From Verrucomicrobiota bacterium (GTDB lineage Bacteria; Verrucomicrobiota; Verrucomicrobiia; Chthoniobacterales; UBA10450), in NCBI GenBank assembly GCA_003218395.1, contig QHNJ01000006.1:1-64000 (forward strand): a stretch of DNA of 64,000 nucleotides. Direction: 5' to 3'. This document shows, in pieces, positions 1 through 64,000 of this stretch. Under the pieces are notes generated by a model. It saw only the letters and a program-made list of their open reading frames with translations, searched no databases and was not told the DNA's origin. The first letter of the stretch is position 1; each line of letters starts with the position of its first letter. The translations under genes were made by a program, and so were the position numbers.

Positions 1-49
1 ATAAAAGTTCTTAATTTTTCTCTGGTTCGCGGTTAACCGCTTAAACAAT

Positions 50-178
50 ATGCCCGACGCAGGCGTAAACGGGGATTCGGAACGGGCGCAAAAGCTTCTG
101 CGGTGGTTCGAAGTTCCGCTTCGGCAATTCGCGACACGCATCCCCGGCGATCGGGAACGGGCCAGAGACGCGGTTTAG
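50..178 (+). pseudogene. possible truncated ECF sigma factor N-terminus (42 codons)
   Basis: ATG ORF reading MPDAGVNGDSERAQKLLRWFEVPLRQFATRIPGDRERARDAV* resembles the start of ECF sigma region 2 but stops where Q/E-D-TF would follow. Confidence 0.25.
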
Positions 179-289
179 GATAAGAGCAATTCATCGAGCG
201 CTCTGTAACCCATGAGGGTGTAACGCATGAACCCGCCCTTCCTGCTTAGTGTTATAACCCTTTTAACGATTTAGCCTGGACCAAATGCA

Positions 290-1261
290 TTAAATATTTT
301 CGGCCGTTTCGGTCGTGGCGATCGGTTTCACGCGCATGGCCAGGAATGCGCCGAAAAGGAGAATCGCTGCGCTCCAAAGCTGAGCATGAGTGAGACGTTC
401 ACCATAAATCCAGGCGGATAGTCCCAGCGCGCCGGCCGGGCAGAGAAGTTGAAGCGTTTGGGCGAGTGCCACGCCGATCTCCCGGATCGCTACGTAGTAC
501 AAGACATGCGCCATCGTAATGCAACTCACGGCGGAGATGATGAGAATCAGGTTGACTTGCGCTCCGGCGTGAAGCGGAGTGCCAATTTCCCCGAACGTGA
601 GGGTGAGCGGAAGCAACAGGGCTGAAGTGATCAAACTGATCAACCCGAAACTGCGAATCGATCCGAGCTGTGCGGAAGGGCGTTTCACGAGGATGCCGTA
701 AAGCGCCCAACAAAACGTAGCGGTGAACGCGATAAATAGTCCGGGAAGCGCAATGTGACCTGACTGCCATCCCGGTTGAAACCAGACCACGCCAAAAGCG
801 CCGATTAATCCAAGCACTGTGCCGGCCTGAAACTGCCATTGACGAATCACGTGGCGCTCTTCGGGAAAAAACGCGAGCGCGAGCAGCGCGGTGAAAATCA
901 CCGAGGCGCGCGTAAAGATCGTGTACACACCCGGGCCCATGTAAAAAAGGGCGATTACCTGGGTGATTTGGTGGACCACGTTAGGAAGACAGGGAGCGAA
1001 ACATATCATCACCGCGCGCCAATTGAGCCACGGGGCACTGCGTTGGCTCCGGTAGATCAGCAGCGGCGCAATGGCGAGACAAGCAACAAGATATCGATAG
1101 AAATTCTGTGTCCACGGATCGTAATAACTGTTCAGGTAGTACTGAAAAAGCGACGGCGTCGACCAGATAACGATCGTGGCGAAGACCGCGGCATAGCCTT
1201 CCGAGAGGTTTGTACGACCCGGTAGATCGATTATCTCTCGTGCGGAATCCGGTCGCTTCAT
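290..1261 (-). CDS. DMT/EamA-family transporter
   Basis: 323 aa multi-TM ORF with EamA-like duplicated membrane architecture. Confidence 0.8.
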   Translation of the reverse strand: MKRPDSAREIIDLPGRTNLSEGYAAVFATIVIWSTPSLFQYYLNSYYDPWTQNFYRYLVACLAIAPLLIYRSQRSAPWLNWRAVMICFAPCLPNVVHQITQVIALFYMGPGVYTIFTRASVIFTALLALAFFPEERHVIRQWQFQAGTVLGLIGAFGVVWFQPGWQSGHIALPGLFIAFTATFCWALYGILVKRPSAQLGSIRSFGLISLITSALLLPLTLTFGEIGTPLHAGAQVNLILIISAVSCITMAHVLYYVAIREIGVALAQTLQLLCPAGALGLSAWIYGERLTHAQLWSAAILLFGAFLAMRVKPIATTETAENI

Positions 1262-1337
1262 CGCTTTGCTTCCTTTCGTGCGTTAATTTGCTCGCTTACA
1301 GACGATAAATCCCTCAAAAAGTAAGCTCGGAGGAGAA

Positions 1338-2261
1338 ATGAATATCTTGAACAAGCAAACAATCACCATTGCAACAGCGTCACTTTTTTGGTTTGTGACC
1401 TTGGGAATCGGATTCTCAAAACCACCAGCCGGCGCAGCGGGCGCCATGCAACGTGGAATCGAGTTGGCCCAGCAGAAGCAGTACGACGCCGCCATTGCCG
1501 AATTTACGAAGGCGATCAAAGAGAATCCGAAAGATCCGCGTGGTTACACCAATCGCGGCACGGCCTATCGTGCCAGTGGCCGCCTGCCGGATGCGGTCGC
1601 TGATTTCTCAAAGGCGATTGAGGTCGCGCCCAAGGATGAAGTCGCGTATCGCGAGCGCGGCAATACGCAGATAATGCAAAGCCAGTTCGATGCAGCGTTG
1701 CCGGATCTCGAGAAGGCGATTGAACTCAAGCCTGACGATGGCTACGCCTATAAATTTCGCGGTTTTGCCGAGATTGGACTTAACCAGTGGGACAAGGCGG
1801 CCGCGGATTTCACAACCGCGATTGAGAAGCAACCGGATGATCCTCAAAACTACGATCGCCGCGCTTGGGCGAACCGAAATCTAAAAAACTACGAAGCGGC
1901 CGTCGCGGATTACACGGTGTTGATCGACAAAAATCCGGCCGATGCCGAGCACCTGGTAAAACGAGGCGCGACGTACACTTCCCTGCAGCAATATGAGAAG
2001 GCCATCGCCGATTACCAGGCGGCGCTAAAGCTGAAACCGGACGACTATGACACTGTGCAGCGCCTGCAATACGTGCAGGGAATGCTGGCGGCGAAGAATG
2101 CGCCGCCTCCTACAGCGACGCCCACGCCAACTCCGGAAAAACCCGGACTGCTTACGCCGCTCAATGTTGGGATCGCGATTGCGGTGTTGATTGTCATCGC
2201 GGTGATCGTGCGCCTGGTGACGCGGGGCAAGGAGGAGCCCACAAGCGGAAGAATTCGGTGA
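1338..2261 (+). CDS. tetratricopeptide-repeat protein with C-terminal TM anchor
   Basis: repeated TPR motifs (AIAEFTKAIKENPKDPRGYTNRG etc.), proline-rich linker, TM segment. Confidence 0.85.
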   Translation: MNILNKQTITIATASLFWFVTLGIGFSKPPAGAAGAMQRGIELAQQKQYDAAIAEFTKAIKENPKDPRGYTNRGTAYRASGRLPDAVADFSKAIEVAPKDEVAYRERGNTQIMQSQFDAALPDLEKAIELKPDDGYAYKFRGFAEIGLNQWDKAAADFTTAIEKQPDDPQNYDRRAWANRNLKNYEAAVADYTVLIDKNPADAEHLVKRGATYTSLQQYEKAIADYQAALKLKPDDYDTVQRLQYVQGMLAAKNAPPPTATPTPTPEKPGLLTPLNVGIAIAVLIVIAVIVRLVTRGKEEPTSGRIR

Positions 2262-2527
2262 TATAGCCACGACGCTCCGTTGCCGTGTTTTCAACCCGAA
2301 CAAGTCCCTCGACAGAGCAACGCGATTACACAAGAAATTTCTTTGACACACAAACCCGCGCGGTTAGCTTGCGGACGCTTTTTGCTGGAACGAGAAGGTC
2401 CCATGGTCGTTCAAATTGCAAATTTGACGCGGCTGTGGGACTTTTAACTCTCTGGCGAAAGGTGAAACCGGGTCGTCGCTTGGCTACGCCGCGGACAACG
2501 CGACGTGGAGTGAGATAACGAAGAACC

Positions 2528-2603
<76 letters not shown>

Positions 2604-2673
2604 GAACGGGCCCGGGACCGGTAGCGGATAATTGAGAGAAAAGCAGACAGTTTAATTAAACAGGAGAATTGAA

Positions 2674-3858
2674 ATGGCTAAGGAAGCATTTAAACGCGAT
2701 AAGCCGCACGTGAACGTCGGCACGATCGGTCACGTGGACCATGGCAAAACCACCCTGACGGCGGCGATTACGATGGTGCTGGCGAAGAAGGGGATGGCAG
2801 AAGTGCGCGCCTACGAATCAATCGACAACGCACCAGAGGAAAAAGAGCGCGGGATCACGATCAACACTGCGCACGTGGAGTACTCGAGCGACAAACGCCA
2901 CTACGCCCACGTGGACTGCCCCGGCCACGCCGACTATGTGAAAAACATGATCACCGGCGCGGCGCAGATGGATGGCGCGATCCTGGTTGTCTCCGCAGCG
3001 GATGGGCCGATGCCGCAGACCCGCGAACACATCCTACTCGCGCGACAAGTGGGTGTGCCCTCGATTGTCGTTTTCCTGAACAAAGTCGACATGGTCGACG
3101 ACCCGGAGCTTCTCGACCTTGTTGAGATGGAAGTGCGCGATCTCCTCACGCAGTATGAATTTCCCGGAGATAAAATCCCGATTGTTAAGGGCAGTGCCCT
3201 AAAGGCGCTCAATGGCGATGCGGAAGCGCAAAAGCAGGTGCTCGCCCTCGTGGAGGCCATCGACGATTATATTCCGGTTCCCGAGCGGCCGGTTGATCAG
3301 CCATTCCTAATGCCGATCGAAGACGTGTTTAACATTGAAGGCCGCGGCACTGTTGCGACGGGCCGTGTTGAGCGCGGTGTTCTCAAGAAAATGGAGGACG
3401 TCGAGCTGGTCGGAATTCGTCCCACGGCCAAGACAGTTGCCACCGATATCGAAATGTTCCGCAAACTTCTCGATGAGGCGCGTGCGGGCGATAACGTGGG
3501 CGTTTTGCTGCGTGGATTGAAGAAGGAGGATGTCGAACGTGGCCAGGTCATCGCCAAGCCGGGATCGATTACGCCGCACAAGAAATTTAAGGCGGAAGTC
3601 TACGTGTTGAGCAAGGAGGAAGGCGGACGTCACACGCCGTTCTTCTCGAATTATCGGCCACAGTTTTATTTCCGCACGACGGACGTTACTGGCACGGTCA
3701 AACTGCCCGAAGGCGTGGAAATGGTGATGCCCGGCGACAACATCTCGATTGAAGTCGAGCTGATCACGCCGATCGCGATGGAAAAAACGATTCGCTTTGC
3801 CATCCGCGAAGGAGGAAAAACTGTCGGTGCGGGTCGCGCCAGCGAAATTCTGGATTAA
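2674..3858 (+). CDS. tuf: elongation factor Tu
   Basis: 394 aa, [59 protein letters not shown]. Confidence 0.99.
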
Positions 3859-3877
3859 ATTAGGGACGTATCGCATT

Positions 3878-3950
3878 ACGCCAGTAGCTCAATTGGTAGA
3901 GTAGCGGTCTCCAAAACCGTCGGTTGGGGGTTCGAGTCCCTCCTGGCGTG
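3878..3950 (+). tRNA. tRNA-Trp (CCA anticodon)
   Basis: acceptor ACGCCAG/CTGGCGT, D-arm AGCTCAATTGGTAGAGTA, anticodon loop CTCCAAA, T-arm GGTTCGAGTCCC. Confidence 0.95.
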
Positions 3951-3976
3951 CTTGACCGCTGATGCGGGCTAAAAAA

Positions 3977-4056
3977 GTTACACGGTTACATTGTTAAAAA
4001 GGCATGAAGGTTCTCTCCCTTTGTAACGTTGTAACGCGTTTAACACTTTAACTTTT
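3977..4056 (+). repeat. 8-bp-phased TTAC/TAAC iteron-like array upstream of secE
   Basis: GTTACACG GTTACATT GTTAAAAA then TTGTAACG TTGTAACG CGTTTAACAC TTTAACTTTT directly before the ATG. Confidence 0.5.
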
Positions 4057-4060
4057 CGAA

Positions 4061-4279
4061 ATGATCACCAGAGTAAAAAACTTCCTCAGCGAAGTGAAGG
4101 TCGAGCTGCAAAAAGCTTCCTGGCCTTGGGACCCGAAAGAAAAGGGATTCCGCCGCTATAAGGAGCTCACGGACTCGACGCTCGTGGTTGTCATCGCAAT
4201 GTTATTGCTCGGCGGTTACGTCGCGCTCTTCGATTTCGTCCTCGTGAACTTCGTCCATTTTTTCACCCGATTGCACTGA
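4061..4279 (+). CDS. secE: preprotein translocase subunit SecE
   Basis: small single-TM protein with FLSEVKVELQKASWP immediately upstream of nusG. Confidence 0.95.
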   Translation: MITRVKNFLSEVKVELQKASWPWDPKEKGFRRYKELTDSTLVVVIAMLLLGGYVALFDFVLVNFVHFFTRLH

Positions 4280-4281
4280 TT

Positions 4282-4851
4282 ATGACACAGACACTTACAG
4301 GCAAAGATCAATGGTACGTCGTGCACGTTCTGTCCGGACAAGAGAACAAGGTGCGCGAGAACATCTTGAAACGCGTCAAGACCGAGGAAATGGTCGACTT
4401 GATTTACGAGGTCCTCGTCCCAACCGAGCGTGTCTCGGAAATCAAAAAAGGCAAGAAAAGCGAGACGACGCGGAAATTTTTTCCGGGTTACTTGATCGTC
4501 AACATGCATTTACTCGACGAAAACAATCAACTCGTGGGACGCACCTGGTACTTCATCCGTGAGACACCCGGCGTGATCGGTTTTGCTGGAACCAAGGACA
4601 AACCGATTCCGATGCGGCAATCGGAAGTGGACAGCATGCTTGCGCAAATGAAAGAGCGCGAAGAAAAGGTGAAACCGAAAGTCAGCTTCGAAGTGGGTGA
4701 ATCGGTGAAAGTCGCTGACGGCCCATTCCAAAATCAGACCGGAATCGTCGAAGAAATCGATCCTGATCGCGGTAAGCTGCGTGTTTCGGTCACAATCTTC
4801 GGCCGCGCCACGCCGGTCGAGTTGGAGTATTGGCAAGTGGAGCGGGGTTGA
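4282..4851 (+). CDS. nusG: transcription termination/antitermination factor NusG
   Basis: WYVVHVLSGQENKVRENI, FPGYLIV, KOW-like C-terminus. Confidence 0.98.
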   Translation: MTQTLTGKDQWYVVHVLSGQENKVRENILKRVKTEEMVDLIYEVLVPTERVSEIKKGKKSETTRKFFPGYLIVNMHLLDENNQLVGRTWYFIRETPGVIGFAGTKDKPIPMRQSEVDSMLAQMKEREEKVKPKVSFEVGESVKVADGPFQNQTGIVEEIDPDRGKLRVSVTIFGRATPVELEYWQVERG

Positions 4852-5131
4852 GGTTAGGCGGAATCGAAGACGACTGATTCTCTTCTCCAATAGTGCAAGG
4901 CAGAGCGCCAGATAACTCGAAAGTGACTTCCCAGCTATCAGCCAGTTGGCACGCAAGGTTACACTGAGTGCTTGGGCTTAGGCTCGAGCCAGCGCCAGGC
5001 CGCAAGCCGCAATTTGCGTTCGAGGAACGGGCGGCGTCCTTTCGCCAAAAGCGGCTCGAATACGATTACGTCGTAATTGTTTGACTTAGCCAGCGCGGCC
5101 CGGATTTTGACGGAGGAAATTTTCCGGATAA

Positions 5132-6175
5132 TTGAGATACCTGGCAAGTAAACTAGAAAACCAGAGAGGAAAACCGCTCATTAAGTCAAAATTAGTCCAA
5201 AAACAAACCTTTCGAATTAACCGCAACTGGAAGCGAAATCGAAGACGGTACCTGGCGACTGTCTTAGCAGCGGGTGTCCTTTTATTACTCAACCTCAGCG
5301 GGAGTGCGGTGATTGCCCAGGGGTTCGGTGCTTGTGCCCTGACTTCGGAAGAAGCCCGGCGTTCCTGTTTGGAGGGAGCGCAGAGCGACTACGCGAACGC
5401 CTTGGGTAAATGTGCCAACGTCTCGGACCCGTCGGCGCGAAAGGCCTGTCAAGATCAGGCGCTGGCGGACCTGAAGGACGCACAGCAGACTTGCCAGGCG
5501 GAGTTTGTCGTTCGGCAAACCGCCTGCGCTAAGTTAGGCGAGGCGCCGTACGATCCGGTGATCGATCCGGCAAACTTCGTCGCCAGGATCGACAATCCGT
5601 ACTTCCCGTTGCGGCCCGGGACGACTTTTATCTACGAGGGTCAGATGCCCCAGGGCTTTGAGCGTGACGAGTTCGCCGTGACCCACAACACCAGGGTGAT
5701 CCTCGGCGTGACCTGTGTCGAAGTTCACGACAGTGTCTTTACGGACGGCGTGCTAACGGAGGATACCCTCGACTGGTTCGCTCAAGACAGGGAAGGGAAC
5801 GTCTTGTACTTTGGTGAAAATACTCATGAATTGGAGGATGGCTTGATCACCACCATTGACGGCACGTTCATGGCTGGCGTCAACGGCGACAAACCTGGGA
5901 TCATCATGAAAGCGCATCCTACGGTGGGCGATTTCTACCGGCAGGAATTCTCTCTCAACAATGCCGAGGATTTTGCGGGAACGCTCAGCCTCACCGAAGT
6001 CGTCACCGTGCGCGCGGGCTCGTTCAATCACTGCCTGAAATCGGAAGAAACCACCCCGTTGGAGCCCGATCTTCTCGAGGACAAGTTCTACGCGCCGGGG
6101 GTGGGAAACATCTTGACGGTTGACGTAAACACCGGCGCGAGGTCGGAACTTGTCCGAATTATCAGGGAGCCATAA
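5132..6175 (+). CDS. secreted hypothetical protein, TTG start
   Basis: 347 aa ORF with N-terminal hydrophobic signal and Cys-rich segment. Confidence 0.6.
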   Translation: MRYLASKLENQRGKPLIKSKLVQKQTFRINRNWKRNRRRYLATVLAAGVLLLLNLSGSAVIAQGFGACALTSEEARRSCLEGAQSDYANALGKCANVSDPSARKACQDQALADLKDAQQTCQAEFVVRQTACAKLGEAPYDPVIDPANFVARIDNPYFPLRPGTTFIYEGQMPQGFERDEFAVTHNTRVILGVTCVEVHDSVFTDGVLTEDTLDWFAQDREGNVLYFGENTHELEDGLITTIDGTFMAGVNGDKPGIIMKAHPTVGDFYRQEFSLNNAEDFAGTLSLTEVVTVRAGSFNHCLKSEETTPLEPDLLEDKFYAPGVGNILTVDVNTGARSELVRIIREP

Positions 6176-6203
6176 AAACGCGCTGCGCCGGCGTGACATC
6201 CAT

Positions 6204-6238
6204 CGGTAGTGGCAGAGCTTGCACCTGCGCCACTACCG
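6204..6238. repeat. GTAG-headed hairpin, 10-bp perfect stem
   Basis: CGGTAGTGGC...GCCACTACCG upstream of rplK. Confidence 0.75.
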
Positions 6239-6373
6239 CATGTTCTTCCAGCGAGTTGACTTCGCGAGTTGGTGGATTACGATCAGCGGATTCTGCCGAA
6301 GACGAACTTTGGCAGAGGGAACGGAGTTAGTGAACAGGTAACCTGTTTGCCGAATCCTTGATTTTTTGGAAGT

Positions 6374-6799
6374 GTGGCTAAAGAAATCGTTGCTCACGTC
6401 AAATTGCAGATCCCTGCTGGCCAGGCCAACCCGGCGCCTCCCGTCGGCACTGCGCTCGGTCCGCGCGGCGTCAACATCATGGCGTTCTGCAAAGAATTTA
6501 ACGCCGCGACTCAGAAACAAGCGGGCGACATTTTGCCGGTCGTCATCACCGTATTCAAAGACAAATCGTTCACGTTCATCACCAAGAGTCCGCCTGCGGC
6601 GGTACTCTTGAAGAAAGCGGCCAACATCGCCGCCGGATCAAAAGAGCCGAACAAAACCAAGGTCGGCAAAGTGACGCGGAAACAGGTCATGGACATCGTG
6701 AACACCAAGCGCAAAGACCTGAACGCGCGCAACGACGAAGCCGCCTTCCGCATCATCGCCGGTACCGCCCGTCAAATGGGCCTCGAAATCGCCGATTAA
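6374..6799 (+). CDS. rplK: ribosomal protein L11 (GTG start)
   Basis: [36 protein letters not shown]. Confidence 0.98.
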
Positions 6800-8443
6800 T
6801 TTGCCGCACGAATTCGTTGAACAAGTTCGCGCATTCTTATCCGTAGGTCGAGCCGGTCCGGCATTTCACTTATGTTTGCAACAATACGTCGTGCTAATGC
6901 CGGCTTGTCGCTATCGTAATTGAAAGCCGCTTTCCATTGTGCTCTATAGGCGCTTTCTAAGACGCGGCCGATTTTTTGATATGTGCCCAGTGTGAAATCG
7001 CGCTGGCTACATGTCATTTCATCATAAACGGCTGCAACACAAGCAGGCGTAAGGTAATTTTCCATTTCTCGGCCAGCGGTAACCCAGCAAAGAACTCCGG
7101 CCTCTTTGCACTCCTTCACGATCCGAGTCTTTGTCTCATTAATTTCTGCGTCGCTTCTCGTACGATCGCTGTCGATTACGATGGCAGAGTTTTGATTAAT
7201 GCGCAGGAGCTTAATCAGCTCCTCCGCAGAAAGTCCCAGTTCGTCGCGTAACAGACTCAAATGAGACAGCAATCGGCCGCCGTAAAACATAATCGAGTAA
7301 TCAATCCCCTCAACGAGTTCAGGAGCCATCAAGCCGATCCATCGATTCAAGTAGATCCGATCACTCGGACCCTCGATCCAGACAACAAAGTTCGCTTGAA
7401 GTACATCCGCGGCGCGAATCCCAAGATCATTTAGAACTTCCAAGACATGCGTGCGTCTCCACGATTCGATTTTTCGTTTCCCCATTCTCTAGCCACAGAT
7501 GCGTAATCGCAGAGTCTTTCGGCCGACTCAAAAATGCGTTCGAATGCGTTGTAATGACATAGTTGTTCGTTGTTTTTTCGATTAAGAAACGCAGTAACGC
7601 CTTCTGCCGTAATGGATGAAGATGAATCTCCGGTTCTTCTATTCCGATTAGCGAGTCTTCCCTCGCTAACACAGCGACCGCGAGAATGATTAACTCGTGA
7701 ACGCCAGTGCCGTAATTTTTCAACGGCAATCGGAGACTTCCACGCTCGACGATGAGTTCCGGATTAGTTCGAGATACATCTTATTCGATCAGCTTTTCGC
7801 CAAGCAGCTCACGCAAAAATTCCTGCACCTTTTGAAATCGCACGCGATCGGAATCTTTTCCGATCTCTGGAGCGTTACAATCTGCTATCAGTTGAACAAT
7901 TCCGGTTCCGTCTATCGCATACGTTCCAGATGTGATTTGCCGGAATTGCGGTATGACTTGGAACTCGGGTACTACATTGTGAAGCGCTTGGTAGGCAACG
8001 CCAGCTGCTTCCTGCATCTTCTGTTTCAAATCAGCCTCGGTCGGGGTGCCATACGCCCACCTGCGCTGCAGCCATCTTTGCATGAACGGCTCGAAGAGGC
8101 GGAAATCCAGGCCGTCAAACGGAGTGGTTATCCAACGCGAAACGCCTCCGGAAACAGCAGCATGGAATCTGCGAACGCCTTCCGGCACGTCAGCTGGTTC
8201 GGAGCCTTCGACATCAACGACTAACTCGAGTAACCGACTTCCATCTCTCTTGTGAAAATCGACTTCGCTTAATTTGATTTGATCGAGCCGCTCGTTTTTT
8301 AGCCTTCGCAGAATCTCCAGCACATTTGATTTGCCGGAGTTATTCGCACCAATCAGAAGATTAATTCGTTTCTGTAGATCCAGAATGACCGGTTCACTTC
8401 CAATGCTTCGAAAATTTGCGAAACCAAGACGAACGATTTTCAT
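6796..8443 (-). pseudogene. OLD-family ATP-dependent endonuclease-like gene (AAA ATPase + TOPRIM), disrupted
   Basis: ORFs 7781..8443 (Walker A GANNSGKS), 7427..7729 (EEPEIHLHP, ITTHS) and 6796..7485 (TOPRIM EGPSDR) are collinear; in-frame TAA at 7781-7783 and a frameshift near 7430-7485. Confidence 0.8.
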
Positions 8444-8506
8444 ACTCGTTCGAAGTATGCTCTTAACAGCGATGGTCTGGAAGGCAACAGCTCGACTCGA
8501 ATTCTT

Positions 8507-10303
8507 CTATTGGGAAGATTCGTCGGCCGCGCCTAAGTATTCCCAGCGTTGCAACGCGATTGGGACGTTACCGTTTTTCCAGACGAAATCGTGGAACGCG
8601 CGGAGATTGAATTTTTCTCCCTGCTGCATGCGCGCTTCGGCCAGAAATTTCGTGATCTGCAATTTACCGATCTGATACGTGATGGCTTGACCAGGGCCCG
8701 TGGAGAAAGCGATCGCTTCTTGGCGTGCGGTTTGTTCGTCCATCGGGACCTTTTCCTGAAGGTATTTCGCAGCTTGGTCGAGCGTGAACTCGCCGAGCGC
8801 AAGTTTCACGTCCACCTCTACACGCAGCGCGCGCAATCGCATGAAATTGTAGATGATCTCGCGTGTGTGTGGGCTGTCATCGAACAGCCCGGCCTGCAAC
8901 ATCATCTCCTCCGCATAAAACCCGATCCCCTCATTCGCGCCGGAGTCGTAGTAATGCCGCCGGATGGGATCCTCATGTCCCCAAGAAAGACAAAGCTGAA
9001 AATAATGACCCGGAATTCCTTCATGAACGGTGATCGGCCGCGGATCCATTGCCGTCGCGCGCCAGAAGTAACCGAGTTTTTCTGACGGCTCAGGCACGTA
9101 ACGGATGCAATTCTCTTTCAACCGCGACGGCGACGTGAAGTCATCGTTCTCAGTAAAGCCGAGAGCGCGCAAATATTCGGGAGTCGGTCGAAGCGTGTAA
9201 TGCTGGATCCAATCTGGCACAGTTAAAATCCCACGCTCTTGGAGAAATTTACGAATAGACAATTCCTTTTCGGCTGCATCGTAAATCCAGTTGTCGATGT
9301 TGTCTGCGATCTTGAGCGGTGGCACATCTTTGTTGCGGTTCTTCTCGAAAGTCTCAAACGCCACCGCTCGATTCCATTCGTGTCGTCCCATAGCCAGCAG
9401 TTCCTCCGGCGTAAACGGCATCAGCGCCACGTTCCGCAAAAACCAAACGTACGCGTCGCGACCAAGCGCAGTCTGCCGCGGCAGCGTCGGCAGTTTCTCT
9501 CTAAGCCGCTGCTGAAATTTCTCCAGCGCATCCGCCGCGCGCTCAAGAGCAGGATTCAATTGCTGCGGTTTGAGCGTTGTCGATCCTACGAGTGAGCTCG
9601 CCATCCTGCGCATCCGTTCGCGAATTCCCTCGAGGTTCTGAATCGCAACCATCGCGAATGCCGCTGGCGGCTTATCCAGATTCTCTTCGACCTGTTGCAA
9701 GATCGCCGGAATGTTTTCGATGCGCGTGAGAATCTCGCGAGATTGCGTCGCGTCATAAGGCCCCGGAACTGTCAGCGCTTCGACGACCGGCGTGAGCGTC
9801 TGCTCAATGTAAAAATTTGGATCACGTTTCCAGCGCGGATTAATGTCCAATTCCCATCGCACCCGCGACAAAGCCGACCCGATCAGCCGATAATCGACAT
9901 GCTTCGGAATTGGCCACCCGGTGGGGTCGATCTTCTTCCATCGCTTCTCGAACTCAGCGAGGTGTTTTCGCTGATTGTCGATCTCACTGCGCGAGCAGTC
10001 TCGCGTCCCGCCCGGCCGCTCAAGTCGATTCACGTCGTCGCCCGTGAACGGCGCATGTTTCGCGCGCCAAGTCCAAAAGTCATCGGCCAATTTATCGAGA
10101 GATTCTGTTTGCGAGGACGCGCTGCCCAACGCCGCGGATAGAATGATTATGAGTGCGAGGGTTCGGGGGTAACGCGTGGCTCGAGCAGTCCCCTGCTCGA
10201 TGCCAAAATTACTGTGGCTTCGCCGGTCTGATTTAACATCCCGCGACGGAGCGCCCAACCCACCACCTGCTGCAAAGTCCGTCGATTTCAATCTCGCGTT
10301 CAC
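8507..10303 (-). CDS. DUF885-family secreted protein; true start probably internal
   Basis: 598 aa; HEGIPGHYFQLCLSW and GANEGIGFYAEEMM typical of DUF885. Confidence 0.85.
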   Translation of the reverse strand: MNARLKSTDFAAGGGLGAPSRDVKSDRRSHSNFGIEQGTARATRYPRTLALIIILSAALGSASSQTESLDKLADDFWTWRAKHAPFTGDDVNRLERPGGTRDCSRSEIDNQRKHLAEFEKRWKKIDPTGWPIPKHVDYRLIGSALSRVRWELDINPRWKRDPNFYIEQTLTPVVEALTVPGPYDATQSREILTRIENIPAILQQVEENLDKPPAAFAMVAIQNLEGIRERMRRMASSLVGSTTLKPQQLNPALERAADALEKFQQRLREKLPTLPRQTALGRDAYVWFLRNVALMPFTPEELLAMGRHEWNRAVAFETFEKNRNKDVPPLKIADNIDNWIYDAAEKELSIRKFLQERGILTVPDWIQHYTLRPTPEYLRALGFTENDDFTSPSRLKENCIRYVPEPSEKLGYFWRATAMDPRPITVHEGIPGHYFQLCLSWGHEDPIRRHYYDSGANEGIGFYAEEMMLQAGLFDDSPHTREIIYNFMRLRALRVEVDVKLALGEFTLDQAAKYLQEKVPMDEQTARQEAIAFSTGPGQAITYQIGKLQITKFLAEARMQQGEKFNLRAFHDFVWKNGNVPIALQRWEYLGAADESSQ

Positions 10304-10306
10304 TTG

Positions 10307-12157
10307 TTATCGTAATGGAATCTGAATCGCGCTCGCATGCTGCACGTCGTGATAAACCTGGACGTGCGCGACGCGCGCATCTTTCGCCGTTTCATTGGCG
10401 ACCACACCGCCCGAATTGTAATTCTTCTGCCACAAAATCGAATTGGGTGAAGAGACGACAAGCCGCAACCGGCTTCCCTTCATGAGACGACGCGCCACGA
10501 ACAGCCCGGGTGCGAACTCGCATTTGACGATCTCGCCCAGCTTGACCAGCCTCTCCTGACGCAACGAGTCGCGATAACGCAAACGGCGTAGATCACTCCA
10601 GAGCGCGGTGCTCGTTCCATCGGGTTGAATTTCGTACAGATCGGCTTTCAGATCGGTATCGGGCGTATCGATGGAAACCCAAAGCGTCAGCTGCGGACAA
10701 CCCACCAGCGGCGTTTCACGAGGCAGCGGATTGCAGTGATAAACCAAGCCGTCGCTGCCGATGCTCAGAGCATAAGTTTGATCGATGCCTGCGGTCTTTT
10801 CTTTCGGGTCGGTTCCTTCCACATTCTCGCCCCGGTGCGTGTCGAGTGGATCGTACGTGAATTGGTCCGCGCCTTGGCTAGGCGGTTTTTCCCTTAGCAT
10901 TCCCGAACGAAAGACCCCGTTGGCGTCGCCATTTTTTGAATCGAGATAAAAAGCTCGCGGATTTGCCGTTAACGTTTCGAGGCTGTCAGCGTATTTCCAT
11001 TCGCCGTTCGCGCCTGTATTTCCGAGTGCGAGCAAGTAATAAGCGACTTGGTTTTTGAGGAACTCCGGCCTGGTGCCGTTCTTCATCGTCCAGTCGTACC
11101 ACTGCCGATGCAGCTCGTTAAGATCGACAATTCCCGCGCCGCCAAATTTGACGCCCCCCGCTTCATCGGTGGGCGTGCGCGTCCCGGCGTGGTCCCATGG
11201 CCCGATTATGAGAAAATGTTTTGCACGCGCTTCAGACGAAGCGTTCGCCAGATGATCGCGATAAAATGTGAGTGCCCCGAGCTCGTCGCCGTCGTACTGG
11301 CCTGTAATCGTCAAAATCGGTAGTCTGATTTTTTGAAATTGCTCGCGAGTTGGCACCATCGCGTCGTAGTACGTGTCGGCCGTCGGATGTTTGAGAATAC
11401 GTTGAAAGTTAACTGATGGATTTGCGACAAACGAATCGAGGGTTTTGAACGCGATGTGTTTTTTGTAGGCGTCGAGAAATTGGGTGCGCCAAAATTTTTG
11501 ATCGGCAAAAAGATTTTGCTGTCCGGCGCGGCCGCTGGTGAGAGTAAACCATTGCATGTCGTAAGTTTCGCCGACGTTGTTGTAGGAGGGGTAATCGAGT
11601 GGCGGATGAGCGGCAGCGGCGGGCACGATTGTGGCAAGATGCGGCGGTAACTCTTTCGCGGTCGCCCATTGATCGAAGCCTGCGTACGAACCGCCCCACA
11701 TTGCCACTTTACCGTCGCAGAACGGTTGTTGGGCCAGCCATTCCACGACGTCGTGACCGTCGCGCCCTTCATTGGCGAACGGTTCAAATTCGCCCGCTGA
11801 GTTTCCGCGCCCGCGAACATCGACAAGCGCAAATGTGTAGCCGTGTGATGCAAAGTACGCGGCCCGGGCGTGATACGTGTCGGAAATATAAGGTGTGAGC
11901 GTGAAGATCACTGGCGTCTTCGACAGCAATCCATCCGGCGTCTTTGGCAAATAGAGCGTCGCGTTCAGCTCGACCTTGTCGCGCATCGGAATCTTTACGC
12001 CCCAGCGGAGGTCGTAGTCCGGAGGCGGTTGTGATGGTGATGGCGAAGGAGTTGGAATTTGCGCAACGATATTTGCAGCGAAGCCCACGGAGAGCGCCGC
12101 AACTAAGATTGACAATCCCGAAATAATCGGGGCTCGCCAAAAATTTCGGCGTTTCAT
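10307..12157 (-). CDS. CocE/NonD-family (X-Pro dipeptidyl-peptidase-like) hydrolase
   Basis: MRDKVELNATLYLP, GGSYAGFDQWATA, GPWDHAG; ATG at 12157 gives MKRRNFWRAP signal peptide, so the longer ORF start at 12385 is unlikely. Confidence 0.85.
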   Translation of the reverse strand: MKRRNFWRAPIISGLSILVAALSVGFAANIVAQIPTPSPSPSQPPPDYDLRWGVKIPMRDKVELNATLYLPKTPDGLLSKTPVIFTLTPYISDTYHARAAYFASHGYTFALVDVRGRGNSAGEFEPFANEGRDGHDVVEWLAQQPFCDGKVAMWGGSYAGFDQWATAKELPPHLATIVPAAAAHPPLDYPSYNNVGETYDMQWFTLTSGRAGQQNLFADQKFWRTQFLDAYKKHIAFKTLDSFVANPSVNFQRILKHPTADTYYDAMVPTREQFQKIRLPILTITGQYDGDELGALTFYRDHLANASSEARAKHFLIIGPWDHAGTRTPTDEAGGVKFGGAGIVDLNELHRQWYDWTMKNGTRPEFLKNQVAYYLLALGNTGANGEWKYADSLETLTANPRAFYLDSKNGDANGVFRSGMLREKPPSQGADQFTYDPLDTHRGENVEGTDPKEKTAGIDQTYALSIGSDGLVYHCNPLPRETPLVGCPQLTLWVSIDTPDTDLKADLYEIQPDGTSTALWSDLRRLRYRDSLRQERLVKLGEIVKCEFAPGLFVARRLMKGSRLRLVVSSPNSILWQKNYNSGGVVANETAKDARVAHVQVYHDVQHASAIQIPLR

Positions 12158-12369
12158 TTCGCTCGATTCAAGCGAAGAGGATCGGGGTAGACAAGAAAGT
12201 TGAATTGCGGGCAGCGTCCAAGGTTCCTTGATCCATGGTTTGCAGGAAAGCGAGTTTGCCGGGACGATAGGCCATGCCCCGCGGGCTTTCGAAGAACAAA
12301 CAATCTCATAAGGAACAGACTTGGGAGACGGCGACGGGATCCGTGCCCGAGTCAAAATTGGACCGGGAG

Positions 12370-14445
12370 ATGAATGCTGGAACAATTCCTTCGTCCCGTG
12401 CAGAGTTCCTCTGCGCCAGTATGGTGTTTCTTGCGGCGCTTCTGCTTTATAGCTGGACGCTCGCTCCGACGGTTACTTTGGTCGATAGCGGGGAGCTAAT
12501 TGTGGTCGCTCACGGCTTGGGAGTGGCGCACCCACCCGGGTTTCCTCTTTGGGTTCTTCTTGCCCATCTCGCATCGCTCGTGCCCTTAGGAAACGTTGCG
12601 ATGCGCGTCAATTGTTCTTCCGCGCTTTTTGCCGCGCTCGCTTCCGCGATGCTCACTCTTGTTGTGGCAGAGTTAATGATTACTGCTTCATATCTCGCCG
12701 CGTCGAAGCGAAGAAAGAAGAGCGCGCAGCAGAGTAAAAAGGCTCAGGATTCCGGGATCGGCCACCTTTTGGTGTTTGCGCCTGCGCTGGGCGCGGGCTT
12801 GCTCATGGCGTTCTCCCGCACGCTCTGGTTTTATGCGACGATCACCGAAGTTTATGCTCTCAACACGCTGCTCATCCTCGCTATCTTCTTTCTGATGCTT
12901 CGGTGGCGGCGGCGCATCATTGCAGACCGGAGAGATATCGGTGCGGCGATGGATGCCGGTCACGCCACGTCGGCAATCACCGGTCACGACACTTTTCTTT
13001 ATGCCGCTGCCCTTGTCTTTGCGCTCGCGCTCGGAGTTCATCACGTTACTGTGGCACTGGTACTTCCGGCGCTGAGCGTCGTTGTCTACAGGACTGAAGG
13101 TCTGAGGTTCTTCACGAGTCGGCGATTGGTATTCGCTGCATTGATTTCGGTTGGCGCTCTAGTCGCTGTTTATACCTACCTGCCGCTTGCGGCGTTGCGC
13201 GCGCCTGTCATCAACTGGGGCAATCCGCGTTCGCTGCAAGAGATATGGTGGCACATCACTGGCCGGCAGTATCGGGTGTTCCTCTCCTTTACGCCGAAGA
13301 TAATGGGGGAGCAGTTTGTTGAATTTTGCAGAATGGCCCTCCGTGAATTCGGCCTGTCCTGGCTGCCCTTGCCGCTAGCCCTGGCCTTCGTCGGCCTCGT
13401 CAACGCTTTCAAAAAAGACCGCACAACCTTCTGGTTTCTCCTGTTTATCGTCATTGCCAATTTGGCTTACGACCTCAGCTACGAAATTGCGGAGGACAAG
13501 GATGCGTACTATCTGCCGGTGTTTATTTCGATCGCGATTCCCGCCGGGTACGGCATTCGTTGGTTGATCCAGCGTGTCGTCTCCAGTCCCATGCCGGTTG
13601 GGAGAACATACGCGGTCGCTGCGATTGCTGTTTTGCTTACTTCCGCGATCCCTTTAACGGCGAACTGGCCTTTCAATAATCGCAGACATTACTTTATCGC
13701 GCACGATTATGTAGAAAATCTCCTCAGCGCGATCGAGTCCAACGGCCTCTTACTTACGCTCGACTGGCAGGTCGAGTCTCCGATGTTCTATGCACAGGAG
13801 GTGGAACATCGCCGGCCCGACGTAAAAGTTGTGGACATTAACCTCCTGCGTCGTTCGTGGTATTTCGATTATCTGAGACACGCTTACCCTGGTTTGGTCC
13901 AGCGGTCGCGCGAGAAGATCGCCATTTTTGTTGAGAATCTCAAAGAATGGGAGCGCGACCCTGGCGCATTTGCCACGAACCAGGCGCTCACTCAAAGGAT
14001 CACTGCGGCATTTTTGGAGATGATCCAGTCAATTGTGACCAACGAGAGCAAAGTCGCGCCAGTTTACATTACGAGAGACTTGTTATTCGCCGACACGACT
14101 AACGGTGAGCTGACAAGGTGGCTCACTCAAAACTATCAACTTGTTCCGCAAGGACTCGTCTTCAACCTTGCGGTCGAGCAAAGTTTTCGCGATCCGCGCG
14201 ACCTGCGCCTCCAGACCCGTGGTCTGGTTGACGGGACCCTGCGATTCGAGGAAGACGACGTAGTAAACCTCAAGGTATTACCGGTCTATACGAGCATGCT
14301 TATCAATCGGGGGCGCTATCTCGCGGTATTCAACCAGCACGCGCGCGCCATTGCTGCGTTTAGGCAGGCGCTCGCGCTCGATCCCGGTCTCGCCTCGGCG
14401 CAACAAGGGCTTGCGGAAAGTACGGCTAAGGTGCGAAACCCATAG
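12370..14445 (+). CDS. DUF2723-family membrane protein with C-terminal TPR-like region
   Basis: VTLVDSGELIVVAHGLGVAHPPGFPLW is DUF2723-like; many TM segments; ORF opens at 12274 but ATG 12370 avoids overlap. Confidence 0.85.
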   Translation: MNAGTIPSSRAEFLCASMVFLAALLLYSWTLAPTVTLVDSGELIVVAHGLGVAHPPGFPLWVLLAHLASLVPLGNVAMRVNCSSALFAALASAMLTLVVAELMITASYLAASKRRKKSAQQSKKAQDSGIGHLLVFAPALGAGLLMAFSRTLWFYATITEVYALNTLLILAIFFLMLRWRRRIIADRRDIGAAMDAGHATSAITGHDTFLYAAALVFALALGVHHVTVALVLPALSVVVYRTEGLRFFTSRRLVFAALISVGALVAVYTYLPLAALRAPVINWGNPRSLQEIWWHITGRQYRVFLSFTPKIMGEQFVEFCRMALREFGLSWLPLPLALAFVGLVNAFKKDRTTFWFLLFIVIANLAYDLSYEIAEDKDAYYLPVFISIAIPAGYGIRWLIQRVVSSPMPVGRTYAVAAIAVLLTSAIPLTANWPFNNRRHYFIAHDYVENLLSAIESNGLLLTLDWQVESPMFYAQEVEHRRPDVKVVDINLLRRSWYFDYLRHAYPGLVQRSREKIAIFVENLKEWERDPGAFATNQALTQRITAAFLEMIQSIVTNESKVAPVYITRDLLFADTTNGELTRWLTQNYQLVPQGLVFNLAVEQSFRDPRDLRLQTRGLVDGTLRFEEDDVVNLKVLPVYTSMLINRGRYLAVFNQHARAIAAFRQALALDPGLASAQQGLAESTAKVRNP

Positions 14446-14538
14446 CGGGTGGGTTTCGACGTCGCTTTAGGAACAGGTTCACTCACATTCGGGCATTCCT
14501 TCCTTGCCAGCCTGGCGAATTGCGTCTAAACCGGCACG

Positions 14539-15909
14539 ATGAGAATTACGTCTCGCGTTGTTGTAATTTTCTTGTGTCTTGGAGTTACGGCTTACGCAGC
14601 CGATCAGATGATCGCGCTCAAAGCCGAGCGCATGTTCGATGGGAAATCGAAAACGCTCGTGCAACACGGCGTTATCATCGTCCAAGGCGATAAGATTGTC
14701 GATGTTGGCAGCAATCTGACGATCCCAGGCGGCGCGAAGGTGATCGATCTTGGCGATGCAACGCTTTCCCCGGGCTTTATCGACGCGCACACCCATCTCA
14801 CGCTGGATTACTCCGGCGATTACAATCTGCGCCGGCTGCACGAGCTAGATCTCGATGTCTCCGAGCAAGCAATCCGCGCGACAACCTTCGCTCGCGCGAC
14901 GATCGAAGCCGGTTTTACCACCGTGCGGGACTTGGGCAGTCGGTTTGTCGGCAGCCGCGAATTTGTCGATGTAGCGCTGCGCAATTCGATTAACAAAGGG
15001 CTAATCGTCGGTCCGCGCATGCTCGTGGCGACTAAAGGAATCGGCGCAACCGGCGGACACTTCGATCCGACCAGTGGATTTCGCGATTTTCTTTTTGGAC
15101 GCGAGCCCGATTACACTGATGGAATCGCGGATGGACCTGAGGAAATCCGAAAGGCTGTGCGCTTTGAAGTAAAGAACGGCGCGGATGTGATCAAGGCTGC
15201 CGTCTCTGGCGGCGTTCTCTCGTTGGCCGATGAAGTAGATACTCCTCAGCTAACTCCGTCCGAAATGGCGGCTCTAGTAGACGAGTCGCATCGGTTGCGC
15301 AAAAAAGTGGCTGTGCATTGTCACGGTGATCAAGCCGCCCGCGAAGCGATCGAGGCCGGTGTTGATTCGATCGAGCACGGTTCCTTTATGAAACCGGAAA
15401 CGCTCACTCGGATGAAAAACAAAGGCACGTTCCTCACGCCGACACTTATGGCGACCGAATGGATTAGGAGCAAGCTCGACAACTATCCGCCAGCGTTGCA
15501 AGCCAAAGCCAAAGCGGCCGGTGCCGCCCGATCGGACATGTTTCGCAGCGCGGTAAAGATGGGGGTGAAAATTTCATTTGGGACTGACGCGGCTGTTTTT
15601 CCGCACGGCCAAAACGCGAAAGAGTTTAAGTTAATGGTCGATCTCGGGATGGCGCCGATCGATGCGTTGAAATCTGCCACGGTAAGTGATGCCGAGCTTC
15701 TCGGTATTGCGCAGGAAGTGGGCACGCTGGAAAAAGGGAAACTGGCCGATGTCATCGCAATGCCGAGCGATCCGACTTCCGACATCACCGCGACCGAGCG
15801 CGTCTCGTTCGTGATGAAAGAGGGCAAAATCGTCAGGAGTGGACCACCGATCGTGCAAGCGGCTGCCGAATCGACGGAAAACCCGCATATCGCGTTTCCG
15901 GTCGATTAA
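14539..15909 (+). CDS. amidohydrolase-family protein (Xaa-Pro dipeptidase/imidazolonepropionase-like)
   Basis: FIDAHTHLT, HCHGDQAAREAIEAGVDSIEHG, FGTDAAVFPHGQN, signal peptide. Confidence 0.85.
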   Translation: MRITSRVVVIFLCLGVTAYAADQMIALKAERMFDGKSKTLVQHGVIIVQGDKIVDVGSNLTIPGGAKVIDLGDATLSPGFIDAHTHLTLDYSGDYNLRRLHELDLDVSEQAIRATTFARATIEAGFTTVRDLGSRFVGSREFVDVALRNSINKGLIVGPRMLVATKGIGATGGHFDPTSGFRDFLFGREPDYTDGIADGPEEIRKAVRFEVKNGADVIKAAVSGGVLSLADEVDTPQLTPSEMAALVDESHRLRKKVAVHCHGDQAAREAIEAGVDSIEHGSFMKPETLTRMKNKGTFLTPTLMATEWIRSKLDNYPPALQAKAKAAGAARSDMFRSAVKMGVKISFGTDAAVFPHGQNAKEFKLMVDLGMAPIDALKSATVSDAELLGIAQEVGTLEKGKLADVIAMPSDPTSDITATERVSFVMKEGKIVRSGPPIVQAAAESTENPHIAFPVD

Positions 15910-16064
15910 GATGCGCGACTGCGGTCTATGAATCGAAGTTGATTTTGACAAGGTAAAGATAGCCGCTAGGTTCCCCGTCCTGCAGTTGGGTTGAGCAGCC
16001 TAACCATTACGCAGGAGCCTTGTCGCCTCTATTAGACGAGCGGAGCGGTCGAACTGCACAGAAC

Positions 16065-16766
16065 ATGCAAAAGAATCGAAGCAAACGTTATCGCGCTGCC
16101 GCGCAGCAAGTGGATCCCACTACGGCTTACAATCTCACCGATGCGGTTATGACGTTGAAGAAGTTTCCGCCGACGAAGTTCGATCAGACCGTGACGGTTT
16201 CGTTCCGGCTTGGTGTTGATCCCAAGCAATCAGATCAAATGGTGCGGGGGACCTGCCCGCTTCCGCACGGCAGCGGGAAAAAGGTGCGCGTACTCGTTTT
16301 CGCGGAGGGTGAGGCAGCCAAAGCGGCCAGGGAGGCCGGCGCAGAATTTGTCGGGATGAAAGACCTGATTCAGAAATGCCAAGAAGGTTTTCAAGATTTT
16401 GATATTGCGATCGCCACGCCGGCAGCAATGGCGGAGGTGCGAAAGCTCGGGAAGGTGCTTGGACCGCGCGGACTCATGCCTAATCCCAGAACTGGGACCG
16501 TAACTGACGATACTGCAAAAGCGGTGCAGGAGGTGAAGGCAGGTCGCGTGGAATTCAAGCTCGACAAGAACGGCAATGTCGCGGTGCCGGTTGGAAAATT
16601 TTCCTTTGAAGAACAAGCGCTGGTGGAGAATGGAAATGCAGTGATCGAAGCGGTTGTGCGGGCGCGGCCTGCGACGGCGAAAGGGCGTTACCTTGAAGGC
16701 GTGACAATTAGTGCGACGATGTCTCCAGGAGTCCGCGTCGATCCAGCGCCGTATTTGAGTGTGTAA
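16065..16766 (+). CDS. rplA: ribosomal protein L1
   Basis: RSKRYRAAAQQVD, GPRGLMPNPRTGTV, GRVEFKLDKNGNVAVPVGK; ATG at 16065. Confidence 0.97.
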   Translation: MQKNRSKRYRAAAQQVDPTTAYNLTDAVMTLKKFPPTKFDQTVTVSFRLGVDPKQSDQMVRGTCPLPHGSGKKVRVLVFAEGEAAKAAREAGAEFVGMKDLIQKCQEGFQDFDIAIATPAAMAEVRKLGKVLGPRGLMPNPRTGTVTDDTAKAVQEVKAGRVEFKLDKNGNVAVPVGKFSFEEQALVENGNAVIEAVVRARPATAKGRYLEGVTISATMSPGVRVDPAPYLSV

Positions 16767-16825
16767 GAAATGATCAAAAAAAACCTCGACGGCCGTCGGA
16801 GGCCCAACGTTCAATTTCACAGTAA

Positions 16826-17262
16826 ATGAGAGCAGAAAAAGCCAGCATCGTCTTAGATCTGTCGGAGAAATTGAAACGCTCGCCGTTCGTGCTCGTGACC
16901 GATTATCAGCGCATGAAGGTCGCTGATTTCAGCGAATTGCGGAACCGGCTGGTGCCGAGGGACAAACGGCAGTTGTCACCGGGGAAAAAGATGTAGCGCC
17001 AGTCGCCAAAATTTTTAAGACGTTTGCGACCGAATTTAAGATCGCGGCCCTCAAGGTTGGCTTTGTCGACCGCGCCGTTCTTTCCGCCGCGGATTTGGAC
17101 ACATTGGCAGAATTGCCCCCGCGCGAAACGTTGCAGGCGCAATTGCTGGGACTGCTTTTGTCGCCGGCAACCCGTCTGGTTCGGCTGCTGAATGAACCAG
17201 GCGCAGCATTCGCGCGATTGCTGAAGGCAAAGGCAGAAAAGGAGGGTGCGCCAGCGACATAG
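16826..17262 (+). pseudogene. rplJ: ribosomal protein L10, frameshifted and missing an internal segment
   Basis: frame 1 MRAEKASIVLDLSEKLKRSPFVLVTDYQRMKVADFSELRNRL stops at 16996; frame 2 AGAEGQTAVVTGEKDVAPVAKIF...LPPRETLQAQLLGLLLSPATRLVRLLNEP to 17262. Confidence 0.85.
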
Positions 17263-17263
17263 A

Positions 17264-17305
17264 TTTTGTAGGGGCAGGCGCATCGCCTGCCGAATGGCTA
17301 CAAAA
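17264..17305. repeat. GTAG-headed palindrome between rplJ and rplL
   Basis: TTTTGTAG GGGCAGGCG CAT CGCCTGCC GAATGG CTACAAAA. Confidence 0.85.
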
Positions 17306-17396
17306 AACATAGTAATAAAATACAAACTGTCCGGGCCGATGGCTATCGGCTTTAATTCTCCGAAGGCTTTCGGAGGCGGCAATCGGAGAAAAAAAA

Positions 17397-17792
17397 ATGG
17401 CAGATACAGAAAAATTGGTGGAGCAACTCAGTAACTTGTCGGTGCTGGAGATTGCTGGATTGGTCAAGCAACTTGAGGAAAAATGGGGTGTGAGCGCCGC
17501 CGCGCCGGTAGCAGTCGCGGCGGGTCCCGCTGCAGCGGGCGCCCCTGGTGGAACCGCAGCTCCAGCGGCTGAGGAAAAAACTTCGTTTGACGTGATCCTC
17601 AAAGAAATGGGGGCAAACAAAATTGCTGTGATCAAGGAGGTCCGCGGCGCAGTCCCGGGACTTGGCCTGGCGGAAGCAAAGGCGCTGGTCGAAGGAGCGC
17701 CCAAAACAATCAAGGAAGGCGTGACCAAGCAGGAGGCGGACGAGATCAAGAAAAAAATCGAGGCTGCGGGCGCAAAAGTCGAAATCAAATAA
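17397..17792 (+). CDS. rplL: ribosomal protein L7/L12
   Basis: [50 protein letters not shown]. Confidence 0.98.
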
Positions 17793-18073
17793 GTAATTCG
17801 ATTTTAAGTGGCCGCGCGCCCCGGAAGGAAGTACTTGCGCAGCGGCGGATTTGGAGTACGGTCAGATTTGGTTAAAGCTAGGTAGAGTATATTTTTAACT
17901 CGGCAGTCGAGGGCGGAACACAGAACTGGCAGCAAAACGGTGGGGAATTTGACAGGTCGCTGTTTTGGCGCGATTTTTATACCCCTCGCTCGTCGCTGAT
18001 CCCGTAAAATCTTGCCCGCGTCGGCCGCGATTTGGTGTGGCCGCTGCGAGGGCTAACTCTTGGTCTAGTGATT

Positions 18074-21000
18074 ATGTCGGAACGCATTTACTTCGGAAGC
18101 ATCAAAGAAGGCATCGAACCGCCGAATCTGATTGAGGTTCAGCTCAATTCGTATGTCGATTTTCTCCAGAAGGACGTTTGGTTTTCAAAGCGGAAAAATC
18201 AGGGTCTCCAGGCTGTTTTCAAGGAGGTCTTCCCGATCGAGAGCTACGATGAAAAGGCGGTGCTTGATTTCAGTCACTATGAAATTGGCGAGCCGAAATT
18301 GACGGCGCTCGAGGCGCAGCGCGAAGGACAAACATACAGCGCGCCATTGCACGTCACGTTCCAGTTGCGGGAGGAAAAAGGCACCAAGCAAGAGAAGGTT
18401 TACATGGGCGAAATCCCGCTCATGACGCCGCAAGGCACGTTCGTCATTAATGGCGCTGAGCGTGTGGTGGTGAGCCAGCTGCACCGCTCCCCCGGCATCG
18501 CTTTTGAATCGACCGTTCACATGAACGGAAAAGTGCTCTACAGCTTTCGCATCATTCCGGATCGGGGTTCGTGGATTGAGGTGCAATTTGATACGGCTGA
18601 TCTTCTTTACATTTATCTCGATCGACGCAAGCGTCGCCGCAAGTTTCTCGCCACTACGTTCCTCCGCGCGCTTGGCTACGGATCCGACGAAGAAGTTATC
18701 AAACTCTTTTACAATATCGAAAATCTGAAGCTGAGCGAGAGACTCGACGAAGAAAAGCTGGCCACCAAAGTGCTCACTGCCGAGATTCGTGACGGCGAGG
18801 TGACGGTAGCGCGCGCGTTCGAGCCGCTGACTCTGGCGACCGTCCGCCAGATCATGGCGCTCAAGATTCACGAGGTGAAAGTGATCGACATTTCGCACGA
18901 TGACACGGTCGTGAAGGCGCTTAGGAAAGATCCGGCCCATGACCAGGAGGAAGCGCTCAAGGATATTTACCGGCGTCTTCGACCGGGTGATCCACCGACG
19001 GTAGCGAATGCCCGCGCCTTGCTTAAGCGACTCTTCTTTGATCCTAAAAAATATGATCTTGGACGCGTCGGGCGGTACAAAATCAACCAGAAACTCGGGA
19101 TCAACGTCGATCCCACTGAGCGGATCTTGACCGACAAAGATTTTATCGCGGCGATCAAGTATTTGATCAATTTGCGCCGGGGTGAGGGTACGCTCGACGA
19201 TATCGATCATTTGGGCAGTCGTCGGGTGCGCACGGTTGGCGAATTGCTGGCGAATCAGTGCCGTATTGGTCTTGCTCGGACCGAACGTCTGGTCAAAGAG
19301 CGTATGACGCTGTTCGACATCAATGTGGATGGGATGACGCCGCAAAAGCTGATTAATCCGAAGGCGCTCAGTGCAGTTATCCGCGATTTCTTTGGCCGGT
19401 CGCAGCTTTCGCAGTTCATGGATCAAACCAATCCGCTCGCGGAGTTGACGCACAAACGTCGCTTGTCAGCTCTTGGCCCTGGAGGTTTGAGTCGTGAACG
19501 CGCTGGGTTCGAAGTGCGCGACGTTCATCCATCGCATTACGGCCGCATTTGTCCGATCGAGACGCCAGAAGGTCCAAACATCGGCCTGATCAGTTCGATG
19601 AGCACTTTCGCGCGCATCAATGAATTCGGTTTTATCGAAACGCCATATCGCAAAGTGGAAAACGGCCGCGTGACGGATCAGATTGACTATCTCACGGGCG
19701 ACCGTGAAGAGAATTTTCTCGTTGCGCAAGCGAATGCTCCCATTGACGGGCGAGGACATTTCACGGGGGAAAAAGTTTCGGTGCGGTATCGCGGTGACTT
19801 CCTCGAAGTCGATCCGTCGAAAGTGCATTATATGGACGTGTCGCCGAAGCAGCTTGTTTCGGTGGCAGCGGGCCTCATTCCGTTCCTCGAACACGACGAC
19901 GCGAACCGAGCGCTTATGGGTTCCAATATGCAACGCCAGGGCGTGCCGCTCATTGTTTCCGAGGCGCCGCTCGTGGGCACCGGATTGGAGGAAAAGGTGG
20001 CGCGCGATTCGCATGCCGTTGTTCTCGCGACCGAGAGCGGCAAGGTCGCTTGGGTGACAGCGGACCAGATCGTTGTCACTAAGGACGGGCATCTGCCCGA
20101 GGGCAAAAAAAAGCTAAAAACGGACCCGGAGGCGGGACTTCACGTTTATGAATTGCGCAAGTTCATGCGCTCAAACGCTGGGACGTGCGTGAATCAAAAG
20201 CCGATCGTGCGCAAAGGCCAGCATGTGAAACGCGGTCAAGTCATCGCCGATGGTCCGAATACCAAGCATGGCGAACTTGCCTTGGGCCGCAATGTGCTCG
20301 TCGCGTTCATGCCATGGAACGGGTACAACTTTGAAGATGCCATCATGATCTCGGAGAAAGTGGTGAAGGAGGACATTTATACTTCCATCCACATCGATGA
20401 ATTCGAGATCGGAGCGCGCGATACCAAACTTGGACCAGAAGAGATCACGCGCGACATTCCCAATGTCAGCGAGGAAGCTTTACGCAATCTGGGTCCGGAT
20501 GGCGTTGTGCGGGTCGGTGCGGAAGTCAAGCCGGGCGACATTCTCGTTGGCAAGATTACGCCGAAGAGCGAGACCGAATTGGCGCCGGAAGAACGCCTGC
20601 TCCGCGCCATTTTTGGCGAGAAAGCTGCGGACGTGAAAGACACCTCGCTTACCGTTCCATCTGGCACTTACGGAATCGTGATGGACGTAAAGGTTTCTTC
20701 GCGCCGCGAAGTTTCGCGAGAAAAACTCACCCCGGCGGAAACCAAACGACAGCTCAAAACGATCGGCGAAGAGCATAAACGCAAGAAAGAGGATCTAACG
20801 GAGCAGCTGACCGATTCGCTTTCGAATATCCTGCTGGGAGAAAAAATCCCTCTCGATGTTGTAAACGCCGAAACCGGCGAAATCATTATTCCAGCCAATC
20901 GTAAGATCACCAAAACACTGTTGCGAAAGCTTGCAAACGTGCACGATCACATCGAGATCGATCCGAGCCCGATCCGCAATAAGATCCGCGAAATCATTGG

Positions 21001-21871
21001 TTCTTATGAGCACAAGTTCGCAGAGCTGGAACTCGAACGCGATCGCGCCACGGACCGCGTGGAGAGCGGCGATGATGTCGATCCGGGGATTATCAAGCAG
21101 GTTAAGGTTTATATCGCGAGCAAGCGCAAGTTAAGTGTCGGCGACAAGATGGCTGGTCGCCACGGCAACAAAGGCGTCGTTGCCCGCATCGTGCCTGAAG
21201 AAGACATGCCTTTTCTGGCGGACGGAACACCGGTTGAAATTGTCCTTAATCCGCTAGGCGTGCCGAGCCGAATGAACGTCGGGCAGGTCCTGGAAACCCA
21301 TCTGGGAGTTGCTGCGAAGGCACTCGGATTCAAAGTCGCGACTCCGGTCTTCGACGGAATCAAGGAGAAAAAAATTCGCGAATATCTCCATGATGCCAAA
21401 AAGAAGGAAGGTTTCACCTGGGTGCAGGAAAACGGTAAAGCGCAGCTTTTTGATGGACGCACCGGGGATCCTTTCGATCAAGAAGTGGTGGTTGGCTACA
21501 TCTATATGATGAAACTGGGCCATTTGGTGGCGGACAAGATTCACGCTCGTGCGGTGGGGCCGTACTCGCTCGTCACGCAGCAGCCGCTCGGGGGTAAGGC
21601 GCAATACGGCGGACAACGCTTTGGCGAAATGGAGGTCTGGGCGTTGGAAGCGTACGGAGCCGCCTACACATTGCAGGAGTTGCTCACGGTAAAGTCCGAC
21701 GACGTGCAGGGACGGACCCGCATCTATGAATCGATCGTCAAGGGTGACAATTCACTCGAAGCGGGAACACCTGAATCTTTCAACGTGCTCATCAAAGAAA
21801 TGCAGAGCCTCGGTCTCGACGTGAAGGTCGGTGGCCAGGCACCCAGCAGTTTTCTGGAGAACGTCGCATAA
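18074..21871 (+). CDS. rpoB: DNA-directed RNA polymerase beta subunit
   Basis: about 1265 aa; [55 protein letters not shown] 18074 gives MSERIYFG. Confidence 0.99.
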
Positions 21872-21902
21872 AATTTAAATCGACAAATTACCTGGATAAA
21901 TC

Positions 21903-26021
<4,119 letters not shown>

Positions 26022-26024
26022 TTC

Positions 26025-26085
26025 CTGTAGGCATCTGTGCCTGGCGCTGCCGAATGGATTGGCGTTTCACAGAAACGCCCTACAG
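26025..26085. repeat. GTAG...CTAC bounded element after rpoC
   Basis: CTGTAGG...CCTACAG with internal perfect hairpin GGCGTTTC ACA GAAACGCC. Confidence 0.85.
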
Positions 26086-26094
26086 TTCGTCTAG

Positions 26095-26636
26095 TGTCGA
26101 TCGTAACCAAGACCGGCGATAAGGGTGAAACCTCGCTTATGTACGGCCGGCGCGTATTGAAGGCTGATCCGCGCGTCGATGCCTACGGGTATGTCGATGA
26201 ACTGACTGCAGCCCTCGGTCTCGCCCGATCCATTTCGAACGAAAAGCTTCTTTCGAGTGAAATCTTCGCCGTGCAAAAAGACTTGATCGTTGTGATGGGT
26301 GAGCTGGCAACGACGCCGCAAGATCGAGAACGTTACGTCAAAGATGGCTTTCACGTCGCCACAGCTGCGATGGTCGACCGGATCACAGCCGTAATTGTCG
26401 ATCTTGAGAAAGACAAATTTCTCTACCCGAAAGACTGGGTCATCCCCGGGGGAACGGCGGTTTCGGCGGCTCTCGATTTCGCCCGCGCAACTTGCCGTCG
26501 CGCCGAACGGCGCATCGCCACGTTCATGGCCGATGAAAAAGATCTTAACCCGGAGATTCTGCGCTACCTGAATCGCCTTTCCGATTTCTGCTGGGTTCTG
26601 GCGCGCTACGCAGAGCGGACATCGCGAGCGAAATGA
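26095..26636 (+). CDS. PduO-type cob(I)alamin adenosyltransferase
   Basis: MSIVTKTGDKGETSLMYGRRVLKADPRVDAYGYVDEL; RATCRRAERR; GTG start near 26095. Confidence 0.9.
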
Positions 26637-26722
26637 CGATTGATGGAAATTGAATTTGCCACTCGCCGGGTGCAATAGCATATTCGTCACCCGCCGTGCC
26701 CCTGCGCCGGCGTGATTTTTTT

Positions 26723-27454
26723 ATGGCTGAGACAACAGAATTAGTGCCGGAGCTTCTCGAAGCGGGCGTACATTTTGGGCACCAGACAAAGCGGTGGAAC
26801 CCGAAAATGAAGCCGTTCATTTTCGAGCAGCGCAACCAGATTTATATCATCAATCTTGATGAAACAGTGAAGCAGCTTCAGCGTGCCACGGGGTTTCTTC
26901 AGGAAGTCACCCGCCGCGGAGGCAAGATCTTGTTCGTGGGCTGCAAGAGACAGGCGCAGCAAGCGATAAAGGAAGCGGCGCTCGCTTGCGGCCAATTTTA
27001 CGTCAATCAGAGGTGGCTTGGAGGCACGCTGACTAATCTCTCGACTATTCGCAAGAGCATTGGTCGATTGAAATACATTGAGCAGATCGAGCGATCGCCG
27101 GAATACAAGAAGATGGGCAAACAGGAGTTGGCGGCGCTTAATCGCGAGGCCGCGAAGCTCCGGCGCAATCTCGATGGGATACTCGAGATGTCGCAGTTGC
27201 CCGACGCCTTGGTGGTAATCGACACAACCCGTGAGCAAAACGCGGTGAATGAGGCGCGACGTCTCGGGATTCCAGTCGTCGCCATCGTCGACACGAACGC
27301 CGATCCTGAGCTGATCGACTATCCAATCGCTGGAAACGATGATGCGATTCGCGCTATTCGCGTGATTCTGCAAAAGCTCGTGGACGCCATTGTTTCGGCA
27401 AGCAGCGAAGCTCGGATTCGCGAGCAGGTCGAAATGGCGGGTGTGTCGGCATAA
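26723..27454 (+). CDS. rpsB: ribosomal protein S2
   Basis: LLEAGVHFGHQTKRWNPKMKPFIFEQRNQIYIINLDET. Confidence 0.98.
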   Translation: MAETTELVPELLEAGVHFGHQTKRWNPKMKPFIFEQRNQIYIINLDETVKQLQRATGFLQEVTRRGGKILFVGCKRQAQQAIKEAALACGQFYVNQRWLGGTLTNLSTIRKSIGRLKYIEQIERSPEYKKMGKQELAALNREAAKLRRNLDGILEMSQLPDALVVIDTTREQNAVNEARRLGIPVVAIVDTNADPELIDYPIAGNDDAIRAIRVILQKLVDAIVSASSEARIREQVEMAGVSA

Positions 27455-27463
27455 AAAGGTTGG

Positions 27464-27538
27464 AACGCGAAAATCGTTACATCCTAACGGGGGAACATTT
27501 AACGATTCAACGCTTTAACGCTTCAACTTTTTAACTTT
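27464..27538 (+). repeat. 8-bp-phased TYAAC iteron array upstream of tsf
   Basis: consecutive 8-mers TTAACGAT TCAACGCT TTAACGCT TCAACTTT TTAACTTT at 27499-27538, with further AAC at 27486 and 27494. Confidence 0.7.
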
Positions 27539-27546
27539 CCTTTCCC

Positions 27547-28152
27547 ATGGAAATTGACCCACAACTGGTTAAGCAACTCCGGGAAAAAACCAACGCCGGC
27601 TTTATGGATTGCAAGCGCGCTCTTGCAGAGAGCGGCGGTGAACTGGAAACAGCAGAAGCAATTTTGCGAATGAAAGGCATCGCCATCGCGGGGAAAAAGG
27701 CCTCGCGCCCGGCGAAGGAAGGCATTGTGGCTTCTTATATCCACTTGCAGGGGAAAGTCGGAGTGCTCGTGGAAGTGAACTGTGAGACCGACTTTGTGGC
27801 AAGGAACGAGAATTTTCGCGAGGTCGTAAAGGACATCACGCTGCATATCGCTGCCGCGCATCCGCTTTACGTCAGTCGCGCGGATGTTCCGGGCAATCTC
27901 ATCGAAGCCGAGCGCGAGATCTACAAGGCGCAGCTCAAAGGCAAACCGGAGAACGTGATGAACAAAATTGTCGAAGGAAAACTCGATAAGTTTTTCAGCA
28001 CTGTTTGCCTGCTCGAACAGGCTTTCATTAAGAATCCGGACCAGACGATTGAGGATCTGGTGAAATCGAAGATCGCCGAGCTGGGCGAGAACATCGTTAT
28101 CCGGCGCTTCACTCGCTATCTCGTTGGCGAACCGGTTCCCGCCGAGGCATAG
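27547..28152 (+). CDS. tsf: elongation factor Ts
   Basis: LVKQLREKTNAGFMDCKRALAESGGELETA, NCETDFVARNENF. Confidence 0.98.
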   Translation: MEIDPQLVKQLREKTNAGFMDCKRALAESGGELETAEAILRMKGIAIAGKKASRPAKEGIVASYIHLQGKVGVLVEVNCETDFVARNENFREVVKDITLHIAAAHPLYVSRADVPGNLIEAEREIYKAQLKGKPENVMNKIVEGKLDKFFSTVCLLEQAFIKNPDQTIEDLVKSKIAELGENIVIRRFTRYLVGEPVPAEA

Positions 28153-28163
28153 ACTGTGTGGCG

Positions 28164-28183
28164 GCCCCGAAAGCGCTCGGGGC
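28164..28183. terminator. hairpin after tsf, no clear T tract
   Basis: GCCCCGA aagcgc TCGGGGC. Confidence 0.4.
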
Positions 28184-28197
28184 TAAATTCGAAATCA

Positions 28198-29940
28198 ATG
28201 GGACTGGCCGAGTACAAAGCGAAGCGCGATTTTCGGAAGACGGCCGAACCGAAGGGCGGCAAACCTTTGCCAAAAGCAGTGCGGGGTGCGTCTCGCTTTG
28301 TCATCCAGAAACATGATGCACGCCGTCTGCATTACGATTTCCGGCTACAAATGGAAGGCGTCTTGAAATCCTGGGCCGTTCCGAAAGGGCTTCCCTGGAA
28401 GAAAGGCGAAAAACATCTGGCAGTAGAAGTCGAAGATCATCCGATCGAATACGAAGAATTCGAGGGCGTCATTCCCGAAGGAAACTACGGCGGCGGCACG
28501 GTGATGGTTTGGGACCGCGGCACTTATTATGTTTACGGAGAGCAGCCCACGAAATCGTTTCAGGAAGGCAAATTGCATCTCGTCCTTGGTGGCAAAAAAG
28601 CCAAAGGCGAATGGACACTCGTGCGCATCCGCGGCGCTGACCAGAAGAGTCAGTGGCTAATCTTGAAAACTGGAGCAGACGCCAAACCAATTTCCAAAAA
28701 ACTCGAAGATCAATCGGTCAAGACCGGGCGGACGATGAAACAAATCGCGCAAGATCGCGATGCCGAATGGGAATCCAATCGCGAGGAAAAAGATGCGAGT
28801 GCGACTTCAAAGTTCAAAGCGCGCATCAGAACGGCGAATAAAAAAAAAGAGGCAGGCCGCAATAAACAAACCGATTCCGGGGTAGGGCGCGACCGCCGGG
28901 CGCGCCGAGGAATTATCCCTGAGAACATTCGCGGCGCGCCCGGCGGTCGCGCCCTACCAGATTTGCCCTCTGCCAAAGCCCGCTTCATCGATCCAACGAA
29001 GCCGCGGTTGGTGAAGGACCCGCCCGCCGCGGGAGATTGGATTTACGAACTCAAGTTCGACGGAATCCGGCTGATCGTGGTCAAGACCGACAAGAAAGTT
29101 TCGCTGTTGTCGCGAAATAAGAATGAATTGGCCGGGCGTTTCCCGGAAATTGTCGAGGCGGTAAGGAATTTGCCATCGCGCGAATGCGTGATTGACGGCG
29201 AAGTGGTCGCGCTCGATGACGAAGGCCGCTCATCGTTTCAACTGTTGCAAGCGCGCGAGATGGAAGGACGGAAATTGCCCGTTTATTTCTATGCATTTGA
29301 CCTGCTTCAGCTCGACGGCAAAACCTTGATCGGGCTGTCATTGGAGGCGCGGAAAAATGTTCTCGAAAACCTCTGCGCGGACGCAGGCGATCCAATCCGT
29401 TACTCGGGCGCGATTGGGGAAGAGGCGAAACCATTGCTCAAAGAAGTGAAGCGTCGCGGTCTCGAGGGAATTATTGGCAAACAGCGCAACTCGGTTTACG
29501 AACCGGGGCGTAGAAGCGGCGCATGGATTAAGCTCAAATGCGTAAACGAGCAGGAATTCGTCATTGGTGGATACACGCCGCCCCAGGGATCGCGCAAACA
29601 TTTCGGCGCGATTCTGGTTGGTTATTACAAGAACAAGAAACTGGTTTTCGCCGGCAAAGTCGGCACCGGCTTCACTGCAAAATCGCTTGCAACTTTACAG
29701 AGGAAATTTCAGCAACAAGAAAGGGAGAGTTGTCTGTTTGTCGATCTGCCATCGAAACAAAACGGGCAATGGGTGCAAGCCATCACGCCCTTCATGATGG
29801 GCAAAATGCATTGGGTAAACCCGGTTTTCGTTTGCGAGATTAAGTTCGCCGAGTGGACCCGCGATAATAAATTGCGTGCGCCGGTTTTTGTCGGATTGCG
29901 CGAAGATAAAAAAGCCAGCGAAGTCGTTCGGGAAGTATAA
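28198..29940 (+). CDS. ligD: LigD-like ATP-dependent DNA ligase with N-terminal 3'-phosphoesterase domain
   Basis: FVIQKHDARRLHYDFRLQMEGVLKSWAVPKGLP (PE) and YELKFDGIRLIV (ligase); start within ORF 28156..29940, probable ATG at 28198. Confidence 0.9.
   Translation: MGLAEYKAKRDFRKTAEPKGGKPLPKAVRGASRFVIQKHDARRLHYDFRLQMEGVLKSWAVPKGLPWKKGEKHLAVEVEDHPIEYEEFEGVIPEGNYGGGTVMVWDRGTYYVYGEQPTKSFQEGKLHLVLGGKKAKGEWTLVRIRGADQKSQWLILKTGADAKPISKKLEDQSVKTGRTMKQIAQDRDAEWESNREEKDASATSKFKARIRTANKKKEAGRNKQTDSGVGRDRRARRGIIPENIRGAPGGRALPDLPSAKARFIDPTKPRLVKDPPAAGDWIYELKFDGIRLIVVKTDKKVSLLSRNKNELAGRFPEIVEAVRNLPSRECVIDGEVVALDDEGRSSFQLLQAREMEGRKLPVYFYAFDLLQLDGKTLIGLSLEARKNVLENLCADAGDPIRYSGAIGEEAKPLLKEVKRRGLEGIIGKQRNSVYEPGRRSGAWIKLKCVNEQEFVIGGYTPPQGSRKHFGAILVGYYKNKKLVFAGKVGTGFTAKSLATLQRKFQQQERESCLFVDLPSKQNGQWVQAITPFMMGKMHWVNPVFVCEIKFAEWTRDNKLRAPVFVGLREDKKASEVVREV
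28881..28958. repeat. 26-bp perfect inverted repeat, 26-nt spacer, inside the ligD-like CDS
   Basis: GGTAGGGCGCGACCGCCGGGCGCGCC (28881-28906) and its exact reverse complement at 28933-28958. Confidence 0.97.
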
Positions 29941-29989
29941 ATTCGGGATTGCACTTGTTCGCGTGGTCAGCCGCAAATATGGTGGCGTG

Positions 29990-30277
29990 ATGAAAGTGAT
30001 AGTCATCGTCATGCCGAAGGCCGCGGTGCTCGATCCGCAAGGTAACGCTGTGCGCGATGCGATGCGGCATCTGGGAATGCCGGAGGTGCGCAGCGTCAGG
30101 ATCGGCAAATACATGGAGATCGATGTCGATGGACAAAATGGCGACCTTGAGGCGCGATTGCGCGGGCTCTGCCGCGATTTGCTGTCGAATCCAGTGATCG
30201 AAGATTACGAGTTACAGAGGTCATCCGCCTCCGCCAAGGCTACGGCGCGACAGAGGGAAATCAGTAAAGAGAAATGA
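29990..30277 (+). CDS. purS: phosphoribosylformylglycinamidine synthase subunit PurS, extended C-terminus
   Basis: MKVIVIVMPKAAVLDPQGNAVRDAMRHLGMPEVRSVRIGKYMEID; upstream of purQ. Confidence 0.9.
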   Translation: MKVIVIVMPKAAVLDPQGNAVRDAMRHLGMPEVRSVRIGKYMEIDVDGQNGDLEARLRGLCRDLLSNPVIEDYELQRSSASAKATARQREISKEK

Positions 30278-30456
30278 AAGCGCTGCGATATTTTTTCTGT
30301 GTAGTGCTGCCGCCGCTCGCGGTACTCATGACGGGCCGCATCGCCAGTTTCTTTCTCAGTATCATTTTGACTTTGCTCGGCTGGATTCCAGGAGTCATTC
30401 ACGCGTGCCTGGTGGTGAATGATTATCACGCTGAGCAGCGCGCCGCCGCGCGTTAG
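30274..30456 (+). CDS. Pmp3/YqaE (UPF0057)-like small membrane protein
   Basis: 60 aa, two TM helices, FCVVLPPLAVLMTGRIASFFLSIILTLLGWIPGVIHACLVV; ATGA overlap with purS. Confidence 0.85.
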   Translation: MKALRYFFCVVLPPLAVLMTGRIASFFLSIILTLLGWIPGVIHACLVVNDYHAEQRAAAR

Positions 30457-30463
30457 ATCGACA

Positions 30464-31201
30464 ATGATGAAATTCGCTGTCATCCAGTTTCCCGGTTCAA
30501 ATTGTGATCAGGATTGCGTCGCCGGGATCAATGATCTCGACGGCCTGCGTGCGGAATACGTCTGGCACAAGGCAACGTCGCTTGACGATTTTGACGCCAT
30601 CGTGCTGCCGGGTGGATTCGCGTATGGCGATTATCTGCGTTGTGGCGCCATCGCGCGTTTTTCGCCAATCATGCAAGCGGTAGTTAGCGATGCGCGCGCC
30701 GGCAAGCTCGTGCTCGGTACGTGCAACGGGTTCCAGGTTCTCTGCGAAGCCGGTCTCTTGCCCGGTGCGCTCGTGCGGAACCGTTCGCTGCGCTTCGTGT
30801 GTGACATGGTGACGACGCGCGTGGAAGTGGACGATTCGCCGTTCACGCATGGCTTCCCGAAAGGGACGCTTCTCCACATGCCTGTTGCGCATGGCGAAGG
30901 TTGCTTCTTCGCGGACGCAGAAACCTTGCGAGACCTCAACGCCTATCGACAAGTGATTTTGCGCTACGCGGACAGCCAAGGCCGGATTGTTCCCGAAGCG
31001 AATCCGAACGGTTCGATTGAAAACATCGCCGGCATCTGCAATCGCGAACGAAATGTCTTTGGGTTGATGCCTCACCCTGATCGCGCCTCAGATGCGCGAC
31101 TCGGCAGCCTGGATGGCGCGAGGATTTTCCGGTCGATGATGCAAACGGTCAGCGCAAGTCGCGCGACGACCTCATCGGATCGCGTAAAGCAGGTCGCGTG
31201 A
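30464..31201 (+). CDS. purQ: phosphoribosylformylglycinamidine synthase subunit PurQ
   Basis: [53 protein letters not shown]. Confidence 0.96.
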
Positions 31202-31848
31202 GCCTTTTCATTACCGGGACAGATACCGGTGTAGGCAAAACGCACACCGCGGTCCAACTATTGCGTCTATTGCGCGCCGCGGGAGCCAGCTGCGCCGGAA
31301 TGAAACCGATCTGTTGCGGAGATCGTCGAGACGCAGAGCTTCTGCTCGCGGCCAGCAGTGACGGCCTAGCGATCAACGAAATTAATCCAGTCTGGCTGAA
31401 GACGCCGGCAGCGCCGATTGTGGGCAGCCTTACCGAGGAGGTGGACATCGATATCGAGCGTATCCTCGCTGCTTTTCACACTGTTCAGAGTCGGGTTGAG
31501 CATGTGCTGGTCGAAGGAGTGGGCGGCTGGATGGTGCCGATTCGTCCCGACTATTTCATGAGCGATTTGGCCGTCGAAATGAAATTGCCGATCTTGGTGG
31601 TGGCGCAGAACCGGCTCGGTTGTCTCAATCACGCGGCGCTCACCGTGCGATGCGTTGTAGCCCACAAGCTGCGTTGCGTCGGTGTCGCCTTAAGTGACGC
31701 TCTCCCAACGCGCGATATCGCGGCTCTGACCAATGCCGATATTCTCAAGAAAATTCTCAACGTTCCATTGTTTGCCGGATTAGGTGAAAATCTGATGGAA
31801 CTGCCGGCTGACTGGCGAGTTATGATTGATTCGACAAGCGAGATCTAG
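31198..31848 (+). CDS. bioD: dethiobiotin synthetase
   Basis: LFITGTDTGVGKTHTAVQLLRLLRAAG; GTGA overlap with purQ. Confidence 0.9.
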   Translation: MSLFITGTDTGVGKTHTAVQLLRLLRAAGASCAGMKPICCGDRRDAELLLAASSDGLAINEINPVWLKTPAAPIVGSLTEEVDIDIERILAAFHTVQSRVEHVLVEGVGGWMVPIRPDYFMSDLAVEMKLPILVVAQNRLGCLNHAALTVRCVVAHKLRCVGVALSDALPTRDIAALTNADILKKILNVPLFAGLGENLMELPADWRVMIDSTSEI

Positions 31849-31972
31849 CGTGTCGGCTCGATACAGGACTGTAAAGAAACTGAACACGACCGACAGTTAC
31901 TCCGCCGGTTTTGCTTCGGAAAACAGGATGGCATCGCGATTGCTAAGTTTAACGTAATAAACCCTTGCTCCT

Positions 31973-32449
31973 ATGCTCTTACAAAAAACCTTACATATGA
32001 GTCAGCCGGCGGCAGAGTGCAAAGCCCGACTAGCCAGTATCCAATCATATCGGCGGCAGTTCCTTATGGTGACAAGGGCAACCGTGACTTCATCGAAAAC
32101 GGTCGATTTCAGCTTTCGCGGCCCGCTTGGTTTTGAGGCTCACACAGTCCTTCTGTCGGTCGAGAGTGACTCGCCAGATCAGTATGCGTTCGAGTCCGTG
32201 GGCGGCAATATTAACCTTGTGGGAATCGTTGATTTCGCCGAGATTCGGCGAACCTGCACGGAGGTCACGCTTGCGGTTCACTATGAGATCAAGAACAAGC
32301 TGGTTGCCTGGCTGGATCGGCGCTTGAATTTTGTCGACAGTTTTGTGACTGCCGAGCTGCGTAGCATCCGAGCGCACTTCGAAGGCATTGCGGCGAGCTA
32401 CCTCGAGCATGCGCCGGTGTTGCCCGTGCTCCAAACGGCTGGAGCCTAA
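31973..32449 (+). CDS. hypothetical protein (SRPBCC-like or similar small ORF)
   Basis: 158 aa ORF, no recognised motif. Confidence 0.4.
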   Translation: MLLQKTLHMSQPAAECKARLASIQSYRRQFLMVTRATVTSSKTVDFSFRGPLGFEAHTVLLSVESDSPDQYAFESVGGNINLVGIVDFAEIRRTCTEVTLAVHYEIKNKLVAWLDRRLNFVDSFVTAELRSIRAHFEGIAASYLEHAPVLPVLQTAGA

Positions 32450-32463
32450 GAAAACGAAATTCG

Positions 32464-32499
32464 AAAGAGCCACCAAGCCAACGCTTGGATGGCTCTTTG
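32464..32499 (+). terminator. intrinsic terminator-like hairpin
   Basis: AAAGAGCCACCAAGC CAAC GCTTGGATGGCTCTTT, converges with tyrS. Confidence 0.7.
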
Positions 32500-32669
32500 C
32501 CGTACGCGGGCTATTGGAACTGGTCCCAAGAATTGCTCGGAAGGTGGATCGGGCGCTCCGTCGCGCGATGTTAAGAATGGCGCCTAGGTGCATTATTTGG
32601 CGTCAAGGTCGCCGCGATGACGACTGCTCGATCCACGAATCGCACCCCTGGTTATTTTCGAGACCGCTT

Positions 32670-33851
32670 CTAGCCAATTCGCACTGCGTGCTTTTTGTCG
32701 AGGCGAAGAACTTGGCCGGGCTCAAGCCTGATTGTTCCCCTAGGATCGCGAAGCTTCACGCCATCGAGCTCCACGCTTCCCTGTTTGATCAACCGCGAGG
32801 CCTCGCTGCGCGATTTTTGCAGGTTGAACGCTTGCCGATAAACGTTCGAAACGAGCGTGACGGCTTCAAGTTTCTCCAGCGTGGTCGCGGAAAACAGCGG
32901 CAGGTTGGCATGTTCCAGATCGCGCTTGCTAAAACGCGTGTTCCATTCATCGAGTGTTTTTTGGGCGAGAGCAGCCGAATGGTAGGTCTGCACGATTTCG
33001 CGGGCAAGTTGCTTTTTCGCGTCGAGCGGATGCGCACCGGCTGCCGGCAAACGGCCAAGTAGTAATGGGTAATAGCGTGCCATCAACTCGTCCGAGACGC
33101 TCATCAGCTTCCCGAACATGTCTGCAGCGGACTCGTTGATCGCGACAAGATTGCCGAGGCTTTTACTCATTTTCTTGGAGCCATCCAAGCCCTCAAGAAT
33201 CGGAAGGAGAAAAACGACTTGCTGTGGCAGACCTTCCTCTTTTTGGAAGTCGCGCCCTATCAAAATGTTAAAAAGTTGATCTGTCCCGCCGAGCTCGACA
33301 TCAGCTTTCACCATCACCGAATCCCAACCTTGCATGATTGGATACTGAATTTCGTGCGCACGGATGGCTTGTTGGTTGTCAATCCGAGCTCGGAAATCTT
33401 CGCGCTGCAACATTTGTTGTAACGTCACACGGCCGTTTAGGCGAATGACATCTTCGAACGACATCCCTCGAAACCAGTCACCATTGCAAACGGTCTCCGT
33501 CCGCGCCGGATTAAGAATCTTGAATGCCTGCTCACGGTAGGTCGCTGCATTTGCCATCACTTCCTTATGCGTCAATTGCGGCCGGGTGGCGGATCGACCA
33601 CTGGGATCGCCAATCATTCCAGTGAAATCACCGATGATGAGAATGGCTTGGTGACCCAGGTCTTGAAACTGCCTCAGCTTTCGCAGGACGATACTGTGGC
33701 CAAGATGAATGTCTGAAGTAGTTGGATCGACCCCGAGTTTTACCCGCAGCGGCCGACCGAGCGCGAGTTTCTCGCGCAATTCAATCTCGCTGATGATCTG
33801 CGCGGCGCCTTGTTTTAGAAACGCGAGCGCTTCATCCGGTTGCATGATCAA
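32670..33851 (-). CDS. tyrS: tyrosyl-tRNA synthetase
   Basis: LGVDPTTSDIHLGHSIVLRKLRQFQDLGH, KMSKSLGN, C-terminal S4-like domain. Confidence 0.95.
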   Translation of the reverse strand: MIMQPDEALAFLKQGAAQIISEIELREKLALGRPLRVKLGVDPTTSDIHLGHSIVLRKLRQFQDLGHQAILIIGDFTGMIGDPSGRSATRPQLTHKEVMANAATYREQAFKILNPARTETVCNGDWFRGMSFEDVIRLNGRVTLQQMLQREDFRARIDNQQAIRAHEIQYPIMQGWDSVMVKADVELGGTDQLFNILIGRDFQKEEGLPQQVVFLLPILEGLDGSKKMSKSLGNLVAINESAADMFGKLMSVSDELMARYYPLLLGRLPAAGAHPLDAKKQLAREIVQTYHSAALAQKTLDEWNTRFSKRDLEHANLPLFSATTLEKLEAVTLVSNVYRQAFNLQKSRSEASRLIKQGSVELDGVKLRDPRGTIRLEPGQVLRLDKKHAVRIG

Positions 33852-33856
33852 ATACA

Positions 33857-33885
33857 GAATAGCGCACCAGGCTGGCGCGCTACTT
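33857..33885. repeat. GTAG hairpin overlapping the upstream ORF stop codon
   Basis: TAGCGC aCCAGgCTGGc GCGCTA; on the minus strand AAG-TAG is the stop of ORF 33880..34464. Confidence 0.65.
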
Positions 33886-34464
33886 GTTTTTGTTCAGCAA
33901 CTCGCGGACCTGCTCGATCGTTAACGGTGGATTCTGCCTGTTGAGCGCCTTTTGACTCTTGCCCTGATCAAGGAAGGCCCGATTCCCTGCGTAAGAACGG
34001 CTGGCAACCTTTTTGTCAGATTGAGGGGCATCACGGACATCACGTGCAGTGCGAGTTGCATAAGCAGGTCGAGAATCTCCAACTGCTTGCTGCGACGAAA
34101 TCCCAGATGCGCTGCGCGTGCCGTGGAAAGATTGAGAATTGAATTGTCGCGCCGAAAAGTCGCGTGTTCCGGAAAAGCTTTTCGAATTGGATTTTTCCTG
34201 GAGGTAAAATGTGCCAACGGTTGCCTTTTTATTTATGGATGCCCCATCGGCAATGAATTTTTTGTTCTGCGCGTTATTCCGCAGCGCCGTGTCCGGCCTG
34301 AGCAAGCGATCGACGAGCTTGCTTTCTTGATCCTGAGCGCGGACGCAAGCGAGAGCAAATAAAACCAACAAACCGGCCGCAAGGGATTTTGCCACGACAC
34401 CTACGCTGCCGAAATAACGTCTCGTTTGTAAAGCAAATTGTCTTTTCTCTCTACAACCCAGCAA
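33880..34464 (-). CDS. secreted hypothetical protein
   Basis: N-terminal hydrophobic segment, 194 aa. Confidence 0.6.
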
Positions 34465-34552
34465 TCAGCGCGTGATGCGAGTGTCGTCTTCGGTTCAGCC
34501 GAGGATCGGCTTTTTATTGTTTTCAGTAGCTTACTCGGCAAATAATGGGCAC

Positions 34553-34765
34553 ATGTCTGATCATATTTACAAAAAAATTGAGCTGGTTGGTTCCTCGCCG
34601 GACGGATTTGAGCAGGCGGTAAAAAATGCGCTTGTACGCGCCGAGAAGACAGTACGCAACATGCGCTGGTTCGAGGTGGCGGAGACCCGCGGATACATCG
34701 AGAACGGCAAGATTGGTCATTGGCAGGTGACACTGAAGATTGGCTTTACGCTGGAAGACGCGTGA
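34553..34765 (+). CDS. dodecin family protein
   Basis: [65 protein letters not shown]. Confidence 0.93.
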
Positions 34766-34788
34766 GAAACGTCAGGAGAGTAAAATCG

Positions 34789-35007
34789 TTAAACGACGAT
34801 AAGGAGGCGAAAGAGGCCGCCCAGAATTCGGCCAACCGGCAATCGATTCAGAATGTAGCCAACTACAAGCGCGCACAGCAGAGACTCTGCTGGTTTTTCG
34901 CGCACGTAATCCTCAGTCTCGCTAAGAACCGTCTCGAACTGTTCTTTCGCCCAATGCAACCCGCGTTCCGGGAACTCGGCCAACACTTCAGCAGATGAAT
35001 GATCCAT
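34789..35007 (-). CDS. small membrane protein (DUF883/YqjD-like)
   Basis: amphipathic N-terminus plus ESLLCALVVGYILNRLP. Confidence 0.5.
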   Translation of the reverse strand: MDHSSAEVLAEFPERGLHWAKEQFETVLSETEDYVREKPAESLLCALVVGYILNRLPVGRILGGLFRLLIVV

Positions 35008-35056
35008 GTCGCTTAATGATTCGGATTCTGATCGTTCCTTGCGCGCATAGATCTTG

Positions 35057-35974
35057 TCAACGCAAAGTCAGCCAAATCGAGCTTGCGCCGGTGCCCGGTG
35101 GAAAATCGGGTAGGGGAGGCTGTCGATGAAACGTGGCAGCGCGCCGTGCAGTCTTGAGGCCATAGCGGGCCATTACTTCCAGCGCATGCTCTCGTAGCGT
35201 CGAGCAATTTGTAGAGAGAAGGAGGTGGCTGTCGCGTGGCGCCAGATCGAGGGCATCAAGGAGCAATTTCCCAAAATCATTTTCAACGTGAAACGCCTTT
35301 CCTCCCGGTGACCGCGAAAAGGTCGGGGGATCGAGAATGATTGCATCGAATTTCTCTCCCTGGCGCGCAAGTCGGGGCAACACCGCCATCACGTCGTCTG
35401 CGATGAAGCGATGATCCACGGTTGGCAGACTATTGAGCGCAAAATTCTCTCGACCTCGCGCCAGAGATTTCTTGGAGAGATCGACATTGCAAGTGGTCGC
35501 TCCCACACAAGCGGCGCTAACAGAAAAGGAGCAGGTATAGGCAAAACAGTTCAGAAGCCGCTTTGGCGCAATGTGACGCACGTGGCGCCGGTTTTCTCTT
35601 TGGTCGACAAAAAACCCCACGGAATACCCCGCCCCGAAGTCGACCCCAAACTTGAGATGTCGCTCGGTCGCGATTGTCCGCAAATTCTCGGCTGGATCGC
35701 CAAATATGAGACGCGCAGATTCGCGCTCTTCGTTTTTGCGAGGGACGAACCGGGCGAAAATGCGTCCAAACTCAAACCGGACACTGATCGCCCACGACTG
35801 TAATTCCCGGATCAAACGTTCGCGGCCCGGAACTCTCTTGAACGAGATGAGGACGTCCCGCCCGAAACGTTCCACCCAACCGTCCTCAATCGTGCACAGC
35901 CGATGCGCATCCGTTCCCTCCGCCTGGAAATCACGAAGCAAACCTGCGTCGATCCACTTAGATTCGGTTCTCAT
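35057..35974 (-). CDS. class I SAM-dependent methyltransferase, RlmI/RlmK-like
   Basis: LLNCFAYTCSFSVSAACVGATTCNVDLSKKSLARGRENF, IILDPPTFSRS. Confidence 0.85.
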   Translation of the reverse strand: MRTESKWIDAGLLRDFQAEGTDAHRLCTIEDGWVERFGRDVLISFKRVPGRERLIRELQSWAISVRFEFGRIFARFVPRKNEERESARLIFGDPAENLRTIATERHLKFGVDFGAGYSVGFFVDQRENRRHVRHIAPKRLLNCFAYTCSFSVSAACVGATTCNVDLSKKSLARGRENFALNSLPTVDHRFIADDVMAVLPRLARQGEKFDAIILDPPTFSRSPGGKAFHVENDFGKLLLDALDLAPRDSHLLLSTNCSTLREHALEVMARYGLKTARRAATFHRQPPLPDFPPGTGASSIWLTLR

Positions 35975-36106
35975 CGGTCGCGGTGACCTTTAATGACGTA
36001 CTTGTAAAATCGGCATTGCGCAACGGATGGGTTGCCGCTCAGTCGGGGCGTCGCTACACTCCCGCATCGTAAGGCGTCGTTGCGCACCCAACACGACTGC
36101 TGACCT

Positions 36107-36946
36107 ATGCAACACGTTACCGTTCGCGTTCCGGCAAGCACCTCCAATCTCGGCCCCGGCTTTGATTGTCTCGGTGTCGCGCTGCGCATCTATAACGACG
36201 TCACCGTGACTAGAAGCATAAAATCTCGGCCGCATACTGTTGTCGGCCAGGCAGCAGATTTGTTCTTTCATCATACTCGGCGCGCGCCTTTTTCATTTTC
36301 CGTATCAATCACAGGCAATGTTCCTCCTTCACGCGGTTTAGGGAGCAGCGTCACGCTGCGACTGGGCGTCTTGCACGCTTTGAATGCTCTAACTGGCAAT
36401 CTCGTTGAGCCCCTGTCGATCTTTCAACTATGCGCCCGGTTGGAAGGACATCCTGACAACGCCGCGCCGGCAGTTTTTGGCGGGTTCACTGTTGTGCGGG
36501 GCCAGACTGTCCAGCGCTTCGACGTTTCAGGGCTGTTATCTTTCGTTCTTTTGATTCCAGATTTCGAAATTAAAACATCTAGGGCGAGACGGATTTTGCC
36601 GCCACGAATTGTGCGTGCCGCTGCCGTGGAAAATTGTGCAAATGCATGTGCGATTACAGCCGCGTTCGCGTCGGGCAATTATCGTAATTTGCGCGGCGCT
36701 TTCGCGGATCATCTGCATCAGCCGTACCGGAAAAATCTGATTCCGTTCCTCCCGCGCGTGATCGCCACCGCGGAAAAAGCCGGCGCGCTCGGCGCCTTCC
36801 TCAGCGGCAGCGGGTCGACCATCTGCGCGATCACGTTGCAAGATCGAAACAAAGTGGCCGCTGCCATGAAGCGCTCCGCGGGATCGACGTCTTTTCGAAC
36901 GATCGTTACGACTGCCGATAACAACGGCGCCCAGATCAAAACGTAA
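36107..36946 (+). CDS. thrB: homoserine kinase (GHMP family)
   Basis: VRVPASTSNLGPGFDCLGVALRIYN, PPSRGLGSSVTLRLG, GAFLSGSGSTICA. Confidence 0.9.
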   Translation: MQHVTVRVPASTSNLGPGFDCLGVALRIYNDVTVTRSIKSRPHTVVGQAADLFFHHTRRAPFSFSVSITGNVPPSRGLGSSVTLRLGVLHALNALTGNLVEPLSIFQLCARLEGHPDNAAPAVFGGFTVVRGQTVQRFDVSGLLSFVLLIPDFEIKTSRARRILPPRIVRAAAVENCANACAITAAFASGNYRNLRGAFADHLHQPYRKNLIPFLPRVIATAEKAGALGAFLSGSGSTICAITLQDRNKVAAAMKRSAGSTSFRTIVTTADNNGAQIKT

Positions 36947-36963
36947 AACGTCAGAACATCCCC

Positions 36964-38154
36964 ATGGGCCGTCGCCTTGAAAATTTAGAGCAGTTTGGTA
37001 TCGACGTTGTGCTGGAGCGCCGCCGCGGGATTCGCGCCACCGCGTTGCGTGCAATCCTCTATGCGTTGTCGTTTGTTTACGAACGTCTTGTTCAGCTTCG
37101 TCTCTACTTTTACAGAAAAAGAATTTTCCGCGAGCGGGCGCTTGGTTGTCTCGTCATAAGTGTGGGCAACCTCACCGTTGGGGGCACGGGCAAGACGCCA
37201 ATCGTCGAGAAATTTGCGCGCGCCTTACAAGCCGGTGGACGAAAGGTTGCTATTTTGAGCCGTGGCTACAAAAGCGTTCCGCGAAAACGAAGTTGGCTGG
37301 ATCGGCTACGCGGAAACATTGTCGACCCACCAAGGATCGTGTCCGACGGCAAAACCCTGCTGCTCGATTCACGTACTGCGGGTGACGAACCTTACATGTT
37401 GGCGCACAATCTGAAAGACGTGGTCGTGCTCGTGGATAAAGATCGCGTAAAGAGCGGTCTCTTTGCCATCGACAAATGGAAAGTTGACACACTCTTGCTT
37501 GACGATGGCTTGCAATATCTGCATCTCAAACATCGCCTGGATATCGTGCTGGTGGATCGACAAGCACCCTTTGGCAATGAATTCCTGCTCCCCCGCGGCA
37601 CACTGCGCGAGGCTCCACGAAATCTGCGGCGCGCGAGCTATATCTTTATCACTAAAAATACGGGAGAGTCTAATGGGGCGCTCATCCGACGCATCCGGCG
37701 TTATAATCGCACTGCCGAGATCATCGAGTGCGCGCATAAGCCGCTCTATCTTCAGAATGTTTTCACCGGCGAACGCTTGGCGCTCTATCGCTTGCGCGAC
37801 ACGTTTATCGGCTCGATTTGCGGCATCGCCGCGCCCGAAAGCTTCGAAGGCGCTTTAAGAAAACTCGGAGCGCATCTCGATCTTGCAAAAAGCTACATTG
37901 ACCATCATTACTATACCGAGGCCGAGCTAACGACCTTCATCAATCGTTGTATTCGGCGCGATCTGGCGATGATCGTTACGACGGAAAAGGACGCTGTGCG
38001 CATGCCCCATTTGCCGGAAGCGGACGTGAAGGTGCCGATTTGTTTTCTGCGTGTCGAAATCGAAATCCTGAGCGGTCATGAGAGCTGGGAGCATTGTGTC
38101 GCCCGCATTTGCAAACCGCAGCCCATGCTATCCCCCGAGCGCTTCTTCGCCTGA
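36964..38154 (+). CDS. lpxK: tetraacyldisaccharide 4'-kinase
   Basis: [59 protein letters not shown]. Confidence 0.93.
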
Positions 38155-38300
38155 TTTGTCATTCCGAGCGAAGCCGAGAAATTTCTCACTCTTGCCAGTT
38201 ATTACTCGGTCACCGATAAGCACCGATGGAAAACAGATCGGAAAAAATCGGATTTTATGGGTGAAAATCTGTGTGACTCTGTGGCTAAGAAATTCCAACC

Positions 38301-39218
38301 ATGCCGAATAAGGCCGAACTAATCGTTGAGGACCGCAAGATTCAGGTGTCGAATCTGGACAAGGTGCTTTATCCGAAAGTCGGATTCACCAAAGGGCACG
38401 TGATCGATTACTACATTCAGGTCGGGCCGGTGCTCTTGCCGCATCTGAAAGATCGACCGCTCACCATGAAGCGCTATCCCGATGGCGTCGAAGGGGAGTT
38501 TTTCTACGAAAAGAATTGCCCGTCGCACCGGCCGAAATGGGTGCAAACCGCCAAGGTTTGGAGCGAAAGCAACAATCGCATGATGAATTATTGTCTCGTA
38601 CAGGATTTGGCCACACTAGTTTGGGCGGCGAACCTCGCCGATCTCGAGCTGCACACGTCGCTCTCACGAAAAAACAACATCGGACGCCCGACGATGATGG
38701 TGTTCGATCTCGATCCAGGCGCGCCGGCCGATATTGTCCAATGCTGCCAGGTCGGCCTTTGGCTGCGGGATTTGCTTGCGCGTATGAAATTAAAGAGCTT
38801 GGCGAAAACGAGCGGCTCAAAAGGTCTGCAGGTTTATGTGCCACTGAACACGTCGGTGACGTACGATCAGACCAAGGATTTGTCGCGCGCGCTCGCTCAG
38901 CATCTGGAAGGCGAGCACGCCGATCTTGTCACGTCGAACATGTCCAAAGCGGTGCGTAAAGGAAAAGTCTTCGTCGATTGGAGCCAGAACGACGAACACA
39001 AGACCACCATCTGCGTCTATTCGCTTCGCGCCAGGCAAGAGCCGACCGTTTCAACGCCGGTCACTTGGGAAGAAGTTGAGCACTGCCTGAAAAACAAGAA
39101 AGCCGAGGCCTTGAAATTCCGCTCCGATAAAGTAATCGCCCGTATTGAGAAACTCGACGACTCATTTGAACCAGTCGAGAAACTCAAACAAAGATTGCCG
39201 AGGAAACAGAAGCTGTAA
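38301..39218 (+). CDS. LigD polymerase/primase domain protein
   Basis: VSNLDKVLYPKVGFTKGHVIDYYIQVGPVLLPHLKDRPLTMKRYPDGVEGEFFYEKNCPSHRP; VFDLDPG. Confidence 0.93.
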   Translation: MPNKAELIVEDRKIQVSNLDKVLYPKVGFTKGHVIDYYIQVGPVLLPHLKDRPLTMKRYPDGVEGEFFYEKNCPSHRPKWVQTAKVWSESNNRMMNYCLVQDLATLVWAANLADLELHTSLSRKNNIGRPTMMVFDLDPGAPADIVQCCQVGLWLRDLLARMKLKSLAKTSGSKGLQVYVPLNTSVTYDQTKDLSRALAQHLEGEHADLVTSNMSKAVRKGKVFVDWSQNDEHKTTICVYSLRARQEPTVSTPVTWEEVEHCLKNKKAEALKFRSDKVIARIEKLDDSFEPVEKLKQRLPRKQKL

Positions 39219-39903
39219 AGATGGCCAGCCTGTTATGAAGTGTATTTGTTGCGTAGCGCTTCTCGTGTTCGCTGCTTTCTCGCTGCTTGGAGCACAGCAT
39301 TGTGAGTCGTTCCGCGACTCACGCGGGCGTAGCTCAATCGACTTCGCCCCGCTGCGGTTATAACGATGTGTGCTCACGCGATTTTCAATTGTGCGTGATG
39401 CTCACGCTAGGCTATCCACTAAGTGTCCAAACAATCGCGTATTTCGTTACAAACGCAGAATGGCAAAATATAAGGAGGGGAAGCACAAAGGATTCAGCCG
39501 CTATCTGATCGCTCAGCGCGCAGTCCGAACCTTGTCGAGCGAAAAGTTCGCGGATTTCAAGCATACGCCCGCTCGCAGCAAGGCACTGTTGCGGATCACT
39601 CCGAATCGCCGAGTCTCTTTGAACTTAAATGGCGCGTCCCACTCGGAGTGGTTGAAGAAAGTGCAGACTCAATATCCTATGGAACTGTTCTCAAGTTAGA
39701 GCATAAGAATCAAAGCGAACCTGGTTCAGACCTGCTGGCCGCGATTAACATCGCGCTTCAGCTCAAAGATGAAAGCTTGTCGCTCTACGTATTTGATGTT
39801 GTGAAAGACTTGAGGGATGTCGCCAAAACCAAAGCACTCGCTAAGCATTGACTGCAGTGCATCAGAAACCAGAACGCGTGATCCCTATGTCCCCTGATGA
39901 GAT

Positions 39904-40404
39904 ATGCGCAAAGTGAATCTCAAAGAGATCCCGGAGCAGGAGCGAAAGTCGCCAAAGGGAAAGTTTGGCCGGGCATCGAAGAATATCTCGATTGCACTCG
40001 GGCGTGAACCGGAGTCGCTGGATCTGGCAAAGCGGCATCCATTCGATCTTGCGCTGGTGCGGATTCCGAGAGGTAAATCGCTTTGTCCGTATCATGCACA
40101 CGCGGCTGAGTCGGAGCTTTACCTCGTTGTCTCCGGTCGTGGAAGCGTTCGTGACAAAGATGGATCGACAATCGTGACTGCAGGCGATGCGTTTTTCTTC
40201 CAACCAGGGGAAGCACACCAGCTCATCAACGCAGGCGATGAAGATTTTGTTTATTACGTGATCGCTGATAATCCGCGCAGCGGCGGGGCAACCGGTGATT
40301 CCTGTTACTATCCCGACAGCGGCAAATGGGCAGTCGTCAACGAGAGATTTGAAGAAGTGATCGTGAAGGGGAATGAAACTGATTATTTCGATGGCGAAGA
40401 GTAA
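39904..40404 (+). CDS. cupin domain protein (copy 1)
   Basis: PYHAHAAESELYLVVSGRGSVRDKDG...GDAFFFQPGEAHQL. Confidence 0.85.
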   Translation: MRKVNLKEIPEQERKSPKGKFGRASKNISIALGREPESLDLAKRHPFDLALVRIPRGKSLCPYHAHAAESELYLVVSGRGSVRDKDGSTIVTAGDAFFFQPGEAHQLINAGDEDFVYYVIADNPRSGGATGDSCYYPDSGKWAVVNERFEEVIVKGNETDYFDGEE

Positions 40405-40413
40405 CTTTTGTTT

Positions 40414-40475
40414 CTATACAGGCAGCCGTGTCGGCTGCGCCCCGGAGACTACGGGCGACACGCCCGCCGCTACAG
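40414..40475. repeat. GTAG-family element between tandem cupins
   Basis: GCAGCCG TGT CGGCTGC and GGGCG ACA CGCCC hairpins, ends CCGCTACAG. Confidence 0.85.
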
Positions 40476-40485
40476 CGAATCCGAA

Positions 40486-40974
40486 ATGCGTAAAGTAAAC
40501 ATCAAAGACATCAAAGAAGAGTCATGGCAATCGCCACGTGGAAAATATGCTGTCTCGTTCAAGGGAATCTCTGAAGCGCTCGGACGCGATCCGAACTCTC
40601 TCGATTTGTCCAAACGTCACCCATTCGATCTGGAATGGAATCGCGTGCCGCCTGGCAAGCATAATTTCCCGTACCACGCGCACTCCGCGCAATGGGAGCT
40701 TTACTTGGTCTTTTCCGGCAAAGGAAGCGTTCGTCACAAAGATGGCACGACTGAGGTTGTGCCTGGCGACGCGTTCATTTTCGGGCCTGACGAACCACAT
40801 CAACTGAGCAACTCTAGCCAGGAAGACTTCATCTATTATGTGATCGCGGATAATCCGATCGGCGAATCGGCTTACTACCCGGACAGCGGGAAGTGGAAAG
40901 TGAACAAGTCATCAGCTGCGGATCGCGTCGTCGTAAAGCGTAAGGAAACTGATTATTTCGACGGCGAAGAATAG
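40486..40974 (+). CDS. cupin domain protein (copy 2, paralog of copy 1)
   Basis: MRKVNIKDIKEESWQSPRGKY...PYHAHSAQWELYLVFSGKGSVRHKDG...KRKETDYFDGEE shares the NETDYFDGEE-type C-terminus of copy 1. Confidence 0.85.
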   Translation: MRKVNIKDIKEESWQSPRGKYAVSFKGISEALGRDPNSLDLSKRHPFDLEWNRVPPGKHNFPYHAHSAQWELYLVFSGKGSVRHKDGTTEVVPGDAFIFGPDEPHQLSNSSQEDFIYYVIADNPIGESAYYPDSGKWKVNKSSAADRVVVKRKETDYFDGEE

Positions 40975-40982
40975 AAGGAATC

Positions 40983-41369
40983 ATGAACCCGAACAAAGCT
41001 GCGCAGGAGTTTCCGTACAAAACTTGCCTCAACATTCTGTGCGGGCCGCTTGAATTAATCGATGTGCAGAAATTGACCGATGCCTGCACGGACAAGTGGT
41101 ACAACCAGACGCTTTGCAAGGTAAACGATTCTGTCGTTAGGCTGGCGGTGATTCAGGGCGAATATCACTGGCACGAACACAAAGACATCGATGAATTCTT
41201 TTTCGTTCTCGACGGACATTTCCTGATCGATCTCGAAGATCGCGTAGTCGATCTCGCGCCGAAGCAGGGCTTCGTCGTGACCAAAGGTGTGCGCCATCGC
41301 ACACGCGCGCCTGAACGAACGGTGATTTTGATGGTCGAGCGCGCCGACATTGTTCCGACCGGTGACTAA
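40983..41369 (+). CDS. cupin domain protein (copy 3, divergent)
   Basis: GEYHWHEHKDIDEFFFVLDGHFLIDLEDRVVDLAPKQGFVVTKGVRHR. Confidence 0.85.
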   Translation: MNPNKAAQEFPYKTCLNILCGPLELIDVQKLTDACTDKWYNQTLCKVNDSVVRLAVIQGEYHWHEHKDIDEFFFVLDGHFLIDLEDRVVDLAPKQGFVVTKGVRHRTRAPERTVILMVERADIVPTGD

Positions 41370-41844
41370 ACGCGCCGAGAGGCAGGTGAAAATAATTTCC
41401 GGCGGACAAACAGGCGTGGATCGCGCAGCTCTCGACGTTGCACTGAAAAATGGAATCGACTGTGGTGGGTGGTGTCCGGCTGGGCGCCTCGATGAAGTTG
41501 GCCGAATTCCGGATCGCTATCCGGTCAGGGAATTGGAACATGGCGGATTCACTGAGCGCACGTTACAAAACGTAAAAGACTCCGATGGAACCGTCATTAT
41601 TTACTCCGCCAAATTGAGCGGTGGCACTGAACAAACGGTTCGCTTCTGCGTTGAACAACAGCAGCCGCATCAATTGATCGACGCGTCAAAGATTTCCGCC
41701 GAAAAATCTGCGAGGTCGATTGCCGACCTTGTCCGCAAGCACAAGATCGACATGCTCAATGTGGCCGGCCCGCGCCAAAGCGAATGGCCGGAGGGATATG
41801 ATTATGCATTTCGCGCGCTCGTGACCTTCCTGACGAACTTGTAG
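41350..41844 (+). CDS. YpsA/SLOG-superfamily protein (putative molybdenum carrier-like)
   Basis: KIISGGQTGVDRAALDVALKNGIDCGGWCPAGRLDEVGRIPDRYPV, LNVAGPRQSEWP; start may be near 41389. Confidence 0.85.
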   Translation: MFRPVTKRAERQVKIISGGQTGVDRAALDVALKNGIDCGGWCPAGRLDEVGRIPDRYPVRELEHGGFTERTLQNVKDSDGTVIIYSAKLSGGTEQTVRFCVEQQQPHQLIDASKISAEKSARSIADLVRKHKIDMLNVAGPRQSEWPEGYDYAFRALVTFLTNL

Positions 41845-41900
41845 GGCGTTTGTGTCAAATGCCGAACTAGAGGCAGCGCTTGGCGCAAGCGCCTCCACAA
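41838..41900. repeat. GTAG-family element providing the SLOG-gene stop codon
   Basis: GTAGGGCGTTTGTGTCAAATGCC and GAGGCaGCGCTTG gcg CAAGCGCCTC. Confidence 0.8.
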
Positions 41901-41902
41901 CT

Positions 41903-43228
41903 TCACTCGTAGCGCAGCGCTTTAACCGGATCGAGGCGTGCCGCAAAGTAAGCGGGAATCAAAGCGGCCAGTGAGCAGATAAAAAATGCGCTGATGCAGA
42001 TGATGGCAACATCTCTCGGGATAACTTCCGCTGGGATCGCCGAAAACTGATAGACCTCGCGCGGAAAAATCTCGATGTGCAGTGTCGATGCAAGCCAATG
42101 GCTGAATTGGTTGCGGTAGCGGATCAACGTCATCCCGAGCGCAAGCCCCGTAAGAGTGCCGAAGAGGCCGACGACTGTTCCCTGGCCAAGAAAGACCCAG
42201 ATGATTTGCGCAATGTTGGCGCCGAGCGCTTTCATGATTCCGATCTCGCGCCGCTTTTGCACTGTCACTGTGATCAGCGTGCTCATGATTCCGAATGCCG
42301 CGACGACCACGATGAAGAACAAGAGGAAAAACATCACCGTGCGCTCGAGCCGCACCGCTTCGAAAAACTGATGATTCATGTCGATCCAGGTCTGCGCGTA
42401 TTCGGGAGGCTCGAGAAATTGTTGGATCCCTTGTTTTACCCGCTCGGCATTGTACGGATTGTCTGTCCTTACTGTAATGCCGTGCAACGCGTCACCCAGG
42501 CCGTATAACTCTTGGCCGACGTAAATCGGCACGAGAAGAAATTCAGAGTCGTGCAGATAGTGACCGGTTTCAAAAATACCGGTAACCGTCAGTTCCTTCG
42601 GCAGGATCACATCGCGCAACTCGTCCACTGCTTTTTTTCCCTCGCCTTTCGCGTTCTCGAGTTTTTTGATGGAATCGAGAATCTGGCCGAGATTGCCCGG
42701 CGAATAGACCGTCAGTTTGTCACCGACGTGAATCTCCAATTTACGCGCGAGCTCAACGCCAAGTACGGTCGAGTCGCCTTCCAGATCGAGCTTGCCGTAT
42801 TTGATGAACTTTGTCAGGGGAATGACCCTTTCTTCCTGCGCGGGATCAACGCCGCGAATCAGCGGAGCGAGCCGCCGGTTTTGAAATTCCACGATCACCG
42901 GCCCCTGGATGTAGGGAGCCGTCGCGACGACGCCCTCCGTATTGTCGATTTTCGCTTTGAGCGTTCGCCAGTCGCGCAAGACGTCTTCTGTGCTCACGAG
43001 AATGTGCGCATCGAAATCGATCACTTTCTGGCGCAGCTCGCGGTCGAACCCGGTCATGACCGAAATCACGAGAATCAGCACCGTCACGCCGAGCATCACA
43101 CCGAGCACAGAAATCAATGTGATGATGGAGAGAAATGTCCGCTTCGGTTTCAAGTACCGTAGCGCCAGAAAAAGACTAAACGGCAGTTTCAATTCGGCGA
43201 CAACCTGAGCGCGATTCAATCCTTTTTC
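41903..43228 (-). CDS. LolC/LolE-type ABC transporter permease
   Basis: LPFSLFLALRYLKPKRTFLSIITLISVLGVMLGVTVLILVISVMTGFDRELRQKVI; C-terminal LRYE; upstream part of ORF to 43318 lies in a repeat, so a TTG start near 43228 is likelier. Confidence 0.85.
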   Translation of the reverse strand, partial: EKGLNRAQVVAELKLPFSLFLALRYLKPKRTFLSIITLISVLGVMLGVTVLILVISVMTGFDRELRQKVIDFDAHILVSTEDVLRDWRTLKAKIDNTEGVVATAPYIQGPVIVEFQNRRLAPLIRGVDPAQEERVIPLTKFIKYGKLDLEGDSTVLGVELARKLEIHVGDKLTVYSPGNLGQILDSIKKLENAKGEGKKAVDELRDVILPKELTVTGIFETGHYLHDSEFLLVPIYVGQELYGLGDALHGITVRTDNPYNAERVKQGIQQFLEPPEYAQTWIDMNHQFFEAVRLERTVMFFLLFFIVVVAAFGIMSTLITVTVQKRREIGIMKALGANIAQIIWVFLGQGTVVGLFGTLTGLALGMTLIRYRNQFSHWLASTLHIEIFPREVYQFSAIPAEVIPRDVAIICISAFFICSLAALIPAYFAARLDPVKALRYE

Positions 43229-43241
43229 CAGAAGGAATAGG

Positions 43242-43345
43242 TGTAGCGGCGGTCTCTGACCGTCGCTTGCCTTCGATGAGGATGAGCAATGCCCGATGGG
43301 CGTGTCGTTAGAAAACAAGTGCGACAGTCAGCGACTGCCGCTACA
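43242..43345. repeat. paired GTAG hairpins, inverted (BIME-like)
   Basis: TGTAGCGGCGGTCTCTGACCGTCGC ... GCGACAGTCAGCGACTGCCGCTACA. Confidence 0.9.
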
Positions 43346-43348
43346 AAA

Positions 43349-43744
43349 TCAGCTCTTCAGCGCGTGGGCTTTTAGTTCTTCCAGCGTGACGAACTCGAGC
43401 GCGGAGGAATGAGTCGCTTCAAGATCGACGGGGGCTGCGCGATTGTGGTCGAGCGCTGCCTTCCAGCGCGTGACGCACACACACCATTTGTCGCCCGGGT
43501 TCAGCCCGGGAAATCCCCATTCCGGGCGTGGCGTGACCAGATCGTTCCCGTCGAGCACGGAAAAATCGAGAAATTCCTCAGTGACTTTTACGCAAACCGT
43601 GTGCAGCCCAACATCTTCTGGCCCGGTGCGACAAAATCCGTCGCGATAGAATCCGGTCATCGGATCTCGACAACAGCATCTAAGTTCACTCCCGAGAACA
43701 TTTGTGGGCACGAGAGGAAGGTAGCGAACGATTCGCCCTTTCAA
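43349..43744 (-). CDS. DUF2237-family protein
   Basis: NVLGSELRCCCRDPMTGFYRDGFCRTGPEDVGLHTVCVKVTEEFLDFS, GDKWCVCVTRWKAAL. Confidence 0.9.
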   Translation of the reverse strand: MKGRIVRYLPLVPTNVLGSELRCCCRDPMTGFYRDGFCRTGPEDVGLHTVCVKVTEEFLDFSVLDGNDLVTPRPEWGFPGLNPGDKWCVCVTRWKAALDHNRAAPVDLEATHSSALEFVTLEELKAHALKS

Positions 43745-43858
43745 TCAAAATCTCAGTCGGTGATTCGTCGAAAAGTTAAAATGTTGGAGCGAGCAAGCAA
43801 AGCCGAAGGTGGATTGTATTGAAGCGGTTCGCTATTCTTCTTTTCGGGATCGAATTCA

Positions 43859-44404
43859 ATGAACCATGAGCTTCCGAGGACGCATACTGCCATTGCTTAT
43901 TGGCTCACTCCGGCTGACCCGGCGCATACCTTCTTTGAAAACATGATTTGTGATCTTGCGCGGCAGTATGACGCGCCCGTTTTCGAGCCGCACGTTACAA
44001 TACACGTCGGATCAAATCATGCGGAAGCCGCCGAAAAAGCAACCTCGCAAGCCGCGTTTGTTTGCGAGCCGATCGAGTTGAAACTCCTTGATGTGGGTCA
44101 CTCGGGCGAATTTACCAAAACCCTTTTCGTCCAACTTGCGCTGAACAAACAATTGCGGCGACTGAATAAAATCATTCGTAGTGATGTGCAAAATTCATCC
44201 GATTACCAGCTCAAACCGCACCTAAGCTTGCTCTACAAGAAGATGCCCATTCTGGAACGGCGTCGCTTGGCGCTGTCAATCCAGTTGCCGTTTTCGGAAG
44301 TAATTTTCGACTCAATTAAAGCTGTCCGCTGCGCTTTGCCCACGCGTAACCGCGCCGACGTGGAGGCTTGGCGCGGTATCGCGACGAAATCGTTGCGCAG
44401 GTAA
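43859..44404 (+). CDS. 2'-5' RNA ligase / cyclic phosphodiesterase superfamily protein
   Basis: two H-x-T/S-like motifs (EPHVTIHVG, KPHLSLLYK). Confidence 0.8.
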   Translation: MNHELPRTHTAIAYWLTPADPAHTFFENMICDLARQYDAPVFEPHVTIHVGSNHAEAAEKATSQAAFVCEPIELKLLDVGHSGEFTKTLFVQLALNKQLRRLNKIIRSDVQNSSDYQLKPHLSLLYKKMPILERRRLALSIQLPFSEVIFDSIKAVRCALPTRNRADVEAWRGIATKSLRR

Positions 44405-44473
44405 CTATTTGATCGCGCGGGTTCGGCGCGGCAGGAAGCGGAACGACTGCAGCCGCCTCTCTATGAAACGCGT

Positions 44474-44527
44474 GGCGCGTGTTCCAAAACACCTCAGCGC
44501 CGTTCTTCGCACAGCGGAGCGGCTACA
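44474..44527. repeat. GTAG-family element providing the stop codon of ORF 44523..46397
   Basis: minus strand GTTGTAGCCGCTCCGC...GGCGC TGAG GTGTT TTGG AACAC GCGCC. Confidence 0.7.
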
Positions 44528-46397
44528 ACAAAGGCGGAGTTGATGTCGAACTTGGAGTCGAGGTTGGGGTCGGAGTCGGCTCGGCAGGCGCGGGTGAAAC
44601 TGGCGGCGATGAAGTTGCGGAAGCGGTGGCGAGTTTGGTTCTGGCTTCGTCGAGGAGTTTTTTTTCTTCTAAGTAAATTTTCGAATCGTCAGTTGTCTCA
44701 ATGTACTCCCTTGCAGCGTCGGTTTGGTTTGCCTCGAGCAGCAAGAGCGCCACGTAAACAGCAGCGTGCGGATCGTGTAATTGATCGGTTGGCAATTTTT
44801 GTATAGTCTCCAGGCCCTCGGCGCTGCGGCCAAGACGAGAGAGGGAAAACGCGTAAGTCACGGCGCAATTGAGTTCGCTCGGCGCGCGGTCGTAGGCCTC
44901 TTTGGCAAGATCGTACGACTGTTTTGTATTTTGGTCGATGTTGAGGCCAAGTCGTGCGAGATCTGCGGTGATTGGTGCCTCGTTGGGGGAGCTTTCGTGC
45001 AGGCGCTGGAGAATGTCATAGAGTTTTTCGAGATTGTTGTTTGCGCGATAAAGGCGGCGAAGCGCGTCGAATGCCTCGCGCCGCATCGGCGGATTCTTCG
45101 CTACGCGCAGCCAAAGTTGTTCGGATTCTTTCTCGAGGTTCCATTTCGAAGCGAGGCGTGCCAAATCAAGGTCGCGCTTCGGTTGTTCGTTCGTCGCTTC
45201 TTCAGCGGAGCGCCAAAGCGTCTCGAATTCCGTGTCGGCCGCGTTTTGGTGTGATCGTCGAACCGCGATTGCCTGATATGCAAGGCGCAGGTATTCAGAT
45301 TCCCCCCATGCTCCGACGTGCGCCCAGCGTTTCAGGCGCGACCAATTTCTTACGTTTGCATATGCATCTGCAACTGCGATGGAAGCGGGCGGAGAACCAA
45401 GTTTGTCTGGTGATAGCTTATCGATCCACTTTACAACGTCAGCGGCGAGTCCGTTTTCGTTCATCCAGTTCATAAGCGATGCCAGGTCCGACGGATTGCG
45501 CACAGCAAATGGCTTCACTCTTTCCAGCAAAAGACGAAACTTCTTCTCATCGAGCTTTCGATAAAAGTTCAGGCAGAGAAGGTAATCGCCGAATGTGACC
45601 TCCTGCGACATTTGGAGCTGTTGCGCGAAGTTATCCCCCGCAGTCGAGTCATTGCGTGCCACAGCGTCATTAAGCAACGCGCGCAACGCGCCACTGCGGA
45701 AGGGAGCGAGTTTGCTGAGTCGATCGAGCGTGTCACGTGCTCTTGCGCTCCTTTGCGGATCGCTGGACTGGATTTGCAGTGCCGCGAGATTGAACTGGTA
45801 CAGATCGTTCCCAGGCTCTTTTTTAACGGCGGCAGCGAATTGCTCTTCCTGCTCGGCGAAATTTCCTTCCGCGCGGGCCAGCCAACCTGCAACCACGTGA
45901 AAAGCGGCTCTGTCACGATCGCTGGGGGTAACTTGGTCGAGCGCTTTTCGCGCGAGATCGAGCTTTCCAAAGCGCAAGGCCGCTGAGGCCAGATTAAGTT
46001 GACTGTCTGGATCCTTTGGAAGCAATCGAGTGATTTGTGCGCGCCACGAGACGGCTTCCTCAAGGTTTTGCTTTTCCGATGCTTCCGCCAGAATGTAATA
46101 CGCCGGTAGAGAGTCAGGATCCAGCCTCACGACCTCTCGTGCAGTCTCCGCTGCTTCGTTAAATTTTTCCTCCTGCAGCATCGAGGCTGCCAGACGCAGC
46201 AGACGGTTTTGGCGCCAGTCCCTATACAGTTTTGAGCTGTGACTAAGGAAAGCAACGCCCAGGAGAATAGCCACTACGAATGCAGCAACTAAAAGGGCGA
46301 GACGGGTCGGCCAGAGTTGTCGCTGAAAGAAGGACCCAAGAGCGGGAAATATCTGGCCAGTTCTTCCGTGCCCGGCGTCTTTGATTTTTTCCGCCAT
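44523..46397 (-). CDS. TPR-repeat membrane protein with PT-rich tail
   Basis: TM segment, TPR motifs, C-terminal PTPTSTPSSTSTPP. Confidence 0.8.
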   Translation of the reverse strand: MAEKIKDAGHGRTGQIFPALGSFFQRQLWPTRLALLVAAFVVAILLGVAFLSHSSKLYRDWRQNRLLRLAASMLQEEKFNEAAETAREVVRLDPDSLPAYYILAEASEKQNLEEAVSWRAQITRLLPKDPDSQLNLASAALRFGKLDLARKALDQVTPSDRDRAAFHVVAGWLARAEGNFAEQEEQFAAAVKKEPGNDLYQFNLAALQIQSSDPQRSARARDTLDRLSKLAPFRSGALRALLNDAVARNDSTAGDNFAQQLQMSQEVTFGDYLLCLNFYRKLDEKKFRLLLERVKPFAVRNPSDLASLMNWMNENGLAADVVKWIDKLSPDKLGSPPASIAVADAYANVRNWSRLKRWAHVGAWGESEYLRLAYQAIAVRRSHQNAADTEFETLWRSAEEATNEQPKRDLDLARLASKWNLEKESEQLWLRVAKNPPMRREAFDALRRLYRANNNLEKLYDILQRLHESSPNEAPITADLARLGLNIDQNTKQSYDLAKEAYDRAPSELNCAVTYAFSLSRLGRSAEGLETIQKLPTDQLHDPHAAVYVALLLLEANQTDAAREYIETTDDSKIYLEEKKLLDEARTKLATASATSSPPVSPAPAEPTPTPTSTPSSTSTPPLL

Positions 46398-46471
46398 TTT
46401 CGTGTCCTATCTCGTGGCGCGCGGCAAGAATTATGACTCCGCACGGGCCGAATCGCCCAACTGCAGGCTTT

Positions 46472-47896
46472 TTAAGGTTGTGTCGCCGCCTCGGATTTTT
46501 CGACCACAGAAAGATCCTCGATCGATTCCGCAACCTCCTCCCTCAAACGACGTCCCCAGACGTATCGCCCCAGCAAAACCTTGATGGTTGCTGTCAACGG
46601 CACGGCCAGGAGGGGGCCGAGCACTCCGCCGATGATGAGGCCCCAGACAAAGATCGACACGATCACTGTCATTGGATGCAAGCCGACATAATTTCCAACA
46701 ATACGCGGGGCGTAGAAGATACCTTCGAGATTTTGTATCACGATGAAAATCAGCGTTACACCAATCGGGTGCAGCCAATCACCCCATTGAAAAGCGGCAA
46801 TAAGAACGGCTGGCACCCAGCAAACGATTATCCCGATGTACGGGACCATCGTAAGGATGACGACGAGCAGACCAATCAGGGGCGCAAAATTGAGCCCGAT
46901 AAGCGTTAGAGCGGTACCGATGAGGATGCCATCCACCAAACAAACAAGCAGCTGTCCCCGAAAATAAGCGGTGATGTACTTATTGATCTCTGACAATGCT
47001 TCCGCGACTTCGTCCTTAAGGGGTGACGCGCGCAGCGGCAGGTAATCTTTCCATCTCTGCTCGATGCGCGGCTTTTCGGTTAGCAAGAAAAACAAATAGA
47101 TCGGAACCAGAATAAGGCTGAGCAAAAACCCTGTTACCCCGAGGAATCCACCGATGCTTTTCTTCAAAATTCCCCAGAACTTTTCCGTCAACGTCGGAAG
47201 CGCCCGCTGGATATTTGGAATTTGTTTTTCTACGTAAGCTTGGATGCGTTGGCGTTCGGCAGTCGAAAGCTTGGATGGACTAGGCGCTATTGTTTCACTC
47301 GGTGACGCGAACGCCTGCGGCGCGGGTGGCGAAGCAGGCACATTCCCGGTTGGTTGCGGATGAGGAGAAGGAGAGGCAGGGCCGATCAGCCAGTTTGTGA
47401 AACTCGTCGATGCTGACTTTCCGTGTACTCCGCCAAATAACCCGAACGTTTGGTCGAATCGATAGATAAGATCGACGATGCGATCGCGTGCTTTTTCTGT
47501 GTACGCAGGAACTTCCTTGGCGAAATTTGCGCTTTGGATTGAGATGGTTGGGACGAGCCAGGCAACCAATCCGCCCAATGCAAAAAAGGCAATCGCGAAG
47601 AGAAGAGCGACCGCTTTGGTGCGACTGAGCGTTCCTCTAGACACTTTCGTCACCAGCGGATCGAGGAGATAAGTAAGAATCATCGCGATGGCGACCGGAA
47701 TCAAGATTGGCTGAAGAAAGCTGATGATATTGGCACCGGTCCAGATCACGGCGCCGACGATTATGATAAGGAGGACAACAAAGAAAGCGGTCAGGGCCGC
47801 CCACATCGTTTTGCGCTGCCAGGATGTCGGATAATCCCTCATGTGCACAGGCAGACGCCCCTCTAGTTTTGTAGAAGAGCCGCGCTCGCTCGACAT
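46472..47896 (-). CDS. AI-2E family transporter (PerM-like)
   Basis: MILTYLLDPLVTKVSR, PIYLFFLLTEKPRIE, FVWGLIIGGVLGPLLAVPLTATIKVL; ATG at 47896. Confidence 0.9.
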   Translation of the reverse strand: MSSERGSSTKLEGRLPVHMRDYPTSWQRKTMWAALTAFFVVLLIIIVGAVIWTGANIISFLQPILIPVAIAMILTYLLDPLVTKVSRGTLSRTKAVALLFAIAFFALGGLVAWLVPTISIQSANFAKEVPAYTEKARDRIVDLIYRFDQTFGLFGGVHGKSASTSFTNWLIGPASPSPHPQPTGNVPASPPAPQAFASPSETIAPSPSKLSTAERQRIQAYVEKQIPNIQRALPTLTEKFWGILKKSIGGFLGVTGFLLSLILVPIYLFFLLTEKPRIEQRWKDYLPLRASPLKDEVAEALSEINKYITAYFRGQLLVCLVDGILIGTALTLIGLNFAPLIGLLVVILTMVPYIGIIVCWVPAVLIAAFQWGDWLHPIGVTLIFIVIQNLEGIFYAPRIVGNYVGLHPMTVIVSIFVWGLIIGGVLGPLLAVPLTATIKVLLGRYVWGRRLREEVAESIEDLSVVEKSEAATQP

Positions 47897-47901
47897 TTTA
47901 A

Positions 47902-49782
47902 TCACTGGGTGGGATTCGTCTTTGCTGGCGACCCTTTGGTGATCGTCGCCTTGGTACTCTCGATCTTCTCTGCGAGCTTCTTGTTTTTCGGATCGAGCGC
48001 CAGCGCTTTTTGCCATGCTTCCAATGCCTCTGGCACGCGATCCAAGTTCAAGTAAGTGTCGCCAATGTGTTCGAACACAACCGGGTCTTCACGGCCCATG
48101 CTTTTCGCAGCGCGAAGCAGATCGGCCAGGGCTTGATCGAATTGCCCCTTCCGGAACTCGGCCCAGCCGAGGCTGTCGAGGTAAGAGCCGTTGTTGGGTT
48201 CAATCTCTAGCGCGCGTTTGATCATCTCCTCGGCTTCGTCCAGTTGCATGTTGTGATCTGCCCACATATAACCAAGGTAGTTGTACGCTTCCGCCGCGTT
48301 TGCTGGATCGAGTGCAATTGATTTGCGAAGCAAGTCCGCCGCTTTTTCATACAAACCTGCCTGTTCGGCCGTTGCGCCATAGTTAAAATAGAATTTAGCG
48401 TTTACGATTTCATTGTCCTGATCGGCTTGCGCTTCGTGAAGGGCTTCCTCAAAGGTCGCTACCGCTTGCTGGGTTTGTTTCGCCTCGCGCTGAGCAATCG
48501 CTAGATAGTAAACGATCTCTGGCGCGCCGGGGAACCGGCGACGGACTTCTGCCAGCATTTTCACTGCGCGCTCCGGATCTTTGAGAGGGCCAAGCAGCAG
48601 CTCCGCCAAGCGCAAATATGTGCCAGCATGATTGGGATTAATCAGCAGGCTTTGCTCGTAGTTTGCGGCTACTTTTGCAAACTTGGCTTTAGCTTCGTCA
48701 AGACGGTTTGCGCGCTGAAGCGATCGTGCTTCATCGTCCAGCACCTGCGCAAGCAAATCATACGGCTGATATTTTTCCGGATGCTGTTTGATAATTTGCT
48801 CGAGCATCTCGACTGCTTTTCCACGCTGATTCGTCAAAATGAAACCAGTCGCCAGTTTTTCCCGCGCGTTGGCGTCATCTGGTTGTAGTTCCAGCACGCG
48901 AAGATAAAGCGGGATCGCCTCCTTGAGTTGTTGTGACGACGCGTAGTAATCCGCTATGTCTTTGAGGGCCGCAGGATCGTCGTTGGCGTGTTCCGCTGCT
49001 TTTTTGAAAATTTCGTTGACCCGTTTCAATTCATCCGATTTCGGCAATGAGTCAGGTTTGAAAAGAATGGCTGCGTAAAGTTTCCCCAGTCGAGTCCAGA
49101 AATTCGCGTCATCGCTCCGAACTTTTGCGGCGCGATCCAAAACGTCGAGCGCCTTTTTTTCTTCTCCCGCCGCAAACTCGATTTCGACGAGACGCTGGTA
49201 AGCCGCTATATCGCGCGGATTGAGCGCGATGGCGCGATTGGCATAATCGATAGCCTGATCCATTTTCTTGAGATACTTCGCATAGATAAAGGCCAACTGG
49301 CGGTAGGGCTCGGCATCGTTCGGATTTGCCTTGATCGCATCCTTTAAAATGTCAATCGCCTGCGGGAAATCCTCCTGCTGTATCAGCAAAGCCGCCACGC
49401 GTGACGCGAGTTCAGATTGGCCGGGATCGACGTTGAGCACTTTGCGATACGCCTCCAGGGCTTGATCCATCTCGCCGTTTTCCTCGAACGTCATTCCTTC
49501 GATAAAATGCGCCAGCGCCCCGGCTTTGCGTTCGTTCTCCGGACGCAAACCCAGGTCGGCGGGCGGCTTGAGATTGAATGAATCATCTTGACGTCCGATT
49601 TGTTTTATTCCGGCAGGTGCAGGTCTGATCGGTGGAGCCAAAGTGCGCGGAGTTTTGGCGATTCCGGTGTTTGTGGACGCGAAAATAACGAGCGCGAAAA
49701 CGAAACCCCACGGCGCCGAAACGCCGTGTCTTACCTGCTCCCTCATACTTCCGATTCTAGCTTTTGGCGCCATCCTCCGCAA
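47902..49782 (-). CDS. TPR-repeat protein, secreted
   Basis: 626 aa, many TPRs, NYLGYMWADHNMQLDEAEEMIKRALEIEPNNGSYLDSLGWAEF. Confidence 0.85.
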   Translation of the reverse strand: MRRMAPKARIGSMREQVRHGVSAPWGFVFALVIFASTNTGIAKTPRTLAPPIRPAPAGIKQIGRQDDSFNLKPPADLGLRPENERKAGALAHFIEGMTFEENGEMDQALEAYRKVLNVDPGQSELASRVAALLIQQEDFPQAIDILKDAIKANPNDAEPYRQLAFIYAKYLKKMDQAIDYANRAIALNPRDIAAYQRLVEIEFAAGEEKKALDVLDRAAKVRSDDANFWTRLGKLYAAILFKPDSLPKSDELKRVNEIFKKAAEHANDDPAALKDIADYYASSQQLKEAIPLYLRVLELQPDDANAREKLATGFILTNQRGKAVEMLEQIIKQHPEKYQPYDLLAQVLDDEARSLQRANRLDEAKAKFAKVAANYEQSLLINPNHAGTYLRLAELLLGPLKDPERAVKMLAEVRRRFPGAPEIVYYLAIAQREAKQTQQAVATFEEALHEAQADQDNEIVNAKFYFNYGATAEQAGLYEKAADLLRKSIALDPANAAEAYNYLGYMWADHNMQLDEAEEMIKRALEIEPNNGSYLDSLGWAEFRKGQFDQALADLLRAAKSMGREDPVVFEHIGDTYLNLDRVPEALEAWQKALALDPKNKKLAEKIESTKATITKGSPAKTNPTQ

Positions 49783-49824
49783 ACCAGCGCACGCGAGCCC
49801 AAACGAATCAGGGGTGGCAACAGG

Positions 49825-49929
49825 TTATGCTTTGTAGCGGAGGCGCTTCTTATGGCGACTTTGCCTCATGCGCTTGCGGCGCTTGTGCTTTGCAATTTTC
49901 GCTTTGCGTCTTTTCTTGAGCGAGCCCAT
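49825..49929 (-). CDS. very basic 34-aa protein resembling bS22/AURKAIP1-COX24(mS38)-type small ribosomal proteins
   Basis: MGSLKKRRKAKIAKHKRRKRMRQSRHKKRLRYKA*; not in the provided ORF track. Confidence 0.7.
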   Translation of the reverse strand: MGSLKKRRKAKIAKHKRRKRMRQSRHKKRLRYKA

Positions 49930-50069
49930 TCAGATTTTCAGATTCGCGAGCCGCGATTCAACCATCTAATCCGCCGCATTGCAACTGAGTTCTTTGCTAG
50001 CTCAACATCAAGCGGATTGGGCCGGAGCCGCTGGCGGCGTTGTCTGGTTAGCCTTTAGCGACACACGAC

Positions 50070-50513
50070 TCAAACACAATACTGCACGACGGAATTTTCG
50101 AGTCCCGAGAGACCAGGCTGTGTGTCAAGCCTGAGTTCAATGCGCTTCATCACGGGTAATGTCGCGTCCACCCACTGCTGAGGCGGCGGTTCGAACATCC
50201 GAATGAGGGTCTGTGAGTACTCGACGCGATTGCGATAATCCACTTGGAACTGGAGAACTCCATCGACATCTGGATCGCCGCTGTAGAAGAAAGTGTGAAC
50301 TACTGTCGGGGACTGGACACCGCCGAGCGTGATAGGTTTGCCACCCTCTGTTTGTTGATATCGCACTTCATGCACTCTGGCGACCCGGTGCATGATTGAG
50401 CGAACCTTGGCTGGATCAGGCATAAAACCGACCTTCGCGCGGCGACTCACGCCGTATATCGCGTCACACGCTGCTAAGAACGTGAGCAATACAATTGCGA
50501 GTGGAACGCTCAT
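50070..50513 (-). CDS. hypothetical lipoprotein-like protein
   Basis: 147 aa, hydrophobic N-terminus ending in FLAAC. Confidence 0.55.
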   Translation of the reverse strand: MSVPLAIVLLTFLAACDAIYGVSRRAKVGFMPDPAKVRSIMHRVARVHEVRYQQTEGGKPITLGGVQSPTVVHTFFYSGDPDVDGVLQFQVDYRNRVEYSQTLIRMFEPPPQQWVDATLPVMKRIELRLDTQPGLSGLENSVVQYCV

Positions 50514-52211
50514 CGGTCTATAGGGACTACTTTTTGAACATTACAATCTCGTTTCACCTTGAATTCGGCGCCCGGTTTCCATTCTGGAAATTTGTCACCA
50601 TTTGCGACTTGGTAGCCGATCTCGAATAGAAGTTGAATATCCTGGACCACGCCGGAGAGATCCCAGCTTGGATCAATTTCGTCCGAAACCCGATCGTAAT
50701 GATGCGCGGTGTAATCGTCTTTCTTTTGTTGTCCGAAATCGACCGGCTTGCCGATGAAATCCTTGCCGCCGGCAGTATAAAGCGCGGGCAGGCCGCGCTT
50801 CGAGAATTCAGAATGATCGGCCCGATAAGAACCGCCTTTTTCCGGCTGGCTGTTCGGTGTCATCACCCGTCCGTTCCGTTTCGCAGTTGCGGCCAGCAGA
50901 TCGTCGAGCGTTGAATTATTATCGCTCAGGTTTTCGATGTCGCGCGTTTTGCCCCATGGATTCACGGTGTCAATGTTGATGTCGGCCAAAGTTTTCTCCA
51001 GCGGGTAAAGCGGATGTTCTGCGTAGAATTTCGCGACGAGAAGCCCGGCCTCTTCGGCGGTTGTTGCCATAAACAAGTCCGAGCATTTCGTCGGCGGATT
51101 TACTTTTGTAAACGCTGCTGCGAGCTGGATAAGAGAGGCGACACCGGACGCGTTATCGATTGCGCCATTAAAAATCTGATCGCCTTGCAATTCGGGATTA
51201 CACCCGAGATGGTCCCAGTGCGCTGTGTAGATGACGTATTCATCCTGCAATTTCGGATCGCTCCCGTCGAGTTTGCCGATGACGTTGTGCGATTTAAATG
51301 CGCGAAGCTGTTGTTTGATGTCGATGTTGTCTTTGGCATTCAATGTCACCGGCCGGAACTCTTTTGTGATCGCCGACTTCTTCAGCGCGTCAAAATCCTG
51401 GCCGCAATCGGCCAGCAATTTCTTCGCGGCATCGAGTGTGATCCAGGAGCGCGCCTCGACCGCGTCCATGTTTTTGTTTGGCGCATCTATCTAATAATTC
51501 TCTTTGGCCCAGCTTGTTTTCACGACTGAATAGGGATAGCCGGCCGGTCCAGTCTCGTGAATGATCACGGCGGTCGCAGCGCCTTTTTGTGCGGCAATTT
51601 CGTATTTGTAAATTCAGCGCCCGTAATGAGTCATCGCCTTTCCCTTAAACATTTTGTCGTCGAGCTTTGACGGATCGTTCGGATCGGGAATTAGCGGATC
51701 GCCGATCAGCATCAGCAACGTCTTGCCGTGCAAATCGACATCTTTGTAATCGTCCCACCCGTAATCGGGCGCGACGATACCGTATCCAACAAAGACCACG
51801 TCTGAATCAGTGATCTTGATCTCTGGTTGGAGACGCGCCGATGACGTAATGAAATCATCGGGATATTTTCAGCTCAGTGGTTTTGTCGCCAATCGTAAAT
51901 GACATTCGCGGCTCGCTCTTGATCCCAGCCAGAGGGACTTCCTGGATGTAAGTCCCGTCTGGATTTCCCGGCTTCAACCCAGTCTGTTTGAACTGATCAG
52001 TGATGTACTTGACGGACAGCTCCTCGCCTTTTGTTCCCGGCGCGCGGCCTTCGAATTGATCCGACGCGAGAATCTTGATGTGCGCAAGCAACCCGTCCGG
52101 CGTGATCGCCTCTAACGCCGGCTGCAGACGTAATGCCAATTGATCGACCGCCAGGCACGACATCGCACCGGTGAGAAGGATTCCAACGAAAAGGCGAAAC
52201 GCGTTTTTCAT
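50510..52211 (-). pseudogene. M28-family metallopeptidase, disrupted
   Basis: collinear ORFs 51855..52211, 51614..51799, 50510..51469; one frameshift near 51870 plus in-frame TGA at 51614-51616 and TAG at 51491-51493. Confidence 0.85.
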
Positions 52212-52278
52212 ATATCGGCCCTCATGAAGCCAAGTACGCGTGTGATGAACTCACGACGATCAGCGAGATACTCGATGG

Positions 52279-53019
52279 TCACAAATGGCCGATGTTTGCT
52301 CGTGATGCGCCGGAGCGCTCGAAAAGGAATTGGACGCGGGGATTAGTGGGAGACGGGAAAGTCGTCTCATCAAAATCTGTGCACGCGACTAACCGCGTTA
52401 AACCGACTAACTCTGCCATTGAAATCATTTGGGCCGGCGAGAATAACTGCCATTCGAACTGTTCCTGACCACCATCCGGGTAATCGAGGTGCACGAAGAG
52501 CCGGTCGCCTCCTACACGTTTGGCCTCTCAAACTGCTCCGCTAGGTACCTTGAACTCGCGCTCGCCCTGATGAGCGGCAAAAAACGCCGGGCTCCACAAA
52601 TCGAGAATGATACGACCGCCTTCACGCAGTCCAGCTGCAAGCCGTCCAAGCACGTCCCGATTTGTTGTCGGATCGAAATAGCCGAAGCTCTGAGACATGA
52701 TGATAGCGACATCGAACGCGCTGGATTCCGGTCGGTAGTCGCGAATATCCCTGTTCACGTAGCTTGGGCCGCCAGCTAGCGCGCGAGCTTTCGCGATGGC
52801 ATTACGATCGCGGTCGATGCCGATCCCCGAGTAGCCGCGGCCAGAAAGAGCCCGACCGTGTCGTCCCATGCCGCAACACACATCTACAAGTTTGCAGAAA
52901 TGTGCCAAGGGAGCGCAACGGCAGACGAACGCTGTCTCTTGCGTCGTGCGAGCCTCGCCAATACCGATGTGGAAGAACTAAAACCACCGACGAGAGTAGG
53001 CATTCGGCTCTGCTCGCAT
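52279..53019 (-). pseudogene. class I SAM-dependent methyltransferase, two in-frame stops
   Basis: single frame from ATG 53019: MRAEPNAYSRRWF[TAG]FFHIGIG...LVDVCCGMGRHGRAL...KVPSGAV[TGA]EAKRVGGDRLFVHLDYPDGG... Confidence 0.8.
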
Positions 53020-53051
53020 AAATTGAGAAGTGGCAGTGGGCCTAAGCTTGG

Positions 53052-53480
53052 TCAGATTTTTTTCTCAAGCTGGATAAACCAGTCAAACGTCGCAGAATGC
53101 GTGTGTGCACCGGATTCGTCGTATATCTCTACTGTAATTGGAATGATCGAACGGCCTTTCGACGAAAGCTCTACGTCGAGCCGAGCGAGACATGCAGGCG
53201 CGGCACTCGCGGTGGACATGATGCTGCCATTTGCGGGCTTACGGAATTTCGTTTCCACGCGGCGCACGGTCGGGATAACGCTATCAGAGGAACCGAAATG
53301 TCTGAGCAAAAACTCACCGCTGGATGCCTCAGCGAGCGTGAGTTGAGTGCCCGCATGAGCTGTGCCGAGATGATTGAGATAGAGACTGCCTGATGGCAGT
53401 TCCAGTAGATGCGCAGAGTCGCCGGCGGGGCGAATGCCAAGAAGGCTATTAAAGGGCAATTCAGTGACCGTGATTTTCAC
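53052..53480 (-). CDS. hypothetical protein (thioesterase/hotdog-like)
   Basis: 142 aa ORF with YLNHLGTAHAGTQLTLAEASSGEFLL, hotdog-like. Confidence 0.5.
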   Translation of the reverse strand: MKITVTELPFNSLLGIRPAGDSAHLLELPSGSLYLNHLGTAHAGTQLTLAEASSGEFLLRHFGSSDSVIPTVRRVETKFRKPANGSIMSTASAAPACLARLDVELSSKGRSIIPITVEIYDESGAHTHSATFDWFIQLEKKI

Positions 53481-53486
53481 ACCATG

Positions 53487-53885
53487 CTATGGCTCAATTG
53501 GAGTAGGCGTGAGACTGGCTCGAATCTTTTCCAATATCTCATCCCTGTCCATGCCGGTAATTGGCGTCTGAAACGTTTGCCGTGCCCAATCCATCAGTCG
53601 CGGGCCCGAAACCTCGGTATCATGCGAATGAGCAGCAAAATATTTGGCCGTTAGCCATTCCGTTCGCGGAAAAAGGTGAAAGTGAACAACGCGTGTCTGC
53701 TCGGAGAACATAGTGCAATAAACCCGCTGTGGTCGAACGACCGCTTGGATTGCAGCCGTGGTGACTGCGAACGTCGGCCCGAGCGATGCGAGAGCTGCGG
53801 GATTCATCTGCGACAGCGACTCGACAGAATCTCTTGGCATCACAATCAAATAGCCCGGGATAGAGCAAGTGCTGCACGCTTCCAC
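53487..53885 (-). CDS. HIT-like protein
   Basis: GYLIVMPRDSVESLSQMNPAAL, TRVVHFHLFPRT. Confidence 0.6.
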   Translation of the reverse strand: MEACSTCSIPGYLIVMPRDSVESLSQMNPAALASLGPTFAVTTAAIQAVVRPQRVYCTMFSEQTRVVHFHLFPRTEWLTAKYFAAHSHDTEVSGPRLMDWARQTFQTPITGMDRDEILEKIRASLTPTPIEP

Positions 53886-54065
53886 GGTAAAGTGCTAATT
53901 AGCGAGAACTGATAATTGTTGGCACGCCTGCGGGTGAGAAGATGTCATGCAGTCGTAATGTTAGATTTGAGCGCGACAAAACAGAAGAAAGCCTAGCCAA
54001 GGATTGACACAGATTTTCACAGATAGGCAGATGGATTCTGAATCTGTGTCGTCTTTAGCGAACTT

Positions 54066-56103
54066 TTAGCGGCTTTCCTGCGAGGGCCCGGCGGACCCTT
54101 TCTTTTTCTCCTCTGGTCCGATGCCGATCTTTTTCAGGAATGGTTGGATCGATTGTTTCCGGCCGAGGAATTTTTCGATCGAGACGTTGACATCGCGCGA
54201 ATCGCCCGGCTCGTAAATTTCGCGACGCAATCGCAAACCGGCTTGCTTGTCGAGGTAACCATTCTTCGCTTTCTCAAAGACGGTGGCCATATCGGCGGCT
54301 ATCGCGTCGGCCCAAGCATAGCCGTAATACCCGGCATCGTATCCATTCAAGTGACCAAAATAGGAAACGAACGTCGTGCTAGGATCGATTGGCAGAAAAA
54401 CCTTTTCCAGAATCGGATTCGAAATCGCCACGCAGTCGTAAGTGTCATTTTCCGGGTGCTGCTCGTGCAGCGCGAGATCGAGCGACGCGAATGCGAACTG
54501 GCGTCGATAGAAAACACCCGCGTTGGCGAGCTTGGCGTCATTCATTTTTTTAATGATCTCCGCCGGAATTTTTTTCGACGGATCGTGGTAATCTGCCGCA
54601 AAAGTGTCGAGCACCTTTTTGTCCCAAACCCAGTTTTGCAGCATCTGCGACGGCGCTTCGACAAAGTCACCGGGAACATGAGTCCCGACGAAGCGGCCAT
54701 ACTTCGCGCGGGTAACGATCGAATGCAAAGCGTGACCAAATTCGTGAAACAATGTTTCCACGTCGGTATGTGTCAGCAAAGATGGCTTGTCCGCAGTCGC
54801 TGGCGGGAAATTGCAGAGCAAGGCCACTGTTGGCCGCTGATATTTTCCATCCGGCAACAGTTTGCCACTGATGATATCGAACTGTGCAAAGTGGTTGAAC
54901 TTGCCTTCGCGCGGAAACATATCGAGATAAAACATGCCGAGCGGCTCACCGGTTGCGGAATCGGTTACGAGATAAAGCTGAAGATCATCGATCCACTTGT
55001 AAGGCGCAGTGATCTTTTCAAACTTCAGGCCGAAAATGCTCTGATAAATATTGAACATCCCGTCGAGCACTTTTTGGAACGGGAAGTACGCACGCAGGGC
55101 TTCCTTATCGACGGCGTATTTTTGCTTATTCCGCTGGTTACTGTAGTAGCGCCAGTCCCATACCTCGATCTTTGCGTTGGGATCATTCGTATCGGCGGCT
55201 TTCAACTTTTGTAATTCCGCGACTTCGCTGTCGAATTTCGGCTGAATTCCTGCAACCAAATCGTTAATATATTTTTCGGCATTCGCCCCGGTCTTAGCCA
55301 TTTTGACCTCGGTTTGGAAATCATCCCACGATTTATAACCCAGTCGCAAAGCGATCTTGTTGCGAAGCGCAAGCATTTGATTGAGAACGGATACGTTTAC
55401 GTCTTTAGCGAGCGTTTCCCGAATCACGTAAAGTTGCTTGCGCGTTGCTTCGCTCTTCGCGTTTTCCTCTACAGTATTAAATTGCCAAGTAACATTTGCC
55501 ATTACGGTGCAGGCATCGTCTCCGGTCTTGATGCGAGGCGAGGCGAAGAAACTGTCAGGCAGGCCATCCAAATCGGCCTTTGTGAACATGACTGGAGCGC
55601 TTGCCTTAACAATATTCGTGTCGAAATCCGTTCCTAATTTGGATAGCTCCTTGCGAAGCTGTTCGACTTCCTTGCGCTGATCTGCAGGCAAATCCAAACC
55701 CGCGCGCCGATAATCGCGGAACGTTTCGCTGAGCAGCTTTTCGTCTTCGCCGGAGAGCTTCGGATGCGTGTCCGCGAAAGCTTTGATCGCCTTGTAAACG
55801 TCTTCGCGATAATCAATCCCGACCGCCCATTCTTGAAAAGCCTTTACCGCGTTCTACGGTACTCTTAAAGGTCACCTTGCCCAAATCCTGGGCTCCAATT
55901 TGGTCGAGCGCCTTGTTCGCTTTCGCGATCGCTTCCTTCATGGCGGACTCGACTGCTTGCGGCGTTTGCTCCCAGTCGGGGATCGTGAACACGGCGTTCG
56001 CTTTCGCAGCCGCAACGCGAAAATCATCGACCGATTTTGATTCGGCGGCGGAGAAATCGACAACCATGGTGGAGAGCAAAATCGACAACCACAAGTTTTT
56101 CAT
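54066..56103 (-). pseudogene. M3-family (oligopeptidase A/Dcp-like) metallopeptidase, frameshifted with internal deletion
   Basis: C-terminal part in 54066..55697 frame (LFHEFGHALHSIV) extends to about 55853; N-terminal MKNLWLSILLSTMVVDFSAAES...GKVTFKSTV is in another frame. Confidence 0.8.
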
Positions 56104-56184
56104 TTGGAAAGGTTTGATTGATGGAGAGAGCGAACATTGTGTAGAAGGTTTCTTCGGTAAAGCGAAAACACGCCATCCGCCGCC

Positions 56185-56757
56185 ATGATTGAAAAGTTTT
56201 TCCTCGCTTTTATTCCGATCTTTGTCGCGATTGATCCGATTGGACTCGTGGCAGTGTTCATGGGACTCGGGACGAACGCCTCGGGTGAACATCGAAAACA
56301 ACAGGCATTTCTCGGAATCTTTACCGCCTTTTGCGTGGCTATCGGCTTTATTTTTCTTGGGAAAATTATTTTTGCCGCGCTTGGGATTACGGTTGCCGAT
56401 TTTCAAGTTGCTGGTGGTCTGATTCTACTGGGTCTCGCGGGACGTGAATTGCTCGGTCTTGGGGCGCAAGATCGCGCCGGCAGCGACGAGTTCGGCGTCG
56501 TTCCGCTCGGCATGCCGCTGATCGCGGGGCCAGCGCTGCTGACCGCGCTGCTGATTTTGGTGGATACGGTCGGCCTCGTCTTTACGCTTATCTCGCTGCT
56601 GGTAAACCTCGCGCTGGTCGCGATCGCGTTTTGTAATGCCGACCTGTTTACGCGCTGGATGGGTAGACAGGGTTTACGCGGTGTCTCGAAAATAATCGCG
56701 CTTCTTCTTGCCGCGATTGCCATCAGCCTGATCCGACGTGGCTGGCACGCCGTTTGA
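56185..56757 (+). CDS. MarC-family membrane protein
   Basis: FIPIFVAIDPIGLVAVFMGL, GMPLIAGPALLTALLIL, FTRWMGRQGLRGVSKIIALLLAAIAISLIRRG. Confidence 0.9.
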   Translation: MIEKFFLAFIPIFVAIDPIGLVAVFMGLGTNASGEHRKQQAFLGIFTAFCVAIGFIFLGKIIFAALGITVADFQVAGGLILLGLAGRELLGLGAQDRAGSDEFGVVPLGMPLIAGPALLTALLILVDTVGLVFTLISLLVNLALVAIAFCNADLFTRWMGRQGLRGVSKIIALLLAAIAISLIRRGWHAV

Positions 56758-56797
56758 CCGGCGCGAACGCCGCTTCGACGTCACTTAAACTTTGACC

Positions 56798-57253
56798 TTA
56801 TAAAGATTCTAAACGCCCGCCGGTGGGAGGATGCCGTCGTGATTGCGGCCAAAATTCAACTAGCTCTGCGCTTTTATCACCAGCCTTATAGCGTGCATTT
56901 AACTCAACCTCAATTGCCTTGATCTCGTCCTGCTGCGGAAGCGGTTGCCCGTGATAGATGTACGCGGGTACACCATTGCGGTCCTGGGTTTGGGTAACCA
57001 TTCCGTAGAGTTCGAGGCGACGCTGCTGCAATTGGGCCGTTGTCCAACTCCGGTATATGGGGCTTCGATAGCCCCACACTTCCGCGGAGGTGGAATAACG
57101 GGAGTAGGTGTAACCGGTCGTCACCGCCGGGGGCGAAGGCTGTTCTGCGCAGGCGATGAGGCTGGCGGCAAATGCTGCTACAAATAATTGTTTCATACGC
57201 TGGAGCTTGTAATCTGACCTATTGAACCACAGAAATTGCTCGCAGTCGCGCAT
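56798..57253 (-). CDS. hypothetical lipoprotein
   Basis: MKQLFVAAFAASLIACAEQ lipobox-like. Confidence 0.55.
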   Translation of the reverse strand: MRDCEQFLWFNRSDYKLQRMKQLFVAAFAASLIACAEQPSPPAVTTGYTYSRYSTSAEVWGYRSPIYRSWTTAQLQQRRLELYGMVTQTQDRNGVPAYIYHGQPLPQQDEIKAIEVELNARYKAGDKSAELVEFWPQSRRHPPTGGRLESL

Positions 57254-57396
57254 TTATTTTGCCGTTCGGTAACAATGTTGTAACTATGCCGCAAGCTAAA
57301 TCCAAACAGGAGGCCAGACCCGATTCAGAGTAGCAAACTGACAATCTAACTCGGGTCGTTGACACGCTGGCACACCTCGTTACTATCCTCGCTCCT

Positions 57397-58686
57397 ATGA
57401 GATTTCCTCTCCCGCTCACAGCGAAAATCGCGGCTTATATGATCGGCCATAAATTGCGTGGCACGAAGAGGTTCGCCACGGTCCTTCAACTCGAGCCGTT
57501 GCACACATGCAACCTGACGTGCACTGGTTGCGGGCGGATTCGTGAATACTCCACATCGCTTAAAGACATGATGAGCTTGGAGGATTGCCTCGCCGCGGCG
57601 CAAGAGTGCGACGCGCCTATGATCTCAATCTGCGGGGGCGAGCCGCTCATCTACCCGCATATCGAAGCTTTGGTGAAAGGGTTGCTCGAGCAGAAGCGGA
57701 TCGTTTACATCTGCACAAATGCCATGTTCATGCGCAAGAAAATGCGCGAGTGGCTTGCATCACGATTCTCGATTCAACGGGAGTTTGCCGAAGGAAAAAT
57801 CGTGGCGTTGCTTGGGGCAGGTCTAATCACCGAGAAAGACGCAGTCGAAATTCGAAAAGGTCCAAAGGATGCGGCCAAGCCAACGATCGGACCGACAGGT
57901 TGGATGTACTGGAACGTGCACCTCGATGGCCTCGAGCGTACGCATGATCTCATTGTGGAGCGCGAAGGCGTGTTCAAGGAATGCATCCTTGCAATCAAAA
58001 TGGCAAAGCTGCTCGGCTACCAAGTCGCGACCAATACGACGATCTACAAGGAAACCGATATGGAGGAGATCGAGCAGATGTTCGATTATCTTTCTGATCT
58101 CGGCGTGGATGGCCACACGATTACTCCTGGATACGATTACGACGCCGCGAAGAAGGACATGATCAAGCGGCTCAATTTGCACCCGGAAAACTTCTTCCTA
58201 ACCCGAGCGATGACGGTCCAGAAGTTCCGAAAAATCGAGGAATGGATGAATCGGTACACGTTTTTTGGAACACCGGTCTATTTTGAATTTCTGGCGGGCA
58301 AGCGCGACCTCACCTGTTCAGCCTGGGCGATCCCGACGCGAAATATTCGCGGATGGAAGGGGCCATGCTACCTCATGACCGACGCGCACTACTCAAGCTA
58401 TGCGGAATTGCTCGAAAAAACCCAGTGGGACCGATACGGCGTAGTTAATGGAGTCGCACGCGACAGTCGCTGCGAAAATTGCATGGTGCACTGCGGCTAT
58501 GAACCGACTGCAACGTTGGGTCTGCAAGCACGGCGCGGCGATACCTGGAAAACCGTCAAATTCAATTTCGGCCCGAAACCGAAGCCCACCGGTCGTGGCA
58601 GCGAAGTTCTCGCCTTTAACGGGGTGAGTTCTGGAAATGGACACGGCACGGGCAAGCGGGCTGAAGTGGCGGCGCAAGCCTCATAA
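57397..58686 (+). CDS. hpnH: hopanoid biosynthesis radical SAM protein HpnH
   Basis: LEPLHTCNLTCTGCGRIREY, CGGEPLIYPHIEALVKGL, CENCMVHCGYEPTA; adjacent to shc. Confidence 0.93.
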   Translation: MRFPLPLTAKIAAYMIGHKLRGTKRFATVLQLEPLHTCNLTCTGCGRIREYSTSLKDMMSLEDCLAAAQECDAPMISICGGEPLIYPHIEALVKGLLEQKRIVYICTNAMFMRKKMREWLASRFSIQREFAEGKIVALLGAGLITEKDAVEIRKGPKDAAKPTIGPTGWMYWNVHLDGLERTHDLIVEREGVFKECILAIKMAKLLGYQVATNTTIYKETDMEEIEQMFDYLSDLGVDGHTITPGYDYDAAKKDMIKRLNLHPENFFLTRAMTVQKFRKIEEWMNRYTFFGTPVYFEFLAGKRDLTCSAWAIPTRNIRGWKGPCYLMTDAHYSSYAELLEKTQWDRYGVVNGVARDSRCENCMVHCGYEPTATLGLQARRGDTWKTVKFNFGPKPKPTGRGSEVLAFNGVSSGNGHGTGKRAEVAAQAS

Positions 58687-58688
58687 GG

Positions 58689-60689
58689 ATGTTGAAATCG
58701 TCGAAAGACTTGATCGCGTTGCCGAGCGCGCCACCAGAGATATTGGAATCTTATTCGGCGGCAGACGAGGAGATTTCGCAGACAATCACGCGCGCTCAAG
58801 AGAATCTATTACGCCAACAAAAGGCGGATGGCCATTGGTGCGGCGAGCTGATTGTCGATAGCACACTTTGCTCCGATTACATCCTTTTCATGCATTGGTG
58901 CGGGGACGTTGGTGCGCAATTGCAGCGGCGTTGCGTCCGTCACATTCTAAAACGCCAACTGTCGGATGGCGGGTGGAATATTTATCACGGCGGTCCGAGC
59001 GAGATTAATGCTTCGGCGAAAGCATATTTTGCGCTTAAGCTTTCGGGCTGTTCGGTGGACGCGCCCTTTATGCAGGAGGCGCGCGCCAATATCATGCGCC
59101 GGGGTGGGATTCCGCAGATGAACACGTTCAGCAAGCTTTATCTTGCGCTAATGGGCCAGTTTCCTTGGAAATATTTGCCGGCCATCCCTGTGGAAATGGT
59201 GCTCCTGCCAAGTTGGGCACCGTTTCACATTTACAAAATGTCGTCGTGGAGTCGCGCGATGCTCATGCCGCTGGCGATCATCAGCCATTTCAAGCCCACT
59301 CGCATTTTACCTGGCGAAAAGCAATTGCATGAACTCTACCCGCTCGGTACCGAGCAAAGCGATTTGCGTCTGCCCCGCAGTGAATCCTTCTGGACGTGGC
59401 GCAATTTCTTTCTGCGACTCGACGATGTTTTGAAGTTTCTGCAGCCGCTTCGGATTCGCCCGCTGCGGCGACGTGCGCTCGAAGAAGCCGAGCGCTGGAT
59501 GCTCGAGCGCATTGGTGAGGGCAGCGATGGCCTCGCGGCGGTGTTTCCGGCGATGCTGAATTGTTTGATCGCGTTGCGTGCGCTGGGCTATTCGAAAACG
59601 AATCCGATTTACGCCAAGGCCGAAAAAGATTTTGCCGGGCTGTTCATAGACGATCCCGAGGATTTTCGTATACAACCCTGTCTCTCGCCTGTCTGGGACA
59701 CTGCAATCAATATTATCTCGCTGGCAGAATCTGGTGTTTCCGCAGAACACCCCGCGCTGCAAAAAGCCGCCGAATGGCTCGTTAATAAGGAGGTGCAAAT
59801 CCGCGGTGATTGGGCAGTAAATAATTCGCACCCCAAGGCGAGCGGGTGGGCATTCGAGTACAATAATATTTATTATCCCGACACTGACGACACGGCTATG
59901 GTGCTGATGGCGTTGCGGCTTGTACAGCCGAAAGATCGACGATCACTCGATGAAGTCTTTCACCGTGCACTCGACTGGCAAATGAGCTTCCAATGTAAAG
60001 ATGGCGGCTGGGCTGCGTTTGACAAAAACGTGACGACACCGTGGCTCGAAGACATGCCGTTCGCCGATCACAATGCAATTCTCGATCCAACCTGCAGCGA
60101 CCTGACTGCGCGCACGCTCGAGCTGCTGGGGTACATTGGTTTTGATTCCGGCGCCAGGAGTGTCCGCGACGCAATCCGATACTTGATCGATACGCAAGAC
60201 CATGACGGGTCGTGGTATGGTCGCTGGGGCGTCAATTACATTTATGGCACCTGGCAAGTGCTGCGGGGCCTGCGCGCGATCGGCCAGGATATGACGCAGG
60301 ACTGGATATTGCGCGGCCGCGACTGGCTGGAGAGCTGTCAAAACAACGACGGCGGCTGGGGTGAGACCTGCGGCACTTACGAAAATCCGTCAACCAAAGG
60401 CATTGGCGAGAGCACCGCATCACAAACAGCGTGGGCAATCATGGGTATTTGCGCGTGCGGCGATCTCGACCGACGGAGTATTCAGCGAGGTCTACGTTTC
60501 CTGGTTGGCTCGCAAAAACCCGATGGCTCATGGGATGAAGATCAAATTACCGGGACCGGATTTCCGCGCACGTTCTATTTGAAATACGACATGTATCGCC
60601 AGAATTTTCCGCTGCTCGCGCTTGCGACATATGTGAATTATCGCAGTGGTCTCGGACATCGCCCGAGTTTTTATCCCTGCGACCGGTAG
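58689..60689 (+). CDS. shc: squalene-hopene cyclase
   Basis: DTDDTAMVLMAL, QW-type repeats (DGGWAAFD, DGSWYGRWGVNYIYGTW, DGGWGETC, DGSWDED). Confidence 0.97.
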   Translation: MLKSSKDLIALPSAPPEILESYSAADEEISQTITRAQENLLRQQKADGHWCGELIVDSTLCSDYILFMHWCGDVGAQLQRRCVRHILKRQLSDGGWNIYHGGPSEINASAKAYFALKLSGCSVDAPFMQEARANIMRRGGIPQMNTFSKLYLALMGQFPWKYLPAIPVEMVLLPSWAPFHIYKMSSWSRAMLMPLAIISHFKPTRILPGEKQLHELYPLGTEQSDLRLPRSESFWTWRNFFLRLDDVLKFLQPLRIRPLRRRALEEAERWMLERIGEGSDGLAAVFPAMLNCLIALRALGYSKTNPIYAKAEKDFAGLFIDDPEDFRIQPCLSPVWDTAINIISLAESGVSAEHPALQKAAEWLVNKEVQIRGDWAVNNSHPKASGWAFEYNNIYYPDTDDTAMVLMALRLVQPKDRRSLDEVFHRALDWQMSFQCKDGGWAAFDKNVTTPWLEDMPFADHNAILDPTCSDLTARTLELLGYIGFDSGARSVRDAIRYLIDTQDHDGSWYGRWGVNYIYGTWQVLRGLRAIGQDMTQDWILRGRDWLESCQNNDGGWGETCGTYENPSTKGIGESTASQTAWAIMGICACGDLDRRSIQRGLRFLVGSQKPDGSWDEDQITGTGFPRTFYLKYDMYRQNFPLLALATYVNYRSGLGHRPSFYPCDR

Positions 60690-60712
60690 GGCGCGACCGC
60701 CGGGCGCGCCAG
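60684..60712. repeat. single-copy GTAG element, same as one arm of the ligD inverted repeat
   Basis: CGGTAGGGCGCGACCGCCGGGCGCGCC; its GTAG contains the shc stop codon. Confidence 0.93.
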
Positions 60713-60766
60713 GCACGGAAAAATAAGTCCTGTTCTTGGGTTTAATCCGATCTAAGAGTACTATCT

Positions 60767-61369
60767 ATGGCTTACGAATTACCAAAATTACCCTACGCTT
60801 ACGATGCTCTGGAGCCGCATATTGATGCACGAACGATGGAGATTCATCACACTAAGCATCATCAGGCCTACATCACCAACGTCAATAACGCGATCAAAGG
60901 CAAAGCCGATCTGGAAAATAAATCGGTCGAAGATTTGATCAGTAATTTAAGCGCTGTTCCGGAAGATATTCGCACTGTGGTGCGAAATAACGGCGGTGGA
61001 CACGCCAACCATTCCTTCTTCTGGAAGATCATGGATCCGAACGCAGGCGGCGAGCCGAAAGGCAAGCTTGCCGATGACATCAAATCCGCCTTCGGCAGCT
61101 TCGACGACTTCAAAGAGAAATTTGCAGCCGCCGGGGTGGGCCGTTTCGGCAGCGGCTGGGCGTGGCTCATCAAGAACAAGAGTGGAAAGCTCGAAATCAT
61201 TTCCACGCCGAATCAGGACAGCCCGCTCATGGATGGCAACAAGCCAGTCCTTGGCGTCGATGTTTGGGAGCATGCGTATTATCTGAAGTACCAGAACCGT
61301 CGGCCTGACTACATAAAGGCTTGGTGGAACGTGGTGAACTGGGACGCGGTCGCCAAAAATTATAGCTAG
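60767..61369 (+). CDS. sod: Fe/Mn superoxide dismutase
   Basis: [48 protein letters not shown]. Confidence 0.97.
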
Positions 61370-61389
61370 CGCTCGATCATAGCTTCTTA

Positions 61390-61457
61390 CTGTAGCGGCG
61401 GTCTGTGACCACCGGTAAACTTGTACCTGGTTCGGCGGCCACAGACCGCCGCTACAG
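61390..61457. repeat. 18-bp perfect inverted repeat, paired GTAG hairpins
   Basis: CTGTAGCGGCGGTCTGTG...CACAGACCGCCGCTACAG between sod and dapL. Confidence 0.95.
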
Positions 61458-61463
61458 AGGAAA

Positions 61464-62699
61464 ATGGCGTATCTAAACGAAAATTATCTCAAGCTTCAAG
61501 CTGGGTATCTTTTTCCGGAAATCGCGCGTCGCGTCCGCGAATTTTGCGAGGCGAATCCGAACGCGGCGAAAAGATTGATCCGTTGCGGCATTGGTGACGT
61601 AACCGAGCCGCTGCCGCGCGCCGCTGTCAAAGCGATGAAGCATGCGGTCGATGAGCTGGGAAAACGCGAAACCTTTCGCGGGTACGGTCCCGAGCAAGGT
61701 TACGAATTTCTAAGATCGACAATTGCGCAAAACGATTATCGGGACCGCAACGTCGAGATCGCGGATGATGAGATCTTTGTCTCTGACGGATCGAAATGTG
61801 ATTGCGGATATATTCTCGATATTCTTGGGGACCAAAACAAAGTCGCGGTCCCCGATCCGGTCTATCCGGTCTATGTCGACACGAACGTGATGGCGGGCCA
61901 CAGCGGCCGGGCGAAAGGAGATGGCAGCTACGAAGGCATTCTTTATTTGCCGTGCACCATCAAGAACGGATTTGTTCCCGAACCGCCAAAAGAACATGTC
62001 GATCTTGTTTATCTTTGTTTTCCCAATAACCCTACCGGAGCGGTTGCATCTCGCGAACAACTTTCACGGTGGGTCGAGTACGCGCAGGAACACGAGGCAT
62101 TGCTGGTTTTTGACGCTGCTTATGAAGCGTATATTGCGCAGCCGAATATTCCGCATTCGATTTTCGAGATTCCTGGCGCGCGCGAGTGCGCAGTGGAATT
62201 ACGCAGTTTTTCCAAGAACGGCGGTTTCACCGGGGTACGCTGCGGATTTACTGTCATGCCAAATTCGTTACTCGCGCGAACAGAGAGCGGGCGACGAATG
62301 CCTCTCCACCAACTTTGGCATCGGCGCTGGAGTACAAAGGCGAACAGCGTGAGTTATCCCGTGCAACGTGGTGCGGAGGCTCTTTACACATCACACGGCC
62401 GAGAGCAGGTTCGCGCTCTCATTGACCATTACAGGGGGAATGCAAGAATTCTCAGCGAAGCTGTGGCAAAAACCGGCATGATGGTTTTCGGCGGAGTAGA
62501 TGCCCCTTACATCTGGGTGAAAACGCGGGATGGCCTGACGAGCTGGCAAATGTTCGATCGCATGCTGCGCGACTTAAGCGTGGTCATCACGCCCGGCAGC
62601 GGTTTTGGCGCACAGGGAGAAGGGTACTTTCGCATTTCTGCTTTCAATAGTCGGCAGAACGCTGAGGAGGTAGCGCAGCGTTTGAAAAGCTTCGCTTAA
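61464..62699 (+). CDS. dapL: LL-diaminopimelate aminotransferase
   Basis: [59 protein letters not shown]. Confidence 0.95.
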
Positions 62700-62796
62700 T
62701 ACGGACATCGCTGCTGCCGCCTTGTTCGCCGTCACCGCGAATCCTCCCTTGTCGGCGGTGCCCAGGCGCGTAACGTTCGGGTTTTGAAAAATCCGC

Positions 62797-63279
62797 GTGT
62801 CCGGTCCGCAACAAAATTTACAGCAACTTTATCGCTTTTGTTTTTTGATGCTGGGCGACGCGCGCAAAGCACAGGAAATCTTTCAGACAACTTTGCGCGA
62901 GGCGGCCTTGCGTGCCGCTCATGGGGAACTGCCCAAGGAGCCATTTTGGCTTTTCCGCGATGCGCGCTGGCGTTGCTTGGAAGCAAGCGAAACTGACTTG
63001 CAGGCCGAGCCTCTAGAAATCGACGAGCATGACATAGTTCCGGAAGCTCCATCGCAAATTGAGCAGCTTGAGCCCGCTCAGCTGGCGATTTGGATCTCAA
63101 GCGCGCCGGACCCTCAGCGGACTGCCCTTACACTTTTTTATCTCGATGAGTTCGATTACCGAGAAATTCTCGATTTGGCGGAACTCAAGCTAAGCGAGCT
63201 TTCACGGCTGCTGGCGGTGGGACGGCGACAATTTCAAGCCTGGCTGGATGCCATGCTTCCTAAAAAGCCGAACGTATGA
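62797..63279 (+). CDS. RNA polymerase sigma factor-like protein
   Basis: ECF-like size and layout: helix-rich region then PDPQRTALTLFYLDEFDYREILDLAELKLSELSRLLAVGRRQF. Confidence 0.65.
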   Translation: MSGPQQNLQQLYRFCFLMLGDARKAQEIFQTTLREAALRAAHGELPKEPFWLFRDARWRCLEASETDLQAEPLEIDEHDIVPEAPSQIEQLEPAQLAIWISSAPDPQRTALTLFYLDEFDYREILDLAELKLSELSRLLAVGRRQFQAWLDAMLPKKPNV

Positions 63280-64000
63280 AAACGCCGCACTTATCCCGCA
63301 GGATACGGGCTCTTGCTAACTGCGCGCCGATCACCGAGGAACAGATGCGCGACCGATCCATGCGCTCGGCGGTTTTCCGTGCACGCACCTCCGATGAATT
63401 TGCAAATCAACAGAGCTTCGATCAAGCGGTGGCCGGCCTAGTTCGCAGCATTCCCATTCCGCCAGATATTGCCGAATGGTTTTCCGCCAAAGACTTAGTC
63501 TCGCCTTCCAAATGGACGTGGAAAAAAACTGTGCGCAACCCAGCCGTCCTCGCGATCGGGATCGCTCTTGTGGTAATCGCCGGGGTGCTGGTCTTCCAGT
63601 TCGTTGCACGACTGAATGATTTTCCGGGATCGGCAACCGCACGGAAATTATTGACGATTGCCGCCTCGACACGATCGGTTCTCCTCGATCCGGTGAGTGC
63701 TGATGCTGGGACCTTGAGTGATTTGTTTTTCATGAAACATGGGCTGGAACATTACGACGTGCCGGCCGAGTTCGCGGATTTTCGGACAATCGGCTGCCGC
63801 GTTTTCGAAGACGATCAGTCGCAACGCGTCGCCCAAATCTGGGTGGCCGAGAAACGCATCCAGTTCTTTCTTTTTCCAGCGGAGAGGGATGTCAAGACGG
63901 GCGCAGTGTTGAGGTTTCCCGGCTGGCGGTACGTTCATCAAGAAGGCTGGGTTGCCGCGGTCACAGAGCACAACGGAGTGTGCTTCATGGCCGCGCTCCC
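63276..64000 (+). CDS. single-TM membrane protein, possible anti-sigma partner; runs off window
   Basis: ATGA overlap with preceding sigma-like gene; MKTPHLSRRIRALANCAPITEEQMRD... TM AVLAIGIALVVIAGVLVFQFV; open to the window end. Confidence 0.6.
   Translation, partial: MKTPHLSRRIRALANCAPITEEQMRDRSMRSAVFRARTSDEFANQQSFDQAVAGLVRSIPIPPDIAEWFSAKDLVSPSKWTWKKTVRNPAVLAIGIALVVIAGVLVFQFVARLNDFPGSATARKLLTIAASTRSVLLDPVSADAGTLSDLFFMKHGLEHYDVPAEFADFRTIGCRVFEDDQSQRVAQIWVAEKRIQFFLFPAERDVKTGAVLRFPGWRYVHQEGWVAAVTEHNGVCFMAAL

Follow-up and report, generated by a model that had tools for sequence, protein, structure and literature searches.

An octamer array upstream of tsf as the probable 3′ arm of a dispersed palindromic repeat in uncultured soil Verrucomicrobia

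An octamer array between rpsB and tsf

The stretch of DNA we analyzed (the window) covers 64 kb of a draft genome that totals 2.95 Mb across 335 contigs. On its forward strand, rpsB (uS2; 26723–27454; TIGR01011) lies upstream of tsf (EF-Ts; 27547–28152; TIGR00116). Directly 3′ of tsf, positions 28156–29940 encode a LigD-type ATP-dependent DNA ligase with phosphoesterase and ligase domains. The rpsB-tsf spacer contains five perfect forward-strand octamers at 27499–27538 (TTAACGAT TCAACGCT TTAACGCT TCAACTTT TTAACTTT), which follow the degenerate unit TYAACNNT and leave a gap of 8 bp before the tsf ATG at 27547. Further AAC trinucleotides begin at 27486 and 27494, the next being that at 27501 (spacing of 8, then 7 bp). 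These coordinates agree with a preliminary description of the sequence, which had reported five contiguous octamers and the two upstream AACs just before tsf and had judged their spacing too regular for chance. That judgment is upheld: TYAACNNTTYAAC occurs six times in the window, four of them within the tsf array, against 0.12 expected from dinucleotide shuffles, and a whole-genome search with a three-unit pattern returned 15 matches and none for the reversed control. Among the 17 rows that Tandem Repeats Finder reported for the window, the tsf array scores highest (55; periods 8 and 16).

Alignment with the orthologous spacer of a congener (G028) indicates that the array, although correctly described, is one arm of a larger feature. 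The right arm (27485–27538, forward strand) consists of seven YAAC/GAAC units at 7–8 bp spacing, of which the last five are the perfect octamers, and the element also takes in a worn left arm at 27459–27483 of the same strand (GTTGGAAC-GCGAAAATC-GTTACATC). The initial reading was right about the phasing but incomplete, in that the units are not simple direct iterons. Judged from its sequence, the tsf array makes up the 3′ arm of an inverted element of the form (GTTRMANN)n–short spacer–(NNTKYAAC)n, roughly 60–100 letters long, whose left arm abuts the upstream stop codon. A second two-armed element of the same repeat family, better preserved than the tsf copy, occupies the tRNA-Trp/secE spacer (3977–4052, forward strand), with three left and four right motifs and the secE ATG 8 bp downstream.

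Arms face inward with fixed polarity

In a 273-kb sample of the source genome, spacings between TKYAAC motifs peak at 8–9 and 16–17 bp, and GTTRMA and TKYAAC motifs within 90 bp of each other form 43 inward-facing pairs versus 10 outward-facing ones. The motif clusters in this sample are visibly inverted arrays, as exemplified by that at 3977–4052. The same polarity extends across the genus: the pattern GTTRMANNGTTRMA-N6..36-TKYAACNNTKYAAC has 344 placements in 34 of 35 congeneric genomes, its reversed-pattern control has none, and the opposite arm order (TKYAAC before GTTRMA) is likewise absent from all 35. Because the ability to form a hairpin would by itself permit both orders, the occurrence of only one suggests either common descent or a directional function. 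The unit motif stays conserved, while the NN letters and the number of units drift. We also considered integron attC sites (RYYYAAC … GTTRRRY) and rejected them; the arm order of the element is the opposite one, and the attC-like order was not found in the 35 congeneric genomes.

Elements occupy gene boundaries and donate stop codons

Of 139 distinct elements, 136 are intergenic and three lie inside predicted open reading frames. Their neighbors are co-directional in 72 cases, divergent in 22 and convergent in 8 (own-genome background: 97, 11 and 15, respectively), and the distance from element to start codon peaks at 11 bp. In many cases the upstream gene takes its stop codon from the left arm. 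Of the 42 stops that lie at distances of +3 bp or less, 40 fall at distances congruent to 3 modulo 8, as the stop is the TRA inside the GTTRAA unit (GT-TRA-A). Since an 8-bp period is not divisible by 3, three GTTRAA units in a row place a stop in every frame. A median of 72% of the co-directional gap is covered by the element, and gaps are not enlarged by it (median 99 bp with an element, 98.5 bp without), which suggests that copies replace or become the spacer rather than merely adding to it. The pattern thus recurs non-randomly at gene boundaries; random placement relative to start codons had been named in the preliminary description as the outcome that would speak against its reading.

Correctly oriented arms, counted in an unselected survey of stretches of the source genome and of a congener (G014), number 95 in co-directional spacers versus 24 expected, 27 versus 7.2 in divergent spacers and 9 versus 5.2 in convergent spacers; these ratios are approximate, as the G014 contigs were picked partly for carrying elements and genes were called with a simple codon-usage caller. 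The paucity of elements in convergent spacers, together with the lack of a U-tract and of a terminator-like site at 27454–27546, led us to reject an intrinsic terminator (GC-rich stem plus U-tract). A sigma-70 promoter was rejected as well, with no site at the tsf element, and Rfam covariance models gave no match there at E values up to 1.

The divergent excess (22 divergent versus 8 convergent, set against a background of 11 versus 15) and the conservation of the motif amid drifting NN letters and unit number would accord with each octamer being the site of a sequence-specific DNA-binding protein, the arrays serving as iterons or operators and the element as the control region of a regulon. 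However, phasing of 8 bp fails to hold successive sites on one face of the helix, and tsf, secE, obg, glnA and gap have no obvious regulon in common. We consider this explanation improbable.

The strongest rival to the interpretation we develop below is that the right arm is a leader for Shine-Dalgarno (SD)-independent translation, in which unpaired, G-poor YAAC words at a spacing of 7–8 nt before the start codon would bind ribosomal S1 or a different RNA-binding protein. It owes this standing to the recurrence of start-proximal YAAC words before tsf and glnA despite differences in the left arm and in the word itself: 12 of 29 tsf orthologs have such words at a spacing of 7–9 ahead of the gene (0.7 expected), and in several sister genera glnA is preceded by words that differ between taxa. 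Right arms stop about 11 bp short of start codons, the tsf, secE, glnA and gap leaders have no SD sequence, SD 4-mers are not enriched in the source genome, and arms are enriched about 4-fold in spacers that hold a start versus only 1.7-fold in convergent ones. Nonetheless, such words precede only about 4%–6% of genes, and once array loci are removed their excess is gone in the source genome (2 versus 1.1) and small in G014 (6 versus 1.8). A YAAC leader grammar general to all genes was accordingly rejected, as only array loci carry such words. Moreover, the inverted left arm would sequester the leader, and convergent and tRNA-flanking copies occur. On balance, we regard a leader of this kind as unlikely.

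Predicted folding of the intercistronic spacer

Taken alone, the tsf right arm is unstructured (minimum free energy [MFE] −0.8 kcal/mol), in keeping with the unstructured mRNA leader suggested in the preliminary description; the full rpsB-tsf spacer, by contrast, folds (MFE −19.4 kcal/mol, z −2.17), with 5 of 200 shuffles as good and an antisense z of −0.78. The predicted intercistronic RNA hairpin (27454–27532, forward strand) begins at the final base of the rpsB stop codon and stops 14 nt short of the tsf ATG, and what follows (27533–27546, same strand) is a pyrimidine-rich stretch predicted to be unpaired and lacking an SD sequence. The tRNA-Trp/secE element at 3977–4052 folds similarly (MFE −21.9, z −2.77).

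Across elements, the mean folding z score is −3.28 versus −1.28 for other spacers, a difference that is partly built in because the set is defined by inverted motifs. Sense folds are only slightly better than antisense folds (−22.2 versus −21.2, p = 0.07). Arms pair modestly better with their own partners than with swapped ones (−17.2 versus −15.5, p = 0.002), an effect that is not significant in the GTTACA subset. In an alignment of obg elements, 3 of 15 pairs have double changes, the covariation term is unfavorable, and there is no net covariation support. Taken together, these comparisons give weak signs of selection on pairing at the RNA level.

Retention and turnover at orthologous sites

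The rpsB-tsf spacer of the nearest relative (G013) is nearly identical to that of the window. G028 has four left-arm units (ATTGAAAA-GTTAAAATC-GTTACATT-GTTACCTC) in place of the window's three worn ones, the G005 element is complete with two arms, and in other congeners the spacer is shorter or different. The absence of periodicity from orthologous tsf leaders, which the preliminary description would have counted against the array, thus applies to many congeners, whereas the nearest ones have it. At obg, an element is present in about ten congeners, with motif and phase kept, letters changed and unit number differing; other species have unrelated repeats instead. In one congener (G030; L218, minus strand, ORF start 2001), the Obg GTPase itself contains an in-frame insert that resembles a translated dispersed repeat (..ILSEVEGS..STSLGMT..).

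A ymdB-like locus, beside a conserved gene, exists in several states. It is empty in L460, L466, L469 and L470, and some species have a GAATGACGAA..TTCGTCATTC palindrome; in others octamer arrays are nested in that composite, and in further species an octamer element replaces the ancestral leader. Flanks at this locus are partly replaced, and no clean target-site duplication or TA ends could be read there. The palindrome belongs to a separate family (GAATGACGAA...TTCGTCATTC) found in spacers (L449, L456, L459 and L467), where it sometimes encloses an octamer element.

Comparison of these loci indicates presence/absence turnover, with orthologous sites occupied, empty or differently occupied. 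Flanking sequence is also shared between unrelated loci: GGCTTCGCC lies within 20 bp of 16 of the 139 elements (0.27 expected), and the members of one subfamily, at unrelated loci, have both the flank GGCTTCGCCAC and a loop in common. Turnover and shared flanks together suggest that the elements behave as dispersed palindromic repeats.

These observations also bear on the suggestion, made in the preliminary description, that the repeat was generated by slippage. Homogeneous multi-unit (CCCTTCAA)n runs in two genomes (G035 and G068) and the varying unit number of obg orthologs are what slippage would produce, and it probably lengthens arrays. As a complete account, in which neutral slippage in AT-rich spacers built the array and chance or template switching produced the inverted order, it is very unlikely. 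It leaves the fixed inverted order unexplained and is largely refuted by it (344 versus 0 for the two possible arm orders), and retention of the obg element in about ten species and flanks common to unrelated loci also count against it; slippage survives as a mechanism of arm lengthening.

Discussion

We favor, with moderate confidence, an explanation in which a family-specific palindromic repeat, dispersed between genes, contributes the tsf array as its 3′ arm and, if co-transcribed, forms an intercistronic hairpin. In our proposal, the palindromic unit would spread by copying and be tolerated at gene ends since any incoming reading frame would terminate within a few units, and its arms would lengthen through slippage in 8-bp steps. 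A co-transcribed copy would fold between rpsB and tsf, with some 14 nt ahead of the tsf start left unpaired. Such a hairpin is the likeliest route of any action the element may have and, as in ERIC and NEMIS, would mainly alter the stability or processing of both cistrons; the element would not be a carrier of an iteron-binding replication or regulon function. The weak signs of RNA-level selection, the unenlarged gaps and the absence of arrays from transposase loci count against this explanation. We see only a slim chance that self-extending octamer arms let one palindrome combine an all-frame translational stop for incoming genes with an SD-free ribosome landing site for outgoing ones, and so mark where two adjacent genes end on both strands.

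Several known repeat systems come close to the octamer element. ERIC/RU, Correia/NEMIS, RUP and CIR are intergenic palindromes of about 100–170 bp, some with stops in all frames, ERIC and NEMIS being co-transcribed and affecting the stability of mRNA (reviewed in PMC2229807). The octamer element is likewise an intergenic palindrome with stops in all frames, but those repeats are fixed-sequence units with defined ends, whereas the octamer arms drift while phase and motif persist. REP sequences of the GTAG/CGTC superfamilies are dispersed, lineage-specific intergenic stem-loops and have been reported in a verrucomicrobium, O. terrae (PMC3733652); the octamer element is also dispersed, intergenic, palindromic and lineage-specific, but its stems are much longer and built of tandem octamers. 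No GTAG/CGTC tag stood out in an unscored inspection of elements. REP mobilized by RAYT was rejected, as arrays occur at none of 30 Y1_Tnp transposase loci, with about three expected from background. Features expected of MITE-like repeats are present, namely inverted arms of fixed polarity, shared flanks at unrelated loci, and both occupied and empty orthologous sites (ymdB-like and obg loci).

TAACTGA heptamers are direct repeats of Beggiatoaceae, Cyanobacteria and Bacteroidetes, some within r-protein operons; their function is unproven, and a role as SD-independent leaders has been proposed (MacGregor 2015, PMC4679880). Both repeats consist of tandem words with a YAAC core and a period not divisible by 3, carry stop codons, lie mostly just upstream of SD-less starts and amount to roughly 100 sets in each genome. 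Theirs, however, are direct heptamers with one inverted case among 170, while the element described here has degenerate octamers in a characteristically inverted arrangement of fixed polarity. The 8-bp TYAACNNT unit does not match the exact TAACTGA heptamer; the position before SD-less starts is shared. In E. coli, uS2 control of rpsB-tsf acts via the rpsB 5′ UTR and not the rpsB-tsf spacer (PMC10931766), which argues that the octamer element is not the counterpart of that control.

The wider resemblance is to the small palindromic repeats of other bacteria, from which arms of tandem 8-letter units set the octamer element apart. Such repeats shape operon expression, normally with stems of fixed sequence; the tandem octamers that make up the stems here retain phase and polarity as their letters drift, and they often give the upstream gene its stop codon. 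The omega leader of tobacco mosaic virus also contains 8-nt direct repeats (ACAAUUAC octamers), which are unstructured and act without an SD sequence. It is viral and has no inverted arm, and we claim no homology. If functional, the octamer elements could add a level of control at gene boundaries across a whole family of largely uncultured soil Verrucomicrobia, with essential genes (tsf, secE, obg and glnA) included. For annotation, they serve as a warning that repeats are often the source of C termini and 5′ leaders in these genomes.

Element loci number roughly 100 per genome. Octamer arrays were found in 11 of the 14 genera sampled in the source family, and 21 genomes that belong to the same order but lie outside that family had none; by these searches, the element is restricted to one family of uncultured soil Verrucomicrobia. 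The nearest named relatives of tsf are from soil metagenome-assembled genomes that bear the labels Verrucomicrobia bacterium AV34, AV21 or Chthoniobacterales bacteria. Literature searches for a description of the element in Udaeobacter or Verrucomicrobia found none, the closest being the TAACTGA heptamers and REP-, ERIC- and Correia-type repeats. In viral contigs, 27 stretches (L421–L447) contain arrays of three TTYAACGN units, among them long homogeneous ones (L424, L446 and L447). Across the family, heptamer (TCAACNN)n arrays (L391–L420) lie at starts, at stops and inside open reading frames, and may represent a sister class of repeat.
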